Assembly: GCA_029959285.1 (NCBI GenBank)
Contig: JASCOE010000001.1
Location: 558,001 to 622,000, forward strand
DNA length: 64,000 nt
Direction: 5' to 3'
From: Flavobacteriaceae bacterium PS02337
GTDB lineage: Bacteria; Bacteroidota; Bacteroidia; Flavobacteriales; Flavobacteriaceae
Made by a program: the position numbers and the translations under genes. Below the pieces are notes generated by a model. It made no database searches. It saw only the letters and a list, made by a program, of their open reading frames with translations, and was not told the origin of the DNA. Shown here piece by piece: positions 1 to 64,000 of this stretch (the stretch's first letter is position 1; each line of letters opens with the position of its first letter).

Positions 1-1
1 T

Positions 2-1384
2 GACGAAATAATCATTAAAAAACAAAATAATACAACCGCTCATTTGCAATTGGCAATTGAGGACAGTTATAAACGTTTACTGAATCCAGCAATTGGAAAT
101 GAAACGTTACAAGAAGCAAAAGCAAAAGCCGATGCGAATTCAATTCAGGTTTTTGCTAATAATTTAGGACAACTTTTATTAGCTCCGCCTTTGGGAGAAA
201 AACGAATTTTAGCAATCGATCCAGGATTTAGAAGTGGTTGTAAAGTTGTTTGTCTTGATGAAAAAGGCGATTTATTATACAATGAAACAATTTATCCGCA
301 CGCGCCACAAAATGAGGAAACAATGGCGATCAAGAAAATCCGTTCGATGGTAAATGCGTATCAAATCGATGCAATTTCTATCGGAAACGGAACGGCTTCA
401 AGAGAAACAGAATTTTTCATTAAGAAAATTGCATTCGACAAACCATTGCAAGTTTTTATTGTTTCTGAGGCTGGAGCTTCGGTATATTCAGCATCAAAAA
501 TTGCGAGAGAAGAATTTCCTAATTATGATGTAACGGTTCGTGGTTCGGTTTCAATCGGAAGAAGACTTTCAGATCCGTTGGCCGAATTGGTAAAAATTGA
601 CCCAAAAGCAATTGGAGTTGGACAATATCAACATGATGTTGACCAAACTAAATTAAAAGAAGAATTGGATAATACGGTAATTCGTTGCGTAAACTCGGTT
701 GGAATTAACATCAACACAGCAAGTAAACATTTACTAAGTTATGTGAGTGGAATAGGAGAGAAGCTTGCCGAAAACATCGTACAATATCGTTCTGAAAACG
801 GACCTTTTGAAGATAGAAAACAGCTTAAGAAAGTGCCTCGTTTAGGAGATAAAGCTTATCAGCAAGGAGCGGCGTTTATTAGAATTACAAATGCTAAAAA
901 TCCGTTAGATAATTCGGCGGTGCATCCAGAGGCTTATTCGGTTGTTGAAAAGATGGCAAAGGATTTGAATATTTCTTTGAATGAATTAATTGCAAACAAA
1001 GAGAAAACAGCACTTATTAAAGCCGAAAAGTATGTGACACCTGAAATTGGTTTACTTACATTAAAAGACATCATAAAAGAGCTTGAAAAGCCTGGATTGG
1101 ACCCAAGAAAGTCTGCTAAGGTTTTTGAATTTGATGCAAACGTAAAATCTATCAAAGATTTGAAAACCGGAATGATTTTACCTGGAATTGTGAACAACAT
1201 TACCAATTTTGGATGTTTTGTTGACATCGGAATCAAAGAAAGCGGATTGGTTCATATTTCACAATTAAAAGCTGGTTTTGTAAGCGATGTAAACGAAGTG
1301 GTAAAATTGCATCAGCATGTTGATGTGAAAGTTACTGAAGTTGATGAAGATAGAAAGAGAATTCAGTTGACTATGATACTTTAA
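2..1384 (+). CDS. tex: Tex-family RNA-binding protein, 5' truncated by window edge
   Basis: This is the C-terminal ~460 residues of a Tex/YqgF-type nucleic-acid-binding protein, which is normally about 700 residues. The frame is open to the window edge, so the true start lies outside. Visible in order are a YqgF/RuvC-like segment (ILAIDPGFRSGCK), a helix-hairpin-helix region (SGIGEKLAENIVQYR, then a second HhH at VPRLGDKAYQQGA) and a C-terminal S1 RNA-binding domain (GMILPGIVNNITNFGCFVDIG ends the first strands). Tex proteins bind RNA and influence transcription; the exact role in Bacteroidota is not clear. A strong hairpin follows the stop codon. Confidence 0.95.
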   Translation, partial: DEIIIKKQNNTTAHLQLAIEDSYKRLLNPAIGNETLQEAKAKADANSIQVFANNLGQLLLAPPLGEKRILAIDPGFRSGCKVVCLDEKGDLLYNETIYPHAPQNEETMAIKKIRSMVNAYQIDAISIGNGTASRETEFFIKKIAFDKPLQVFIVSEAGASVYSASKIAREEFPNYDVTVRGSVSIGRRLSDPLAELVKIDPKAIGVGQYQHDVDQTKLKEELDNTVIRCVNSVGININTASKHLLSYVSGIGEKLAENIVQYRSENGPFEDRKQLKKVPRLGDKAYQQGAAFIRITNAKNPLDNSAVHPEAYSVVEKMAKDLNISLNELIANKEKTALIKAEKYVTPEIGLLTLKDIIKELEKPGLDPRKSAKVFEFDANVKSIKDLKTGMILPGIVNNITNFGCFVDIGIKESGLVHISQLKAGFVSDVNEVVKLHQHVDVKVTEVDEDRKRIQLTMIL

Positions 1385-1402
1385 ATTTTTATAATAAATA
1401 AA

Positions 1403-1435
1403 AAACTCCCAAATTACAATTGTAGTTTGGGAGTT
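1403..1435. terminator. Bidirectional terminator between tex and GH8 gene
   Basis: Arms at 1403-1413 and 1425-1435 (AAACTCCCAAA / TTTGGGAGTTT) pair perfectly. A-rich and T-rich flanks make it usable by both converging genes. Confidence 0.85.
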
Positions 1436-1446
1436 TCTATTTTATA

Positions 1447-2844
1447 TTATTTTAAAATAATTTTTTTGGTAACACTTTTAAAATCATCGTTCGATATTTT
1501 TACAAAATAAACGCCTGATGACTGATTTGCGAGATTTATTTCTGTAATTTCAGAAGTTGTTTTCTGTTGATGAATAATATTTCCTAAAGGAGAAATTATC
1601 GAGATAGTAGATTGCCAAGGTGCACTAATTGTGATTCGATCTGAACTCGGATTTGGGTAAAGCGTGACTGTAGATTTTTCAATATCAAAATTTTCATTGG
1701 ACAAAGTAGCTGTTGGAGGCAGATAAAAATTACCAGTTAATAAAAAGGAATATAATGTTTTTAGAGTGTGATTAAAGTAGCTGTTTGGCTCGTTCAGGTT
1801 TTTTAAATCGGTGTAAGAAGTATCTAAATGTCCTTGATTTTCGCCCGCCATTGCAGCGCAGGCAAAAGCACCGACAAAAGTAGCGTTGTGCCATTGTCCG
1901 CTCACAGTTCCATTTTGATTGTAACCATCTTTTATATTTACTGAACCGCCAAGATTTACACGAACAAAATCTGATGATTTTTTTGCATAAATTTTTGCAT
2001 CAGCATTTCCGTTCCAAACATAATCAACCGCAATTCTCCAAGGCGTTCTTGCAGCATCGTAAGTATATAGTTTTCCGCCATTTGCATAACCTCCTGCTTG
2101 AGAAGAATAAGCTCCAGAAGCTTCGCACCAGTCCGAAACTAATCCGCCAACGGCATTGTTTTGTGTTAAATTATTATTGATTACGGTATAACCTTTTGCG
2201 GCAACTTGATTCCAAAAAATGGTATCATTTGTAAAAACCCCAAAAGCGCGGTAATAAGCAGGAGAGAAGTAGGATATATTTGTAATCTGGCTTCCACCGA
2301 ATTGATCTCCGGGCTTTAAAACATATGTATTGGCTTCTACTTCATAATTTTTGATTGCAGAAATTAGAGACGTCGCATCATTTTTGTAATTAATAGTTCC
2401 AGCACTTGCCCATTGATAATCTGCAACAATAAGAGCGAAAGCAGCATCGAGTTCAGCATCTGTTGCTCCGTTTTGGCCAATAGTTCCAGAACAGCCATTG
2501 ATTTTCCAGTTCATTACTTTGTTGCTGTTCATATTGTCTTTGTAATACAGCCAAAGTCCATCAAAAAGCGTTTTATCTCCTTTGTAAGCAGAAAGAAGCA
2601 TTCCATAAGCAATTCCTTCAGAAACAGTTTGAGAAGAAACATCAAATTTTACTCTGTATCTTCCGTTGGAGCAGGATTCTACAAAATTGGTTTTCCAAGT
2701 GTCATAATTGGTTTGAGCATCCTGACTACTTTTGGACGTTGCCATAAGTCCGTTTCCATACACTTTATTGGCAGGAAAAGGCTGTGTTTGCGACTGACTT
2801 TCTGCAGTTAGCAGTAACACAATCACTAAAAATAGGTTTTTCAT
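1447..2844 (-). CDS. Secreted glycoside hydrolase family 8 (endoglucanase-like) with T9SS sorting domain
   Basis: This 465-residue secreted protein is probably an inverting endo-beta-glucanase, chitosanase or xylanase of family GH8. After a signal peptide (residues 1-19) comes the (alpha/alpha)6 catalytic domain. Glu76 in SEGIAYGML fits the catalytic acid, and ATDAELDAAFALI (127-139) matches the GH8 signature with Asp129. The last ~75 residues (LYPNPSSDRITIS ... GVYFVKIS ... KKIILK) form a type A T9SS C-terminal domain, so the enzyme should cross the outer membrane by T9SS and be released or anchored. It stands alone, with a terminator on each side. Substrate cannot be told from the sequence; no carbohydrate-binding module is visible. 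Confidence 0.92.
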   Translation of the reverse strand: MKNLFLVIVLLLTAESQSQTQPFPANKVYGNGLMATSKSSQDAQTNYDTWKTNFVESCSNGRYRVKFDVSSQTVSEGIAYGMLLSAYKGDKTLFDGLWLYYKDNMNSNKVMNWKINGCSGTIGQNGATDAELDAAFALIVADYQWASAGTINYKNDATSLISAIKNYEVEANTYVLKPGDQFGGSQITNISYFSPAYYRAFGVFTNDTIFWNQVAAKGYTVINNNLTQNNAVGGLVSDWCEASGAYSSQAGGYANGGKLYTYDAARTPWRIAVDYVWNGNADAKIYAKKSSDFVRVNLGGSVNIKDGYNQNGTVSGQWHNATFVGAFACAAMAGENQGHLDTSYTDLKNLNEPNSYFNHTLKTLYSFLLTGNFYLPPTATLSNENFDIEKSTVTLYPNPSSDRITISAPWQSTISIISPLGNIIHQQKTTSEITEINLANQSSGVYFVKISNDDFKSVTKKIILK

Positions 2845-2894
2845 ATCTTAAAAAATTTAGGGTCTTTAAAAGTAAGATTTTTTAGATATAAAAA

Positions 2895-2927
2895 AAATCC
2901 TCAACTACAAATTGCAGTTGAGGATTT
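2895..2927 (-). terminator. Terminator downstream of tatA
   Basis: Arms at 2895-2906 and 2916-2927 (AAATCCTCAACT / AGTTGAGGATTT) pair perfectly. On the minus strand the arm is followed by a run of T. It separates tatA from the GH8 gene. Confidence 0.85.
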
Positions 2928-2946
2928 ATTAATAAGATTTACGAAT

Positions 2947-3129
2947 TTATAATTTCGTTTCTTCTTCTTGTTTTTTAGAAGCAGCAGGTTGATCGTCTTT
3001 AGCAGCGTTTTTAAATTCCTTAATTCCGCTTCCTAAACCTTTCATTAATTCTGGAATTTTTTTACCTCCAAAAAGTAATATCACAATACCTACGATAACA
3101 AGGATTTCTGTAAGACCTAATCTTCCCAT
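2947..3129 (-). CDS. tatA: Twin-arginine translocase TatA/E-type subunit
   Basis: This 60-residue protein has the TatA plan: a short N-terminus, one membrane helix ([12 protein letters not shown]), the [20 protein letters not shown] hinge and amphipathic helix, then a charged tail ending in EEETKL. TatA oligomers form the protein-conducting element of the Sec-independent pathway for folded proteins in the inner membrane. It is monocistronic, with its own promoter at 3177-3184 and a terminator at 2895-2927. No tatC lies in the window. A TatB role is unlikely because of the short tail. Confidence 0.93.
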
Positions 3130-3176
3130 GACTATTATATTTAATGCCGAAGCAAATTGTTTTCTAAATTATCCCG

Positions 3177-3184
3177 CAAAGGTA
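3177..3184 (-). promoter_or_regulatory. Promoter -7 element for tatA
   Basis: On the minus strand this reads TACCTTTG, a perfect TAnnTTTG element, 47 bases before the tatA start codon. Confidence 0.65.
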
Positions 3185-3315
3185 TATAGAAATATACGAA
3201 ATAGAAGTATTTTTAGTTTAAAATATTTGTCTCAGACCACGTTAAATATTTTATAAAATCATAAATTATAGCTTTTCATAGCATTTTACTCATCTTTATC
3301 ATGATGATTAATTAC

Positions 3316-3323
3316 TATATTTG
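3316..3323 (+). promoter_or_regulatory. Promoter -7 element for the gene at 3342
   Basis: TATATTTG matches TAnnTTTG and lies 18 bases before the ATG at 3342, giving a very short leader. Confidence 0.6.
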
Positions 3324-3341
3324 CTAGCATAATGAAGTACA

Positions 3342-3848
3342 ATGGCTAAAAAAAAGAAAAAGAATTTAAGGAAAAAATTATTCGTTAAAAACAGATTAAT
3401 TATCTTGAATGAAGATACTTTTGAAGAAATCTTTTCTTTTAGGCTTACTTTAATGAATGTCTTCGTAACGTTTACATTAGGAGGCATTTTTTTAATTTTG
3501 GTAACTACTTTTATTATTGCTTTTACGCCGCTTCGCGAGTTTATTCCGGGTTATTCTTCAACAGAATTAAAGAGAAATGCAACGCGATTGGCTATAAAAT
3601 CAGATTCTTTAGAAACAGCTTTAAAACAAAATGAACTTTATATAAAAGGAGTTCAGAAAGTTTTAAAAGGCGAGTTAGAATATTCAAAATTCAATAAAGA
3701 TTCTATTTTATCAGAAACAACCGAAGATGCTTCAGATTTAAACATGAAAACGTCTGATGCTGAGGTAAAACTTAGAGAAGAGGTTGCAAAAACTGAAAAG
3801 GAATTAGAGAAAAAACCCCAAGACAAAAAGAAAAGTGACAAAAAATAA
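3342..3848 (+). CDS. Membrane-anchored coiled-coil protein resembling the N-terminus of M23-peptidase-family proteins
   Basis: This 168-residue protein starts with a very basic stretch (AKKKKKNLRKKL), followed by NEDTFEEIFSFRLT, one membrane helix (about residues 38-62) and the segment FTPLREFIPGYSS. It ends in a charged, coiled-coil-prone tail rich in Lys/Glu. The N-terminal ~110 residues resemble Bacteroidota proteins annotated as M23 peptidases, but the LytM/M23 domain with its zinc ligands is absent here. It is therefore probably an envelope scaffold rather than an enzyme; that is inference. It sits 11 bases upstream of the GH3-type gene, suggesting co-transcription. Confidence 0.7.
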   Translation: MAKKKKKNLRKKLFVKNRLIILNEDTFEEIFSFRLTLMNVFVTFTLGGIFLILVTTFIIAFTPLREFIPGYSSTELKRNATRLAIKSDSLETALKQNELYIKGVQKVLKGELEYSKFNKDSILSETTEDASDLNMKTSDAEVKLREEVAKTEKELEKKPQDKKKSDKK

Positions 3849-3859
3849 TACCATAAAAA

Positions 3860-5344
3860 ATGTCAATAAAAGCTTTAGCAGCAAAAATATTTGCGAGAAA
3901 AATATACAATCAAACACAAACTTGGGCCCAAAAACCAGTTGAAACCCAAGAGAAAATCTTTCAAAATTTAATTAAAAAGGCAACTGAAACTAATTTTGGA
4001 AAAGACCATTATTTTAATCAAATAAAAAAGATTGAAGATTTTCAGAAAAACGTTCCAGTAAGAGATTACGAAGATTTAAAACCTTATGTAGATAAAGTTG
4101 TAAAAGGGGAAGAAAACATTCTTTGGAAAGGTAAACCACTTTATTTTGCAAAAACTTCGGGAACAACTTCTGGCGCAAAATTTATTCCGTTAACCAAAGA
4201 ATCAATGCCGTATCATATTGAAGCGGCGCGAAATGCGATTCTCCATTATGTAAATGAAACAGGAAATGCCGATTTTGTTGACGGAAAAATGATATTTCTG
4301 CAAGGAAGTCCAATTTTAACCGAAAAATACGGAATCAAATTTGGTCGACTTTCTGGAATTGTAGCGCACTTTGTTCCTAAATATCTCCAGAAAAACAGAA
4401 TGCCATCTTGGGAAACCAATTGTATTGAAGATTGGGAAACCAAAGTTGACGCCATTGTAGACGAAACAATCAAAGAAGATATGTCGGTGATTTCGGGAAT
4501 TCCGTCTTGGGTTCAGATGTATTTTGAGCGCTTACAACAAAAAAGTGGCGGTAAAAAGATTGGAGAAATATTTAAAAACTTTAATCTGTTTATTTACGGA
4601 GGAGTTAATTATGAACCGTATCGAGCCAAATTCGAAAATATGATTGGCAGAAAAGTAGACAGTATCGAATTGTTTCCTGCTTCTGAAGGATTTTTTGCGT
4701 ATCAGGATTCTCAGAAAGAAAAAGGAATGCTTTTGTTGTTGAATTCAGGAATTTTCTATGAGTTCATAAAAGCTGATGAATTCTTTAACGAAAATCCAAA
4801 AGCGTTGACAATTGGCGAAGTAGAAATTGGCGTAAACTACGTTTTAATCATTTCTACAAATGCGGGACTTTGGCGTTACAATATTGGCGATACTGTTCAG
4901 TTTACTTCGTTGTTTCCACATCGTGTGATAGTTTCCGGGCGTATCAAACATTATATTTCTGCTTTTGGTGAACACGTAATTGCCAATGAAGTAGAAAACG
5001 CGATGAAAGAAGCTGTTGAGTCGACTAATATTGTAATAAACGAATTTACAGTTGCGCCGCAGATTAATCCGTCAAGCGGATTGCCGTATCACGAATGGTT
5101 TGTAGAATTTGAAAACGAACCAGAAAGCATGGAAGTTTTTGCCGAAACAATTGACAATTCGATGCGAAAGCAAAACATTTATTACGATGATTTAATTACC
5201 GGAAATGTGTTGCAGAAAGTTGTTGTAACCAAAGTTTCTAAAAACGGATTTCAGGATTACATGAAATCGCAGGGTAAATTAGGCGGACAGAATAAGATTC
5301 CGAGATTATCAAATGATAGAGATATTGCGGATAATTTGAAATGA
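3860..5344 (+). CDS. GH3 auxin-responsive-promoter family protein (acyl-adenylating / amide-forming enzyme)
   Basis: This 494-residue protein belongs to the GH3 branch of the adenylate-forming superfamily, known from plant enzymes that join auxin or jasmonate to amino acids. The ATP-binding P-loop-like motif is YFAKTSGTTSGAKFIPLT (near residue 95). LFPASEGFFAYQ and LWRYNIGDTVQF correspond to later nucleotide-binding motifs. Length fits the bacterial family. Bacterial members have no well-established substrate; carboxylic-acid adenylation and transfer to an amine is expected from the family. It follows the coiled-coil membrane protein by 11 bases and is followed by a small orphan gene 1 base later. 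Confidence 0.88.
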   Translation: MSIKALAAKIFARKIYNQTQTWAQKPVETQEKIFQNLIKKATETNFGKDHYFNQIKKIEDFQKNVPVRDYEDLKPYVDKVVKGEENILWKGKPLYFAKTSGTTSGAKFIPLTKESMPYHIEAARNAILHYVNETGNADFVDGKMIFLQGSPILTEKYGIKFGRLSGIVAHFVPKYLQKNRMPSWETNCIEDWETKVDAIVDETIKEDMSVISGIPSWVQMYFERLQQKSGGKKIGEIFKNFNLFIYGGVNYEPYRAKFENMIGRKVDSIELFPASEGFFAYQDSQKEKGMLLLLNSGIFYEFIKADEFFNENPKALTIGEVEIGVNYVLIISTNAGLWRYNIGDTVQFTSLFPHRVIVSGRIKHYISAFGEHVIANEVENAMKEAVESTNIVINEFTVAPQINPSSGLPYHEWFVEFENEPESMEVFAETIDNSMRKQNIYYDDLITGNVLQKVVVTKVSKNGFQDYMKSQGKLGGQNKIPRLSNDRDIADNLK

Positions 5345-5345
5345 A

Positions 5346-5714
5346 ATGAATAAATTAATTATAAATATTCCATATCAACAAAAAGTAGAAATTTCTATAG
5401 AATTTCCTTTAGAAGTGCTTGGAGATTATAATGGAATAAGTAATATAGATGAAACTTGGGATGATAATATTATGCCGATTATTCAAACTGCTTTACTTAA
5501 TTGTGGATTTAATTTAACTACAATTCAACTTGAATTTACGAATGAAAATAAACTTTTATGGGTTTTGTCGTTAATTGTTGATCCTCCATCAATTGACTTT
5601 AATGGTATCGTTAATGATCTATCTATTAAAAAATTTCAAAAAGGGATATTAATAAAATTAAAAATAAATCAGGAGGATTATAGTATAATATATCGTGATG
5701 ATTGTTACTCTTAA
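5346..5714 (+). CDS. Orphan small protein, function unknown
   Basis: I do not recognise this 122-residue protein. It begins MNKLIINIPYQQKVEI one base after the GH3-type stop codon, so it is probably translated from the same mRNA. It is acidic, mostly beta-strand in character, with no signal peptide, membrane helix or known motif. Its codon use is very AT-rich even for this window. It could be a recent gain in this lineage or an immunity-like or accessory protein; nothing in the context decides. Confidence 0.6.
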   Translation: MNKLIINIPYQQKVEISIEFPLEVLGDYNGISNIDETWDDNIMPIIQTALLNCGFNLTTIQLEFTNENKLLWVLSLIVDPPSIDFNGIVNDLSIKKFQKGILIKLKINQEDYSIIYRDDCYS

Positions 5715-5858
5715 ACGAAAATGAATTTACGATAAAATAAACGTTATAATTAAATCACATTTTTAGTTTTCGATTGAAATAATATTAATATTTCCTACTT
5801 TCGTTTATCGAAATACTTAAATTCTTTTCTAAAAAAGAGATTTTTAAAATAAAAAAGC

Positions 5859-7538
5859 ATGAAAGAAACCAAACATATATCAAGATCTAGAGCGCAAGAA
5901 TCTTCTGCGGCTATAGAAAAAATGTACATTACAATGCGCCATTTATTCAACCGTGGTTTTTACAAACCAATGGGAGTTTCTGGTGATAGTTTAAGAGAAT
6001 CATTATTAGCGTTACGTCCTGAAATCTACGGAAATATAGCTGAAGAAAAAGTAGAATTAAACGGACTTTTATACGTTATCGAACGTCTTCCAATCGGAAT
6101 AGAGCAATGTCGTTTTATCAATTTAACGTCAGACGAAGGATATTCTAAATCTCATTTTCAAGCAATTGTTCCTCCAAAAAGAAGAAGAAATTGTTACAGA
6201 ATTGACGAAGAGCAAATGAACGTAGAAATTACGCGCGGACGTTCTGATATTTATGATATTCTAACGCATTTGACTTTCATTTTCATTGAATCACATAAAA
6301 TTAAAAATAGAGTTTTAATTGATGATGGAGGAGAAGTTTCTCGCGATTGGCAGAAATTGGAACAAGCTGTAATGCAAACCAAAAAGCTAACGCAGATTGA
6401 AAAAGAAAAAGCAATTTCGCACGTTGCCAATATTTTAGCTAGAACTTTTGAAGAAGTTTTAGATATTTACGATGCTTTTGGTTCAGAAAATGCGCCAGAT
6501 CGTTTCTTGCACGTAATTTATTGGTTAGGAAAATTAGCGATCGAAGAAATTGTTGAAAATAATAAAAGAACGATTACTTTTAGTCCAGTTTTGCGTGAGC
6601 GTTTAGGACATCATATTCACGGAGAAATTTGGGCAACAAACATAAAAGAGGTTTTAAAAGCAAACGATTTACTGAAAAGACCAATTCACGTTATCAGTGC
6701 AAATATGCATAGTGTGATGAATTCGATTTTTGCAACGCCTTTGCTAAAAACTAAATTTAAAGGAAAAACAGATTTCTTTATTTATGAAGAATTAAGCAGT
6801 TCTGGATCAAAAGAAATTAGAGGTCACGTTGAAGAACTGGCGTTGAAAAACGGAATGATTTCGTTACCAGATTCTTCAGGAACAAATATCGATGTTCAGA
6901 TTTTTGATACGGCTCAAATTGACTGGTCAAAAACAGCTTTTTCTCATGCCAATGTGGGAGAAGATAAACCAGTTATAATTGTAATGGATTATGCTTTTGG
7001 TGAACAGGCTTACGAAACAATTGACGAACTATTAAAACCATTCAAAAAAGAAACTTTACTAAACGTAAAATCGGTTTCGATTATGGGTAAAGCCGGAATT
7101 TTGGAAGGCGGAAAAGGCGACATCATGATTCCTACAGCGCATATTAACGAAGGAACGGCAGATAATTATTTCTTTGAAAATGAATTGACAGGCACCATGT
7201 TCGAAGGAAATGATATTGATATTTACGAAGGCGCGATGGTGACAGTTCTTGGAACTTCATTGCAAAACAGAGATTTATTGAAATTTTTCCACGAATCGAC
7301 TTGGGGCGTAATTGGTCTAGAAATGGAAGGATCTTACTACCAAAAAGCGATTCAATCGGCATCTAAAATTAGAAAAAGTGTACCACACGATATTAAAGTT
7401 CGTTATGCATATTATGCATCAGATAATCCTTTAGAAACGGGAAGTACATTAGCTTCTGGCGGATTGGGAACAACGGGTGTAAAACCAACTTATTTGATTA
7501 CGATTAAAATTTTAGAACAAATTTTCAATATAAAATAA
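5859..7538 (+). CDS. DUF6909-like protein with a nucleoside-phosphorylase-like C-terminal half
   Basis: This 559-residue cytosolic protein is conserved in flavobacteria without an assigned function; I believe it is the family called DUF6909. The first ~340 residues are unfamiliar, with basic patches (PPKRRRNCYR). From about residue 370 it resembles the PNP/UDP nucleoside phosphorylase fold: SIMGKAGILEGGKGDIMIPT matches the glycine-rich strand and GDI(V/M)IPT motif, and VIGLEMEGSYYQKAI matches the ME-G substrate-site motif, followed by RYAYYASDNP in place of the usual (I)RGISD. The gene lies 8 bases before the Wzz-like gene, linking it to the polysaccharide region. The enzymatic activity is inference. 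Confidence 0.75.
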   Translation: MKETKHISRSRAQESSAAIEKMYITMRHLFNRGFYKPMGVSGDSLRESLLALRPEIYGNIAEEKVELNGLLYVIERLPIGIEQCRFINLTSDEGYSKSHFQAIVPPKRRRNCYRIDEEQMNVEITRGRSDIYDILTHLTFIFIESHKIKNRVLIDDGGEVSRDWQKLEQAVMQTKKLTQIEKEKAISHVANILARTFEEVLDIYDAFGSENAPDRFLHVIYWLGKLAIEEIVENNKRTITFSPVLRERLGHHIHGEIWATNIKEVLKANDLLKRPIHVISANMHSVMNSIFATPLLKTKFKGKTDFFIYEELSSSGSKEIRGHVEELALKNGMISLPDSSGTNIDVQIFDTAQIDWSKTAFSHANVGEDKPVIIVMDYAFGEQAYETIDELLKPFKKETLLNVKSVSIMGKAGILEGGKGDIMIPTAHINEGTADNYFFENELTGTMFEGNDIDIYEGAMVTVLGTSLQNRDLLKFFHESTWGVIGLEMEGSYYQKAIQSASKIRKSVPHDIKVRYAYYASDNPLETGSTLASGGLGTTGVKPTYLITIKILEQIFNIK

Positions 7539-7546
7539 TACTTTAA

Positions 7547-8530
7547 ATGAGTACAAAAGTACCACAAAATTCAGAAGATCAGGAAATTGATTTGGCTTTG
7601 ATTTCAAAGAAGATTAACAGCTTTTTTGCTAGACTTAACAGATCAATTTTTAAAAGTATTCAATTCTTTATAAAGAACTGGATGATTGTATTGGTTTTGG
7701 TTGTAGCTGGATTTATGATAGGAATATTTCTAGATCAGAATCAGAAAAGCTACAAACACGAAATTATTGTGGCACCTAACTTTGGAAGTACTGATTATTT
7801 GTATGCGAAAGTCGATTTAATTAATTCGAAAATTAAAGAGAAGGATACTTTATTTTTGAAAAAAGTAGTTGGAATTCCGCAACCTAAGAATCTGAAAAAT
7901 ATTGAAATTAAACCTATTGCAGATGTTTATAATTTCATTCAGAATAAGCCAGAAAATTTCGAATTAATAAAATTAATGGCCGAAGATGGAGATATAAAAA
8001 AGGTTTTGGAAGATAATGTGACGAGTAAAAATTATAATTATCAAACAATACTTTTATTTACAAATGAAAAGACATCTGAAGAGAATTTGATAAATCCACT
8101 TTTAAAATATTTGAATTCTTCAGATTATTACTCAAAAATTCAGAAAGTTACGTATCATAATGTTGAGGTCAAAATTCAGCAAACAGATTCAATTATTAAA
8201 CAAATTGACGGTATACTTAATAATTTGGCAACATCTCCAAAAGGTTCTGTAAAAAATGACAAGCTGATTTATTATAATGAAAATACTCAGTTAAATGATG
8301 TTATTAAAACTAAAGACGCATTGTTAAATCAACTTGCTGATCATCGAATTGAATTAATTGGATTTGATAAAATTATTAAAGAAAATAACGTAACAACAAA
8401 TCTGCAATTAGTTAAGTTAGGAAATGGAAATCTGAAATTTTTAATGCCATTTATATTTATTTTAGCATTCGTTTTTTGGAAATTCTTTATCTCTTTTTAC
8501 AGAAAGCAAAAGGATTTGGCAGAATTGTAA
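7547..8530 (+). CDS. Wzz-like polysaccharide chain-length determinant
   Basis: This 327-residue inner-membrane protein has the polysaccharide co-polymerase plan: a cytosolic N-terminus, a helix at about residues 48-66 (WMIVLVLVVAGFMIGIFL), a long periplasmic segment with coiled-coil tendency, and a C-terminal helix near 298-316 followed by a short basic tail. There is no tyrosine kinase domain, so it resembles the Wzz/PCP-1 form rather than a Wzc. Such proteins set chain length during Wzy polymerisation. It opens the plus-strand polysaccharide cluster, 8 bases after the preceding gene. Confidence 0.75.
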   Translation: MSTKVPQNSEDQEIDLALISKKINSFFARLNRSIFKSIQFFIKNWMIVLVLVVAGFMIGIFLDQNQKSYKHEIIVAPNFGSTDYLYAKVDLINSKIKEKDTLFLKKVVGIPQPKNLKNIEIKPIADVYNFIQNKPENFELIKLMAEDGDIKKVLEDNVTSKNYNYQTILLFTNEKTSEENLINPLLKYLNSSDYYSKIQKVTYHNVEVKIQQTDSIIKQIDGILNNLATSPKGSVKNDKLIYYNENTQLNDVIKTKDALLNQLADHRIELIGFDKIIKENNVTTNLQLVKLGNGNLKFLMPFIFILAFVFWKFFISFYRKQKDLAEL

Positions 8531-8603
8531 ATGGTATAATTTATCATTTCAATTTAATTGAGAAGATCATCCATAAAAATTTTAACAGAAATAGTAATAT
8601 ACA

Positions 8604-8611
8604 TACTTTTG
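8604..8611 (+). promoter_or_regulatory. Promoter -7 element for the lipoprotein gene
   Basis: TACTTTTG matches TAnnTTTG 15 bases before the ATG at 8627. It lies inside any longer version of the reading frame, which supports the shorter start. Confidence 0.6.
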
Positions 8612-8626
8612 CAAAAAAATAAGCAG

Positions 8627-9163
8627 ATGAAAAAACAGTTGATTTACTTAAATTTAGTTCTAATTACATTATTTATTTCTTGCAAGAATAAAGAAGAAGT
8701 ACAGCCAGTAGAAGAAGTTAAAGCAAATACATTTGATGTAATTGTAGATTTAAAAATTGAAAAAGATGATGAATTGATTCTTTTTTATAAAGATCCTTCA
8801 ATTGCTTATTTTGATGCAAAAAATACAGTTTACAACGGAGTAAAAGGAAAACCAGAATCTCAACAAGTAACTTTCAGTATTCCTGAAGGAGTTTTACCAA
8901 ATGATATACGTTTTGACATTAGTTCAAACAAAGAACAAAATCCGATAACGATAAATTCTATAACTTTAAGTTTTGAAGGAAGGGTTTTTAAAATTGAGCA
9001 AAAAGACATTTTAAAATATTTTACGCCTAATGATTTTATTAAGTTTGACGAATCTACAGGTACAACATCTTTCATCAAAAAAGGAGAAGATTTCGATCCG
9101 TATTTTTTAACAAAAGAAGTTATTTACCCTCAAATTGAAATGGTTAGAGGAGTTAAAATGTAA
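8627..9163 (+). CDS. Small lipoprotein, function unknown
   Basis: This 178-residue lipoprotein starts at the ATG at 8627. A TTG start at 8558 is open in frame but would add a non-signal sequence and span the promoter element at 8604-8611. The signal peptide ends in a lipobox-like LFISC. The mature part is acidic, with VEEVKANTFDVIVDLKI and repeated FKDPSIAYFD-like strands. I recognise no family. It lies between the Wzz-like and Wzx-like genes but is closed by its own terminator, so its place in the polysaccharide pathway is uncertain. Confidence 0.7.
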   Translation: MKKQLIYLNLVLITLFISCKNKEEVQPVEEVKANTFDVIVDLKIEKDDELILFYKDPSIAYFDAKNTVYNGVKGKPESQQVTFSIPEGVLPNDIRFDISSNKEQNPITINSITLSFEGRVFKIEQKDILKYFTPNDFIKFDESTGTTSFIKKGEDFDPYFLTKEVIYPQIEMVRGVKM

Positions 9164-9190
9164 TTTTTATAAAAGATAAACTAATAAATT

Positions 9191-9221
9191 AAGGCTGTTC
9201 CTTCAAAAAAGGTATAGCCTT
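9191..9221 (+). terminator. Terminator after the lipoprotein gene
   Basis: AAGGCT (9191-9196) pairs with AGCCTT (9216-9221), with partial inner pairing, followed by TCTTTTT. It is moderately strong. Confidence 0.6.
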
Positions 9222-9245
9222 CTTTTTACCCTAAAACCCAAAGTA

Positions 9246-10547
9246 TTGAAGCTGATTTTTGATATATTTCAACGATATAAAAAGCACAAAATTTTAGCTT
9301 CAAATTTTGTATATCTTTCTGTACTTCAGGCTTTAAATGTTGTATTGCCTTTAATTACGTTTCCTTATTTAATAAGAGTTTTGGGAGTTGAATATTTTGG
9401 ACTCTTGTCTTTTTCTTACGCCTTTATAACCTACTTTCAAATTGTAACCGAATACGGATTTAATTCTACAGGCACGCGCGATATTTCACTAGCTTTAGAT
9501 GACCGTGAAAAACAAAATCTGATTTTTAACCAAATCATGTCGGCTAAATTACTTTTAGCAGGACTGAGTTTTATTTTAATGATGGGAATAGTTTTCTCAT
9601 TTGATATCTTCAGAACGTATTGGCTTATTTATCTATTTTCGTTTGGTTCAATCTTAGGTCAAGCAATATTTCCTGTTTGGTTTTTTCATGGAATGCAAAA
9701 AATGAAATATGTAACGTATTTAAATTTAATTACTAAAACTATATTTACGTTAGCTCTTTTTGTTTTTGTAACCCAAAAATCAGATTATTATTTAGTTCCT
9801 GTTTTTAATGCTTTGGGCTTTATTTCAGCAGGAATTTTTGCACTATTATATATTCGTAAAGATTTTCAAATTAAATTTAAAATGGAGTCTTTTGCTGGTA
9901 TAAAAGAACAGCTTGATAAATCAAAATATATGTTTTTATCAGAACTCAAAATTTCTTTATTTACTAATACCAATACATTGATTTTAGGAATTTTTGCCGG
10001 AAATCAGGCTGTAGGTTATTTTTCGGCTGCAGAAAAATTGGCACGTGCAATTGGCAATTTGCAAACACCAATTTCAAACACCATTTTTCCTTATCTTTCT
10101 AAAGAAATGGCTCTGGATAAATTAAAAGCAATTCAAAAAATAAAAGAAATAACGATATTCGGAACTATTATATTTTCATTGATTATAATACTATGTTTTT
10201 GTTTTGCAAATGAGATTATTGAGATCATTTACGGAAAAGAAATGGCTTCATCTGCTCTTCTGTTTAGAATTTTAATTTTAATTCCATTATTATCGTTTTT
10301 AGACACAATGTTTGGTAAACAAATTCTTTTAAATTTGGGTAAAGACAAATTCTATTTTAGAGTTATTGTTTTGGCAACAATTTTAAATTTTGGCATTAAT
10401 TTTATCTTGACCTATTTTTATAGAGAAACGGGAACAGCGATAACGGTAATAATTATTCAGATTTTTATTGTTTTAGGAATGTGGTATTTTGCCCATAAAG
10501 AAACGAGTTCGATTTTAAAACAAAGCAACAAAAATGGGAGTTATTAA
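9246..10547 (+). CDS. Wzx-like lipid-linked oligosaccharide flippase
   Basis: This 433-residue polytopic protein of the MOP/PST superfamily is expected to flip undecaprenyl-linked repeat units across the inner membrane. About 12 helices are visible. The N-terminal segment LITFPYLIRVLGVEYFGLLS and TEYGFNSTGTRDIS are typical of O-antigen flippases. The start is TTG at 9246, needed to include the first helix. It overlaps the next glycosyltransferase gene by 14 bases, so translation is probably coupled. It heads a tightly packed run of genes to 17068. Confidence 0.9.
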   Translation: MKLIFDIFQRYKKHKILASNFVYLSVLQALNVVLPLITFPYLIRVLGVEYFGLLSFSYAFITYFQIVTEYGFNSTGTRDISLALDDREKQNLIFNQIMSAKLLLAGLSFILMMGIVFSFDIFRTYWLIYLFSFGSILGQAIFPVWFFHGMQKMKYVTYLNLITKTIFTLALFVFVTQKSDYYLVPVFNALGFISAGIFALLYIRKDFQIKFKMESFAGIKEQLDKSKYMFLSELKISLFTNTNTLILGIFAGNQAVGYFSAAEKLARAIGNLQTPISNTIFPYLSKEMALDKLKAIQKIKEITIFGTIIFSLIIILCFCFANEIIEIIYGKEMASSALLFRILILIPLLSFLDTMFGKQILLNLGKDKFYFRVIVLATILNFGINFILTYFYRETGTAITVIIIQIFIVLGMWYFAHKETSSILKQSNKNGSY

Positions 10548-11613
10548 AGTTAGTGTTGTTATTCCGGTTTATAATGCAAAAGATTATTTGCATGAATGTA
10601 TAAATTCGGCTCTTAATCAGACTCTTAATGCGTGTGAATTTATTTTTGTAAATGACGGTTCTACCGATAATAGTTTAGAAATTATAGAATCGTATCAAAA
10701 AAAAGATAATCGAATTAAACTTATAAATCAGCAAAATAAAGGAATAAGCGAAGCAAGAAATGCCGGAATTGAATTTGCCACAGGAGAATATATTGGTTTT
10801 TTGGACAATGATGATTTTCTAAAAAATGATTTCTTAGAAAACTTGTACACAAAAGCAGTAGAATATGATTTAGATATTTTAGTATCTAAAACAATATTGG
10901 GAAGAGACGGAAAATATATTATTAAAGATTCTGGTTTTGATACCAATATTCTTTTAAATCATGAATTTATACAAGATTCGATTATTCCAAATCTCTTAAA
11001 AGTTGAAGATTTATTTGCGGTTTGGAATAAAATTTACAAAAGAACTTTTGTAAAATTAAATGCGATTAGATTTCCAAAAAACAGAGTTATAGAAGAAGAT
11101 AATATGTTTAATATTCAGGCTTTTAATAAGGCTGAAAAAGTTATGTTTATTGATTACGCAGGATATTATTACAGAGATGTTGCAGATAGTAAATCGAGGC
11201 AAACTTTAGAAAATGATTATTTTTCTAAAGCGCTCGAAAAATATTATTTTGATTATAAAAAAGAATATAATCTAAAGATTTCAGATGTTGAATTTGAGAA
11301 ACTAAAAGCAGTTAGATTTATACAAAGAGTTTTTTATTTAGTGTATAAATGTTCTGTTTTAAATGTTCCTTTTCAAACAAAAAGAGATTATATAAGACAT
11401 ATGGTTTTTCACGGAAAAGTGTATGAATTATCTAAGAAATATACGCAAGAAATTTTAGATGGTAAAGGATTATTTGAAAAAGCCGTTTTAAAAATTATCA
11501 TTAATAAATCTTCTAATTTGTTGACTTTATTAATTTTAAGTATTCAAATTGGTTATCATCCAAGTATTTCAGAAAGTATAAGAAAGTTAAATAAATTGAC
11601 AAAAAAACGCTGA
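10534..11613 (+). CDS. Family 2 glycosyltransferase
   Basis: This 359-residue GT-A fold transferase is expected to add a sugar from a nucleotide donor to the lipid-linked repeat unit on the cytosolic face. It shows the opening VSVVIPVYNAKDYLHECI, the FVNDGSTDNS donor-site motif, GISEARNAGIE and FLDNDDF in place of the DxD. Two C-terminal hydrophobic segments are weak. It overlaps the flippase by 14 bases and is followed 2 bases later by a polymerase-like gene. Sugar specificity cannot be read from the sequence. Confidence 0.92.
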   Translation: MGVIKVSVVIPVYNAKDYLHECINSALNQTLNACEFIFVNDGSTDNSLEIIESYQKKDNRIKLINQQNKGISEARNAGIEFATGEYIGFLDNDDFLKNDFLENLYTKAVEYDLDILVSKTILGRDGKYIIKDSGFDTNILLNHEFIQDSIIPNLLKVEDLFAVWNKIYKRTFVKLNAIRFPKNRVIEEDNMFNIQAFNKAEKVMFIDYAGYYYRDVADSKSRQTLENDYFSKALEKYYFDYKKEYNLKISDVEFEKLKAVRFIQRVFYLVYKCSVLNVPFQTKRDYIRHMVFHGKVYELSKKYTQEILDGKGLFEKAVLKIIINKSSNLLTLLILSIQIGYHPSISESIRKLNKLTKKR

Positions 11614-11615
11614 AG

Positions 11616-12998
11616 GTGCTGGCTAAAACATATAAAACTTTATTTTTTTTAGGTCTTTTCTTTTTCCCTTTCAATAGTTATCAAGGAATAGCTTTTTTGG
11701 GAGAATTTAAAACCGAATCGGGTGCACTTTTTTTATTTGCCGGATTTTTGTTTTTGCTTTTCAATACATTATTTACAAAAAAAATAATTATTCCGTACAA
11801 GAATTTTATTTTCCAGCTTGTGATGCTGTTTATAATTTGGTGTTTATTGACCACAATTTTAAATCTATCGTCTGTAACGGTTAATTATTTTAAAAGTACA
11901 AGCGGTGTAAATAGATTTATAAGGCAGTATATTGCATTACTTATTTCTGCTTTTGTTTTTTTTATTTTTTATATCAACGTTCTAGCAAAGATGGAACTGA
12001 AAGAACTGCTTTTCAAAATAAGAAAAGTTTTTCTATGCTCTTTAATCATTGCTTCAGTTTATGGTTTTTTCGAAATACTAATTTCAGTTTTTGGATATGT
12101 GTTTTTATATCCAATTTTAAAAGTTTTTAATTACTTTCCTTTCTTAGAAGTAGATCTTCATCCAGGAGGGAGAATTTCTGCCATAAGTTATGAGCCGCCT
12201 TTTTTAGCCATTTATCTTATTACAATTTCAGGTTGGATGTTTAGTTATATTCTCACCAGTAAAAAAGTCACGAGATTTTTGCCTGCATTTTCAATTTTAA
12301 TTCTGACGTATTTTTCAGGATCTCGTACGGGACTTATTGTAATCTTTTTTCAAGTTTTTGTTTTTTTAATTTTCTTATACAGAGACATAAGATTTAAAAA
12401 ATATGTGACCAATTTTGCAATTGGATTTTTGGTGATTTTTTCAGTTCTGCTTGTGTTTAAGGGAGAAAAATTGATTCAATCGGTTACAGAAAAAATTGAT
12501 TCTTTAGACTTTCAAAAGAATTTGACAAAAAATGTATCCAATCAATCCAGATTTGGAATGCAATATGCTGCTTTGCAGGTTTTTTTAGAAAATCCAGTTA
12601 CAGGCGTTGGGTTTGGTCAGCAAGCTTATCACAATAGAACACATTATCCTACTTGGGCAACAAGAAACAACTATGAATTTGAATTATTTTATAAGAATAA
12701 AAAAGAAAAAACATTTCCGCCAGGTTACAATCTTTACACAAGATTGCTCGCAGAAACTGGTTTTATTGGATTTATTTTGTTTTTAATGATACTTTATTTC
12801 TCATTAAATGAAATTAGAATTTTAATGAAAAATGCAAAAGAAGAAGAGAAGACAATCTTAATAATTGTTTTAATTTCGCTTTCAGGATTGTATATAAACT
12901 GGCTTCAAATAGATACTTTTAGAATTTATGGTGTTTGGCTTTGTTTAGCAATTTTAATTAGAATGCGATACAAACCTTTAATTTTAAAAAATGAATAA
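11616..12998 (+). CDS. Wzy/WaaL-like O-antigen polymerase or ligase
   Basis: This 460-residue protein has about 10-12 membrane helices and the large periplasmic loop near residues 290-370 typical of the O-antigen polymerase/ligase superfamily. The segment ENPVTGVGFGQQAY within that loop is characteristic of the family. The start is GTG at 11616. It overlaps the next gene by 8 bases. A second protein of this type lies at 13779-14972, so one may polymerise and the other ligate the glycan; the sequence does not say which. Confidence 0.85.
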   Translation: MLAKTYKTLFFLGLFFFPFNSYQGIAFLGEFKTESGALFLFAGFLFLLFNTLFTKKIIIPYKNFIFQLVMLFIIWCLLTTILNLSSVTVNYFKSTSGVNRFIRQYIALLISAFVFFIFYINVLAKMELKELLFKIRKVFLCSLIIASVYGFFEILISVFGYVFLYPILKVFNYFPFLEVDLHPGGRISAISYEPPFLAIYLITISGWMFSYILTSKKVTRFLPAFSILILTYFSGSRTGLIVIFFQVFVFLIFLYRDIRFKKYVTNFAIGFLVIFSVLLVFKGEKLIQSVTEKIDSLDFQKNLTKNVSNQSRFGMQYAALQVFLENPVTGVGFGQQAYHNRTHYPTWATRNNYEFELFYKNKKEKTFPPGYNLYTRLLAETGFIGFILFLMILYFSLNEIRILMKNAKEEEKTILIIVLISLSGLYINWLQIDTFRIYGVWLCLAILIRMRYKPLILKNE

Positions 12999-13782
12999 GG
13001 TTATACTTTTAATTCCATATTACAATAATTCTGATGGATTAATGAAATCATTAAAATCTATTGATGAAAATGAAGAATTAGATGTTTTAATTGTTGATGA
13101 CGGAAGCGTAAATAAGTTCGATGAAAATTTAGCGATATCAAGTTTTAAAGCAAAAGGAAAAGTTTTCTTTGAATATCTAAGAAATAATAAAGGTATTGAA
13201 ACGGCACTAAATACGGGTCTAGATATTATACTTAACAAAGAATATAAATACATTGCAAGATTAGATTGCGGAGATGTTTGTCTGGGAAAAAGATTTGGTA
13301 TTCAGGAAAAATTTTTGAACGAAAACCCTAGTGTAAAAATAGTTGGGTCGAATGTTTTGGCTGTTGATAGCAATGATAAATTTTTATATTCAATTAATTT
13401 GCCATTGAAAGATCAAGAGATAAAGAATAAAATGTATTTCAATTCAATGCTGATTCATCCAGCAATTATGTTTTCTGTAGAAATATTAAAAACAGTCGGA
13501 ATGTATTCTTTAAACTATAAATCAGCAGAAGATTATGCTTTTTTCTTCAGCATTTCAAAGTTTTATAAAATGGAAAATATTAATGAATATCTTACTCAAA
13601 TTGAGATTAACGAAAAAGGTATTTCATTGCAAAAAAGAAAACAACAAGTTGCATGTAGAATTAGAATAATAAAAGAGCATTTTTATTTTGGATTTTATCC
13701 AATTTACGGATTAATTAGAAATTACATATTATTGATTCTTCCTTATAGTTTTATTTTATTCCTTAAAAAGATCAAAAAATGA
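12991..13782 (+). CDS. Family 2 glycosyltransferase, short
   Basis: This 263-residue GT-A transferase opens with VILLIPYYNNSDGL, followed by VLIVDDGSVNK and a RLDCGDVC segment at the metal/donor site, where DxD-type residues are Asp-Cys-Gly-Asp. NKGIETALNTGL matches the conserved acceptor-side loop. It ends with a hydrophobic basic tail that may associate with the membrane. It overlaps both neighbours (8 and 4 bases), so it belongs to the same translationally coupled operon. Confidence 0.9.
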   Translation: MNKVILLIPYYNNSDGLMKSLKSIDENEELDVLIVDDGSVNKFDENLAISSFKAKGKVFFEYLRNNKGIETALNTGLDIILNKEYKYIARLDCGDVCLGKRFGIQEKFLNENPSVKIVGSNVLAVDSNDKFLYSINLPLKDQEIKNKMYFNSMLIHPAIMFSVEILKTVGMYSLNYKSAEDYAFFFSISKFYKMENINEYLTQIEINEKGISLQKRKQQVACRIRIIKEHFYFGFYPIYGLIRNYILLILPYSFILFLKKIKK

Positions 13783-14972
13783 AAAGTTTTGTAAAGAAGA
13801 ATTTATATAATTACACTATTTATTTGATGATTTTAGTGCTTTTCTTTTCTAAAGCATTGCCAAATATTGTCCTTGCAATTCTAACAATTTTGTTTTTTGT
13901 AAACTTTGATTATAAAGTATTTAAGCTCAATTTTTCTGCCAAAAGTATTTTATTGGTTTTGACGTTTTATCTCATAATTAAATCGGGATTAAATGGTAAT
14001 CTTTCTTTTGACTTCAGGGTTTATAAAGGATTATTATTAATGCTTTGGATCTCAGTTTTATTATACAAAATAGAAGATTTAAAAACCCTTAAATTGGTTA
14101 TTTTGACAGGTATAAATGCTTGTATTTTAGTATCCTTATTTTTAATCGGAATTTATTATTTTCAAACCGGAATTTTGCCTTTTTCTAATACTGCTGAGGT
14201 CAATAATTTGCTTCTTTTAGAGCGTCCGTATATAGGTTTTATTGCTGTGTTAGGTTTTTTATTATCATTAGAAAAAGCTTTTAAAATAAAGGAATGGAGA
14301 AAATTATATATATGTAATTCCGTTATTTTATTGAGTTTTATTTTATTGATTTCGGCTAGAATTTCTATTATAACAATATTTGCAATTGCCGGAATTTATT
14401 TTGTTTTTTATTTAAAAGAAAAATGGCATAAAAAGATACTTTACGCTTTAGTATTAATAATTTTGTTTGCGGGTATAATTATCTCAAACAAAAACATTTC
14501 AGAACGATTTTTTATAAAAAGCAATTTAAAAGAATCATTACAGCAAGCATCTGATTATGAGCCAAGAATTGTAATTTGGAATTGTGCTTATAAAATGACT
14601 AAACAAAATGATTTTAGTCCAATTACAGGTTTTGATGGCTATCAAACAATAAAAAATTATTTACTTGATTGTTATTCTACAAGCATAGAAAATCCGTCTA
14701 AAAAAGAATATTTTTTATCAGAAAAATTTAATTCTCACAATCAGTTTATCGATTTTTATTTGGTAGGAGGATTGATTGCTTTTCTGTTATTTGTTGCATT
14801 TTTTGTTACATTATTTTTAGAAGTGCGATTGGATTTTTTTAAAATTACAATAGTAGTTTCTTTTTTACTTTTTTTTATCGTAGAGAACATATTTTACCGA
14901 CAATTTGGTTGTTATTTGTTTGGTATATTTGTACTAATTTTGCTCCAGAGAAAAACAAATGAAGAAAATTAA
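13779..14972 (+). CDS. Second Wzy/WaaL-like O-antigen polymerase or ligase
   Basis: This 397-residue protein has about ten membrane helices. A loop with PRIVIWNCAYKM, then SPITGFDGYQTI and HNQFIDFYLVGG, is typical of O-antigen ligase-type proteins; His in the HNQFID motif is usual in WaaL-like members. It overlaps the upstream transferase by 4 bases and the downstream one by 14. The paired presence with the protein at 11616 suggests separate polymerase and ligase roles, with this one somewhat more ligase-like. Confidence 0.85.
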   Translation: MKSFVKKNLYNYTIYLMILVLFFSKALPNIVLAILTILFFVNFDYKVFKLNFSAKSILLVLTFYLIIKSGLNGNLSFDFRVYKGLLLMLWISVLLYKIEDLKTLKLVILTGINACILVSLFLIGIYYFQTGILPFSNTAEVNNLLLLERPYIGFIAVLGFLLSLEKAFKIKEWRKLYICNSVILLSFILLISARISIITIFAIAGIYFVFYLKEKWHKKILYALVLIILFAGIIISNKNISERFFIKSNLKESLQQASDYEPRIVIWNCAYKMTKQNDFSPITGFDGYQTIKNYLLDCYSTSIENPSKKEYFLSEKFNSHNQFIDFYLVGGLIAFLLFVAFFVTLFLEVRLDFFKITIVVSFLLFFIVENIFYRQFGCYLFGIFVLILLQRKTNEEN

Positions 14973-16083
14973 AATTACGCATATTCTACATTCTGTAGGA
15001 GGAGTTGATGTTTCGTTGAGGCAGATACTCCACAATTTGGATACTGAGAATTTTGAAAATATTGTAATTCATGGAGACTCTGATACTGAAAATGAATTTG
15101 TAGATAAAAATTCGGTGTCCATCGTTCAATATAGACTTCCAATTTATAGAGAAATATCTTTTATTTATGATTTAAAAGCAATTATAAAAGCATGGAAAAT
15201 CATTCGTAAAGAAAAACCAGATTTAATACATTCGCATAGTACAAAAGGCGGAGTTACTGGTAGAGTTGTTGGCTTTTTGACAGGAACAAAAGTTTTACAT
15301 ACACCTCAGGCATTTTCTTTTTTAAGTGCAGAAAGTAAGATCAAAAAATCAGTTTTTATAATAATTGAAAAACTGCTTTCTAAGGGAAAAACAATTCTGT
15401 TAGCATCTTCTCAATCTGAACTTAATAGAGCAATAAATGAAGTTGGATTTCCGAAATCAAAAACAGATCTTTTTAATAATGCGATAGAACCAATTGAAAA
15501 AATATTTGATTTATCGATACCTAAAACATGGCCAGACCAATACCTTTGTACAGTAGGAAGACCGTGTTATCAAAAAAATATCGAAGAATTGATTGAAGTT
15601 TTATATGAACTTAATAAGATTGTAGATACACATTTGGTAATTTTAGGATTAGGACATCACGCAGATCATATCAAACAAGTTGAAAATTTAATTGCGAAAT
15701 TAGATCTAAAAAGTAAAGTGACGCTTTTAAACTGGACAACAAGAGAAGATGTTTTAAATATAATAAGTAAATCAAAATTGTACCTTTCGACAGCGAGATA
15801 TGAAGGACTTCCATATTCGGTTATTGAAAGTTTAGCATTATCTATTCCGAGTGTAGTTTCTGATTGTGACGGAAATAGAGATCTGATTGTAAATGATTAT
15901 AACGGATATTGTATTAAAGAAAATAATACGGTAGAGTTTAGCAAAAAAATTAATGTTTTACTTCAAGACGAAAAATTATATAATGAGTTTTCAAAAAATG
16001 CAAAAAGAACATTTGAAAAGCATCATAATATCTATAAAAAAATAAAAGATCTCGAATCTATTTACAGAGAGCAACTAAAATAA
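14959..16083 (+). CDS. Family 4 glycosyltransferase
   Basis: This 374-residue GT-B retaining transferase shows an N-terminal acceptor domain ([16 protein letters not shown] and [14 protein letters not shown]) and a C-terminal donor domain with [20 protein letters not shown], the EX7E-type nucleotide-sugar motif. [18 protein letters not shown] begins the second Rossmann domain. It is soluble or peripheral in the cytosol. It overlaps the preceding membrane protein by 14 bases and ends 1 base before the decarboxylase gene. It resembles transferases that start or extend capsule and O-antigen repeat units. Confidence 0.92.
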
Positions 16084-16084
16084 T

Positions 16085-17068
16085 ATGAAAAGAATACTTA
16101 TTACCGGAGCGGCAGGATTTTTAGGATCACATTTGTGTGACAGATTCATCAAAGAAGGTTACTTTGTAATCGGAATGGACAATTTGATTACAGGAGATCT
16201 TAAAAATATTGAACATTTATTCAAACTAGAGAACTTCGAATTTTATCATCATGATATTACCAAGTTCGTTCATATTCCGGGAGATTTAGATTATATCTTG
16301 CATTTTGCTTCGCCTGCAAGTCCTATTGATTATTTGAAAATTCCGATTCAAACCTTAAAAGTAGGATCTTTAGGAACGCACAATTTATTAGGATTGGCGA
16401 GAGTTAAAAAAGCGCGAATTTTAATTGCTTCAACTTCTGAAGTTTATGGAGATCCGTTAGTGCATCCACAAACTGAAGAATATTACGGAAACGTAAATAC
16501 AATTGGTCCGCGTGGCGTTTATGACGAGGCAAAACGTTTTCAGGAATCTATAACAATGGCGTATCATACTTTTCATGGCGTAGAAACGAGAATCGTACGT
16601 ATTTTTAATACCTACGGACCAAGAATGCGATTAAACGACGGACGTGTAATCCCTGCTTTTATCGGACAGGCTTTGCGCGGAGAAGATTTAACCATTTTTG
16701 GAGACGGAATGCAAACACGTTCTTTCTGTTATGTAGACGATCAAGTTGAAGGTATTTTCAGATTATTGCATTCAGATTATGTTTATCCAGTAAATATTGG
16801 AAATCCAGACGAAATCACGATTAAAGATTTTGCAGAAGAAATCATTAAATTGACAGGAACAAATCAGAAAGTGGTTTATCATCCGTTGCCAATAAATGAC
16901 CCTTTACAGCGTCAGCCAGACACGACAAAAGCAAAAGAATTATTAGGTTGGGAAGCAAAAGTGAATCGAGCAGAAGGAATGAAAATTACGTATGAATATT
17001 TCAAATCATTGTCTGCAGAAGAACTGGCTAAAGAAGAGCACAAAGATTTTTCGAGTTATATAAAATAA
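16085..17068 (+). CDS. UDP-glucuronate decarboxylase (UDP-xylose synthase)
   Basis: This 327-residue extended short-chain dehydrogenase probably converts UDP-glucuronate to UDP-xylose with bound NAD. Visible are the NAD-binding [12 protein letters not shown] (residues 7-18), the Ser/Thr of STSEVYGDP, the YDEAKR catalytic Tyr-Lys pair, and the substrate segment [10 protein letters not shown]. Length and the [14 protein letters not shown] stretch fit UXS proteins well. The UDP-glucose dehydrogenase that would supply UDP-glucuronate is not in this window. It is the last gene of the plus-strand operon and is followed directly by a strong terminator. Confidence 0.93.
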
Positions 17069-17069
17069 A

Positions 17070-17103
17070 AAAAGGGGAAATGTTTTTAAGCATTTCCCCT
17101 TTT
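17070..17103. terminator. Bidirectional terminator joining the two halves of the polysaccharide region
   Basis: AAAAGGGGAAATG (17070-17082) pairs with CATTTCCCCTTTT (17091-17103), with T-rich or A-rich flanks on both strands. The plus- and minus-strand operons converge here. Confidence 0.9.
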
Positions 17104-17122
17104 TCATTTAAATGGAATTGAT

Positions 17123-18310
17123 TCAAAAAGCATCATTTTCAATTAAATCTTTCATTTGTTTATCGAGATTAAAATTCTGTTTTGCATGAATAAAAATTCT
17201 GTTTTTCATGGCTTGAATTTCATTTTTATCTATTTCTGAAATCTGTTTTAAAGCAATATTTAAACCTTTAAAATCTTCAACAGGAACAACCCAGCCCAGA
17301 TTATTTTCTTCAACAATATTTTCGCCTTCGCCTCCGCCAAAATATAAAACAGGAAATCCTAAAGCGCTGTATTCGAATATTTTTGAAGGAACAGAACCGT
17401 AAATTCTTGTTTTTAAAGGAACAAGAGCGATATCCAAAGTCATTAATTTTTCATGCAGAACATTCCGTTCTAACATTCCATGAAAAATAATTTTCTGCAT
17501 CGGATTTTGATTCATATAATCGACAATTTGAGCTTTCTCTGCTCCATCGCCAAAAATATGTAATTCGACATTTAAATGTTCTAAATCCAATTTTTGAATA
17601 AGTTCAAAAACACCTTGCGCAACGCCCAATAATCCTGCGTAAAACAATTTTATTGGTTCGTTAGAATTTTCATTTTCATGGATATTATTTTCCACAAAAT
17701 GATCGGGATAATTACGATATAAAAAGCATTTTTTTTCTGGAAAGATAGAATGAATATGATCTATAATTTCATTGGATTGACCAAAAACATGCGTTGCTTT
17801 TTTGTAAATGAAACGTTCTATAAAAAGCAGCATTTTATGCGAAATACTGTTTTTCTTTAAAACGCCAAGTTCAATTGCCGCAGTTGGCCAAAGATCCGAG
17901 ACGTTCAAAATTATTTTTTTTCTTTTAATCCAAAGTGCAAAAACAGCCGTAAAAGACAACAATAAAGGCGGAGATTGTACAATTACTTTTTTAGGTGTTT
18001 TGGCAAATAGTAAGAAGAAAAATAAAATAGTTGAGAAAGAAAACGTTGAAATAATTCTTTTAAAAATATTAGAACTATTACTCGGATAAATCCAAAGCCG
18101 TTTTAAAGTGATATTTTGAATTTTTTCTGTAACCGAGAATTTGTCCTTGTATTCTGGAAAAATCTCTCCTTTTGGATAATTTGGAAGCGGAGAAATCACC
18201 GAAACTTCATATCCGTTTTGGTTTAATTTCAGCGCCAATTGCTCAATTCTGTTTGCAGCGGCACCTTTTTCTGGCGGATAATAATTGGATATAATTAAAA
18301 TTTCTTTCAT
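17123..18310 (-). CDS. Family 4 glycosyltransferase (WbuB-like)
   Basis: This 395-residue GT-B transferase opens with ILIISNYYPPEKGAAANRI, the pattern of WbuB-like enzymes that move N-acetylated amino sugars in O-antigen synthesis. A hydrophobic stretch (FSFSTILFFFLLFA) around residues 90-103 probably docks it to the membrane. The donor domain has LFYAGLLGVAQGV and IFEYSALGFPVLYFGGGE. Its start overlaps the wecB stop by one base (TAATG), so it should be translationally coupled and may use the ManNAc/FucNAc-type sugar produced from that epimerase step. The specific acceptor is unknown. Confidence 0.9.
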   Translation of the reverse strand: MKEILIISNYYPPEKGAAANRIEQLALKLNQNGYEVSVISPLPNYPKGEIFPEYKDKFSVTEKIQNITLKRLWIYPSNSSNIFKRIISTFSFSTILFFFLLFAKTPKKVIVQSPPLLLSFTAVFALWIKRKKIILNVSDLWPTAAIELGVLKKNSISHKMLLFIERFIYKKATHVFGQSNEIIDHIHSIFPEKKCFLYRNYPDHFVENNIHENENSNEPIKLFYAGLLGVAQGVFELIQKLDLEHLNVELHIFGDGAEKAQIVDYMNQNPMQKIIFHGMLERNVLHEKLMTLDIALVPLKTRIYGSVPSKIFEYSALGFPVLYFGGGEGENIVEENNLGWVVPVEDFKGLNIALKQISEIDKNEIQAMKNRIFIHAKQNFNLDKQMKDLIENDAF

Positions 18311-19395
18311 TATTTATCCAATAAAATTGAAATAATTCTTTCCGATGCTTTTCCGTCCCATAATTCTGGAATACTGCTTTTTCTAGCGCCATTTTGTAAA
18401 AATGAACCAAAAACTTTTTTCAGATTTTCAAAAGAAGTACCTACAATTGTGTTTGTTCCAATAGTTTCTGTTTCAGGTCTTTCGGTATTATCTCGCATCG
18501 TAAAACATGGAATTCCAAGAACGGTTGTTTCTTCAGAAATTCCGCCGCTGTCTGTAATAACTGCAAAACTGTTTTTGATTAAATACATAAAATTCAGATA
18601 ACCTTGAGGCGAAACAAAAATGATGTTTTTGAACTCGATTTTGCTTTCGCTTAAAATTGCCTGTGTTCTCGGATGAATTGGGAAAATTATTTTTTTATCA
18701 TTTACTAAAGAATCAATTCCGTGAAGCAAATCGATAAGCGATGAAACTTCATCAACATTTGCTGGACGATGCAACGTTAAAATGATATAATTTTTTTCTT
18801 GTAATTGATGTTCATTCCAAAAATCTGGCGCCGAACTTCTATCAATATTCTGGTATAAAGTATCGATCATAACATTCCCCACAAAATGTACATTTTTTGG
18901 ATCTGAGCCTAATTTCAATAAATTTTCTGAAGCCGATGTTGAGGTTGTAAAAAAGTAATCTGTAATACTGTCCGTCAGTATTCGGTTGATTTCTTCAGGC
19001 ATTGTTAAATCTCCAGAACGAATTCCGGCTTCAACATGTGCTACTTTTGTGTTGCATTTTTTTGCCACAATTGAGCATGCCATCGTTGAGTTAACGTCGC
19101 CAACAACCAAAACCAAATCGCACGGATTTCGAAGTAATTCTTTTTCAAAAGCAATCATAATTGCGGCTGTTTGTTCAGCTTGTGAACCGCTTTTTACTTC
19201 CAAATTTACATCTGGTTGCGGAATATTTAATTCCTCAAAAAAAGTATCGCTTAAGTTTTTATCATAATGCTGACCGGTGTGCACCAAACGAAATGAGATA
19301 TCAAAACCTTCACTTTGCTTGCTTTTGATAGCATTAATAATAGGTGCTATTTTTATAAAGTTTGGCCTTGCACCTGCAATTATGGTAATTTTCAT
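18310..19395 (-). CDS. wecB: UDP-N-acetylglucosamine 2-epimerase (non-hydrolysing)
   Basis: This 361-residue cytosolic enzyme interconverts UDP-GlcNAc and UDP-ManNAc. The sequence shows ITIIAGARPNFIKIAP at the N-terminus, LVHTGQHYDKNLSDTFFEEL, VVGDVNSTMACSIVAKK, HVEAGIRSGD and MPEEINRILTDSI, and the C-terminal FAVITDSGGISEETTVLGIP with TMRDNTERPET. All are hallmarks of WecB/MnaA. The usual partner, UDP-ManNAc dehydrogenase, is not in the window. It has its own promoter at 19432-19439 and shares its mRNA with the downstream WbuB-like transferase. Confidence 0.96.
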   Translation of the reverse strand: MKITIIAGARPNFIKIAPIINAIKSKQSEGFDISFRLVHTGQHYDKNLSDTFFEELNIPQPDVNLEVKSGSQAEQTAAIMIAFEKELLRNPCDLVLVVGDVNSTMACSIVAKKCNTKVAHVEAGIRSGDLTMPEEINRILTDSITDYFFTTSTSASENLLKLGSDPKNVHFVGNVMIDTLYQNIDRSSAPDFWNEHQLQEKNYIILTLHRPANVDEVSSLIDLLHGIDSLVNDKKIIFPIHPRTQAILSESKIEFKNIIFVSPQGYLNFMYLIKNSFAVITDSGGISEETTVLGIPCFTMRDNTERPETETIGTNTIVGTSFENLKKVFGSFLQNGARKSSIPELWDGKASERIISILLDK

Positions 19396-19431
19396 AGATT
19401 CTTTCTAAAAACTTTCTTTGGCAAAAGTAAA

Positions 19432-19439
19432 GTTTAAAT
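19432..19439 (-). promoter_or_regulatory. Promoter -7 element for wecB
   Basis: The minus strand reads TACTTTTG, matching TAnnTTTG, 36 bases before the wecB ATG. It lies downstream of the palindrome cluster, so wecB does not need read-through from the ORF6N gene. Confidence 0.65.
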
Positions 19440-19506
19440 TGGAATCTAGATAAATTGGAAGATTTAGTTATGTTTAAAATTCAAATTTTGAAAAGGATTA
19501 TAAAAG

Positions 19507-19549
19507 CTTGAAGATTGGAGATCACAATTTGTGATCTCCAATCTTCAAG
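19507..19549. repeat. 43-base perfect palindrome (palindrome 1 of the ORF6N cluster)
   Basis: Two 21-base arms flank a single central T at 19528; every arm base pairs. The core GATCACAA-T-TTGTGATC is the A/T variant of the GTCGCAA-T-TTGCGAC core found nearby. It shares the seven bases CTTCAAG with palindrome 2. Confidence 0.9.
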
Positions 19550-19572
19550 GTCGCAATTTGCGACCTTGAAGA
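19542..19572. repeat. 31-base perfect palindrome (palindrome 2), with flanking homology to the ORF6N gene
   Basis: The core AAGGTCGCAA-T-TTGCGACCTT is identical to the one inside the ORF6N gene at 19973-20005. To its right, 19573-19600 also aligns with 20006-20034 of the gene. Over about 43 columns I count six substitutions and one deletion. This stretch is thus a decayed copy of gene-internal sequence in the same orientation. Confidence 0.85.
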
Positions 19573-19604
19573 ATTGCATCATTTTCAATAAGTTAAAATA
19601 TAGA

Positions 19605-19631
19605 CTTGAAGTCACAATTTGTGACCTCAAG
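19605..19631. repeat. 27-base imperfect palindrome (palindrome 3)
   Basis: Thirteen-base arms around a central T at 19618 pair at all but one position. The core is AGTCACAA-T-TTGTGACC, the G/C-to-A/T variant of the shared motif. Confidence 0.8.
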
Positions 19632-19632
19632 T

Positions 19633-19661
19633 TTTCAAGGTCGCAATTTGTGACCTTAAAG
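19633..19661. repeat. 29-base imperfect palindrome (palindrome 4) next to the ORF6N stop codon
   Basis: The centre is T at 19647. The arms hold AAGGTCGCAA on one side and TTGTGACCTT on the other, so it is a hybrid of the two core variants, with three non-complementary arm positions. It lies 10 bases past the ORF6N stop and could act as its terminator. Confidence 0.75.
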
Positions 19662-19671
19662 ATTTATAAAT

Positions 19672-20202
19672 TTATTTTTTATAACCAATCTTAACTCTTT
19701 CAGACTCGTTTTCTTTTTTCTCCGTTAATTCATCTAAATAAGAAAAAACCAATTCAATATTTTTATCGTGATTTTCTAACTTCTTTTGAATCTGAAGTAT
19801 ATCAACTTTAATTTCTGTTGTGTCCAAAAGCATTTGTCTCACTTTCGTGAAAATCCTCATGATTTGAATATTGGTTTGAATGGCTTTATCGCTTTTTAGA
19901 ACGCTTGATAACATTAAAATTCCATGTTCTGTGAAAACAGATGGAAGATATTTTTGATGTTCTCCTCTTCCTTTCTTTAAGGTCGCAATTTGCGACCTTA
20001 AAGAATTGTATTCATTTTCAGTTAGTTGAAACATAAAATCTTCTGGAAATCTTGATAAATTTCTTTTTACTTGTTCATTTAGTCTTTTAGTTTCAACATC
20101 ATAAAGAGAAGCTAGATCACTATCCAGCATCACTTTTTGACCACGGATAAAATATATTTTATTAGAAATTGTTTCTTCAGAAAGTAAAGAAGTATTGTCC
20201 AT
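19672..20202 (-). CDS. ORF6N-domain DNA-binding protein
   Basis: This 176-residue protein carries an ORF6N domain (about residues 12-110). The segments YFIRGQKVMLDSDLASLYDV, TKRLNEQVKRNLSRFP, FMFQLTENEY and YLPSVFTEHGILMLSSVLKS are the family's conserved blocks. ORF6N is a KilA-N-associated putative DNA-binding domain known from phages and from many copies in Bacteroidota chromosomes. A predicted coiled coil (about 125-170) follows. No other phage gene is nearby. Residues 66-77 are encoded by a 33-base perfect palindrome, and related palindromes lie just past the stop. It interrupts the minus-strand polysaccharide genes and has its own promoter, so it is probably an insertion. Confidence 0.92.
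   Translation of the reverse strand: MDNTSLLSEETISNKIYFIRGQKVMLDSDLASLYDVETKRLNEQVKRNLSRFPEDFMFQLTENEYNSLRSQIATLKKGRGEHQKYLPSVFTEHGILMLSSVLKSDKAIQTNIQIMRIFTKVRQMLLDTTEIKVDILQIQKKLENHDKNIELVFSYLDELTEKKENESERVKIGYKK
19973..20005. repeat. 33-base perfect palindrome inside the ORF6N coding sequence
   Basis: Sixteen-base arms flank a central T at 19989, with core AAGGTCGCAA-T-TTGCGACCTT. It encodes residues 66-77 (NSLRSQIATLKK) of the ORF6N protein. The same core recurs at 19542-19572 and, as variants, in three more palindromes downstream of the gene. Confidence 0.9.
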
Positions 20203-20221
20203 AAGTTTTTATTAGAAAAAA

Positions 20222-20229
20222 CAAATGTA
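20222..20229 (-). promoter_or_regulatory. Promoter -7 element for the ORF6N gene
   Basis: The minus strand reads TACATTTG, matching TAnnTTTG, 19 bases before the ORF6N ATG. It lies in the 42-base gap after the CapK-like gene. Confidence 0.65.
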
Positions 20230-20244
20230 AGATTTTATTTATAT

Positions 20245-21555
20245 TCATAAATAAGATTGAAACTGTTTTAATTTCCCGCGATTGGATCTTTCTAAAACAG
20301 TTTTTCGTATAAAAGTGAAGTTTAAATTGGGTTCTAAATACAAATCTATTGCTTCTTTTATTTTTTTAATTTGTTCTGAAACTAATGCTGTATCAGAAAC
20401 ATATTCAATTTCAAAAGAATCTAATTTTGTTTGTTTGATGATAAATTCTTTTACGTTTCCATCATCTTCAATAATACTTTTGGTTACGTAATAAAAGGTC
20501 AGTCCAGGCGATTTTTTGCCACTTGGTAAAATTGCAACGTCATTGGTTCTTCCAATTAGTTTTTTGAGAATTGGTTTTTGTGGTGTACTTTTTTCATCCA
20601 AAATTCCGATGTCGCCAATTTCATATCGTATAAAAGGATTGGCTTTATTGAATAATGAAGTAATTACAATTTTTCCTTCTGTTCCATGTGGAACAGGATT
20701 GTTGTCTTCGTCTAAAATCTCAACAAACAGCGTTTCTGAGTTTACTTGCCATTGACGTTCAGGATTTTCAAAAGCAATTAAATCCAATTCAGAAGCGCCA
20801 TATTCTCTTATAATTGGAATTCCGAATTGTTTTTCGAGTAGTTTTTTATCCGATTCAAAAAGCATTTCAGAAGTAACAAAACAAGCTTTTAAAGTCGGAC
20901 AAACTTCATTCAAAACTATATTTTTTTGTTCTAAAAATTTAGCAAATAAAACTATAGAACTTGTATAACCATTGATATAATTGAATTTTTTCGATTTGAA
21001 TTTCTGTAGAAATTTTTCTAAAACTTCATCAGATAAATCAAAAACGGGAAAACGAAAACGATTCGTGAGAAAATCTTTGAAACGCTCTTTTTGGTATCCA
21101 ATAAAATCTAATGGAATTCCGTAAAAACGCGCTTGATACGAATGATTAAAATCAATTCCAAACCAGCCAAAACGCATTATAATTGAAGACCAAGTTAAAG
21201 CATGAGAATATTTATCTTTAGCAAAAACAAATGGAGTTCCGCTAGATCCGGAAGTTTTGTTGAGGTAAATATTTTTTTTGGAATATCCTTTTGAAAGTCT
21301 TTCTTCAAGAGGTTTTTGAAGATTCTGTTTGTTCAAAATTGGTAAATCTTCCCAGTTTTCAACAGTTTTATTTCCAACCAAATTTTTGTAAAACGAATTG
21401 TTATTCAGATGAAAATCAACGATTTCTTTCTTTTTATTTTGAAGGAAAAGAGTATATTCTTCTTCAGACAGATTGATAATTTTCTCCAATTCAGATTTGG
21501 CTTTCTTTATCGGAAAACCATTTAATCGAAGAGAAATATCAAATAAAGAAATCAT
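20245..21555 (-). CDS. CapK/PaaK-like adenylate-forming enzyme
   Basis: This 436-residue protein belongs to the phenylacetate-CoA-ligase-like group often found in capsule loci as CapK. It shows the ATP-binding loop NKTSGSSGTPFVFAKD, IREYGASELDLIAFE at the adenylate site, and the hinge ITSLFNKANPFIRYEIGDIG. The C-terminal catalytic Lys is probably in NRGKLKQFQ. Enzymes of this group activate a carboxylic acid; in polysaccharide loci they are thought to prepare acyl decorations, but substrates are mostly unproven. It is the most upstream gene of the minus-strand half. Confidence 0.85.
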   Translation of the reverse strand: MISLFDISLRLNGFPIKKAKSELEKIINLSEEEYTLFLQNKKKEIVDFHLNNNSFYKNLVGNKTVENWEDLPILNKQNLQKPLEERLSKGYSKKNIYLNKTSGSSGTPFVFAKDKYSHALTWSSIIMRFGWFGIDFNHSYQARFYGIPLDFIGYQKERFKDFLTNRFRFPVFDLSDEVLEKFLQKFKSKKFNYINGYTSSIVLFAKFLEQKNIVLNEVCPTLKACFVTSEMLFESDKKLLEKQFGIPIIREYGASELDLIAFENPERQWQVNSETLFVEILDEDNNPVPHGTEGKIVITSLFNKANPFIRYEIGDIGILDEKSTPQKPILKKLIGRTNDVAILPSGKKSPGLTFYYVTKSIIEDDGNVKEFIIKQTKLDSFEIEYVSDTALVSEQIKKIKEAIDLYLEPNLNFTFIRKTVLERSNRGKLKQFQSYL

Positions 21556-21656
21556 TTGGAGATAAATTTTTCATCAAAAATAATATTTAGCCTTTACTAT
21601 TAAACATTAAAGGTTAAGTTTTTGAGATTTAATTATTTTTTAAGTTCAAAAGCAAT

Positions 21657-21664
21657 TATTTTTG
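21657..21664 (+). promoter_or_regulatory. Promoter -7 element for purD
   Basis: TATTTTTG matches TAnnTTTG 26 bases before the purD ATG at 21691. It lies within the longer open frame that begins at 21622, which argues against that start. Confidence 0.6.
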
Positions 21665-21690
21665 CACCACAACTAAAATACAACAACACC

Positions 21691-22965
21691 ATGACAATTT
21701 TATTATTGGGATCAGGCGGAAGAGAGCATGCATTTGCATGGAAAATGACTCAGAGTCCGCTTTGCGAAAAACTTTTTGTAGTACCTGGAAATGCAGGAAC
21801 CGCTGCAATTGCTGAAAATGTGGCAATTTCTGCGACAGATTTTGAAGCCGTAAAAGCTTTAGTACTTAAAGAAAATATAAGTTTAGTAGTTGTAGGACCT
21901 GAAGATCCGTTGGTAAAAGGTATTTACGATTATTTCAAAAACGACGAAAGTTTAAAACATATTCCAGTTATCGGGCCATCTAAATTAGGTGCTCAATTAG
22001 AAGGAAGTAAAGAATTTGCCAAAGAATTCTTGATAAAACATAATATTCCAACAGCTGCATACGATAGTTTTACTGCAGAAACAGTTGAAAAAGGATGTGA
22101 TTTCTTAGAAACATTACAACCGCCTTACGTTTTAAAAGCAGATGGTTTAGCAGCAGGAAAGGGAGTTTTGATTATTCAAGATCTTGAAGAAGCAAAAACG
22201 GAATTGAGAAACATGTTGGTTCATTCAAAATTTGGTGAGGCAAGTTCTAAAGTTGTTATCGAAGAATTTTTGGACGGAATCGAATTAAGCTGTTTCGTTT
22301 TAACTGACGGAAAAAACTATAAAATTCTTCCAACGGCAAAAGATTACAAAAGAATTGGCGAAGGCGATACAGGTTTAAATACAGGCGGAATGGGAGCAGT
22401 TTCTCCAGTTCCTTATGTTGATGCTGTTTTAATGGAAAAAATTGAAACTCGTATTGTAAAACCAACAATCGAAGGTTTCCAAAAAGACGGAATCGAATAT
22501 AAAGGTTTTGTTTTTATTGGTTTAATCAATGTGAAAAACGAACCAATCGTTATTGAATACAACGTTAGAATGGGAGATCCGGAAACCGAAGTTGTAGTTC
22601 CGAGATTGAAATCAGATTTAGTAGAATTGTTTTTGTCTGTTGCAGATCAGAAATTAGGAGATTTCAATTTAGAAGTTGATCCAAGAAGTGCTACAACAGT
22701 AATGTTAGTTTCTGGTGGATATCCTGAAGATTTCGAAAAAGGAAAAGTAATTTCTGGTTTAGAAAATGTTACAGATTCAATTGTTTTTCATGCGGGAACA
22801 AAATTAGATAACGGAAATGTGGTTACTAATGGAGGACGTGTAATTGCAGTGACATCTTACGGAGATAATTTCCAAGAGGCCATAAAAAAATCTTACCAAA
22901 ACATAGATAAACTAAGCTTTGATAAGATGTATTTTAGAAAAGATATCGGCTTCGATCTAATTTAA
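21691..22965 (+). CDS. purD: Phosphoribosylamine-glycine ligase
   Basis: This 424-residue enzyme catalyses the second step of de novo purine synthesis, joining glycine to phosphoribosylamine with ATP. The ATG at 21691 begins [19 protein letters not shown], the usual PurD N-terminus; an in-frame TTG at 21622 adds nothing conserved and precedes the promoter element. [32 protein letters not shown] (ATP-grasp), [12 protein letters not shown] and [12 protein letters not shown] (metal site) are clear. It is monocistronic and closed by a terminator shared with the opposite gene. Confidence 0.97.
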
Positions 22966-22977
22966 AAATAAAATTTG

Positions 22978-23004
22978 CCAACCCTTTTTAATTAAAGGGT
23001 TTGG
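22978..23004. terminator. Bidirectional terminator between purD and a small membrane protein gene
   Basis: CCAACCCTTT (22978-22987) pairs with AAAGGGTTTGG (22994-23004) with one bulged T, followed by TTTTTA. It is shared by two converging genes. Confidence 0.75.
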
Positions 23005-23010
23005 TTTTTA

Positions 23011-23241
23011 TTATTTTAAAAATGAGTGAGCTGTAGTATCTTGGTTTTCAGTTCCAGCGTCATCAAAAATACGTAATTGTTTAATCCAATAAACGATTGC
23101 GCATGCACAGATGATCATAAAAATCCAGTTAATTGTGTTTGCACCAAACCATGTTTTTAATTCTAAATGACGTAAAAAGTCAAGAGGAGCAAACAAGATG
23201 TTAACGAATAAGTATTGAATTCCTTCGAAAAAAGCTTTCAT
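23011..23241 (-). CDS. Small conserved membrane protein (DUF6341-like)
   Basis: This 76-residue protein with one or two hydrophobic segments (IQYLFVNILFAPLDFL and TINWIFMIICACAIVYWI) is a small flavobacterial family that I believe is DUF6341. Its function is not known. It is encoded divergently from a DUF6427-type membrane protein, an arrangement I recall from other flavobacteria next to upp. The C-terminal tail is short and acidic, probably cytosolic. Confidence 0.75.
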   Translation of the reverse strand: MKAFFEGIQYLFVNILFAPLDFLRHLELKTWFGANTINWIFMIICACAIVYWIKQLRIFDDAGTENQDTTAHSFLK

Positions 23242-23380
23242 AAATTTTAAAATTATATGTTATTTATGTTGTGTAATATCTTGAGATAAAATTCGGCGAA
23301 CCAAATCTTTTTTCAACTTGTTAGGTTTTTCCTTTTAAACAAGTATTATCTTTACAACCACAAAAGTATAAAATATCCTT

Positions 23381-24310
23381 ATGATAACAAGTGTTTTTAA
23401 AAAATCTACGCCATTAAATTATTCCTTGGTTGTAATTTTAATACTGGTTTTCTTTTTTATGTTCCAAATTAAAGACCCATCTTGGGTTAGTTCTTATTTT
23501 TTGGCTTTCCAAAAAGTGAGTTTATTATGCTTTATTTTGGCGTCTTTTTTTATGATTAATTTTGTTGTAAAAAAGAACGGACTTAGTAAAGACAATGGTT
23601 ACGCGATACTTTTCTATTTATTATTTCTATTATTTTTCCCAACAATATTTAACAATCCGAACGTTATTTATGCCAACTTTTTTATCTTGTTGGCACTTCG
23701 AAGATTAATTTCATTACAATCTTTAAAAGCGTCAAAAGAAAAAATATTCGATGCCGCATTTTGGATTTTTGTAGCTTCTTTATTTCAATTTTGGAGTATT
23801 TTGTTCTTGATATTGGTTTATATTTCAATAGTTTTTCACGTTTCGCGCGATTATAGAAACTGGGTTTTGCCTTTTATTGCACTTTTAGCGGTGGCAATTT
23901 TATTCTATATGACCTCTTTAATTTTTAATATTGATGTCGTATCTTTTTTTAACGAAAGAGCTGTAATCGATTTTAGAATTGATTATTTTAAAAATAATTA
24001 CGAAAATGCGGCACTTTCAATATATACAGCAGTTGCTTTATTTTTTGTTACTTCTATGTTGATGACTTTGTCAAATAGACCACAGATTGTTCATTCTTCA
24101 TACAAAAAAGTGGTAGCGTACTTTTTTATTGCTGTTTTGGTTTTCATTATTTCGCCAAACAAAAGCAACGATTTATTGTTATTTAGCATAGCTCCATTGA
24201 CGATTATGGCAGCGGGTCATGTTGAATATATGCAGCAAAAACTAAATAACGAAATTGTTTATTATACGCTGATTGTGTGTAGTTTAATTACTTTTTTCTT
24301 GCAGTTATAA
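23381..24310 (+). CDS. Polytopic membrane protein (DUF6427-like)
   Basis: This 309-residue protein has about 9-10 hydrophobic helices and almost no soluble part. The opening MITSVFKKSTPLNYS and the segment FFPTIFNNPNVIYANFFILLA (shortened here) fit a flavobacterial family that I believe is DUF6427; no function is assigned. The stop codon lies one base from the end of the converging upp gene, leaving no room for a terminator. An imperfect -7 element (TATCTTTA) lies upstream, near 23346-23353. Confidence 0.75.
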   Translation: MITSVFKKSTPLNYSLVVILILVFFFMFQIKDPSWVSSYFLAFQKVSLLCFILASFFMINFVVKKNGLSKDNGYAILFYLLFLLFFPTIFNNPNVIYANFFILLALRRLISLQSLKASKEKIFDAAFWIFVASLFQFWSILFLILVYISIVFHVSRDYRNWVLPFIALLAVAILFYMTSLIFNIDVVSFFNERAVIDFRIDYFKNNYENAALSIYTAVALFFVTSMLMTLSNRPQIVHSSYKKVVAYFFIAVLVFIISPNKSNDLLLFSIAPLTIMAAGHVEYMQQKLNNEIVYYTLIVCSLITFFLQL

Positions 24311-24311
24311 T

Positions 24312-24965
24312 TTACAATTTACTTCCATAAGCAAGATCACCAGCGTCGCCAAGTCCTGGAACAATGTAGTTTTTCTCGTTTAGTTTTTCGTCTAAAGAAG
24401 CAACCCACAAATGACAATTTTCAGGAAGATTTTCTTCAAGATGCGCAATTCCTTCTGGAGCAGCGATAACCACAACAATATGAAATTCTGTTGGAGTAGC
24501 ATTTTCCATTAATTTTTTATGAACAGCAACAATAGATTGTCCAGTTGCCAACATCGGATCTAGAAGTAAAACGGTTTTGTTGTTTAAGTTTGAAATGGCT
24601 TGATATTCAACTAAAATTTCGAACTCATCATCATTATTCGGGTGAAATCTGCAAGCCGAAACAAAGCTGTTTTCTGCATGATCAAAATAATTTAAAAAAC
24701 CGTTATGAAGCGGTAAACCAGCTCTTAAGATGGGACACAAAACCAAATCGGTTTCAATTTGAGTTGTTTTTTTAATGCCAAGCGGAGTTTGAATTTCAAC
24801 CTCTTTATAAGGTAAAATTTTACTTAATTCATAAGCCATAATTTCTCCAATGCGTTCGATATTTCTGCGAAAACGCATACTGTCATTCTGGACATTAACA
24901 TTTCTAATTTGACCTAAAAAATGATTAAGAACGCTATTATTCTCAGATATATAGTGGATTTTCAT
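24312..24965 (-). CDS. upp: Uracil phosphoribosyltransferase
   Basis: This 217-residue cytosolic salvage enzyme makes UMP from uracil and PRPP. CPILRAGLPLHNGFLNYFD is the UPRT-specific segment, and LLLDPMLATGQSIVAVHKK is the PRPP-binding loop, in which the usual DP-LATG pattern is intact. The C-terminal YIVPGLGDAGDLAYG closes over uracil and is diagnostic for the family. It is monocistronic and convergent with the DUF6427-like gene. Confidence 0.96.
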   Translation of the reverse strand: MKIHYISENNSVLNHFLGQIRNVNVQNDSMRFRRNIERIGEIMAYELSKILPYKEVEIQTPLGIKKTTQIETDLVLCPILRAGLPLHNGFLNYFDHAENSFVSACRFHPNNDDEFEILVEYQAISNLNNKTVLLLDPMLATGQSIVAVHKKLMENATPTEFHIVVVIAAPEGIAHLEENLPENCHLWVASLDEKLNEKNYIVPGLGDAGDLAYGSKL

Positions 24966-25047
24966 GGGGAAATATTAATTTATTAACGGATAAAGTTTAG
25001 AAAACGAAAAATAATTGCTTTTTTTCGCAGCATAAAAGTATAAAAAG

Positions 25048-25055
25048 TATCTTTG
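25048..25055 (+). promoter_or_regulatory. Promoter -7 element for the DUF4254 gene
   Basis: TATCTTTG matches TAnnTTTG 21 bases before the ATG at 25077. Confidence 0.65.
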
Positions 25056-25076
25056 TAACTCTAAAAAAATAAATAC

Positions 25077-25682
25077 ATGTTTTCAAAATTAGCATATTCT
25101 GTTTTCGAGCAAAGTATCAAAGATTATCATCAATTTGATAATGTTGACCAGCCGATCAATAATCCTTATCCAAAAGATAAGTTCGAGCATTTGTTATATC
25201 TAAAAAATTGGATTGATACCGTTCAATGGCATTTTGAAGATATTATTCGTGATCCGCAAATTGATCCAGTTGCAGCTTTAACTTTAAAAAGAAGAATTGA
25301 TGCATCAAATCAGGAACGTACTGATATGGTGGAATACATTGATAGTTACTTTTTGCAAAAATACAGCGATATTAAAGCTAAAGACGGAGCAAAAATCAAT
25401 TCTGAAAGTCCGGCTTGGGCATTTGACAGATTGTCTATTTTGGCTTTAAAAATTTATCATATGCACGAAGAAGCTACACGTGCTGAAGCTTCTCAAGAAC
25501 ATAGAGATAAATGTCAAGAAAAATTAAATATTCTTTTAGAGCAAAGAACAGATTTATCTACAGCAATTGAAGAATTATTGACAGATATCGAAAGTGGAGA
25601 AAAATTCATGAAAGTGTACAAACAAATGAAAATGTACAACGACGATGATTTGAACCCAGTTTTGTATCAAAACAAAAAATAA
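25077..25682 (+). CDS. DUF4254 family protein
   Basis: This 201-residue, mostly helical cytosolic protein matches the Bacteroidota family DUF4254, with conserved segments WHFEDIIRDPQIDP, LKRRIDASNQERTD and MHEEATRAEAS. No activity is established. It sits 1 base before a heptosyltransferase-like gene and shares its promoter, a pairing that suggests a role linked to lipopolysaccharide core assembly; this is inference from context only. Confidence 0.85.
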   Translation: MFSKLAYSVFEQSIKDYHQFDNVDQPINNPYPKDKFEHLLYLKNWIDTVQWHFEDIIRDPQIDPVAALTLKRRIDASNQERTDMVEYIDSYFLQKYSDIKAKDGAKINSESPAWAFDRLSILALKIYHMHEEATRAEASQEHRDKCQEKLNILLEQRTDLSTAIEELLTDIESGEKFMKVYKQMKMYNDDDLNPVLYQNKK

Positions 25683-25683
25683 T

Positions 25684-26733
25684 TTGGCAGACTTGTCTAG
25701 CAAAATTAAGCATATAGCCGTCATGAGACTATCCGCAATGGGAGATGTCGCCATGACGGTTCCTGTTTTACGCGCTTTTGTAAAACAATATCCAACGGTA
25801 AAATTAACCGTTATTTCGCGTCCGTTTTTTAAACCTTTTTTTGACGGAATTCCGAATTTGGAGTTTTTTGCTTTCGATGAAAAAGAAAGACACAAAGGGT
25901 TTCCTGGACTTTTGCGATTATTTAAAGACTTGAAAAAACTGAAAATCGATGCTTTTGCAGATCTTCATAATGTTTTACGTTCTAAAGTTGTGAGTTTACT
26001 TTTCGCTTTAAGCGGAAAAAAAAGAGCAACTGTTGATAAAGGCCGTGAAGGAAAAAAAGAATTAACCCGTGTTGAAAATAAGATTTTCAAACAATTGCCA
26101 ACAATGTTCGAAAGACATACAAAAGTGTTTGAACAACTTGGTTTTCCTTTAGATTTATCTAATCCTACTTTTCCTGAAAAAGCGGTTTTATGCGCTGATA
26201 TTCTTAAAATTATCGGAAATGAAAATTCAAAATTAATCGGAATTGCACCTTTTGCCCAATACGATTCTAAGGTTTATCCTTTAGATTTAATGCAAGAAGT
26301 AATTGCAAAATTAGCTGAGAATTCTTCATACAAAATTTTACTTTTTGGCGGAGGAAAAAAAGAAATTGAAATTTTAGATTCAATTTCAGAGCCATTTGAA
26401 AATGTGATTAATATGGCTGGAAAAATTAAATTCCAGCAGGAATTAGCATTAATAAGCAATCTCGATGTAATGCTTTCTATGGATTCTGGAAATGCACATA
26501 TTGCTGCTATGTTAGGAGTTAAAGTAGTTACGCTGTGGGGCGCAACGCATCCGTATGCAGGATTTTTACCTTTTAATCAAACGCTAGAAAACGCATTGAC
26601 TTCAGACAGAAATCAATATCCAAAACTACCAACTTCGGTTTATGGAAATAAAATTGTGGAAGGTTATGAAAATGCGATGAGAACGATTTTACCAGAAAAT
26701 ATCATTAATAAAATAGTTCAACAACTTTATTAA
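25684..26733 (+). CDS. Family 9 glycosyltransferase (ADP-heptose:LPS heptosyltransferase-like)
   Basis: This 349-residue GT-B enzyme resembles the heptosyltransferases that build the LPS inner core. HIAVMRLSAMGDVAMTVP at the N-terminus and SMDSGNAHIAAMLGVKVVTLWG in the donor domain are the GT9 hallmarks. The start is probably TTG at 25684 or 25693; the first ATG (25723) would cut into the first beta strand. It follows the DUF4254 gene by one base. Donor and acceptor are not determined. Confidence 0.9.
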   Translation: MADLSSKIKHIAVMRLSAMGDVAMTVPVLRAFVKQYPTVKLTVISRPFFKPFFDGIPNLEFFAFDEKERHKGFPGLLRLFKDLKKLKIDAFADLHNVLRSKVVSLLFALSGKKRATVDKGREGKKELTRVENKIFKQLPTMFERHTKVFEQLGFPLDLSNPTFPEKAVLCADILKIIGNENSKLIGIAPFAQYDSKVYPLDLMQEVIAKLAENSSYKILLFGGGKKEIEILDSISEPFENVINMAGKIKFQQELALISNLDVMLSMDSGNAHIAAMLGVKVVTLWGATHPYAGFLPFNQTLENALTSDRNQYPKLPTSVYGNKIVEGYENAMRTILPENIINKIVQQLY

Positions 26734-26740
26734 AAAATAA

Positions 26741-26766
26741 AAACCACTTCTTTATAGAAGTGGTTT
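26741..26766. terminator. Bidirectional terminator
   Basis: AAACCACTTC (26741-26750) and GAAGTGGTTT (26757-26766) pair perfectly around a 6-base loop, between two converging genes. Confidence 0.85.
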
Positions 26767-26772
26767 CAATCT

Positions 26773-27207
26773 TTAAGCAATATTGCTTCTTAATTCATAT
26801 TTTTCATCAGAATCAAGAATAGAATATCCTATTGTTTTTTTTCTTTTTTTGTTAACTATAATCGTAACAAAGTTGTTTTTGTCTTCGGTTGACAACATAA
26901 TATGTTCAAACTTTTCTGTTGAATCTCTGTAAATCTTGTAGACTAAGTCGTTGTCTTTGATTTTTTTAGATAAAATTTTAGCCGATTTAAGTCTACTTAC
27001 ATAAGGCCAAATATTAAAAACATTAGAATCGGTATTTTCTACTTCTACCATTTTATCGGTTAAAGTTGAATTGTATTTTTCTCTTTCAAGCAACTTAGGT
27101 CCTTTTCTATTTTTTATTTTTATAACAACTGCGAGAACGCATAGCGAAGCAGTTACAACCAGCATAATAAATAGATATAAATGAAAGTGTTGTACGTGAG
27201 CTGTCAT
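26773..27207 (-). CDS. Single-pass membrane protein, function unknown
   Basis: This 144-residue protein has a short His-containing N-terminus (TAHVQHFHLYLF), one membrane helix (about residues 11-29) and a basic cytosolic-type domain with many Lys (VNKKRKKTIGYSILDS). I do not recognise the family. It is monocistronic, ends at the shared terminator at 26741-26766, and has no obvious link to its neighbours. Confidence 0.6.
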   Translation of the reverse strand: MTAHVQHFHLYLFIMLVVTASLCVLAVVIKIKNRKGPKLLEREKYNSTLTDKMVEVENTDSNVFNIWPYVSRLKSAKILSKKIKDNDLVYKIYRDSTEKFEHIMLSTEDKNNFVTIIVNKKRKKTIGYSILDSDEKYELRSNIA

Positions 27208-27374
27208 GATATTTAATATTTAAATGTTTGACAAATTTGATTTATTCTACAAAAATCTTCAAAAAGAATGAAGATTACGATTGTAATAATTTCACCTCTA
27301 ATATAATGAAAATTCGGCAATATTTTGACTTTATTTTGTTTTTATAACAATCGCTGTAAATATGAAGAAATAAA

Positions 27375-27414
27375 AAAATCCAAATCTCAATCGTAGAATA
27401 GAAATTTGGATTTT
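27375..27414 (-). terminator. Terminator after the reductase gene
   Basis: AAAATCCAAAT (27375-27385) pairs with ATTTGGATTTT (27404-27414) around an 18-base loop, with a T-run on the minus strand. Confidence 0.7.
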
Positions 27415-27436
27415 AGTTTATGAAATATTTTAAATA

Positions 27437-28489
27437 CTAAACGTCGTCGTAATCAACATAAATAGTTTCAGAAGTTGGATGTGCTTGACAAGTTAAAATT
27501 AAACCTTCGGCAATTTCACCATCTGTTAAAATAGAATTTTTTGTCATTTCTGCGCTTCCTTTTGTTACACGTCCTAAACAACTGCTGCAGATTCCGCCTT
27601 GACAAGAATAAGGAGCGTCAACACCTTGTTTTAGAGCGGCATCAAGAATAGTTTGTTTTTTAGACATTTCAAAAGTAGTCTCTTCATCGTCAACCAAAAC
27701 CGTAATTTTGGTATGACCATCTTGAGAGCCTTGAATTACGTGTTCTTCAGAAGAAGAAGTAAAAAGCTCAAATTTAATAGCCGATTCTTTTACATTTTTC
27801 TCTTTTAAAACATCAGAAACGGTATTAATCATTTCTTCTGGTCCGCAAAGGAAAAATTTATCAAATTGAAGTTCTTTGTGTTTGTTATTCAACACAAAAT
27901 TCACAGCTGATTTTTCAATTCTTCCAAACAAAGCATTTTCAGCTTTTGCTTGACTAAATACATAATGCACAAAAAATCTGCCTACATATTGCAATTGTAA
28001 ATCGTGAAGTTCTTGATGAAAAATAGTTTGCTCAGGAGTTCTATTTCCGTAAACCAATACAAATGAACTTTTTGGCTCATTTTTCAAAACCGATTTTATG
28101 ATAGAAAGAACAGGCGTAATTCCGCTTCCTGCAACAAATGCAGCATAATTTTTCTGTCTTTCTGCATCTGGTTCAAAAGTAAATTTACCTTCTGGCTGAC
28201 CAACTTCAAGAACATCTCCTGCTTTTAATTTTGTATTTGCAAACTGAGAAAAAAGACCATTTTTTACAGCTTTAACGGCAATTCTTAATTCGCCGCTATC
28301 TGGAGCAGAACAAATAGAATAAGCACGTCTAATTTCTTGATTATCAAGAGTTAATTTTAAATTTATATATTGACCAGCTATAAATTTATAGTCAGGTTTT
28401 AGTTCTTCAGGAACATTAAAAAGTATAGAAACGGCTTCTGCAGTTTCTCTTTTGACCTCTTTAATTATTAATTTTAAGAATGAAGGCAT
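27437..28489 (-). CDS. Ferredoxin-NADP reductase-type electron-transfer protein (PaaE/HCP-reductase-like)
   Basis: This ~350-residue flavo-iron-sulfur protein has three modules: an FAD domain (RRAYSICSAP near residue 58), an NAD(P) domain (AFVAGSGITPVLSIIKS, and FFLCGPEEMI later) and a C-terminal plant-type 2Fe-2S domain with CQGGICSSCLGRV plus a later Cys in LTCQAH. It passes electrons from NAD(P)H to a partner such as a monooxygenase or desaturase, which is not encoded nearby. The ATG at 28489 is chosen because the promoter element at 28505-28512 lies inside the longer open frame. No paa genes are in the window. Confidence 0.88.
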   Translation of the reverse strand: MPSFLKLIIKEVKRETAEAVSILFNVPEELKPDYKFIAGQYINLKLTLDNQEIRRAYSICSAPDSGELRIAVKAVKNGLFSQFANTKLKAGDVLEVGQPEGKFTFEPDAERQKNYAAFVAGSGITPVLSIIKSVLKNEPKSSFVLVYGNRTPEQTIFHQELHDLQLQYVGRFFVHYVFSQAKAENALFGRIEKSAVNFVLNNKHKELQFDKFFLCGPEEMINTVSDVLKEKNVKESAIKFELFTSSSEEHVIQGSQDGHTKITVLVDDEETTFEMSKKQTILDAALKQGVDAPYSCQGGICSSCLGRVTKGSAEMTKNSILTDGEIAEGLILTCQAHPTSETIYVDYDDV

Positions 28490-28504
28490 GATAGAATTTT
28501 TATG

Positions 28505-28512
28505 CAAAAGTA
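28505..28512 (-). promoter_or_regulatory. Promoter -7 element for the reductase gene
   Basis: The minus strand reads TACTTTTG, 15 bases before the ATG at 28489; it decides the start codon of that gene. Confidence 0.65.
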
Positions 28513-28575
28513 GCAAACCACTATTAAAAGTTTAGCACTAAATTATTTTTTTTAACTTTTTTTGTAACGTTTTCC

Positions 28576-28583
28576 TACATTTG
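28576..28583 (+). promoter_or_regulatory. Promoter -7 element for the ABC exporter genes
   Basis: TACATTTG matches TAnnTTTG 34 bases before the ATG at 28618. Confidence 0.6.
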
Positions 28584-28617
28584 ATCTCTTACTACAAGAA
28601 ACTAAAACCATAAAACC

Positions 28618-30078
28618 ATGATTAAGAAGTTTATTTACCTAGAATGGAAGGCTTTCATTAGATCTGCATCATTCGGTAAAAACCTGGCAATGAAAATTAT
28701 AATAGGTTTTTTAATGATCTATTTTTCATTAATTTTTATTGGAATGGGTGTTGGAGCATTTTATGTGCTCAAAGAAATGAAATTAGACCCGTTTGTAACA
28801 ATCAACAAATTCCTGATTTATTATTTTCTATTTGATTTAATAATTCGATTATTACTGCAATCAATTCCGGTTTTAAATATTAAACCTTTATTGGTAATGC
28901 CTTTTAAAAAACCAACGATTGTTCATTTTTCTTTAGGAAAAACAGCTTTGTCTTTTTTTAATTGGGTACACGCCCTTTTCTTTATTCCCTATTCGATTGT
29001 ATTAATCTTAAACGGATATGATGTTGTTGGAATCGTGTTTTGGCATTTAGGCATTATGGCATTAATTTACATCAACAATTTTTTGAATATTATATTAAGT
29101 AATATTGATAAATTATTTGTGGTATTTGTTGCGTTGATCTTGGCATTAGCTGGAGCACAATATTATAAATTGTTTGATGTAACGGTATTTACAACGCCAT
29201 TTTTCCAAAACTTTTACGACATAGAAGGTGTGTTTTTAATCCCGATTTTGGTACTAATCGGATTGTATGTTTTTACTTTTAAATACTTCAAAAACAATTT
29301 ATATCTCGATGCCGGACTTTCTGTAAAACACGATATTGCATCAACAGAAAATCTTACTTGGCTGAATCAATTTGGTACTTTGGGAACTTTTCTTAAAAAT
29401 GACATTAAACTTATTAAAAGAAATAAAAGATCAAAAACGACAATCTTTATGAGTTTTCTCTTTTTATTCTACGGATTAATATTTTTCGGAAATTCTAGCC
29501 AGCCAGCAGCAATGCAGATTTTTGCAGGAATATTTGTTTCAGGAGGATTCTTATTTGTTTTTGGTCAATTTGTACCAAGCTGGGATAGTTCTTATTATCA
29601 ACTAATGATGACACAAAACATTCCGTATCGTGGTTATATTACCGCCAAATGGTGGCTTGTTGTTATCGCAACTTTTATTTCTACAATTTTGGCTTCATTT
29701 TATCTTTTTTATGGATGGGAAGTTTATCTAACAATTGTAGTTGGTGCAATTTATAATATTGGAGTCAATTCTCATTTGGTTCTTCTAGGAGGCGCCTTCA
29801 CTAAAACGCCAATCGATTTAAATGATGCAGGCGGGGCTTTTGGAGATAAAAAAGCGTTTAATGTAAATGCTATGCTTTTATCATTACCAAAGATATTTTT
29901 ACCATTATTATTGTACTGGCTTGGACTTCGTTTTGCAGATAAAACAATTGCTTTAAGTCTTGTTGCTGGAGCCGGAATACTTGGTTTTATCTTTAAAGAA
30001 AAAGTATTTACGCTTATCGAAAAAAGGTACAAAATTGAAAAATATAGTACGATAAGTGCTTACAAACAAAAGAATTAA
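28618..30078 (+). CDS. ABC transporter permease (DUF5687-like)
   Basis: This 486-residue integral membrane protein has about 11-12 helices. The opening FIYLEWKAFIRSASFGKNLA and the paired layout with an ATPase gene fit a Bacteroidota exporter-permease family that I believe is DUF5687. The substrate is unknown. A loop with RNKRSKTT precedes the second half, suggesting two six-helix halves. The ATPase follows after 81 bases, with no terminator between. Confidence 0.8.
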   Translation: MIKKFIYLEWKAFIRSASFGKNLAMKIIIGFLMIYFSLIFIGMGVGAFYVLKEMKLDPFVTINKFLIYYFLFDLIIRLLLQSIPVLNIKPLLVMPFKKPTIVHFSLGKTALSFFNWVHALFFIPYSIVLILNGYDVVGIVFWHLGIMALIYINNFLNIILSNIDKLFVVFVALILALAGAQYYKLFDVTVFTTPFFQNFYDIEGVFLIPILVLIGLYVFTFKYFKNNLYLDAGLSVKHDIASTENLTWLNQFGTLGTFLKNDIKLIKRNKRSKTTIFMSFLFLFYGLIFFGNSSQPAAMQIFAGIFVSGGFLFVFGQFVPSWDSSYYQLMMTQNIPYRGYITAKWWLVVIATFISTILASFYLFYGWEVYLTIVVGAIYNIGVNSHLVLLGGAFTKTPIDLNDAGGAFGDKKAFNVNAMLLSLPKIFLPLLLYWLGLRFADKTIALSLVAGAGILGFIFKEKVFTLIEKRYKIEKYSTISAYKQKN

Positions 30079-30159
30079 TTAGAGAATCTTCCGATTTAAT
30101 AATGAGATAATTTTATCCATTTCAAATCTAAAATCAACAATCTAAAATTTACAATTACC

Positions 30160-30855
30160 ATGATACAAGTAAATCAACTTATAAAAAATTACAACGAAAC
30201 AACAGTTTTAAATATAGAAAATCTTGAAATTCCGAAAGGACAAAGTTTCGGATTAGTGGGAAATAATGGAGCAGGAAAAACTACCTTTTTCAGTTTGCTT
30301 TTAGATCTAATTCAGCCTTCAAGAGGATTTATTAAAAACAATAATATTCAGGTAAATACAAGTGAAAATTGGAAATCTTTTACAGGATCATTTCTAGATG
30401 AAAGTTTCTTAATTGGATATTTAACTCCAGAAGAATATTTCTATTTTATTGGAGATTTACGCCATCAGAATAAAGCAGATGTCGATGCATTATTGGCTAA
30501 ACATGAGGAATTTTTCAACGGAGAAATTTTAAACAATAAAAAATACCTTCGCGATTTATCAAAAGGAAATCAGAAAAAAGTTGGGATTATTGCGACACTT
30601 ATCGGAAATCCAGAACTAATAATTTTAGATGAGCCTTTCGCAAATTTAGATCCAACAACAGTTAGCAGACTGAAAAAAATCATTAAAGAATTGGCAGATA
30701 ATCCAAACGTAACGGTTTTAGTTTCAAGTCATGATTTACAGCATACAGTAGAAGTTTGTGACCGAATTGTGGCATTAAATAAAGGTCAAATTGTAAAAGA
30801 TATTCAGACCTCAAAAGAAACCTTACAAGAACTAGAATTGTTTTTTGCAGTATAG
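30160..30855 (+). CDS. ABC transporter ATP-binding protein
   Basis: This 231-residue ATPase has Walker A (GNNGAGKTT, near residue 35), the ABC signature as LSKGNQKKVGII, Walker B with ELIILDEPFANLDP, and the switch His in VSSHDLQHTVE. It should energise the membrane protein encoded just upstream. The Q-loop region is unusually short-spaced (FLDESFLIGYLTPEEY), as in type-2 exporter ATPases of the drug/lantibiotic class. Confidence 0.92.
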   Translation: MIQVNQLIKNYNETTVLNIENLEIPKGQSFGLVGNNGAGKTTFFSLLLDLIQPSRGFIKNNNIQVNTSENWKSFTGSFLDESFLIGYLTPEEYFYFIGDLRHQNKADVDALLAKHEEFFNGEILNNKKYLRDLSKGNQKKVGIIATLIGNPELIILDEPFANLDPTTVSRLKKIIKELADNPNVTVLVSSHDLQHTVEVCDRIVALNKGQIVKDIQTSKETLQELELFFAV

Positions 30856-30944
30856 AACTTCTATATTTCAAAAAGAAGCGTATTTTTACAAATGAATATA
30901 CTAAAACTGATTTTTAGTAGTTATGTGTTTTAAACTCTTTTCTA

Positions 30945-33557
30945 TTGAAAAAGATTACTCTTAAATATAGTTTTACTTTCGTTTTTTTATTGTTTTTGAT
31001 AGCTTGTTCTACCAAAAAAAATACTTTTTTGTCTAGAAGTTCGCACTCTGTTGCTACAGAATATAATATTTTGTACAACGGAGGCATCAGTCTGGACAAA
31101 GGTTTGTTGGCTATCCAGGCGAATAATCAGGATAATTTTTGGAAATTACTGCCAATTGAAAAAATGCAGTTTGATGAAAATTTTTCGGAAACAGAAAAAA
31201 CAAAAAATCCTGATTTTGAAAGGGCAGAAACAAAAGCAACAAAAGCCATTCAGAAACACTCTATGAATATTGGAGGAAGAGAAAGAAATTCGCAAATCGA
31301 CGAGGCTTATTTAATGCTTGGAAAAGCCAGATATTATGATCAGCGTTTTATTCCGGCTGTTGAGGCATTCAACTATATTCTTTACAAATATCCTAACAGC
31401 AGTAATATTTACACAGCAAAAATTTGGCGTGAAAAGACTAATATGCGTTTGGGAAATGATGCAATTGCATTAAAAAACATTAAACTTTTACTTAGAAATA
31501 CAGATTTAGACAAACAGACTTATGCCGATGCAAATGCACTTTTGGCGGAGGCTTTTTTGAATATTGAACAAAAAGACAGCGCAGTTGCAAGACTAAGAAT
31601 TGCCGAACAATTTACCAGAAAAAATGAAGAGCGCGCAAGATACCGTTTCATTTTGGGGCAAATGTATCAGGCAGAAGGAAAAAGAGATAGCGCTATTTAT
31701 TTTTACGATGCGGTAATTGATTTAAACAGAAAAGCAGATCGCAAATACATGATGCATGCTTATGCGAAGAAAGCGCAGCTGTATGATTTTGAAAAAGGCA
31801 ACGACACTATTTTCTTAAAAATCTATAATCACTTAGTTGCAGATCGTGAAAACCGTCCTTATTATGATGTGCTTTTTTACGAAATGGGTGTTTTTTACAA
31901 CAAAAGAAAAGACACTAAAAATGCACTTACTTTCTACAATAAATCGTTGGCAAGAAAATCTAAAGATCCATATTTAATGGCTTCAGCGTACAGAGACATT
32001 GGAAACATGTATTTTAAAAATACAGATTATACAATGGCGGCTAAGTATTATGACAGTACATTAGTAAAATTAGATCCAAAAACGAGAGAATATACATTTA
32101 TAGAAAAAAACAGAAAAAATCTTGATGACGTAATTAAATACGAAGGCATTGCAAAACGCAATGACAGTATTATTAAGGTATATAATCTGCCAGCGACTGA
32201 AAGAAAAATTTACTTTGAAAATTATATCGCCGAGTTAAAAAAGAAAGACGAAGAAAAACGACTTTTTGAGGAAAAAGAAAAAGAAAGATTAGCCAATATT
32301 GCAATCAATTCTCAAGCAGAAATTTCAGGTAATGGAGCTGTTAACCCGCAATCTTTAGGCAAACCATCTGTACCTTCAGTAACGGCTCTTCCACCAGGAG
32401 CCAATGATAATGGAAGTACATTTTACTTTTATAATCCAACAACAGTTGCTTACGGAAAACTGCAATTTAAAAAAATGTGGGGAACCAGAACTTTAGGCGG
32501 AAATTGGAGATTAGCTGGAGTAAAATCTGCAAATGATGCGGCATTAAATGATACTATAAATACACAACAAATTGCAAATCAGGTAAATGATACTGTTGTT
32601 GTCGAAAAATATACTGTAGCTTATTATGTAAAACAACTTCCAACAACACAGTTAGCTATTGATAGTATTAGTAAAGAACGTAATTTTTCGTATTATCAAT
32701 TAGGATTAATTTATAAGGAGAAATTTAAAGAGTATAATTTGGCTAGTGATAAACTAGAACAATTATTACGCAATAATCCTGAAGAAAAGTTAGTGTTGCC
32801 ATCGATGTATAATTTGTATAAAATTTATCAAATAACAAATCCAGCAAAAGCGGAAGCGATAAAAGCGGAAATTTCATCGAAATATCCAAGTTCAAGATAT
32901 GCTCAGATTTTAAACAATAAAACAGACGATCCAAATTTAAGTCCAGACAAAGAGTATCAAAAATGGTATAAACTCTTTGAAGAAGAAAAATTTGATGAAG
33001 TCTTGGCAAATATTGATAATTTGATTAATCAATTTTCGGGAGATGAAATTGTTTCTAAATATGAATTGTTAAAAGCCAATACCTTAGGAAAAGTAAATGG
33101 TTTAGAAGCCTATAAAAAAGGTCTTGAGAACGTTGCAGATAATTATCCGAATAGTGAAGAAGGAAAAAATGCAAGAGAAAATTTGGAGAAACAAGTTCCG
33201 ATTTTAGAAAAACTTGCCTTTACTGATGTTGACAACAAAAATTGGAAAATTTTATATAAAGTTTCTAATACGGATACAAAAACAGTTAAAAAAATTGAAG
33301 AAGCAATCAGAGTATTTTTGTTAGTTGAAAACTACGAAAGACTTACAACATCTTTAGATAAATACAATAAAACAGAAAGTTTTGTAGTTATTCATGGTTT
33401 AAAGTCAGAAGCTTACGCTAAAGATATTGCTGGAGTTTTTAGAGACGATAAAAAATATAAAATTGCAGATCCGTCAATAATTATATCAACGGATAATTAC
33501 AAAATAGTACAGATTAAAAAGAATTTAGAAGCATATTTGACCCCCAAAGCCCCTTAA
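30945..33557 (+). CDS. sprE: Gliding motility / T9SS lipoprotein SprE (PorW-like)
   Basis: This 870-residue lipoprotein starts at a TTG and has a signal peptide ending in the lipobox LIAC (Cys20 or 21). The sequence then has many tetratricopeptide repeats (LMLGKARYYDQRFIPAVEAF, LASAYRDIGNMYFKNTDYTM shortened). Length and the motif NILYNGGISLDKGL match SprE of Flavobacterium and PorW of Porphyromonas, which are needed for type IX secretion and, in flavobacteria, gliding; PorW-type proteins link the outer-membrane core of the system to its inner-membrane motor. It would serve the secretion of proteins such as the GH8 enzyme at 1447-2844. Bactofilin follows 13 bases later. Confidence 0.9.
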   Translation: MKKITLKYSFTFVFLLFLIACSTKKNTFLSRSSHSVATEYNILYNGGISLDKGLLAIQANNQDNFWKLLPIEKMQFDENFSETEKTKNPDFERAETKATKAIQKHSMNIGGRERNSQIDEAYLMLGKARYYDQRFIPAVEAFNYILYKYPNSSNIYTAKIWREKTNMRLGNDAIALKNIKLLLRNTDLDKQTYADANALLAEAFLNIEQKDSAVARLRIAEQFTRKNEERARYRFILGQMYQAEGKRDSAIYFYDAVIDLNRKADRKYMMHAYAKKAQLYDFEKGNDTIFLKIYNHLVADRENRPYYDVLFYEMGVFYNKRKDTKNALTFYNKSLARKSKDPYLMASAYRDIGNMYFKNTDYTMAAKYYDSTLVKLDPKTREYTFIEKNRKNLDDVIKYEGIAKRNDSIIKVYNLPATERKIYFENYIAELKKKDEEKRLFEEKEKERLANIAINSQAEISGNGAVNPQSLGKPSVPSVTALPPGANDNGSTFYFYNPTTVAYGKLQFKKMWGTRTLGGNWRLAGVKSANDAALNDTINTQQIANQVNDTVVVEKYTVAYYVKQLPTTQLAIDSISKERNFSYYQLGLIYKEKFKEYNLASDKLEQLLRNNPEEKLVLPSMYNLYKIYQITNPAKAEAIKAEISSKYPSSRYAQILNNKTDDPNLSPDKEYQKWYKLFEEEKFDEVLANIDNLINQFSGDEIVSKYELLKANTLGKVNGLEAYKKGLENVADNYPNSEEGKNARENLEKQVPILEKLAFTDVDNKNWKILYKVSNTDTKTVKKIEEAIRVFLLVENYERLTTSLDKYNKTESFVVIHGLKSEAYAKDIAGVFRDDKKYKIADPSIIISTDNYKIVQIKKNLEAYLTPKAP

Positions 33558-33570
33558 AATCTTAACCGCC

Positions 33571-33969
33571 ATGTTTGAAAAAGTAAAAAAAAACGGAACT
33601 GAACAATTAGGAAAAACGAATAGAATTGTAGAAGGAACATCAATAATAGGAGATATAGTTTCCAAAGCCGATTTTAGACTAGACGGCGAATTGATTGGTA
33701 ATTTTACTTCACAAGGCAAAATCGTTATTGGCGCAAAGGGATCTGTAAAAGGCGAAATAATCTGTAACAACGCCGATATTGAAGGAGAATTTCATGGAAA
33801 AATTAAAGTTCTTGAAATTCTTAATATCAAATCTACCGCACAAATTCATGGAGAAGTTGCAGTTGGAAAACTATCAATAGAACCAGGAGCAGACTTCACA
33901 GCAACCTGTACCATGCTTGCTCATTCAAACCAAGTAATAATGTTAGAAGATGGAAAAGGAACCGAATAA
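33571..33969 (+). CDS. Bactofilin (polymer-forming cytoskeletal protein)
   Basis: This 132-residue protein matches the bactofilin fold: a right-handed beta helix with repeating GDIVSKADFRLDGELIGN, GKIVIGAKGSVKGEIICNN-type strands, flanked by short disordered ends. Bactofilins polymerise without nucleotide and organise envelope growth or secretion machinery. It overlaps the following AtpI-like gene by 20 bases and follows sprE by 13, linking secretion, cell shape and the ATP synthase genes in one mRNA run. Confidence 0.93.
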   Translation: MFEKVKKNGTEQLGKTNRIVEGTSIIGDIVSKADFRLDGELIGNFTSQGKIVIGAKGSVKGEIICNNADIEGEFHGKIKVLEILNIKSTAQIHGEVAVGKLSIEPGADFTATCTMLAHSNQVIMLEDGKGTE

Positions 33970-34171
33970 AAATCAGCCAAACAAATGGATTGCACTCATT
34001 AATATTCCGATACAAATGGGTGTTATTATTTTTATATTTAGTTACTTTGGCACCTGGTTAGACAAAAAATATTCTAATGGAGGATCACTTTGGACTATTG
34101 TCCTTTCTTTATTCTCTGTTTTTTTAGCCCTATATAATGTCATCAGGCAAGTCAAAAATTTAAATAAATAA
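33950..34171 (+). CDS. AtpZ/AtpI-type ATP synthase accessory membrane protein
   Basis: This 73-residue protein with two membrane helices (IPIQMGVIIFIFSYFGTWLD and LWTIVLSLFSVFLALY) matches the AtpZ/AtpI family found before F-ATP synthase genes, which aids c-ring assembly or magnesium supply in other bacteria. It overlaps bactofilin by 20 bases and the next gene by 1 (TAATG). Confidence 0.85.
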   Translation: MEKEPNKNQPNKWIALINIPIQMGVIIFIFSYFGTWLDKKYSNGGSLWTIVLSLFSVFLALYNVIRQVKNLNK

Positions 34172-34554
34172 TGAATAGAACTGTAGATTTTCTTAAGTAT
34201 TTTGCTCCCTTTTCACTAGTATTGTTTTTAATACAATTTTTCATAATGCAATCATTGTCTGAAAAGATTGTGTTTTTTTATCCAGCTTGGAGCATCTATT
34301 TATTCAATGTTATCACTACTTTTCTTATTTACCTTCTTTTAACTTACATAAATAAGAATTTCTCCACTTATACAGGATTTACTTTTCTGGGTTTAAGTTT
34401 TTTCAAAATGATGATTGCAGTTGTTTTTTTAATTCCTTTTATAAAATCACATATTGCAGATCCACTAATTGATGTAGCATCTTTTTTTATTCCTTATTTT
34501 TTGTTTTTAGTTTTTGAAACATATTTTGCAATTAGACTTATTAATAGAGGCTAA
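34171..34554 (+). CDS. AtpI-like four-helix membrane protein (possibly DUF6168)
   Basis: This 127-residue protein has four hydrophobic helices and the position of an AtpI/AtpR-type gene just before atpB. The family in Bacteroidota is, I believe, DUF6168. The function is inferred from place only. It starts within the upstream stop codon. The gap to atpB holds a promoter element rather than a terminator. Confidence 0.75.
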   Translation: MNRTVDFLKYFAPFSLVLFLIQFFIMQSLSEKIVFFYPAWSIYLFNVITTFLIYLLLTYINKNFSTYTGFTFLGLSFFKMMIAVVFLIPFIKSHIADPLIDVASFFIPYFLFLVFETYFAIRLINRG

Positions 34555-34638
34555 AAGCTTCATTTTTAACAATATCGTAATTTAAAGTTGTATTAATAAA
34601 AATTCTGTAGATATATTTTCAGTTTTAAATTAAAAATG

Positions 34639-34646
34639 TACCTTTG
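34639..34646 (+). promoter_or_regulatory. atpB: Promoter -7 element for the ATP synthase operon
   Basis: TACCTTTG matches TAnnTTTG 40 bases before the ATG at 34687. It overlaps the upstream in-frame ATG at 34636, so that ATG would precede the transcript start and is not used from this promoter. Confidence 0.65.
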
Positions 34647-34686
34647 CAAAAAATTTTTGAAACCTAAATTAGATACAGTTTTAATA

Positions 34687-35862
34687 ATGATAATTTCAAA
34701 CAAACCAGTCCAGTACTTATTAGTTACCTTATTAGCACTTACTTCTTCGATAAATTTCGCATCAAATTCAATTGATAGTGTTTCTGTTGAAAAGAATAGT
34801 GCCGAAATTACAGAAGCAAGCCATGCAGAAACAAGTGCTCACGGAGAGAAGGTAGGTCACGAAATAGAAAAAGAATTTAATGCGAGTGAATTAATTAATT
34901 CGCACATCGGAGACGCTCACGATTTTCATATTGCTGACTGGGATGGTCATCCAATTTCTTTTAGTCTTCCAATTATTTTATGGACTAAAAATGGTTTAGA
35001 GATTTTTTCATCTGCAAACTTTCACCACGATAATTCAGGAGAACATATTGTTGATATTAATGGTCAAAAATTTGTTCGTTATAAAGAGATAATTTTTTAT
35101 GCTGATAAATTTGAAGAAATTTCACAAGACGAAAGAGATAACGGAGCATTTGCTTTTGATGCAAGACCATTAGATTTTTCTATTACAAAGAATGTTTTTT
35201 CAATGTTGATGTCTGCAATTATTTTGTTTTTCGTATTCTTAGCTGTAGCAAGATCATATAAGAAAAATGAAAAAGCACCAAAAGGATTAGCTGGATTTTT
35301 AGAGCCACTAGTTACTTTTGTTAGAGACGAAATTGCGATTCCAAATATCGGAACAAAAAAATACGCTAAATATATGCCGTATCTTTTGACAATCTTTTTC
35401 TTTATCTGGATTAACAACCTTATCGGATTGATTCCTTTCTTTCCATTCAGTTCTAACTTAACAGGAAACATCTACTTTACTTTTGTAATGGCATTCATTA
35501 CTTTTGTAGTTACTACTTTAAGCGGAAATAAATCTTACTGGGGACACATCTTCAATACACCAGGAGTTCCTGTGTGGTTGGCTCCAATTATGATTCCGGT
35601 AGAACTTATCGGGATGCTTACTAAGCCATTTGCATTAATGATTCGTTTGTTTGCAAATATTACTGCTGGGCACATTATTATTTTGAGTTTAGTTTCTTTA
35701 ATTTTCATATTTAAAACAGTTGCAATTGGACCAGTTTCTGGAGCGTTTGTTTTATTTATGAGTGTATTAGAAATGTTAGTTGCTGCTTTACAAGCTTATG
35801 TATTTACATTGCTTTCAGCATTATTTATTGGTCAGGCTGTTGAAGAGCATGATCATCATTAA
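34687..35862 (+). CDS. atpB: ATP synthase F0 subunit a, with His-rich N-terminal extension
   Basis: This subunit forms the proton half-channels and presses on the c-ring. MIRLFANITAGHIII carries the essential Arg, and GNIYFTFVMAFITF and LQAYVFTLLSALFIG are canonical helices. Before the first helix of the core there is a ~170-residue segment, exported after a signal peptide, rich in His and acidic residues (THAETSAHGEK-like, FHHDNSGEH), which E. coli subunit a lacks; the C-terminus ends EEHDHH. The start at 34687 follows from the promoter at 34639-34646. It heads the order B-E-F-H-A-G. Confidence 0.95.
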   Translation: MIISNKPVQYLLVTLLALTSSINFASNSIDSVSVEKNSAEITEASHAETSAHGEKVGHEIEKEFNASELINSHIGDAHDFHIADWDGHPISFSLPIILWTKNGLEIFSSANFHHDNSGEHIVDINGQKFVRYKEIIFYADKFEEISQDERDNGAFAFDARPLDFSITKNVFSMLMSAIILFFVFLAVARSYKKNEKAPKGLAGFLEPLVTFVRDEIAIPNIGTKKYAKYMPYLLTIFFFIWINNLIGLIPFFPFSSNLTGNIYFTFVMAFITFVVTTLSGNKSYWGHIFNTPGVPVWLAPIMIPVELIGMLTKPFALMIRLFANITAGHIIILSLVSLIFIFKTVAIGPVSGAFVLFMSVLEMLVAALQAYVFTLLSALFIGQAVEEHDHH

Positions 35863-35884
35863 TTTGAGTTTTATTAATTATTAA

Positions 35885-36103
<219 letters not shown>

Positions 36104-36112
36104 TTAAAAATT

Positions 36113-36147
36113 AAAACTTCCTGCAGCGGTTGGCTTCAGGAAGTTTT
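36113..36147 (+). terminator. Terminator-like hairpin between atpE and atpF
   Basis: AAAACTTCCTG (36113-36123) pairs perfectly with CAGGAAGTTTT (36137-36147), followed by more T. It lies 9 bases after the atpE stop and within the atp operon. Partial termination or 3'-end protection would raise atpE transcript over the genes that follow. Confidence 0.75.
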
Positions 36148-36188
36148 TTCAAAAAAACGATAAAACAATTTTTTAAATATACAATGTT

Positions 36189-36680
36189 ATGCAATTAACT
36201 TCACCGGAAAGTTTAATTTTTTGGACAACAATTATCTTTATTGTTTTCTTCATCCTTTTAGCAAAATTTGCTTGGAAACCAATATTAGGAGCAGTAAAAA
36301 GCCGTGAGGAATCTATTAATAATGCCTTAGCTTCTGCTGAAGCAGCTCGCAGAGAAATGGAAAATTTAACTGCTGATAATGAGCGTATTTTAAAAGAAGC
36401 TCGTGCTGAGCGTGATGCTATGTTGAAAGAAGCTCGCGAAATGAAAGAACAAATTATTGCTGATTCTAAAAACGAAGCTCAAGAGCAAAGTCAAAAATTA
36501 ATAGAACAAGCAAAAGCGGCTATCGAAAGTGAAAAAAATGCAGCAATGGCAGAATTGAAATCTCAAGTTTCTACATTGTCTTTAAGCATCGCTGAAAAGT
36601 TATTGAAAGAAGAATTATCTAACAAAGAATCTCAAACTAAATTAGTTGAGAAAATGTTAGGTGACGTAAAGCTAAACTAA
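36189..36680 (+). CDS. atpF: ATP synthase F0 subunit b
   Basis: This 163-residue protein is the peripheral-stalk subunit: one N-terminal helix (LIFWTTIIFIVFFILLAKFAW) shortened here, then a long charged helix rich in Ala, Glu and Lys that dimerises and binds F1. KPILGAVKSREESINNAL is the standard neck. The start ATG at 36189 is 85 bases after the atpE stop, across the hairpin. It ends 4 bases before atpH. Confidence 0.96.
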   Translation: MQLTSPESLIFWTTIIFIVFFILLAKFAWKPILGAVKSREESINNALASAEAARREMENLTADNERILKEARAERDAMLKEAREMKEQIIADSKNEAQEQSQKLIEQAKAAIESEKNAAMAELKSQVSTLSLSIAEKLLKEELSNKESQTKLVEKMLGDVKLN

Positions 36681-36684
36681 GATT

Positions 36685-37218
36685 ATGGCAAGTACAAGAG
36701 CAGCAATTCGTTATGCAAAAGCAATTCTAGACATAGCAAACTCTAAAGGTGTTGCCGAAGCTGTAAATAACGACATGAAATCAATTGTTTCAACAATTGA
36801 AAATAATGCAGAACTAAAAGCATTCATTCTAAATCAAACTACGAAAACCGAAGTTAAAGAAAGTGCTTTATTAGAAGTTTTTGCTAATATAAATGGTGTA
36901 ACTAAAGGTTTATTTCATTTATTATTAGAAAACAAAAGATTTGAAATTCTAGACGCAATCGCATTAGAATACAATAAATTATTTGATGAGAGTAATGGTC
37001 TTGAAACAGCTAAAGTTACTACAGCAATTCCTATGGATGCTGCTTTAGAAGCTAAAGTGTTAGAGAAAATTGCAACTTTATCAGATAAAAAAATTACAAT
37101 TGAAAATGTAGTAGATCCATCTATTATAGGAGGATTTATTTTAAGAATAGGTGACAAGCAATACAATGCTTCTGTTGCAAACAGATTACAAGTATTAAAA
37201 AGAGAGTTAAGTAATTAG
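36685..37218 (+). CDS. atpH: ATP synthase F1 subunit delta
   Basis: This 177-residue protein is the OSCP/delta subunit that ties the stalk to the top of F1. The sequence shows the typical start RAAIRYAKAILDIANSKG, the central FHLLLENKRFEILDAIA and the C-terminal DPSIIGGFILRIGDKQYNAS. It follows atpF by 4 bases and precedes atpA by 38. Confidence 0.96.
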   Translation: MASTRAAIRYAKAILDIANSKGVAEAVNNDMKSIVSTIENNAELKAFILNQTTKTEVKESALLEVFANINGVTKGLFHLLLENKRFEILDAIALEYNKLFDESNGLETAKVTTAIPMDAALEAKVLEKIATLSDKKITIENVVDPSIIGGFILRIGDKQYNASVANRLQVLKRELSN

Positions 37219-37256
37219 TTTTTATAACACAAAAAGTGTCTAAATTATAAATTAAG

Positions 37257-38834
37257 ATGGCGGAAATCAAACCTGCTGAAATTTCAGCAATATTAAGAAA
37301 GCAAGTAGAAGGTTTTGAATCTGGTGCTACTTTAGAAGAGGTAGGAACAGTACTTCAAGTTGGAGATGGTATTGCTCGTGTTTACGGGCTATCTAATGTA
37401 CAATATGGTGAGTTAGTAGAATTTGATAACGGTATGGAAGGTATCGTATTGAATCTTGAAGAAGATAATGTGGGAGTTGTACTTTTAGGACCATCAACAG
37501 GACTTAAAGAAGGTTCTACTGCAAAAAGAACGCAACGTATTGCTTCTCTTAAAGTAGGTGAGCAAATGGTAGGACGTGTAGTTAATACTCTTGGTTTTCC
37601 AATTGATGGAAAAGGACCAATTGAAGGAACTTTGTACGAAATGCCATTAGAGAGAAAAGCGCCAGGTGTTATTTTCCGTCAGCCGGTAACTGAGCCATTA
37701 CAAACAGGTGTAAAAGCAGTTGATGCTATGATCCCAGTTGGTCGTGGACAACGTGAGCTTGTTATTGGTGACCGTCAAACAGGTAAATCAACTGTTTGTA
37801 TCGATACAATCTTAAATCAAAAAGAATTTTATGATGCAGGAAAACCTGTATTCTGTATATATGTTGCAATTGGGCAGAAAGCTTCAACTGTAGCAGGAAT
37901 CGCTAAAATGTTAGAAGAAAAAGGAGCAATGGCTTATACAGTTATTGTTGCTGCAAATGCTTCTGACCCAGCTCCAATGCAAGTTTATGCTCCATTCGCT
38001 GGTGCAGCAATTGGAGAATACTTTAGAGATTCTGGTCGTCCAGCTCTTATCGTTTATGACGATTTATCTAAACAAGCTGTTGCTTACCGTGAGGTTTCTC
38101 TTTTATTAAGAAGACCACCGGGACGTGAGGCTTACCCTGGAGACGTTTTCTACTTACACTCTCGTTTATTAGAGCGTGCTTGTAAAGTAATCGCTGATGA
38201 TGGAATTGCTAAAGGTATGAACGACTTACCAGATTCTATCAAGTCTATCGTAAAAGGTGGTGGTTCATTAACTGCATTACCAATTATCGAAACTCAAGCT
38301 GGAGACGTTTCTGCATATATCCCAACAAACGTAATTTCGATTACAGATGGTCAGATTTTCCTTGATGGAGATTTGTTCAACTCTGGGGTTCGTCCTGCAA
38401 TCAACGTAGGTATCTCTGTATCTCGTGTTGGAGGTAATGCTCAAATTAAATCTATGAAGAAAGTTTCTGGAACTTTAAAATTAGATCAAGCTCAATTCCG
38501 TGAATTAGAAGCTTTTGCTAAATTTGGTTCTGACTTAGATTCTGTTACTTTAAACGTAATTGAAAAAGGAAAAAGAAACGTTGAGATCTTAAAACAAGGT
38601 TTAAATGATCCTTATACAGTTGAAAACCAAGTAGCAATTATCTACGCTGGTTCTAAAAACTTGTTAAGAAACGTTCCTGTAAATAAAGTAAAAGAATTTG
38701 AAGCTGATTTCTTAGCTTACTTAAATAGTAAACATAAAGATACGCTTAACGCGTTGAAAGCTGGTAAATTAGATGACAGCATTACAGATGTTATCGAAAA
38801 AGCAGCAAAAGAAATTTCAGCAAAATATAACTAA
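37257..38834 (+). CDS. atpA: ATP synthase F1 subunit alpha
   Basis: This 525-residue subunit shows the P-loop GDRQTGKST (near residue 170), IAIGQKAS-type [23 protein letters not shown] as Walker B and [20 protein letters not shown], the latter with the arginine finger region. It is the non-catalytic nucleotide-binding subunit of the alpha3beta3 head. The catalytic beta gene is not in the window, as in many flavobacteria where atpD-atpC lie elsewhere. The coding sequence uses more GC-ending codons than its neighbours, as expected for high expression. Confidence 0.98.
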
Positions 38835-38847
38835 TTTTTAGTTGACG

Positions 38848-38912
38848 GTTGTTGGTTGGTTGTTATTGGAATTATTCAAGTAACTATCAACCAACAACTA
38901 ACAACCAACAAC
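38848..38912 (+). repeat. TTGG/CCAA-type inverted repeat in the atpA-atpG gap
   Basis: GTTGTTGGTTGGTTGTTA (38848-38865) pairs with TAACAACCAACAAC (38899-38912), with a 4-base bulge. The same CAACCAACAAC element also recurs at 38888-38898. The structure ends 7 bases before the atpG ATG, so it could affect its translation or mRNA processing. Low-complexity origin is possible. Confidence 0.6.
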
Positions 38913-38919
38913 TATATAC

Positions 38920-39780
38920 ATGGCAAATTTAAAGGAAATCCGTAATAGAATTACTTCCGTTTCATCGACGATGCAGATTACATCGGCTATGAAAATGGTT
39001 TCTGCAGCAAAGCTTAAGAAAGCACAAGATGCAATCACTGCAATGCGTCCTTATGCCGAGAAATTAACAGAGTTATTGCAAGATCTTTCTTCTACACTTG
39101 AAGGTGAAGTTGGAGGAGATTACACTACACAACGTGAAGTAAAAAAAGTATTGTTAGTAGCTATAACTTCAAATAGAGGTTTATGTGGTGCTTTCAATTC
39201 AAATATTATTAAAGAGATTAAAAACCGTACTGAGTTTTACGCAGGAAAGCAAGTTGATGTTTTTGCTATTGGTAAAAAAGGAAATGACGCTTTAAGCAAA
39301 ACTCATAAAGTTCACGGTCATCATAATGCAATTTTTGATCATTTAACTTTTGAAAATGTTGCTGGAATTGCAGAAAATTTGACTGAGAAATTTTTATCTG
39401 GAGAATACGATAGAATTGAGTTAATTTACAATCAATTTAAAAATGCTGCAACTCAAATTGTTCAAAATGAGCAGTTTTTACCGTTGGCACCAATTAAATC
39501 TGATGTAAAAGCTTCTGCTGGAGATTATATTTTTGAACCTTCAAAAGAAGAAATTATTTTAACTTTAATTCCTAAGTCTTTAAAAACGCAATTGTATAAA
39601 GGAATTCGCGATTCATTTGCTTCTGAGCATGGAGCGCGTATGACTGCTATGCATAAAGCAACAGATAATGCAACTGAATTAAGAAACCAATTGAAATTAA
39701 CTTATAATAAAGCACGTCAAGCTGCAATTACAAGTGAGATTTTAGAAATTGTTGGTGGAGCAGAAGCTTTAAATGGATAA
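38920..39780 (+). CDS. atpG: ATP synthase F1 subunit gamma
   Basis: This 286-residue central-shaft subunit shows the N-terminal coiled coil ANLKEIRNRITSVSSTMQIT with TSAMKMVSAAKLKKAQ, the Rossmann-like middle with SNRGLCGAFNSNI, and the C-terminal helix EHGARMTAMHKATDNATEL and RQAAITSEILEIVGGAEAL. It is the last gene of the operon and is followed by a terminator at 39803-39828. Confidence 0.97.
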   Translation: MANLKEIRNRITSVSSTMQITSAMKMVSAAKLKKAQDAITAMRPYAEKLTELLQDLSSTLEGEVGGDYTTQREVKKVLLVAITSNRGLCGAFNSNIIKEIKNRTEFYAGKQVDVFAIGKKGNDALSKTHKVHGHHNAIFDHLTFENVAGIAENLTEKFLSGEYDRIELIYNQFKNAATQIVQNEQFLPLAPIKSDVKASAGDYIFEPSKEEIILTLIPKSLKTQLYKGIRDSFASEHGARMTAMHKATDNATELRNQLKLTYNKARQAAITSEILEIVGGAEALNG

Positions 39781-39802
39781 TTTACTCCATAATATATAAA
39801 AT

Positions 39803-39828
39803 AAAAAGCCAGCATTTGCTGGCTTTTT
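39803..39828 (+). terminator. Terminator of the atp operon
   Basis: AAAAAGCCAGC (39803-39813) pairs with GCTGGCTTTTT (39818-39828) around a 4-base loop, followed by TATTTATT. Confidence 0.92.
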
Positions 39829-39861
39829 ATTTATTGGAAGTTTTTCTTTTTTAAAAATAAG

Positions 39862-39920
39862 TTTATAAAATGGTGATTCTCAAATTATTTAAAAGTTGAG
39901 AATCACTACCATTTTATAAA
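39862..39920. repeat. Long inverted repeat downstream of the atp operon
   Basis: The arm 39862-39883 (begins TTTATAAAATGGTGATTC) is the reverse complement of 39896-39920 except for three extra bases in the right arm. The loop is 12 bases. It follows the operon terminator by 33 bases and precedes the tandem repeats by 20. It could be a second terminator, an RNA end or a miniature palindromic element. Confidence 0.75.
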
Positions 39921-39940
39921 AATAGACAGATAACTCTGTG

Positions 39941-40202
39941 TGCTTTGTCTTTCATGGGAACAAACTAGCTTTATTAATCCCAATGCTCTGTTTTTTTAAG
40001 GGTTACATTTCAGCAGAATCAATCCCTTTTGCTTTGTCTTTTATGGGAACAAACAAGCTTTATCAGTCCCAGTGCTCTGTTTTTTTAGGGTTACTACAGC
40101 TGAATCAATCCCTTATGCTTTGTCTTTTATGGGAACAAACAAGCTTTATCAGTCCCAGTGCTTCCTTTTTTATAAGGGTTGTATTTAGCTTTCTCAATCC
40201 CT
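39941..40202. repeat. Three tandem ~87-base repeats in a gene-free stretch
   Basis: Units start at 39941, 40030 and 40116 (lengths 89, 86 and 87). Each opens with TGCTTTGTCTTT and holds ATGGGAACAAAC, AGCTTTAT, a TCCCA block, a run of T, AGGGTT and finally AATCCCT. Within every unit TGGGA can pair with TCCCA, and AGGG with CCCT, giving two short hairpins. Unit lengths are not multiples of three, so a protein repeat is unlikely. The rest of the 567-base gap (39781-40347) holds the operon terminator, the inverted repeat at 39862-39920, and nothing else I can name from 40203 to 40318. Confidence 0.85.
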
Positions 40203-40318
40203 GTGAAACAAATTTAGGAAAAGACTGTCTAAAAAAAGTTACATAATTTTCATGTCTAATTTATATATTTCACATGTCTTTGATTTTTAATTATATAACT
40301 ATTAACTAACAAATTAAT

Positions 40319-40326
40319 TATTTTTG
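40319..40326 (+). promoter_or_regulatory. Promoter -7 element for the acetyltransferase gene
   Basis: TATTTTTG matches TAnnTTTG 21 bases before the ATG at 40348. Confidence 0.6.
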
Positions 40327-40347
40327 ATTATATTAAAGTAAAATTCA

Positions 40348-40797
40348 ATGGATCAACAACTTATAAAAGAACTCACTACCATTCCTGAAATGTTAGCACA
40401 AATAGAAACGATCAAGTTTCTATATCCTAATTTGAGCATAGAGAAATATGAATCTTATCTTTCGGAAATGTTGCCACACAACTATACTCAAATTGCAGTA
40501 TTCGAAAATGAAACTTGTTTGGGGCTTAAAGGTTGTTGGTCTGCGACAAAATTATGGACAGGAAAATATCTGGAAATTGACAATTTCGTTGTAAATCCTA
40601 ATTACCGTTCTAAAGGAATTGGAAAATTACTTACCGATTATGTCGAGAAAAAGGCACTAGAACTAAATTGCAGTAGTATTGTTTTAGATGCTTTTACCGG
40701 AAATTTTGGAGCGCACAGATTTTACTATAATCAAGGCTATGCGCCAAAAGGATTTCATTTTGTGAAAATTTTAGATGAAAAGAAATTAACGGTCTAA
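40348..40797 (+). CDS. GNAT-family N-acetyltransferase
   Basis: This 149-residue single-domain acetyltransferase has the acetyl-CoA-binding motif A as NPNYRSKGIGKLLTDYVE, preceded by the strand LEIDNFVV, and motif B with GAHRFYYNQGYAPKG. GNAT enzymes acetylate amines of small molecules, proteins or antibiotics; the target here cannot be predicted. It stands alone after the tandem-repeat region. Confidence 0.9.
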   Translation: MDQQLIKELTTIPEMLAQIETIKFLYPNLSIEKYESYLSEMLPHNYTQIAVFENETCLGLKGCWSATKLWTGKYLEIDNFVVNPNYRSKGIGKLLTDYVEKKALELNCSSIVLDAFTGNFGAHRFYYNQGYAPKGFHFVKILDEKKLTV

Positions 40798-40858
40798 AAA
40801 ACTGTCAGAACTTTTCTTTATTGCTTCTACAAAAGCACTATTAAACAAAAGAAATGGT

Positions 40859-40866
40859 TATTTTTG
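40859..40866 (+). promoter_or_regulatory. Promoter -7 element for the flippase gene
   Basis: TATTTTTG matches TAnnTTTG 27 bases before the TTG start at 40894. Confidence 0.6.
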
Positions 40867-40893
40867 TCTTACAAACATTATTAGAATTATATT

Positions 40894-42354
40894 TTGGGAT
40901 TATATAAAAATCTATTTAAGCAAACAGCAATTTATGGACTGGCAACAGTTTTACCTAGAATGCTAAGTTTTTTATTAGTGAGATTATATACAGGAATTTT
41001 ACCTACAGCGGAGTATGGTGAAGTTTCAATTGTATTATCTTGGATGGTTTTCTTTAACGTAGTTCTTTCTTATGGAATGGAAACTGCTTTTTTTAGATTT
41101 TACAGTGCCGAAGAAGATAAGAAAAATGTAATTGCAACTTCTACAATTTCAATATTTTGGACTTCAATTATTTTCCTTTTTGTTACGCTAATTTTTAGAA
41201 ATACCCTTGCAAATCTTGCAGAAGTAGACGTTCAGTATATTACCTATACCGTTTGGATTTTAGTTTTAGACGCATTGGTTTTAATTCCATTTTCTAAATT
41301 AAGAGCCAATCAAAGACCAATGGTTTATGCGGCAATCAAGATTGGAAATGTCGTTATTAATCTTCTGCTTAATATATTTTTCTTAATGTATTTGCCAACG
41401 CTCGCGGCTTCAAATCCGGGTTCTGTTTGGGATAATTTATATGTAGAAAACTTTCAAATCGCGTATATTTTCATCGCGAATCTTCTAGCGAGTTTGGCTA
41501 CGTTTATAGTTCTTTCTCCAAATTATCTTTCGCTTGGACGAAAATTCGATCCAGAACTTTGGAGAAGAATGATGAAATATGGTCTTCCTATTTTAGTTGC
41601 TGGTTTGGCTTTTGCCGTAAATGAACATTTCGATAAAATCTTATTAGGATATTTACTTCCAGAAAATCTAGCAAAATCTGAAGTTGGAGCGTATTCTGCT
41701 TGTTATAAATTAGGATTATTCATGGTTCTTTTCGCAACTGCTTTCAGATTAGGAATTGAGCCTTTCTTCTTCAGCCATGCAAAAAACGAAAATGCGCCAC
41801 AAACTTATGCAGTAATTACCAAATATTTTGTGATTTTGGGCTCATTAATTTTGTTAGGAGTTATAGTTTTTGCAGATCTTTTAAAATACTTGTTATTAGA
41901 TAATAAAGAGTATTGGGAAGCTATGAAAGTGGTGCCACTAATTATTTTGGCGAATTTCTTTTTGGGTATCTACAACAACTTATCCGTTTGGTATAAACTT
42001 ACTGACAAAACAAAAATTGGCGCCTATATTTCTATTGTTGGTGCTATTGTGACTTTGGTTTTAAATTATCTTTTAATTCCAAAATACAGTTATTATGGCT
42101 CTGCAATTGCAACTATTTCGGCTTACGGAAGTATGATGCTTATTTCTTATATTCTAGGAAATAAATATTATCCAATTCCTTATGATATGAACAAAATTGG
42201 TGCTTATTTGGGCGTTTCAATATTATTTTCAATTATTTCTTTTTATGGATTTAGAGAAAAATATTATGTTGGAATCCCGCTTCTTTTAGCTTTTATGTAT
42301 CTCGTTTACCATTTCGAAAAAGAGACTATAAAAGGAATATTGAAAAGAAAATAA
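40894..42354 (+). CDS. Polysaccharide flippase-like membrane protein (MOP superfamily)
   Basis: This 486-residue protein has 13-14 helices and belongs to the PST/Wzx-type exporters. FKQTAIYGLATVLPRMLSF and RLYTGILPTAEYGEVS form the typical first helix pair, and ATAFRLGIEPFFFSHAKNEN the mid-protein motif. The start is TTG at 40894, needed for the first helix; the first ATG (40960) would remove it. It is followed after 29 bases by dut. Whether it serves the cluster at 7.5-21.6 kb or another glycan is unknown. Confidence 0.85.
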   Translation: MGLYKNLFKQTAIYGLATVLPRMLSFLLVRLYTGILPTAEYGEVSIVLSWMVFFNVVLSYGMETAFFRFYSAEEDKKNVIATSTISIFWTSIIFLFVTLIFRNTLANLAEVDVQYITYTVWILVLDALVLIPFSKLRANQRPMVYAAIKIGNVVINLLLNIFFLMYLPTLAASNPGSVWDNLYVENFQIAYIFIANLLASLATFIVLSPNYLSLGRKFDPELWRRMMKYGLPILVAGLAFAVNEHFDKILLGYLLPENLAKSEVGAYSACYKLGLFMVLFATAFRLGIEPFFFSHAKNENAPQTYAVITKYFVILGSLILLGVIVFADLLKYLLLDNKEYWEAMKVVPLIILANFFLGIYNNLSVWYKLTDKTKIGAYISIVGAIVTLVLNYLLIPKYSYYGSAIATISAYGSMMLISYILGNKYYPIPYDMNKIGAYLGVSILFSIISFYGFREKYYVGIPLLLAFMYLVYHFEKETIKGILKRK

Positions 42355-42383
42355 GACACGTTTTAAAAAATTATATTTAAAAA

Positions 42384-42818
42384 ATGAAAATACAAATAAT
42401 CAATAAATCACAACACGAATTACCAAACTACGAAACAGCTGCTTCGGCAGGAATGGATTTACGTGCCAATATTTCAGAAGCAATTACGTTAAAACCTTTA
42501 GAGAGAGCGATTGTAAAAACGGGACTTTTTATCGAATTACCAATTGGTTACGAAGCTCAAGTAAGACCTAGAAGTGGTCTTGCAGCAAAAAAAGGTGTAA
42601 CAGTTTTAAATTCGCCTGGAACTATTGATGCAGATTACAGAGGAGAAATTGGTGTAATTTTAGTAAATTTATCTAATGACGATTTTGTAATTGAAAACGG
42701 AGAAAGAATTGCGCAGCTGATTATTGCAAAACACGAAAGAGCAGAATGGATCGAAGTTGAAACGCTTTCTGAAACATCAAGAGGTGAAGGAGGCTTTGGA
42801 AGCACTGGAGTAAAATAA
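42384..42818 (+). CDS. dut: dUTP diphosphatase
   Basis: This 144-residue trimeric enzyme hydrolyses dUTP to dUMP, keeping uracil out of DNA and feeding dTMP synthesis. All five motifs are present: [39 protein letters not shown] and the C-terminal GEGGFGSTG arm. Position between flippase and nucleotidyltransferase genes reflects a flavobacterial gene order rather than a pathway. Confidence 0.97.
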
Positions 42819-42864
42819 ATTTCTGAGATTAGCAGAAATACAAAAAAGAAAGACCAAACCCCAC

Positions 42865-42884
42865 GAAGATTTTTTCAAATCTTC
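42865..42884 (+). other. Short perfect hairpin in the leader of the nucleotidyltransferase gene
   Basis: GAAGATTT (42865-42872) pairs with AAATCTTC (42877-42884) around a TTTC loop, 19 bases before the ATG at 42904. There is no T-run after it, so it is a weak terminator at best; it may protect or attenuate the transcript. Confidence 0.5.
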
Positions 42885-42903
42885 TTATAAAATCAAATAA
42901 AGA

Positions 42904-43920
42904 ATGAAAATAATTGTGCCAATGGCAGGCCGCGGATCAAGATTAAGGCCTCATACATTAACTGTTCCAAAACCATTAATTCCTGTTGCAGGAAAATCTA
43001 TTGTACATCGTTTAGTTGAAGATATTGCAAAAATATTAAAAGAGCCAATTGAAGAAGTGGCTTTTATTTTAGGAGATGAAGCTTTTTTTGGAGATGATGT
43101 TGTAAAAAGTTTAGAAAATCTTGCTCAAGGTTTAGGAGCTAAAGCGTCAATCTATCGTCAGGATCAGCCTTTAGGAACTGGACATGCGATTATGTGTGCT
43201 AAAGATTCATTGTCTGGACCAGCCGTAATTGCATATGCTGATACTTTAATTAGAGCTGATTTTGAATTAGATCCTGAAGCAGATGCCGTAATTTGGGTAA
43301 AACAAGTAGATCAACCTGAAGCTTTTGGTGTTGTAAAACTAAATCAAAATAATGAAATTGTAGAATTGGTTGAGAAACCAAAAGAATTCGTAAGTGATTT
43401 AGCTGTTATCGGAATTTATTATTTTAAAGAAGTAGGAGTTTTAAGAAATGAACTTCAAAATGTTTTAGATAATAACATTCAAAATGGTGGAGAATACCAA
43501 ATTAATGACGGTATTAAAGCGATGATGGCTAACGGAAAAGTTTTCAAAACTGGAAGCGTTGACGAATGGATGGACTGCGGAAACAAAGATGTTACTGTAG
43601 AAACAAATACAAGAATGCTAGGTTTTCTTCATAATGATGGAGAACATTTAGTAGATTATGGTGTGAAATTAGAAAATTCAACAATCATTCCTCCTTGTTA
43701 TATTGGAGAAAATGTGGTTTTGAAAAACACAACAATCGGTCCAAATGTTTCTCTAGGAAACGGATGCCATGTTACAGACAGTACAATTAAAAACAGTTTG
43801 ATTCAAACGTATTCTCAAATCAAAAATGCTGATTTAGATAATGCAATGATTGGAAATCATGTAAGTTATGATGGAAAATTTACCAGTATCAGTATTGGCG
43901 ATTACGCTGTTTTAGAATAA
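42904..43920 (+). CDS. Sugar-phosphate nucleotidyltransferase with left-handed beta-helix tail
   Basis: This 338-residue enzyme makes a nucleotide sugar. The N-terminal pyrophosphorylase domain has IVPMAGRGSRLRPHTLTVPK, the GxGxR signature with the substrate Lys, and later QPLGTGHAIMCAKD and VIAYADTLI. Residues from about 255 on (NSTIIPPCYIGENVVLKNT and TIGPNVSLGNG) form hexapeptide repeats. Base and sugar specificity (glucose-1-phosphate with dTTP or UTP, or mannose-1-phosphate) cannot be settled from the sequence. It is followed after 47 bases by a TPR protein gene. Confidence 0.9.
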   Translation: MKIIVPMAGRGSRLRPHTLTVPKPLIPVAGKSIVHRLVEDIAKILKEPIEEVAFILGDEAFFGDDVVKSLENLAQGLGAKASIYRQDQPLGTGHAIMCAKDSLSGPAVIAYADTLIRADFELDPEADAVIWVKQVDQPEAFGVVKLNQNNEIVELVEKPKEFVSDLAVIGIYYFKEVGVLRNELQNVLDNNIQNGGEYQINDGIKAMMANGKVFKTGSVDEWMDCGNKDVTVETNTRMLGFLHNDGEHLVDYGVKLENSTIIPPCYIGENVVLKNTTIGPNVSLGNGCHVTDSTIKNSLIQTYSQIKNADLDNAMIGNHVSYDGKFTSISIGDYAVLE

Positions 43921-43967
43921 AAAAGAATTTAAAAGTTTCGTTTTTGTTTAAAATGTAAATTTTAGAA

Positions 43968-45320
43968 ATGATTAGAAAAGGAGTTTTTACAGTTTTGCTT
44001 GTTGCTTTATTTAGTACATCGTTTTCGGTTTTTGCTCAGACAGAACCCGAAGATATTGCTATGGCAACAGACGAATATCAAGACTCTTTTTATGAATCAT
44101 TGAAACAAAAAGGAATCGAAAATTACGATAAAGCAATTGTATCATTGGAGAAATGTATCAAACTAAAGCCCAATGATGCAGTCGCTTATTTTGAATTAGG
44201 AAAAAACTACTTTGCATTAAAACAGTATCAAAATGCACAAGATGCTTTTGAAAAAGCAACGCAGCTTGATCCTAAAAATAAATGGTTTTGGCTCGGAATT
44301 TATGATGTAAGTTACGAGACAAAAAATTATCCGTTGGCAATAGAAATCATTCAAAAAATAATTGTTTTTGATGAAGAGTACAAAGACGATTTGATCTCGT
44401 TGTACATGATTACCAATCAGTTTGATAAAGCGCTAATCGCGATTAATGAAATGAATGATAAATTCGGAAAATCTTCAGATCGTGAAATTTATAAAGCTCA
44501 GATTTTATCTCAAGGAAAATATCAAAATGCTGAAATTGATAATTTGATTCAGCAGATTAAAAAAGATCCGAAAGAAGAATCAAATTATTTGAATCTGATT
44601 CTCTTGTATTCAAAAAATAATGAAAATGAGAAATCATTGGAAATTGCGAAACAATTAGCAAAAGAAATTCCAAATTCGGAGTGGTCTCAAGTTAGTTTGT
44701 TCAAAACGTATTTGGATGCCAATCAAGCAGATAAAGCCATAAAATCTATGAATATAATTTTGGCAAGTTCAAAAATAGATTCAAAAATAAAACATAGAAC
44801 ATTAAATGAGTTTTTGATTTATGTGAATAAAAATCCGCAGTATGCAGCAGATTTAGAAAAAGCCATTTCGTATTTTGATAATGATAAAGATGTTGATGTT
44901 GCTAAAGAAATTGGAAAATTTTATCACAGTAAAGGTCAGTTCGAAAATGCAATTAAATATTATGAAAAAGATTTAAAGGCACATTCAGATACAGATCTTG
45001 AAACGAATATGTTGTTATTAGAAGCTTATTCGCAGATAAAACAATACGATCCGATGACTAAAAGAGCAATGATGCTGATTGAAGTTTATCCGAGTCAGGC
45101 GCAGTTTTATTATTATGCAGGTTTAGGAAATAATCAGATAAAGCAATTTAAAAATGCTAAAACCGTTTTAGAAATGGGTCTTGATTATGTTGTAGACGAT
45201 GCAAAATTAGAAGCAAATTTTAATATTCAATTAGGAGAAGCATATAATGGATTAGGAGATGCAAAGAAAAAAGAGGAATACTTTTTGAAGGCAAATGAAA
45301 TATTAAAGAGGAAAAAATAA
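43968..45320 (+). CDS. Secreted TPR-repeat protein
   Basis: This 450-residue protein has a signal peptide (ends near SFSVFAQ) and about ten tetratricopeptide repeats, clear in AVAYFELGKNYFALKQYQNA and KEIGKFYHSKGQFENAIKYY. It is probably periplasmic and acts as a protein-binding scaffold. It stands before a DUF4292 lipoprotein (14 bases) and an EnvC-like protein, a run that appears to be an envelope-maintenance operon. Confidence 0.88.
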   Translation: MIRKGVFTVLLVALFSTSFSVFAQTEPEDIAMATDEYQDSFYESLKQKGIENYDKAIVSLEKCIKLKPNDAVAYFELGKNYFALKQYQNAQDAFEKATQLDPKNKWFWLGIYDVSYETKNYPLAIEIIQKIIVFDEEYKDDLISLYMITNQFDKALIAINEMNDKFGKSSDREIYKAQILSQGKYQNAEIDNLIQQIKKDPKEESNYLNLILLYSKNNENEKSLEIAKQLAKEIPNSEWSQVSLFKTYLDANQADKAIKSMNIILASSKIDSKIKHRTLNEFLIYVNKNPQYAADLEKAISYFDNDKDVDVAKEIGKFYHSKGQFENAIKYYEKDLKAHSDTDLETNMLLLEAYSQIKQYDPMTKRAMMLIEVYPSQAQFYYYAGLGNNQIKQFKNAKTVLEMGLDYVVDDAKLEANFNIQLGEAYNGLGDAKKKEEYFLKANEILKRKK

Positions 45321-45334
45321 AAAGGAGAATTGAA

Positions 45335-46114
45335 ATGAAAAAATATATATCAATCCTAATATTGTCAATTGCTGTGATTTCGTGTAAATCGAAAGCAGTT
45401 GCAGTTCAAGGAAATACAAGCCAAATAGTTGCACCAAAAGAAGACAGAAAAGTAATTGAAAAGCATTATGATAATAAGTTAGATTTTTCAACTTTATACA
45501 TAAAAGCTAGTGCAAAATATGTTGATGAAAAGCAAAGTCAAAATGTGAGTGCCGAAATCAGAATTGAAAAAGACAAACAGATTTTAATAAGCGTACGTTT
45601 CTTAGGAATTACGATGGCAAAAGCTTTGATAACACCTTCTTCAGTAAGTTATTACGAGAAAATAAACAGTACGTATTACGAAGGAGATTTTACAAGTTTA
45701 AGCAAATGGTTAGGAACAGATTTAGATTATAATAAAGTTCAAAATTTGTTGGTTGGAGAAGCATTCGACGATTTAAGAAAAGGAAAATATACGCAAACCA
45801 TTGTAGATAATCTTTTTAGATTGGATGAAGAAAAAGACGCAAATTTGAAAAAGACATTTTTCTTAGACGGCGAAAAATATTTAATTCAAAAAGAAGAGAT
45901 TTCTCAGCCATCTGAAAATAGAAATTTACAGATTAATTATTCAGACAGCAAAGTTTTCAATCAAGGAACGCTTCCAACTAGTATCGAAATAAATGCAGTT
46001 CAGCCAAAAGGCAAAACAAATATTAATTTAAATTATAACAATATTTCATTTAACGAAGAACTTTCTTTTCCGTATAGCGTTCCGAGTGGTTATAAAAAAG
46101 TTACAATTCAGTAA
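45335..46114 (+). CDS. DUF4292 family lipoprotein
   Basis: This 259-residue lipoprotein has a signal peptide with lipobox VISC (Cys17) and a single domain with beta-rich character. The segments KQILISVRFLGITMAKALI and TYYEGDFTSLSKWLG are typical of DUF4292, a Bacteroidota family whose fold resembles LolA/LolB lipoprotein carriers. A role in lipoprotein or lipid handling between membranes is plausible but unproven. The gene lies between the TPR and EnvC-like genes. Confidence 0.85.
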   Translation: MKKYISILILSIAVISCKSKAVAVQGNTSQIVAPKEDRKVIEKHYDNKLDFSTLYIKASAKYVDEKQSQNVSAEIRIEKDKQILISVRFLGITMAKALITPSSVSYYEKINSTYYEGDFTSLSKWLGTDLDYNKVQNLLVGEAFDDLRKGKYTQTIVDNLFRLDEEKDANLKKTFFLDGEKYLIQKEEISQPSENRNLQINYSDSKVFNQGTLPTSIEINAVQPKGKTNINLNYNNISFNEELSFPYSVPSGYKKVTIQ

Positions 46115-46119
46115 ATTTG
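46112..46119 (+). promoter_or_regulatory. Possible promoter -7 element for the EnvC-like gene
   Basis: TAAATTTG matches TAnnTTTG, overlaps the upstream stop codon and lies 18 bases before the ATG at 46138. Chance match cannot be excluded. Confidence 0.4.
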
Positions 46120-46137
46120 CAAAATAAAAATAGAAAC

Positions 46138-47391
46138 ATGCCAAAATTTCTCCTAAGCCTAGTTTTAATATGTGCCACTACATTTGTATGGGCGCAGGAT
46201 TCACAGCAAGAAAAACTGGAGCAGCGAAAAGCTCAAATTCAACAGGAAATTAGAGACAATGAAAAAATGCTTCAGTCTGTTCGAAAAAAAGAGAAATCTG
46301 CTGTAAATGAATATTTAATTCAGGCAAACAAAATTAAACTTAAAGAGAAATTAATCAATACTACGGCAAAGCAAGAAAAGCTGATAAGTAATGATATGTA
46401 TATTAATCAGGTTCAAGTTAATAAGCTTAAAAAGGAACTAAAAGTTCTAAAAGAAGATTATGCAGAAATGATTTTAAAATCATACAAAAGCCGTTCTGAA
46501 CAAAGTCGTGCGATGTTTATTTTGTCTTCTGAAAGCTTTTTGCAAGCTTATAAAAGAGCGCAATATTTAAAACAATATACCAATTTTAGAAAAAATCAAG
46601 GACTTGAAATTCAATCTAAAACAGCTCAATTAGTTGATTTTAATGCAAAATTGGATGGACAAAGACAAGTTAAAAAGAAGATTATTGTAGAAAACCAAAA
46701 AGAAAAAGTTACTCTTGAAGCAGAGAAAAAAGAGCAACAGAAATTGGTTAATGCGCTTAAAAAAGATAAAAATAAAATTGCTCAAGATATTAAATCAAAA
46801 CAAAGCGAATCGAAAAGAATCGACAGACAAATTGATCGTTTAATTCGTGAAGCAATTGCTGAAGCAAATAGAAAAGCTGCGGCAGAAAGAGCAAAAGCAA
46901 ATCCGGGTTCTAGCGAAGCTAAAGCTCCAGTTTCTTCTTCTAAAATTGTAATGACACCAGAAGATAAAGTTTTAGCCGCTGATTTTAAAGCAAATAGAGG
47001 AAGATTGCCTTGGCCAGTAGAAAAAGGATTTATTTCTCTTGGTTACGGAGATCAGCCACACCCTTTACACCCTTCTCTTATAGTTCATAATTCAGGAGTT
47101 GAGATTACGACTGAAGATGGCGCAAGTGCAAGAGCTGTATTTGCAGGAGAAGTTTCTAAAGTTATTGTTTTGTCACCAGTAAATAAAGCAGTTGTAATTC
47201 AGCATGGAGATTATTTTACAGTGTACCAAAACCTAAGTTCAGTTTCGGTTAGTCAAGGCGATAAAGTCACGATTAAACAAAATATTGGAAGAGTTAGAAC
47301 AAGTGGAGATACAGGAAAAACAATTATTAAATTCCTGATTATGCAAAACACTTCAAATAATAATCCGGAAGGATGGCTACAAAGCAGATAA
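46138..47391 (+). CDS. EnvC-like murein hydrolase activator with degenerate M23 domain
   Basis: This 417-residue protein has a clean signal peptide from the ATG at 46138 (MPKFLLSLVLICATTFVWAQ); a TTG at 46117 would add seven polar residues. Residues ~25-260 are a long coiled coil, and the last ~120 form an M23/LytM domain. The zinc site looks broken: the usual HxxxxD is HNSGVE and the usual Y-x-HL is YQNL, which lacks the His. Such domains activate amidases rather than cut, as in EnvC. A matching Amidase_3 enzyme is encoded at 54393-54995. Confidence 0.9.
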   Translation: MPKFLLSLVLICATTFVWAQDSQQEKLEQRKAQIQQEIRDNEKMLQSVRKKEKSAVNEYLIQANKIKLKEKLINTTAKQEKLISNDMYINQVQVNKLKKELKVLKEDYAEMILKSYKSRSEQSRAMFILSSESFLQAYKRAQYLKQYTNFRKNQGLEIQSKTAQLVDFNAKLDGQRQVKKKIIVENQKEKVTLEAEKKEQQKLVNALKKDKNKIAQDIKSKQSESKRIDRQIDRLIREAIAEANRKAAAERAKANPGSSEAKAPVSSSKIVMTPEDKVLAADFKANRGRLPWPVEKGFISLGYGDQPHPLHPSLIVHNSGVEITTEDGASARAVFAGEVSKVIVLSPVNKAVVIQHGDYFTVYQNLSSVSVSQGDKVTIKQNIGRVRTSGDTGKTIIKFLIMQNTSNNNPEGWLQSR

Positions 47392-47398
47392 AAAAATT

Positions 47399-47419
47399 AA
47401 GGGAGCATTTAGCTCCCTT
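47399..47419 (+). terminator. Terminator after the EnvC-like gene
   Basis: AAGGGAGC (47399-47406) pairs with GCTCCCTT (47412-47419) around a 5-base loop, followed by TTTTATT. Confidence 0.88.
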
Positions 47420-47457
47420 TTTTATTGGAATTTGAAATTTATTTTTTGCAATTTCCA

Positions 47458-48402
47458 TCATTGCTGTTGCTGTAAATGATCCATATAATCTAATTGTTCC
47501 TGAATACGAGCCGAAACTTCTTGAAGTTTAACATCATTTATTTCTTCAAATTGACGTCCATCTTCATAACCAATAGAAACGAAAACAGAAAGAGTTTGTC
47601 GAGCTAATCCTTTAAAAGTTCCTTTGATTGGCGTACAATTACTGAAATTTCTTCCTACTGAAAGGCGTACATGATTATCCATTGTCCAAATATTATTTGT
47701 TGGATCTAAGCCTAGCCAGCCTTGATTTGGAGTATAAATTTCTACCCAAGCGTGAGTTGCTCCTTCACCGCGCAGACCACTTTCGTTGGGGCAAATATAA
47801 CCACTTACATATCTGGACGGAATTCCAACGGTTCTTAAAAGCTGTAATAAAATATGAGCAAAATCTTGACAAACTCCTTTTTTATGAGTTAAAATTTCAT
47901 CGACAGTTGTTTCTATATTGGTAATTCCTTTGGTATAAGTGAAGTTTTCAAAAACATAATTATTACACAATTGAGCTATTTCGATGATAGATTTATTTTC
48001 AATTTGTATCTCTTTAATAATAGCTTCAATTTCATTTTGTTTTTCAATTTCATCTAGATAACAAAGACGTAATAACATGATGCTTTTCTGTTTTTCTTCT
48101 TCTATATCTTTTACAGAAGTAGAATCAATTTCGGGAATTTTTAGCGAATGATTTACACGAACCAGCATTCTAGATTCGATAGTCATTTCGGTATGTGCAT
48201 CCAAAACATTAAAATTACCAACACGATTTCCGTAGTAATCTTCAGAAATATCGACGTCTGGATTGTGCGTAATGAAGATTTGATATTGCAGTACTTCTTG
48301 ATTTTCAAAATGATGCGGAAAAAGTCGAATTTCGTTTATACTTTCTTTTATAGGATGATTATATTGATATTTTGTAATGTGAACTATTTTAAAAAGCGCC
48401 AT
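47458..48402 (-). CDS. Transglutaminase-like family protein
   Basis: This 314-residue protein has an N-terminal beta domain of bacterial transglutaminase type (about residues 1-90) and a catalytic papain-like core with a full triad: Cys178 in KKGVCQDFAH, His217 in GATHAWVE and Asp233 in LGLDPTNN. Such enzymes act as amidases, proteases or cross-linking enzymes on peptides. It is the last gene of a three-gene operon with alpha-E and ATP-grasp proteins, separated by 4 bases from the former. Confidence 0.92.
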   Translation of the reverse strand: MALFKIVHITKYQYNHPIKESINEIRLFPHHFENQEVLQYQIFITHNPDVDISEDYYGNRVGNFNVLDAHTEMTIESRMLVRVNHSLKIPEIDSTSVKDIEEEKQKSIMLLRLCYLDEIEKQNEIEAIIKEIQIENKSIIEIAQLCNNYVFENFTYTKGITNIETTVDEILTHKKGVCQDFAHILLQLLRTVGIPSRYVSGYICPNESGLRGEGATHAWVEIYTPNQGWLGLDPTNNIWTMDNHVRLSVGRNFSNCTPIKGTFKGLARQTLSVFVSIGYEDGRQFEEINDVKLQEVSARIQEQLDYMDHLQQQQ

Positions 48403-48406
48403 ATTT

Positions 48407-49348
48407 TTAGGTATAAGAAAAGAATAATTTTGAAAAATCTATCGAAAATTGCGTGAGCTGATTTTTGGTATTTCGCAAGACTTCTTCTAATTCCTGATTT
48501 GTTAAATGTTGATAATCTGTAAAAGCGACATAACTTTTTAATCGACCAAACTGATTCATTAATGTTCGAGCTTCACTCATATCATTATCTTTAAAAAGAC
48601 TGTCTAAATAGGTATTTATCAATTCTAAAGTATAAATGACAGAATGAGCAAAATCTTTATTAAAAATAACTTGATGAACTACTTTTCTATTATGAGAAAT
48701 ATTGCTGTAGCTTTTTAAATAAAGTTCGTAACCCGAAAGAGATAATAAAAGTCGTCTCCAATAAATCAGATCTTCTTCTCCTTCAAGATTATAATTTATT
48801 GGTGCAAAATAAGCTTGTGTCATAGAAATAGTTTGCAAACATCTTTCGATATGTTTGCCAATACTCGAAAAACACCAGCCCAAACCTCGGGGCATTGTTA
48901 CTTGTAGGATTCCATTATAAAGCAATAAATCTTTATTGAGTTTTGTAATAACTTTTAAAGCATCGCTGGTTTCAAGTTTTCTGGGTAAATCGGGAGAATT
49001 CATATAATGATACATCGAATTAATATGTTCCCATAATTCTTTGGTAATTTTATCTTGTGAACCACGAGCATTTTCACGAGCTTTTATTACTAAATTTTTA
49101 ACCGAATTATCGTTCTGATTATCGCAGATTATATATTTTAAAACATATGTATTATCATATTGAATAGAATGAATCTTGTCCTGAGATAAATTGGTATAGT
49201 ATTCTAAAAGAGGTCTGTAACCTTGAAAATCGCTAATTTCTTTATCAAAAGATAAAATATAGGAAGTGTTTAAAGTAAGCAGCATTCCATCAGTTCTTTC
49301 CATGTATCGGTTAAGCCAAAACATGCCGTCTGCAACTCTACTAAGCAT
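48407..49348 (-). CDS. Alpha-E domain protein (DUF403)
   Basis: This 313-residue, almost wholly helical protein matches the alpha-E/DUF403 family: MLSRVADGMFWLNRYMERTDG at the N-terminus, SIGKHIERCLQTISMTQAYF and LLSLSGYELYLKSYSNI later. No catalytic motif is visible. It is nearly always encoded with a circularly permuted ATP-grasp enzyme and a transglutaminase, which is the case here, so it probably acts as a partner or substrate-binding subunit. Confidence 0.92.
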   Translation of the reverse strand: MLSRVADGMFWLNRYMERTDGMLLTLNTSYILSFDKEISDFQGYRPLLEYYTNLSQDKIHSIQYDNTYVLKYIICDNQNDNSVKNLVIKARENARGSQDKITKELWEHINSMYHYMNSPDLPRKLETSDALKVITKLNKDLLLYNGILQVTMPRGLGWCFSSIGKHIERCLQTISMTQAYFAPINYNLEGEEDLIYWRRLLLSLSGYELYLKSYSNISHNRKVVHQVIFNKDFAHSVIYTLELINTYLDSLFKDNDMSEARTLMNQFGRLKSYVAFTDYQHLTNQELEEVLRNTKNQLTQFSIDFSKLFFSYT

Positions 49349-49381
49349 AATTACTTTTTTTTTGAACGTTATTAAATCTAT

Positions 49382-50818
49382 TTATTTTATAATCCAAGTG
49401 TCTTTGCTTCCGCCGCCTTGTGATGAATTTACGACCAAAGAACCTTCTGTTAAAGCAACTCGTGTTAATCCGCCAGGGACAATTTGAACTCCTTTTGGTC
49501 CGCATAAAGCATACGGGCGCAAATCAACATGACGTAATTTAAGCTGTCCATCAATCAGACACGGAACGGTACTTAATTGAATAATCGGCTGAGCAATAAA
49601 ATTTCGAGGTGTTTTTGTGATTTCAATTTTGGCATTATCCAATTCTTCTTGAGTAGCTTTATTACCCATTATCATTCCGTAACCACCACTTTGATTGGTT
49701 TCTTTAATGACCATATTTTCCATATTAGCAAAAACCAATTCTCGTTCGTCTAAGTTTTCCATTCGGTATGTCGGAACATTTTTTAGGATAGGTTCTTGAT
49801 TCAAATAATATTTAATCATATCTGGAACATAAGCATAAATTGCTTTATCATCTGCAACTCCATTTCCAACGGCATTTACAAGTGCAACATTTCCTTGTCG
49901 GTAAGCACTTATCAAACCCGGAACTCCAAGTGTACTGTCTGGTTTAAAAACCAAAGGATCAAGATATTCATCATCAAGACGACGATAAATTACATCAACT
50001 TGTTGTAAACCAGAAGTTGTTTTCATGTAAACTCGACTATTGTTTACAACTAAATCACGACCTTCAACAAGTGGAATACCCATTTGGCGTGCTAGATAAG
50101 TATGTTCGTAATAGGCAGAATTATAAACACCAGGAGTTAGTAATACAACATTTGGATTGGATACATTTCGAGGAGAAAGAGAAACCAGAATGCTATGAAA
50201 AATCATTGGATAATTACTCACCATACTGACATGATTTGATGAAAGCATATCTGGGAAAATACGTTTGGTAATTTCTCTATTTTCAAGCATATAGCTTACT
50301 CCGCTCGGACATCGAAGATTATCTTCTAAAACATAAAATTCGCCCTTAGCACCTCGAATCAAATCTATTCCGGCAATATGAACATGAATATTATGCGGCA
50401 CTTTTATACCTTGTACTTCCTGAATGTAATGCGGACACGAAGCGATTAATCCAGCGGGAATAATTCCCTCTTTTACAATATTCTGCTCGTTATAAATATC
50501 TTCTAAAAATAAATTTAATGCCAATAAACGCTGCTTAATTCCAGACTCGACTTCCAACCAGTCTTTCTGCGTAATAATTCTCGGAATAATATCAAAAGGA
50601 AAAATACGCTCAATTCCGTTAGTGTCATCACTATAAACGGTAAACGTAATACCTTGATTCATGAAAAGATCTGAAGCCTGTTTTTGCTTGTCGTTTAAAT
50701 TTTTATGACTTAAATTTTGTAAAGTTTTAAAAACTTGACTGTAGGAATCGCGAACACCTTCTTTAGAAAACATTTCGTCCCATCCGTTATGTGTTAAACT
50801 AGGTGCTAATTTTGCCAT
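49382..50818 (-). CDS. Circularly permuted ATP-grasp protein
   Basis: This 478-residue enzyme belongs to the circularly permuted type 2 ATP-grasp family (older DUF404/DUF407). Visible blocks are GIERIFPFDIIPRIIT, FYVLEDNLRCPSGVSYMLENR (partly), VVNNSRVYMKTTSGLQQVDVIYRR and a C-terminal GGLTRVALTEGSLVVNSSQGG. ATP-grasp enzymes form amide or peptide bonds through acyl phosphates. Its operon partners suggest it makes a peptide-like product that the transglutaminase then processes or degrades; the product is unknown. It heads the operon, opposite rbfA. Confidence 0.93.
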   Translation of the reverse strand: MAKLAPSLTHNGWDEMFSKEGVRDSYSQVFKTLQNLSHKNLNDKQKQASDLFMNQGITFTVYSDDTNGIERIFPFDIIPRIITQKDWLEVESGIKQRLLALNLFLEDIYNEQNIVKEGIIPAGLIASCPHYIQEVQGIKVPHNIHVHIAGIDLIRGAKGEFYVLEDNLRCPSGVSYMLENREITKRIFPDMLSSNHVSMVSNYPMIFHSILVSLSPRNVSNPNVVLLTPGVYNSAYYEHTYLARQMGIPLVEGRDLVVNNSRVYMKTTSGLQQVDVIYRRLDDEYLDPLVFKPDSTLGVPGLISAYRQGNVALVNAVGNGVADDKAIYAYVPDMIKYYLNQEPILKNVPTYRMENLDERELVFANMENMVIKETNQSGGYGMIMGNKATQEELDNAKIEITKTPRNFIAQPIIQLSTVPCLIDGQLKLRHVDLRPYALCGPKGVQIVPGGLTRVALTEGSLVVNSSQGGGSKDTWIIK

Positions 50819-51129
50819 ATCCGAATTATTAAATAAATTGAATTATTGACTTTTTAGTAAAAATTATTCATTTTTTGTTCTAATTTAGAAAATTATTTCC
50901 TGATAAATTTTTAAATTGATGTGAATATTTTAATTTATGTAGGATTCGTTTTTTCGACTTTCTATTTTGAAAAGTTTGCTATTTAAAGGCATGTTTTTTT
51001 GAAATTTCGTATTGAAGAGAAATTAGTTTCTATGAGATAATTAGAATAAAACACAGTAAAGAATAAAAATCATTCTATTGTTGATTTGAAATAGTACCGA
51101 TTGAAATTTAAAAGTCTTATTTTTGCACT
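50819..51129. other. 311-base divergent gap between the ATP-grasp operon and rbfA
   Basis: This AT-rich stretch separates two divergent transcription units. Apart from the rbfA promoter element at 51118-51125, I see no gene, strong hairpin or repeat. No perfect TAnnTTTG element is evident for the minus-strand operon within its first 60 bases. Confidence 0.5.
51118..51125 (+). promoter_or_regulatory. Promoter -7 element for rbfA
   Basis: TATTTTTG matches TAnnTTTG four bases before the ATG at 51130, implying a nearly leaderless transcript. Confidence 0.55.
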
Positions 51130-51522
51130 ATGGAAACAAATAGACAGAAAAAAATAGGAGGAGTTATTCAGAAAGATCTGGTTGATATTCTGCAAGGTGA
51201 AGTGAGAAAAAACGGGGTTACAAATTTGGTAATTTCAGTATCCAAAGTAAGTGTAACTACAGACTTATCTGTAGCAACAGTGTATTTAAGTATTTTTCCG
51301 CAAGAAAAAGCTAAAGAAACTTTAGAAGGAATCAAATCAAATACAACTTTAATCAAACATGATTTATCGCAGCGTGTACGTTTGCAATTGCGTCGTGTTC
51401 CGAATTTAGTTTTCTTTATAGACGATTCTCTAGATTATATTGAGAAAATTGACAATGCACTTGCAGGAAAAGAAAATCCAATAGAAAATCGTGATCTTTT
51501 AGAAAAAAGAAGAAAATCATAA
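51130..51522 (+). CDS. rbfA: Ribosome-binding factor A
   Basis: This 130-residue KH-fold protein helps mature the 30S subunit by binding the 5' region of 16S rRNA. KKIGGVIQKDLVDILQ and VSKVSVTTDLSVATVYLSIFP are typical, as is the C-terminal RRVPNLVFFIDDSLDYIEKID. The promoter lies only a few bases before the start codon. The LolC/E-like permease gene follows 1 base after the stop. Confidence 0.95.
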   Translation: METNRQKKIGGVIQKDLVDILQGEVRKNGVTNLVISVSKVSVTTDLSVATVYLSIFPQEKAKETLEGIKSNTTLIKHDLSQRVRLQLRRVPNLVFFIDDSLDYIEKIDNALAGKENPIENRDLLEKRRKS

Positions 51523-51523
51523 A

Positions 51524-52723
51524 TTGAATTTCCCCTTATACATAGCCAAACGTTATATTTTTAGCAGCAGTAAAAACAATGCTATCAATATCATTAATCG
51601 TATTGCCAGCATGGGAATCATTGTTGGTACAATGGCTTTGTTTGTGGTTTTATCCGTCTTCAGCGGATTAAAAGTTTTTAGTCTTTCGTTTACAAACGAA
51701 ATCGATCCTGATTTAAAATTGACTAGTACGTACGGAAAATCATTTTTGATTACGCCCGAACAGGAAAATCAAATAATGAAAATCAATGGTGTTGTTTCTT
51801 ACACTAAAATTATTGAAGAACGGGTTTTGTTTTTGTTTAAAGACAAACAACAAGTTACCTACCTAAAAGGGGTTGACAGGTCTTATCCTGCGGTTAATGA
51901 TATAAAGAGAAAACTTTTTAATGGACAATGGCTGAAAACCGATAGTTTTCAGGTTGTGATTGGATATGGTTTAGCGCAAAACTTTTCTTTAGGAATTCTT
52001 GATTTCGAAAACCCACTTCAGATTTTTGCTCCAAAACCAGGAAAAGGAGCGATTGATAATCCTGAGGAAGCATTCAATAAAACGGATGTTTTGCCCGTTG
52101 GAATTTATTCTATAAGTGAGGATTTAGATTCTAAATATGTATTTGCCGATTTAGGTTTAACGCAGGAATTACTGATGTATAAACCGAATCAGATTTCTGG
52201 AATTGAATTTAGATTAAAACCCAATGCAGATGAAAATGCAGTGAAAGCGCAACTGAATTCAATCTTCAAAAATAAAATTACATTAAAAAACAGAGCACAA
52301 TTAAATGAGTCTTTGTACAAAATGCTCAACACAGAAAATATTGCCGTTTACCTGATTTTTACATTAGTAATTATTGTGGCACTTTTCAACTTAATTGGAG
52401 CCTTGATTATGATGATTTTAGAGAAGAAAGGAAATCTTAAAACCCTTTTCAATCTTGGAACAGACATCAATCATCTTCGTAAAATATTCTTACTTCAAGG
52501 AACTTTACTTAGCGTTTTCGGCGGATTAATTGGGCTTGTTTTAGGAATAATATTAGTAATCCTGCAACAGAAATTTGAGCTGATTATGATTACGCCAACT
52601 TTAGCGTATCCAGTTGTTTTTACCTTAGAAAATGTATTGATTGTAATGACAACAATCATTTCTTTAGGATTTGTTGCTTCATTAATAGCAAGTAGCCGCG
52701 TGAGCAAAAAACTGCTTGATTAA
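51524..52723 (+). CDS. FtsX/LolC-E-type ABC transporter permease
   Basis: This 399-residue inner-membrane protein has one N-terminal helix (MGIIVGTMALFVVLSVFSG region), a large periplasmic MacB-like domain and three C-terminal helices of the FtsX type. The LolC/E hallmark opening FPLYIAKRYIFSSSKNNAIN and NIINRIASMGI is clear. LolC/E permeases lift lipoproteins from the inner membrane for transfer to the outer one. No LolD ATPase gene is adjacent. The start is TTG, one base after the rbfA stop. Confidence 0.88.
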   Translation: MNFPLYIAKRYIFSSSKNNAINIINRIASMGIIVGTMALFVVLSVFSGLKVFSLSFTNEIDPDLKLTSTYGKSFLITPEQENQIMKINGVVSYTKIIEERVLFLFKDKQQVTYLKGVDRSYPAVNDIKRKLFNGQWLKTDSFQVVIGYGLAQNFSLGILDFENPLQIFAPKPGKGAIDNPEEAFNKTDVLPVGIYSISEDLDSKYVFADLGLTQELLMYKPNQISGIEFRLKPNADENAVKAQLNSIFKNKITLKNRAQLNESLYKMLNTENIAVYLIFTLVIIVALFNLIGALIMMILEKKGNLKTLFNLGTDINHLRKIFLLQGTLLSVFGGLIGLVLGIILVILQQKFELIMITPTLAYPVVFTLENVLIVMTTIISLGFVASLIASSRVSKKLLD

Positions 52724-52892
52724 TTTTTGCTAAGAAATATTACTTATATTTATCGTCTTAAATAACTACAGCATATGATTGTTTCTGCCTAATCCTATTT
52801 TATTTTTAAGAATAATTAGGATACTTACGTTTTACTTTTTTAGTTCAGATCAAAAAGCATCTGGGCCAATATTATTTTTATCCTAAAATATC

Positions 52893-54320
52893 ATGACAGA
52901 AACAACTATAAAGAAAAGTCTATTTTCTAAAATTTTTACCACTTTAAAACAAGCATTAAACGGCGACGAATCATTTGATTACACTTCTGGAAGTATCAAA
53001 AAAGCTGTAATTCTATTAGCCATTCCGATGGTTTTAGAAATGATGATGGAATCGGTTTTTGCACTAGTCGATTTATATTTCGTTGGACATTTAGAGCACA
53101 GCAGTTTTGCCATTCAAACCGTTGGTTTAACCGAATCGGTATTAACCGTTATTTATTCTCTCGCCATCGGAATGAGTATGGCTGCGACTGCGGTTGTAGC
53201 GCGAAGAATTGGAGAGAAAGATCCAGTTGCTGCCGCTAAAGCAGGAATGCAGGCCATTATTATAGCATTTGCAATTAATAGTGTAATGAGCATTTTCGGA
53301 ATTATCTATGCAAAAGATATGTTGCTTTTTATGGGAGCATCTGCAGAAGCTGCCGAACACGGTTTCCGATTTACACAAATTATGATTGGTTCGAGTTTGT
53401 GTATTATGCTTTTGTTTTTAATAAACGGAATTTTCCGTGGAGCTGGAAACGCAGCAATTGCAATGAAAAGTCTTTGGATTGCCAATATTTGCAATATCAT
53501 TTTATGTCCAATATTAATTAATGGTTTCGGCCCAATTCCCGCTTTTGGATTAGTTGGAGCGGCTTTGGCGACTACTATTGGAAGAAGTATTGGAGTTTTG
53601 TACCAAGTGTATCATTTGTTTTTTGGAAATGGAATTTTGAAAATTAAAATCTCATATTTCACACCAGATTTTACACAAATAAAAGCTTTGATAAAAATTG
53701 CAGCGCCAGGAATTTTGCAATTTGTAATCGCATCTTGCAGTTGGATTTTTTTAGCACAATTAGTTGCAACAACTGGCGGAGATCACGGTTCAGCAGGATA
53801 TCAAACTGCGCTTAGAATCATGATGTTTTTCATTCTTCCTGCTTGGGGATTAAGCAATGCAGCTGCCACTTTGGTTGGGCAAAATTTAGGAGCAAAACAG
53901 ATTGATCGCGCAGAAAAATCGGTTTACACTACCGCAAGATATAATGTAATTTTTATGGCTTCAATCATGATTATTACATTGGTTTTTGGAAAATATATTA
54001 TTTCGTTTTTCACGAATGACGAGCAAGTAAAAACTATTGCCATTGAAGCGTTACAAATTATGAGCATCGGATTTATTTTCTACGGAATTGGAATGGTTTT
54101 AATTAATACTTTCAACGGAGCAGGAGATACTTGGACACCGACGGGAATTAATTTCTTCGGGTTTTGGTTGTTTCAAATTCCATTGGCTTATGTTTTGGCA
54201 AAACATTTCAATATGGGACCAACTGGGGTTTTTGTTGCTATTCCTGTTGCTGAAACTGCTATTACTTTGGCTGGAATTTTCTTTTACAAAAGAGGAAAAT
54301 GGAAAAGAATTCAGGTTTAA
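52893..54320 (+). CDS. MATE family efflux transporter
   Basis: This 475-residue protein has 12 helices in two six-helix bundles and matches NorM/MATE exporters, which use sodium or proton gradients to expel cationic drugs. IPMVLEMMMESVFALVDLYF and GLTESVLTVIYSLAIGMSMAA are in the first bundle; APGILQFVIASCSWIFLAQL opens the second. FNGAGDTWTPTGINFFGFW is a family hallmark. The 169-base gap upstream contains a weak CCTAAT/ATTAGG stem. It seems to be monocistronic. Confidence 0.93.
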   Translation: MTETTIKKSLFSKIFTTLKQALNGDESFDYTSGSIKKAVILLAIPMVLEMMMESVFALVDLYFVGHLEHSSFAIQTVGLTESVLTVIYSLAIGMSMAATAVVARRIGEKDPVAAAKAGMQAIIIAFAINSVMSIFGIIYAKDMLLFMGASAEAAEHGFRFTQIMIGSSLCIMLLFLINGIFRGAGNAAIAMKSLWIANICNIILCPILINGFGPIPAFGLVGAALATTIGRSIGVLYQVYHLFFGNGILKIKISYFTPDFTQIKALIKIAAPGILQFVIASCSWIFLAQLVATTGGDHGSAGYQTALRIMMFFILPAWGLSNAAATLVGQNLGAKQIDRAEKSVYTTARYNVIFMASIMIITLVFGKYIISFFTNDEQVKTIAIEALQIMSIGFIFYGIGMVLINTFNGAGDTWTPTGINFFGFWLFQIPLAYVLAKHFNMGPTGVFVAIPVAETAITLAGIFFYKRGKWKRIQV

Positions 54321-54392
54321 AATATATTCTTTGTACAATATTTCTTAATTTTATGCGTTGGAAGTTACTTAAAAACCAAAAACTAATTTATT

Positions 54393-54995
54393 ATGAAAAC
54401 CAAAATCAAATTTTTAGCAATTTTAAGTATTGCAGTATTTTCATTTCTTGCTTTTACAACATTAGATAAAAAAACTATTGTTATTGATGCAGGTCATGGC
54501 GGTCAAGATGCCGGAGCCGATATACGTGGTTTTGAAGAAAAAACAATTACTGAAGCAATCGCAAAAAAAATTAAAGAATTAAATAAAAATGCGAATGTTG
54601 AAATTGTTTTACTTCGTGAAAGTGATGTAAATCTGGATTTGAAAGAAAGAGTTTCAAAAATTAATAATCTGAAACCAAATTTAGTAATTTCTTTGCATAT
54701 TGGTGCTAATAAAAACATTGAATCGAACGGAATCGGCGCTTATATTTCACAAAAAAAAGCATTTCAAGATCAATCAAAAAAAGTTGCTGAAAATGTTTTA
54801 GATAATATCGCAGCAACAGGAAATCTTGCAAAAAGAAACGTAACTGAAGCTCCTTTTTATATTTTAAAAAACGCAGATTGCGCAGTAGTGCATTTAGAAA
54901 TGGGAAATTTGTCTAATGAAAAAGACAGAAATTACATCACTAGTGAAAAGGGACAAGTTGAAATTGCCGATAAAATCTTAGAATCAATAAAATAA
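54393..54995 (+). CDS. N-acetylmuramoyl-L-alanine amidase (Amidase_3)
   Basis: This 200-residue exported zinc amidase cuts stem peptides from murein. After a signal/anchor helix (residues ~5-22), the zinc ligands are His35 in VIDAGHGGQDAGA, Glu near 49-50, and His102 in VISLHIGAN; Glu169 in VHLEMGNLSN is the catalytic base. The protein consists of the catalytic domain alone. Enzymes of this type often need an EnvC-type activator, and a degenerate LytM protein is encoded at 46138-47391. It is monocistronic with its own terminator. Confidence 0.94.
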   Translation: MKTKIKFLAILSIAVFSFLAFTTLDKKTIVIDAGHGGQDAGADIRGFEEKTITEAIAKKIKELNKNANVEIVLLRESDVNLDLKERVSKINNLKPNLVISLHIGANKNIESNGIGAYISQKKAFQDQSKKVAENVLDNIAATGNLAKRNVTEAPFYILKNADCAVVHLEMGNLSNEKDRNYITSEKGQVEIADKILESIK

Positions 54996-55003
54996 AATCA
55001 TAA

Positions 55004-55032
55004 AAAAGACCTTCAAATTTTGAAGGTCTTTT
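55004..55032 (+). terminator. Terminator after the amidase gene
   Basis: AAAAGACCTTCAA (55004-55016) pairs with TTGAAGGTCTTTT (55020-55032) around a short loop, followed by TGTTT. Confidence 0.9.
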
Positions 55033-55080
55033 TGTTTATAGTTCTTTGTCAAAGTTCAAAATTTAGACAGAGATTATATT

Positions 55081-56073
55081 TTAAACAAACTCATAATCAG
55101 CATAAACTTGTTCAATTTCTTTCATAATATTGAATAAATCTTCAGGCGCATCAGTTGTAACTAATTTTTGTTTGAATTCTTTAAACGAATGAATTCCTTT
55201 AAAATAATTGGTATAATGACGTCGCATTTCTACAATTCCTAAACGTTCACCTTTCCAATCCATTGACCATTGCAAATGATTTCTCGCAGCTTCAACACGA
55301 TCAATAACCGTTGGAGTAGGCAAGTGCTCACCAGTTTTAAAGTAATGTTTGATTTCATTAAAAATCCACGGATAACCAATCGCGGCGCGACCAATCATGA
55401 TTCCGTCAATTCCGTATTCGTTTTTATATTGTAATGCTTTTTCTGGACTGTCGATATCTCCGTTTCCGAAAATAGGCATTGTAATTCTTGGATTATTTTT
55501 TACACGTGCAATGTGCGACCAGTCAGAATGACCTTTATACATTTGCGCACGAGTTCTAGCGTGAATGGTTAAAGCTTGAACACCAATATCTTGAAGTCTT
55601 TCTGCAACTTCATCAATATTTATTGAGTTTTCGTCCCAACCTAAACGCGTTTTCACCGTAACAGGCAAATCAGTTCCTTTGATAACCGCTTGCGTCAGAC
55701 GCACCATCAAATCAACATCTTTCAAAACTCCAGCACCAGCACCTTTGCAAACTACTTTTTTTACTGGACAGCCAAAATTAATATCGACTAAATCTGGTTT
55801 TACTGTAGAAACAATTTTAGAAGACATTTCCATTGCTTCTTCATCACCACCAAAAATCTGAATTCCAACAGGACGTTCGTAATCAAAAATATCCAGTTTC
55901 ATGCGGCTTTTTATAGCATCACGAATCAATCCTTCCGACGAAATAAATTCAGAATACATCATGTCAGCCCCATGCGCTTTGCATAATCTGCGAAACGGTG
56001 GATCACTAACATCTTCCATCGGAGCTAATAGTAAAGGAAATTCGGGTAATTCTATGTTGCCAATCTTGACCAT
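55081..56073 (-). CDS. dusB: tRNA-dihydrouridine synthase (DusB-like)
   Basis: This 330-residue FMN enzyme reduces uridine in the tRNA D-loop. LLLAPMEDVSDPPFRRLC binds FMN, NFGCPVKKVVCKGAGAGVL holds the catalytic Cys, and TVKTRLGWDE, LTIHARTRAQMYKG and PIFGNGDIDSPEKA are conserved. A longer reading with a start at 56157 is open but would place the promoter element inside the gene; the ATG at 56073 gives the standard length. A palindromic element lies upstream at 56197-56298. Confidence 0.95.
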   Translation of the reverse strand: MVKIGNIELPEFPLLLAPMEDVSDPPFRRLCKAHGADMMYSEFISSEGLIRDAIKSRMKLDIFDYERPVGIQIFGGDEEAMEMSSKIVSTVKPDLVDINFGCPVKKVVCKGAGAGVLKDVDLMVRLTQAVIKGTDLPVTVKTRLGWDENSINIDEVAERLQDIGVQALTIHARTRAQMYKGHSDWSHIARVKNNPRITMPIFGNGDIDSPEKALQYKNEYGIDGIMIGRAAIGYPWIFNEIKHYFKTGEHLPTPTVIDRVEAARNHLQWSMDWKGERLGIVEMRRHYTNYFKGIHSFKEFKQKLVTTDAPEDLFNIMKEIEQVYADYEFV

Positions 56074-56088
56074 CTTCGTAATTTTTTG

Positions 56089-56096
56089 CAAAATTA
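56089..56096 (-). promoter_or_regulatory. Promoter -7 element for dusB
   Basis: The minus strand reads TAATTTTG, matching TAnnTTTG, 15 bases before the ATG at 56073. Confidence 0.6.
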
Positions 56097-56123
56097 CAAC
56101 ATTTAGTTCAATTTGTGACAAAT

Positions 56124-56364
56124 TGAGGTTCAAAGGTTTAGAGTAACAAAGGTTCAAAGGTTTTTAAAATATGTTTAAATCATTAATAGTCAAAAGTTTG
56201 TCATTTCGACGAAGGAGAAATCACACTCGTTAATCGGCAAAGATTGGATATCCTTTGCGGAGTTTCTTGTGTGATTTCTCCTTCGTCGAAATGACAAATG
56301 AGACTTATATCTGAGTCAGAATAAAAACCTTTGTTCCTCTGAACCTCTGAACCTTTGTCCCTTT
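56124..56364. repeat. Outer low-complexity inverted flanks (AAAGGTTC-type) around the palindromic element
   Basis: On the left, 56124-56166 carries repeats of CAAAGGTTC and CAAAGGTTTTTA. On the right, 56322-56362 carries the same in inverse orientation (AAAACCTTTGTTCCTCTGAA). The pair gives a nested outer arm around the element at 56197-56298. The right flank reaches the stop codon of the PaaK-like gene at 56363. Confidence 0.6.
56197..56298. repeat. Palindromic intergenic element with 30-base perfect arms
   Basis: The arm 56197-56226 (starts TTTGTCATTTCGACGAAGG) is the exact reverse complement of 56269-56298. The 42-base spacer contains a second stem (GCAAAG / CTTTGC). The GTCATTTCGACGAAGGAG sequence is one I associate with dispersed repeats in Flavobacteriaceae, so this is probably a mobile or REP-like palindrome rather than a simple terminator. 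Confidence 0.85.
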
Positions 56365-57649
56365 AACGATAATCAAAAAATCGAATTGGTTTTCGACTCA
56401 TTGGATTGAAAACGAGTGGATTTAAAACTTCTTTTGAAGCAAATTCTATTTTTGGTGTTACTCTCAGTTTAGCTCTAAAATGATCTTTTATTTCTTGTAG
56501 AAATTCTGGAGTTTGATTTTTGGAAGCAATTTTTATTAAGATTTCGTCTGTTCCTAAGTCGTTGGTTGAGATTTCAATCAGATGATTTTCAATAGTATCA
56601 AAACTGCTCAAAACATCGTTCATCGCTGGCGGATAAAGCGTTGTTCCTTTGTATTTTATCATTTGTTTTTTGCGTCCAACAACCGGACCAACGCGCAACG
56701 TGTTTCTTCCGCATGCGCAAGGTTCGTTATGAAGTTGGACAATATCGCCAGTTTTAAAACGTAATAAAGGCATCGCTTCAATTCCTAAAGTGGTAAAAGT
56801 CAATTCGCCCGTTTCGCCATTTTTTACGGGAATATTATTTTCATCTAAAACTTCCACAATAATTAATTCTGGATGATGATGTCCGCCTTTTCCATGTTCA
56901 CATTCTGTAAAAGCCGTACTCATTTCAGTCGAAGCATAAGTCGAAAACAACTTAATATTCCATTTATCAGTGATTTTTTTTGATAGAATATTCATTGAAA
57001 AATCCTGTTCTCTCAAAGATTCTCCAATGCAAATTGCCCCTTTTATGCTCGAATTATTATAATCAATTCCATGAATTTCGGCGTATTCAATTAATTTTAA
57101 AAGAAAAGAAGGAACCGTAATTAAATATGACGGATTGTATTTTAAAATAGAATCCCATTGCATTTCTGGAATTCCAGCACCAACACGAATTACGCCGACT
57201 TTCAATTTTCTAAGACCCAGAAAATAAGCTAAACCAGCCATAAATTTTCTGTCAATTGTTGTCATTAATTGTACAACATCGCCTTCTGCAATTCCGGCGC
57301 AAGCAAAAGAAATCGCTTCATTATAAGCCAAACGATCCAAATCAGAATCGGTTAAACCAAAAGTTACAGGATCTCCTAAAGTTCCAGAAGTAGAGGCGTA
57401 ATCGATAATTTTATTTTGGGGAACGCATACAAAATCATCGTTATATTGTTGTAAATCTTCTTTGGTTGTAACAGGTAAATGTTGTAAATCTTCCAGTGTT
57501 TTCACTTTCGAAATATCAATATTTTGTCCTGCAAAAAGTCTTTTATAAAAAGGAGAATTCTCGCTGATGTATGCTAAAAGTTCAACTAATTTTTGTTCTT
57601 GAAAAATTTTAATTTCTTCTAAAGAATCTTTTTCTATTGCTGGAATCAT
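56363..57649 (-). CDS. Phenylacetate-CoA-ligase-like adenylate-forming enzyme
   Basis: This 428-residue PaaK-like enzyme shows DYASTSGTLGDPVTFGLTD as the ATP loop, STYASTEMSTAFTECEHG at the adenylate site, LRFKTGDIVQLHNEPCACG and GRNTLRVGPVVGRKKQM near the hinge. A CxC zinc-like element (CACG) is present. It would activate an aromatic or other acid as adenylate or CoA ester. It overlaps the upstream C45 gene by 4 bases (ATGA) and ends the visible pigment-type operon; in such loci it could activate the aryl starter acid, which is inference. Confidence 0.88.
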   Translation of the reverse strand: MIPAIEKDSLEEIKIFQEQKLVELLAYISENSPFYKRLFAGQNIDISKVKTLEDLQHLPVTTKEDLQQYNDDFVCVPQNKIIDYASTSGTLGDPVTFGLTDSDLDRLAYNEAISFACAGIAEGDVVQLMTTIDRKFMAGLAYFLGLRKLKVGVIRVGAGIPEMQWDSILKYNPSYLITVPSFLLKLIEYAEIHGIDYNNSSIKGAICIGESLREQDFSMNILSKKITDKWNIKLFSTYASTEMSTAFTECEHGKGGHHHPELIIVEVLDENNIPVKNGETGELTFTTLGIEAMPLLRFKTGDIVQLHNEPCACGRNTLRVGPVVGRKKQMIKYKGTTLYPPAMNDVLSSFDTIENHLIEISTNDLGTDEILIKIASKNQTPEFLQEIKDHFRAKLRVTPKIEFASKEVLNPLVFNPMSRKPIRFFDYR

Positions 57650-59310
57650 TTTAATTTTCTTTTGACTTTTTTTAAATATTTTTCAATGTTTTCTTTTTCA
57701 GGAACCGTAGTAATTTCATGCTGTAAGGCTTTTTCAAAATTAAGCTTTGCCTGAAAAAATTCCTTTTTTTGGTAAAAGTACAATCCTGCCTTATAATATA
57801 CAACCCAATAATTAGGGTTTAATGTTTGATAATGCTCTAGAAATTCTGAAGAAACATTTTCTTTTGTTTCAAGTATCGAATCTAATTTAGAATCTTCCAC
57901 TTTAAATTTTTTATAATTCTGATAAGCAGTACTTTCCAGAAATGAATCTTTGGCGATATTTAAATTTTCTTTCTGAAAAGATTTGAGCTCATTTTTTCTT
58001 TCACCAAAAACAGTATTCAAATCATAACAAACAAATTCTCCCAATTGATACGGATTTGCCGAAACCCAAACCAATTTTTCTTTTGGTTTAAAGATAATGC
58101 CATGATGCGCCATTAATTGATTTAAAGCTTTTTCGGAACCAAAACCCAAATCAATATTTTTTAAACCTTCTTTATTTCGAAGAATTTCAGAGGCAATTTC
58201 AGGATTTACTTTCGGATTTTCAGACAGCAATTCTTGCATTCTTTCGAAACGATATTCAGAATGACTGTTTGCAATTTGTTCCAGATTTCTTTTGTCTGCT
58301 GCAAAAGCTTCACCTTGAAAATGATTCGAACAAATCAATTGATCGGTATTCGGAACATTGTAAACATCCATTTTATTTGGAGAAACTTCAATTAAAATAG
58401 CTTTATTATCATTTGCGCTTCCAACCATAATCGATTCAGAAACAAATACTTTTCTGTTTTTTGCAATCGCAACGGCTTCGTCTAAATTTTTGGCATGCTG
58501 TAAAATTTCGCGAGTTAAAATTGAAATCGGCGTTTTCGCGCTAAGCGGAATTTTAGATTTTGATGCATTTATGGTTACTGTTAAACCTTCCAGATTCATT
58601 CCAGAAACGGCGCCGATCATTCCGGGCCAAGTCACCATCATAAACGGATTTCCGCTATTTGGTTTAATAAAAGCCACTATTTTATTTTCCGCGAAAGCGT
58701 CATTCACATAAAAATCAAAATTGCGAGCGAGAATTAAATTTCCATCTTCCGATTTTTCATTCCAAGACGCAAAAGAAGAACAGCCAACTAAAGCCAAATC
58801 CTGTAAAGCGTGCCCAATATCATGCGCCGCGTGCAAATACAAACTGCGCTGATATTGTGGCGCGATATTATCAAATTCGTTCGAAGTATATTGAGAAACA
58901 CCATAAATTTCGGTCTGATATTCGTTTGGAACATTCAAATACAATTTACGATTGAACCATTTTAAAAACTGGCGAAGTATTTTCTGTTGAAATTTTGACG
59001 GAACAAAATCGGTTATTTTGGAGAAAAAAATACGCTGTTGTTTTTTTAAAAGCGAATCGGTTAAAGCGCCAGTTGTAAGACCAATTTCTAAAGGATCACC
59101 TTCAACGTACAATTCCCAAACGCCTTGTTTATTCTTTAAAAGTGAATTTTTTCCAGAGAAGAAAACGCTGTCTGAAACTTTCTCAACAATAGGTTTTGTA
59201 GTGTTGTAAGCAGTAAGATCTGGTTTATGATGTTTTGATTTGGAAGTGCCGCAGGAAGTGAGCAAACTTAAAAAACCGATAAAAAAGAAGTATAGAATTC
59301 GGTTTTTCAT
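57646..59310 (-). CDS. C45-family acyltransferase/hydrolase lipoprotein with TPR tail
   Basis: This 554-residue lipoprotein has a signal peptide and lipobox LTSC (Cys20). The core is an Ntn-hydrolase of the C45 (acyl-CoA:6-APA acyltransferase-like) type, with the nucleophile probably Cys177 in ALVGCSSFASWN, freed by self-cleavage, followed by NLILARNFDFYV. TWPGMIGAVSGMNLEGLTV is also family-typical. The C-terminal ~55 residues form a TPR-like pair (YYKAGLYFYQKKEFFQAKLN). In a pigment operon it could attach or release the acyl group of the flexirubin ester; that is inference. Confidence 0.87.
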   Translation of the reverse strand: MKNRILYFFFIGFLSLLTSCGTSKSKHHKPDLTAYNTTKPIVEKVSDSVFFSGKNSLLKNKQGVWELYVEGDPLEIGLTTGALTDSLLKKQQRIFFSKITDFVPSKFQQKILRQFLKWFNRKLYLNVPNEYQTEIYGVSQYTSNEFDNIAPQYQRSLYLHAAHDIGHALQDLALVGCSSFASWNEKSEDGNLILARNFDFYVNDAFAENKIVAFIKPNSGNPFMMVTWPGMIGAVSGMNLEGLTVTINASKSKIPLSAKTPISILTREILQHAKNLDEAVAIAKNRKVFVSESIMVGSANDNKAILIEVSPNKMDVYNVPNTDQLICSNHFQGEAFAADKRNLEQIANSHSEYRFERMQELLSENPKVNPEIASEILRNKEGLKNIDLGFGSEKALNQLMAHHGIIFKPKEKLVWVSANPYQLGEFVCYDLNTVFGERKNELKSFQKENLNIAKDSFLESTAYQNYKKFKVEDSKLDSILETKENVSSEFLEHYQTLNPNYWVVYYKAGLYFYQKKEFFQAKLNFEKALQHEITTVPEKENIEKYLKKVKRKLK

Positions 59311-59317
59311 AACTAAA

Positions 59318-60835
59318 CTATTCAGATGCTTTTTTAATTTTTTCTAGCAGATATTCTTTTCCTACAATTTCTGAGCAAGTTACAACAGCTCCAACCGTAA
59401 CACCCAAGACTCCGTGCATGTTAATACTTTGGCCTGTAAGATAAAGATTTTCTATCTTAGTTTTAGAAGGAATTAAAGTTTTCATCGGATTATTTGAATC
59501 TTTAACATATCCGTACATATTGCCGCCGTCGCCGCCAATATAATCGCGATAAGAGAGCGGCGTAGAAGTATGAACAGATTGTATACAATCTCTAATTCCT
59601 GGAAATTTCTTTTCTACTTCGTCTAAAAATTTAGCTGCTTTTTTGGCTTTAAAATCCTCATAAGTTTCCCCTCGTTCATTTTCGTCAAAAGTGGTATTAA
59701 AAGTATCTTCCCAATCTTTAACTTCTTCATATTTCATATAAGTCAAAAACGTGATTCCGTCTGCCCATTCTTCGTCTTTTTTTGACGGACTCATAGAAGC
59801 CATAAAAGTTTTGGGCCACGAATTTTCATCATAATCATAAGAACTCCAAACATCGTTGCTGCTTTTAAAATGATAATAATTATGATTGATGTATTTAAAA
59901 GTTTTGGGTTTAAAAACGATATATAAACTGAAAGCAGAAAGCACACTTTCGAGATTTTGAATTCTGCTGAAAAAGGGTTTTCGGAAATTTTCCTGACCAG
60001 CCAATTTCAAAGTCGTTTTGGGTTCGATGTTAGAAATGAAATACATTCCAGAAACTTCAGTTCCGTCTTTCATTTTCACCAAATTCACTTTATGATTTTC
60101 TATTTCAATTTTGGTAACTTCTTTATGTTTGAAAAATTCTCCGCCGTACTTTTTAAGCTGTTTTAGAAGCTGTTTCGTAATCTGACTTCCGCCGTTTATG
60201 CAGCGCCAAGAACTTTCGATATAAGAATTTACTATTAAGGCATGAACATAAAATGGCGATTTATCGGCAATGCCAGCGTAAAGAAAATTAGAGCCCGCCA
60301 AAACAGCTTTTAATTTTTCATTTTGAGTAAATGAATCGATTGTTTCTTTCGCATTAAGCGTTAAAACTTCATCGTTATATCTGCCTTCAGATTCGAGATT
60401 ATAAAGCGGAAAAGCTTTGCAAACCTCTTTTATTTTTTGACAATATTGTTCTAAATTTTCTTTTTCTTCAGGAAAAAAAAGAGTCAGTTTTTCAATGAAA
60501 TTTTCAAAACCTTGCGCGTGCGGATATTCGATTTTATCATCATCAAAAGAAATAATATCGAAACCATTTTCGTCTAATTTTTTCAGATTTAAATGATCAA
60601 TTATGCCAATATATTTGAAATATTGATGCAGATTTTGACCTTCGCCCAAACCTCCGATATAATGAATTCCAGTATCAAAAATGGTTTTATCTCTAACGAA
60701 AGTCTGAAGATTTCCGCCGTATTGATTGTTTTTTTCGAGTACACAAACGCTGTAGCCTTCTTTTGCCAGAATAACAGCAGAAACCAATCCGCCTAAACCG
60801 CTGCCAATGATGACTACATCGTACTCTTTTTTCAT
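59318..60835 (-). CDS. CrtI/phytoene-desaturase-like FAD oxidoreductase
   Basis: This 505-residue flavoprotein has an N-terminal dinucleotide-binding fold (YDVVIIGSGLGGLVSAVILA) with the partner E in VLEKNNQYGGN, and the C-terminal FAD motif as LYLTGQSINMHGVLGVTVG. It resembles CrtI/CrtO-type desaturases and retinol saturase. With its MMPL and acyl-processing neighbours it probably acts on a polyene or resorcinol lipid rather than a carotenoid; no other carotenoid genes are in view. It is followed 7 bases later by the C45 gene and overlaps the MMPL gene by 1 base. Confidence 0.88.
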   Translation of the reverse strand: MKKEYDVVIIGSGLGGLVSAVILAKEGYSVCVLEKNNQYGGNLQTFVRDKTIFDTGIHYIGGLGEGQNLHQYFKYIGIIDHLNLKKLDENGFDIISFDDDKIEYPHAQGFENFIEKLTLFFPEEKENLEQYCQKIKEVCKAFPLYNLESEGRYNDEVLTLNAKETIDSFTQNEKLKAVLAGSNFLYAGIADKSPFYVHALIVNSYIESSWRCINGGSQITKQLLKQLKKYGGEFFKHKEVTKIEIENHKVNLVKMKDGTEVSGMYFISNIEPKTTLKLAGQENFRKPFFSRIQNLESVLSAFSLYIVFKPKTFKYINHNYYHFKSSNDVWSSYDYDENSWPKTFMASMSPSKKDEEWADGITFLTYMKYEEVKDWEDTFNTTFDENERGETYEDFKAKKAAKFLDEVEKKFPGIRDCIQSVHTSTPLSYRDYIGGDGGNMYGYVKDSNNPMKTLIPSKTKIENLYLTGQSINMHGVLGVTVGAVVTCSEIVGKEYLLEKIKKASE

Positions 60836-63800
60836 TATTTTTTCTTTAAAACAAGTAAAGCATTTTCTTCAGCAATAATTTCAAAACTAGAATCAAATTG
60901 ATTTTTCAAATTCGAACAATTCACTAAAATTACGAAAGAAACATTTGAATTGATTTTTTCTAAGTTGTCTTGATAATTTTCATCAGAAATTAGCAGAACA
61001 TCAAACTCATTTTCAAAAACAGATTCTAATTTGTCAACGTAAATAATTTTTCTCTTTTTAAGGAAATAATTCGTTTTGGCAACAAGCAATTTTTCTTCAT
61101 CATTTATAAAAGAAACTATTTTTCGCTGTGGTTCTTGCAACGCTAATAAAACATCCAATTGTCCGTAATCATTTCCTAAATGAAGAATTTTTGCTTTTGG
61201 CTGAATGTGTTTATTTAAATTATAATACGTTTCCAGATTTTGTTTCAGATCTTTTTTAACGCTGTTCCCAACTTCAATTTCTTTATAATCGTAACTGTTG
61301 ATCAACATTGATTTGAAATAATCTGGACCTTCGAGCTGTTCGCGAATTTTACGATATTCTGCTTTAAAGAATACACTAATTTGCTTGGTTCTTTCGGCAT
61401 AATTATTTCCAAATGAAACATTTTCAGGAGTTATTCTTTCTAAAATAGAAACGGTAAGTGCGCTTTTGTGAATGACAAAATCGCCTTTTGGAATCGCTTC
61501 TGAAGCACCGTGAATTACAACGGGAATAATATCTAATTTGAATTCTTCTGCCAAAAAGAAAGCTCCTTTATGAAATCTCTTGATCACATTATTTTCTGAA
61601 CGAGTTCCTTCTGGAAAAACCATCAGAGAATATCCTTCGTTTACTTTTTTACGCAAATGTTCAACGCCGCCTTCGATTCCTTCTGAAACAGGATAAAAAC
61701 CTGCCTTTCTAACAATTCCACCAAAAATCGGAGAATTGTAAACCCAGTTACTTACTAGAAAAATAATTTTTGGATTCAGGCTTCCGATTACCAAAATGTC
61801 TATAAAAGAAGAGTGATTGGCAATAATGACAGCAGGTTTTTCGAAACTTTCATTAAAATTATTGATGATTTTTTTATTTATAAAAGGATTCGAATACAAA
61901 ACCGATTTCATCAATTTTGAAACCACATATCGAAAACCTTTCATTTTTGTTTTCGCGCTAAGCGGAATAATCGGCATTAATGTAAAACTGAAAATAGACA
62001 TTACAATACCGCTCAAACCATAATAAGCAAATGAAATAACGCCATGAATGAAAGTGCGTAATTGAAAAGGCGGATTTCCTTTCTTAGAACGATTTGACAA
62101 AAAGACTTTGAACAAAATCGGATAGAAAATAAAGGTAATAATTAGCGCGGCAAAAACCCCAATTAAAGAAACCGACGAAATGGATGTCAACGCTGGATGT
62201 TTTGCAAAAATCATGGCGCCAATTCCGAGAATGGTTGTAATTACCGCTAGAATAATTGACGTTCTATAAATGGCAATTTCGTTTTTTCCGTTGGTATATT
62301 CTTTTTGCAGCGCACTTGTCATGAAAATACTAAAATCGACTCCGTGTCCAAAAATCAAAGTGCAGACAATCATACTGAAAATATTCATTTGAATGCCAAA
62401 AACGCCCATAATTCCTGCCGTTACAATTCCCGTTAAAGCAATTGGAATACAGCTTATTATTACTAATTCGATTCTTCGGAAAAAGAAAAATAAAATCAGA
62501 ATTACGGCAACAAAAGAATAATTGACAAGCGAATTGAAATCGGTTTTTAAAGTGCTGAAAAACGTTTCGTTCATTTGCTGACGATCGATTGCAATTATAT
62601 TTTCTTTTGCTGAAGCCGATTTTACAAAAGCATCTCGCTGTTCTGGTGTTACTTTTACTAAAGTTGAAATCGTATAAAAACCATTTTTTTCGGTTACAAA
62701 TTCTTTTAATTGAAGCGCTTGAATTTTCAAATATTCTTTTGCCGAAATAGGTTTGAAATCAAAATTTAAATGATCGAAAAATAAAGAATAAGTAGTTGGT
62801 TTAAATCCAAGTTTTGAACCTTCAAAAATTAATTCGGATTGTACTAATTGTTTTTTTTGTGAAGTCCAAAATGAATTCCATTTTTCAATTTTTTGTTGTT
62901 GTTCCTTTTGAGAAAGTACAATTCCGCCAACAGAACTGAAATTCAAAATTTTATCCTGATTTTTTTCTTTAGATAAATCAGAAAAAAGCTGGCTATTATG
63001 TTGCAAAGCTTCTTCCATAGTTTTTCCATAAGAAGCGACATAAATAGTTTTGGAAGTTAAACTGGTGCTTTCTTCCAATTGTTTTTCGGCAGCTTTAATG
63101 TCTTTTGGAACAAAATTTAGTTGCGACAAATCGTTATTGAAACCAACATCATTATAGGTAAAACAACAAATAATCGTGATGATAACACAAAGCCCGATTA
63201 AGAATTTGTTGTTGTGAAATGAAAAATGAGCCATTTTATCAATCACATTTTTCTTGTGTTCGGCTGGATTTTCTTTTGGTTTGTATAAATGAGGAATAAT
63301 TAAAAGCGAGAAAATAGCCGAAGCCATTACGATCACGGCGGCAAAAATTCCAAGATCATTTAGCGCGTCAGATTTTACAAAAAGCAGACATAAAAAAGCA
63401 ACGGCGGTTGTAGAACTGCTCATGATAACTGGCATTGTAATATCTTTGTATAAAGTTTTTACATCGCTGTTATGCTTGTAATGTGTGAGAATATGAATGG
63501 AATAATCAATTGTAATTCCCAATAAAATAGAACCAATTCCTAATGAAATTGCTGAGATTTGTTCTCTAACGAAATATAAAAATGCAACAGCAAATAAACC
63601 TCCAAAAACCGTTGGAAGAAAAATAATAAGCGGAATCAAAACTTTGCGGTAAAATAAAATTAAAATCAGCATTAAAGTAAACATCGCAATTGATGTTGTC
63701 AAAATAATATCACCTTTAATCTGGTTGGCATTGGCAACCGCAATTAAAGCTGAACCAAAATAACTTATGGAAGTTTTTCCTTTAAATTTCTGATTTAGAT

Positions 63801-64000
63801 TTTCTTGAATTGATCTGAGTTTTTCGGCAAAAATGGTGTTTTTTTCTGTTTCGCTCGAAGAAATATCTGAAGTTATAAAAAGCAGTAATTTCTTTTTGTC
63901 CTTCGTCATTACAAAACCATTTTCTAGCGTAAAATCGTCGCCAATATTTAATTGTTGTAATTTTTTTAAAGCAATAAAAGAAATCCCAAACGGATCTTGA
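60835..64000 (-). CDS. MMPL/RND-type exporter fused to a PlsC-like acyltransferase and a C-terminal Rossmann-like domain, 5' truncated
   Basis: At least 1,054 residues are visible, open to the window edge, so the N-terminal helix and porter region are missing. In order: a six-helix block of MMPL type, a periplasmic loop, a second block (FGHGVDFSIFMTSALQ), then from about residue 670 of the visible protein an acyltransferase with NHSSFIDIL (the HX4D motif) and FPEGTRSE. The last ~140 residues (KAKILHLGNDYGQLDVLLAL) look like a methyltransferase-type Rossmann fold without a clear SAM motif. Such fusions occur in flexirubin and aryl-polyene clusters, where they are thought to move and acylate the lipid. 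Confidence 0.88.
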   Translation of the reverse strand, partial: QDPFGISFIALKKLQQLNIGDDFTLENGFVMTKDKKKLLLFITSDISSSETEKNTIFAEKLRSIQENLNQKFKGKTSISYFGSALIAVANANQIKGDIILTTSIAMFTLMLILILFYRKVLIPLIIFLPTVFGGLFAVAFLYFVREQISAISLGIGSILLGITIDYSIHILTHYKHNSDVKTLYKDITMPVIMSSSTTAVAFLCLLFVKSDALNDLGIFAAVIVMASAIFSLLIIPHLYKPKENPAEHKKNVIDKMAHFSFHNNKFLIGLCVIITIICCFTYNDVGFNNDLSQLNFVPKDIKAAEKQLEESTSLTSKTIYVASYGKTMEEALQHNSQLFSDLSKEKNQDKILNFSSVGGIVLSQKEQQQKIEKWNSFWTSQKKQLVQSELIFEGSKLGFKPTTYSLFFDHLNFDFKPISAKEYLKIQALQLKEFVTEKNGFYTISTLVKVTPEQRDAFVKSASAKENIIAIDRQQMNETFFSTLKTDFNSLVNYSFVAVILILFFFFRRIELVIISCIPIALTGIVTAGIMGVFGIQMNIFSMIVCTLIFGHGVDFSIFMTSALQKEYTNGKNEIAIYRTSIILAVITTILGIGAMIFAKHPALTSISSVSLIGVFAALIITFIFYPILFKVFLSNRSKKGNPPFQLRTFIHGVISFAYYGLSGIVMSIFSFTLMPIIPLSAKTKMKGFRYVVSKLMKSVLYSNPFINKKIINNFNESFEKPAVIIANHSSFIDILVIGSLNPKIIFLVSNWVYNSPIFGGIVRKAGFYPVSEGIEGGVEHLRKKVNEGYSLMVFPEGTRSENNVIKRFHKGAFFLAEEFKLDIIPVVIHGASEAIPKGDFVIHKSALTVSILERITPENVSFGNNYAERTKQISVFFKAEYRKIREQLEGPDYFKSMLINSYDYKEIEVGNSVKKDLKQNLETYYNLNKHIQPKAKILHLGNDYGQLDVLLALQEPQRKIVSFINDEEKLLVAKTNYFLKKRKIIYVDKLESVFENEFDVLLISDENYQDNLEKINSNVSFVILVNCSNLKNQFDSSFEIIAEENALLVLKKK

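Follow-up and report, generated by a model that had tools for sequence, protein, structure and literature searches.

The lac operator O2, lying within lacZ, is an intragenic operator and, like the site proposed below for ORF6N genes, places a regulator's site inside coding DNA; it is not part of the regulator's own DNA-reading loop, nor is it a family-wide trait. Palindromic DNA carried in frame inside genes is known from the palindromic elements of Rickettsia and Wolbachia (RPE/WPE), where, according to the accessible part of PMC2996958, they are inserted in frame into housekeeping genes, at assorted positions. PARCELs, covered in the same part of that source, are dyad-symmetric coding sequences that have spread widely by horizontal transfer; they are made up of 25-residue tandem repeats of imperfect symmetry, many of them in membrane-targeted proteins. 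In REPtrons (REP plus TnpA-REP), the palindromes are recognised as hairpins by the product of a nearby gene, and the part of PMC8266576 available to us gives an HuH transposase and high copy number as further features. Perfect inverted repeats in conserved coding sequence have been reported from protein-coding genes in the mitochondria of four nematomorph species, with no common core named in the accessible part of PMC6649704.

The palindrome described here, which lies within genes of the ORF6N family, resembles RPE/WPE in being palindromic DNA in frame inside genes, and PARCELs in its dyad symmetry within protein-coding DNA and its broad horizontal distribution. Unlike RPE/WPE, it occupies one loop of one protein family, with a centre common across phyla, and unlike PARCELs it is usually a single near-perfect palindrome in a DNA-binding-type protein. 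As far as the compared coding-palindrome systems are described in the parts of the sources read, none combines a link to a single DNA-binding family with a common centre. A literature search (preprints excluded, most subscription journals missing) returned nothing on coding palindromes in ORF6N or Bro-N, nor does the accessible part of PMC8263062, which names Bro-N, contain anything on them; the in-gene pattern appears to be previously undescribed.

The window, i.e. the whole stretch of 64,000 nucleotides analysed, harbors an ORF6N gene and a set of palindromes sharing one core (Table 1). The protein matched PF10543 with 124.4 bits, as compared to a Pfam gathering score of 27.8 (E = 2.2e-36), and the PADLOC profile PDC-S05 over its full length (residues 1-175 of 176; E = 2e-73). 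ORF6N/PDC-S05 is counted among the frequent single-gene defence candidates, most of which await validation according to the part of the source that was available. ORF6N was the only Pfam family matched by the gene, the scan yielding no PARCEL hallmark (25-residue amphipathic tandem repeat, DUF285). No HuH/Y1 transposase was found beside the palindromes, the gene being ORF6N/anti-repressor and its neighbors AMP-binding (weak) and Epimerase_2; neither the transposase nor the high genomic copy number of REPtrons was seen here. A known RNA family was ruled out for the window palindromes, as no Rfam match reached the gathering score in the window.

Table 1 Genes and palindromes of the ORF6N locus (positions in the window)
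Feature	Position	Strand	Remarks
Downstream neighbor, UDP-N-acetylglucosamine 2-epimerase family	18310..19395	-	PF02350 (Epimerase_2)
P1, perfect palindrome, arms of 21, TTGGAG class	19507-19549		Terminator-like on the minus strand
P2, perfect palindrome, arms of 15, TTCAAGG class	19542-19572		
P3, near-perfect (imperfect) palindrome, CTTGA class	about 19604-19632		
P4, imperfect palindrome	about 19634-19660		Arm classes differ: one TTTAAGG, one TTCAAGG
ORF6N gene, 176 aa	19672..20202	-	PF10543 profile; also PHROG anti-repressor families and PADLOC candidate PDC-S05
P5, in-gene palindrome, 33 bp, perfect arms of 16	19973-20005		Encodes residues 66-77 (N-SLRSQIATLK-K)
Gene directly upstream of ORF6N	20245..21555	-	Weak, below-cut-off match to AMP-binding PF00501

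The initial annotation had placed one palindrome inside the ORF6N gene and four with the same core past its 3′ end, and had noted two core variants matched on both arms of P1 and P2. All five were re-located in the sequence, and the matched variants proved correct. P1-P4 (19507-19660) lie past the ORF6N stop codon, between the epimerase-family gene and ORF6N, and have the same centre as P5. P1 and P2 have 8 bases in common, the outer stem of P1 being shared with P2, and P3 contains one G.T pair, P4 an A.C mismatch in the core plus a T.G pair in the stem. The gene directly upstream of ORF6N, which we take to be capK-like, precedes ORF6N in 51 of the 69 genus loci parsed, and a freshly mobile gene was rejected for the window locus on this basis. 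This conserved neighbor also served to define positional orthologs; in eight of 51 of these, the stem class of P2 is the in-gene class. Within 60 nt of the ORF6N start, 29 of the 51 positional orthologs carry the motif TAnnTTTG, presumably the Bacteroidota -7 type promoter motif, nearly always 25-29 nt before the start.

Four odd palindromes with perfect arms of at least 12 were found in the window, with 0.018 expected from base composition; three are P1, P2 and P5. The fourth (55003-55033, centre 55018, perfect arms of 15) has A and T runs and is probably an ordinary terminator. Allowing for up to two mismatches, the core RTCRCAAWTTGYGAY matched seven times in the window, a number reached by none of 100 shuffles. 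In the 5.7-Mb genome, exact sites amount to six, five of them at the locus (P1-P5) and one chance-like, without extended arms and inside an unrelated 310-residue open frame; the reversed control pattern had zero sites in the whole genome. A genome-wide repeat was thus ruled out for this core, and it did not show the dispersal of Rickettsia-type elements. P5 is written in codons that are rare in five neighboring genes (AGG 3%, AAG 7%, ACC 14%, GCG 15% and TCG 17% of synonyms). The same genome holds three ORF6N genes, all with 13/13 pairs, and the two paralogs have another core, GGTTCCAAWTTGGAACC.

For a family-wide view, ORF6N genes were gathered by protein or profile, with the palindrome not used as a criterion, from 200 genus genomes (118 with a match) and 296 phylum genomes (89 with a match), the loci of both sets being the best-scoring matches, as well as from named genomes of many phyla (best 80 loci) and viral contigs (38 loci). 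Scoring the 135 nt before the FTE motif in 195 unique coding sequences, we observed that the in-gene palindrome reached 11/13 pairs or more in 178 genes and 10/13 or more in 189. By set, 31/31 genus, 61/68 phylum, 68/73 named-genome and 18/23 viral genes reached 11/13. With 40 extra genus loci included, 68 of 69 parsed did so and the remaining one stood at 10/13, one of the 70 loci (L431) being left unparsed. The gene finder requires an F.E[QH]G-type motif and called no gene in 18/62, 8/80 and 10/38 loci; when these 36 were checked separately, 24 reached 11/13 over approximate spans. Synonymous-codon shuffling within each gene attained 11/13 in 1.1% (run on 207 genes, including 12 from pattern-fetched loci), and control 140-nt windows elsewhere in the same genes did so in 1/207 and 4/207. 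The unbiased count is 195 rather than 207 because the twelve genes whose retained copy came from pattern-fetched loci were removed; they are likewise excluded from the 69-locus genus count and still included in the permutation null, the control windows, the flank mismatch count and the class list. Palindrome-bearing ORF6N genes span many phyla and also occur on viral contigs. The near-perfect in-coding palindrome is almost always present, i.e. a near-constant trait of a widespread bacterial and phage DNA-binding-type gene family. At three ORF6N loci (L133, L143, L154), the palindrome centre is of the GAAWTTC type and not CAAWTTG (e.g. GTGGTCGAAAATTTCGACCGC), and an Elusimicrobia contig (L220) bears several ORF6N genes in a row with differing palindrome classes.

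Within the genus, the core was present in 98 of the 118 genomes in which the window protein found a match as compared to 15 of the 82 in which it did not (Fisher test, 1.7e-20), and nearly every ORF6N gene parsed carries its palindrome at the LRSQIATLK codons or their counterparts. Given that the core tracks ORF6N and the palindrome sits at these counterparts, neither of the contrary outcomes named beforehand, i.e. a core spread without ORF6N association or ORF6N genes encoding the same residues without a palindrome or nearby cluster, occurred. The earlier suggestion that the palindrome itself is selected for or copied is supported by this association together with the near-universal in-gene palindrome.

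The palindrome occurs in two reading phases, both around the same CA...TG centre. Phase 0 (163 genes) most commonly gives R-S-Q-[IF]-[AV]-T, and phase 1 (26 genes) V-V-A-N-C-D-H and L-V-T-N-C-D-R, mostly V[TA]NCD. On a quick maximum-likelihood tree of the upstream neighbor gene from the 51 positional orthologs, the left stem underwent at least 32 changes, and the arms change together, often with amino-acid changes. Specifically, at positions 4, 8, 10, 11 and 13 a change of the left arm was matched on the right in 10-12 of 10-12 independent pairs, at position 12 in 3/3 and at position 7 in only about half of 7; positions 5, 6 and 9 are invariant among the 51 orthologs, and 4/51 pairs at position 8 are not Watson-Crick despite the co-change. 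When orthologs are compared, a Lys/Glu difference on one arm accompanies a silent Leu difference on the other, and a Thr/Ile difference a silent Arg difference. A pairing rule set beforehand held that a left TTC codon needs GGA on the right, so that Phe goes with Gly; genes examined afterwards (L089, L091, L111, L117) conformed, the exceptions being RYQFGT genes (L080, L094, L096) with one pair broken. Among 167 distinct in-gene 33-mers, positions 4-12 are paired in 86-98%, most with several pair types, and position 1 pairs least of positions 1-13 (72%). In-gene mismatches on the mRNA strand comprise 35 G.U and 43 A.C, those in the flanks 23 and 35; as G.U is not favoured over A.C, the mismatches do not point to the transcript. 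Together, the two frames, the joint arm changes and the restriction to certain of the families tested argue that the palindrome is kept as DNA and is not a by-product of the peptide. It is conserved at the DNA level, independent of reading frame.

Related families bear the trait to different degrees. Among Bro-N loci of the phylum, 14/30 reach 11/13 in the domain (synonymous null 1.2%) and 13/30 have a CA...TG-centred hairpin, again in two reading phases; by the same measure, KilA-N scores 1/30 and ORF6N 30/30. The E. coli K-12 Bro-N gene dinD has no such palindrome. This, along with the partial occurrence in Bro-N, argues that the trait is tied to particular families and not to every Bro-N member.

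Copies outside the gene are concentrated in its immediate vicinity. Across 192 genes, with the first Met taken as gene start, the density of core hairpins in the 300 bp next to the gene is 0.49/kb on the upstream and 0.71/kb on the downstream side, falling to 0.010/kb beyond 500 bp, a far count that omits the multi-gene contig L220 (12 matches with it, 3 without). The initial annotation's idea of a palindrome spreading itself through the genome is not supported, given this low density and the lack of a convincing copy elsewhere in the organism's own genome. Flank units are nevertheless a minority trait (18 loci upstream and 18 downstream among the 192 genes), and as flank copies are missing from most genes, an external operator is no general feature. 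In the genus set, flank units lie mostly downstream (38 vs 5 upstream) and form arrays; almost all those in loci from L072 on are upstream (23 vs 2 downstream). The core of a flank unit may differ from that of its gene (L233, L259). Genus arrays contain the same four main stem classes as the gene, in similar order in several species, and 9/62 genus flank units have arms of two classes. The resident gene's class accounts for 13/70 genus array units vs 17.9 expected, with a fraction of 0.036 at or below the observed value that spans 0.012 to 0.12 across cuts and scoring modes. Arrays are thus not enriched for the resident class, rather the reverse, which speaks against recognition of the stem by the resident protein and would leave only the core to be read. 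A weak opposite trend emerged when all loci, including the pattern-fetched ones, were considered (arm identity 6.41 vs 6.09 of 9; 2/500 permutations).

Some loci are more complex. Two core palindromes occur inside one gene in 8/207 genes, and in L138, L141 and L150 an apparent decayed phase-1 palindrome lies beside a phase-0 one. In L142 (G278:C160), three abutting palindromes come after a broken ORF6N copy that retains its own, the four being of different stem classes and at 34-bp spacing; an intact ORF6N gene follows. Among 20 broken ORF6N copies fetched, six are without a core palindrome, heavily decayed ones included. An unbiased viral-contig scan with a 17-base core returned at least 120 stretches, just five sites among these lying within 500 nt of a detectable ORF6N. 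Viral contigs such as L308, L331 and L339 show terminator-like hairpins with a GGTCRCAAWTTGYGACC core and no ORF6N nearby, probably by chance in a very large collection. As several of the printed sites away from ORF6N resemble terminator hairpins, the viral scan neither supports nor harms the association. On a further viral contig (L342, around position 903), an ORF6N-type palindrome with GAACCGGTCGC-type arms is in frame as EPVANCDRFEK in an ORF with no ORF6N detected nearby, possibly a rare escape of the element.

How might such a palindrome be used and maintained? The palindromes are possible binding sites of the ORF6N protein, as proposed in the initial annotation, and the account we tentatively favour, plausible if somewhat short of probable, is that the protein controls its own gene by binding the palindrome, with template switching keeping the arms matched. 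The palindrome would then be a putative DNA recognition element inside the coding sequence of ORF6N and part of the Bro-N genes, and the ORF6N protein, predicted to be winged-helix-like, may itself bind it; fold matches bearing on a winged-helix/MerR-like fold were weak, which counts against this account, and a solved-structure search by sequence also gave weak matches. The palindrome is predicted to encode part of a variable loop in the wing, so that any exchange of a loop allele would carry the site along with the loop. Together with the in-gene site, copies near the start codon and, in the genus, an array downstream of the stop codon may act as self-regulation operators, and replication template switching would keep the two arms matched. 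A bolder version, in which the DNA coding for part of the DNA-reading loop is itself what ORF6N and some Bro-N proteins recognise, so that the code is the site, strikes us as doubtful, and the arrays of mixed class weaken it.

The matched arms might alternatively reflect unselected upkeep and local multiplication, with quasi-palindrome template switching copying arm onto arm, a process described for yeast coding DNA and RNA stems in the accessible parts of PMC8604942 and PMC8794818. The almost complete pairing of changes on the ortholog tree, the stem common to P1 and P2 and the two-class flank units all fit. However, such mutational maintenance predicts matched arms and not the same centre in many phyla and two frames, leaves the near absence from KilA-N unexplained and sits poorly with the broken ORF6N copies devoid of a core palindrome; we consider it unlikely. 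To a locus-bound mobile palindrome, inserting in frame into the ORF6N loop and beside the gene, perhaps with ORF6N as mobiliser, much as REP elements have their transposase or as Rickettsia palindromic elements behave, we assign a low probability. The genes with two in-gene palindromes, the apparent decayed phase-1 remnants, the four different palindromes at the broken copy in L142 and the in-frame palindrome in another viral ORF (L342) are consistent with mobility, but dispersal in the organism's own genome and at far flanks is lacking, and neither the gene nor its two neighbors matched a nuclease or transposase domain. Swaps moreover accompany linked residues outside the palindrome, suggesting that whole loop alleles move. 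Silent cassettes, i.e. flank palindromes donating sequence that rewrites the in-gene palindrome and diversifies the loop, are highly improbable: the genus arrays do hold the gene's four main classes in similar order in several species, and the left stem is changeable on the tree, but class swaps also alter residues beyond the palindrome, such a coding stretch was not seen by eye in the printed arrays, and loci from L072 on are nearly without downstream units.

Use as an RNA hairpin in the mRNA, for stability, processing, termination or translational self-control, appears quite improbable. The hairpins raised in the initial annotation would indeed form by prediction (-11 to -31 kcal/mol, with a 3-nt loop that includes the least-paired position 1), and a simple scan classes P1, P3 and P5 as terminator-like; this part of the claim stands. 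Their use as RNA does not find the same backing, since mismatches on the sense strand show no G.U preference in genes and flanks alike, flank units occur on either side of the gene, and the terminator-like reading of P5 is that of the strand opposite to the gene. That the palindrome is a by-product of the conserved peptide SQ[IF][AV]T plus chance is scarcely credible. The peptide can be written as a palindrome, but synonymous permutation, rare codons, the two frames and the flank copies are all contrary, and the within-gene permutation together with the second reading frame refuted this explanation.

The ORF6N palindrome provides a clear natural case of nucleotide-level constraint shaping protein sequence, in which a change on one arm accompanies an amino-acid change opposite and the same DNA persists in two frames, and it bears on the survival of palindromes in bacterial coding DNA. 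The pattern would tie a protein's identity to a DNA site in its own gene. If the loop were to read its own code, loop alleles could be exchanged between genomes and the regulator would never be parted from its operator. A DNA site embedded in this way in its own coding sequence, and in many phyla, would constitute a direct handle on what ORF6N binds.
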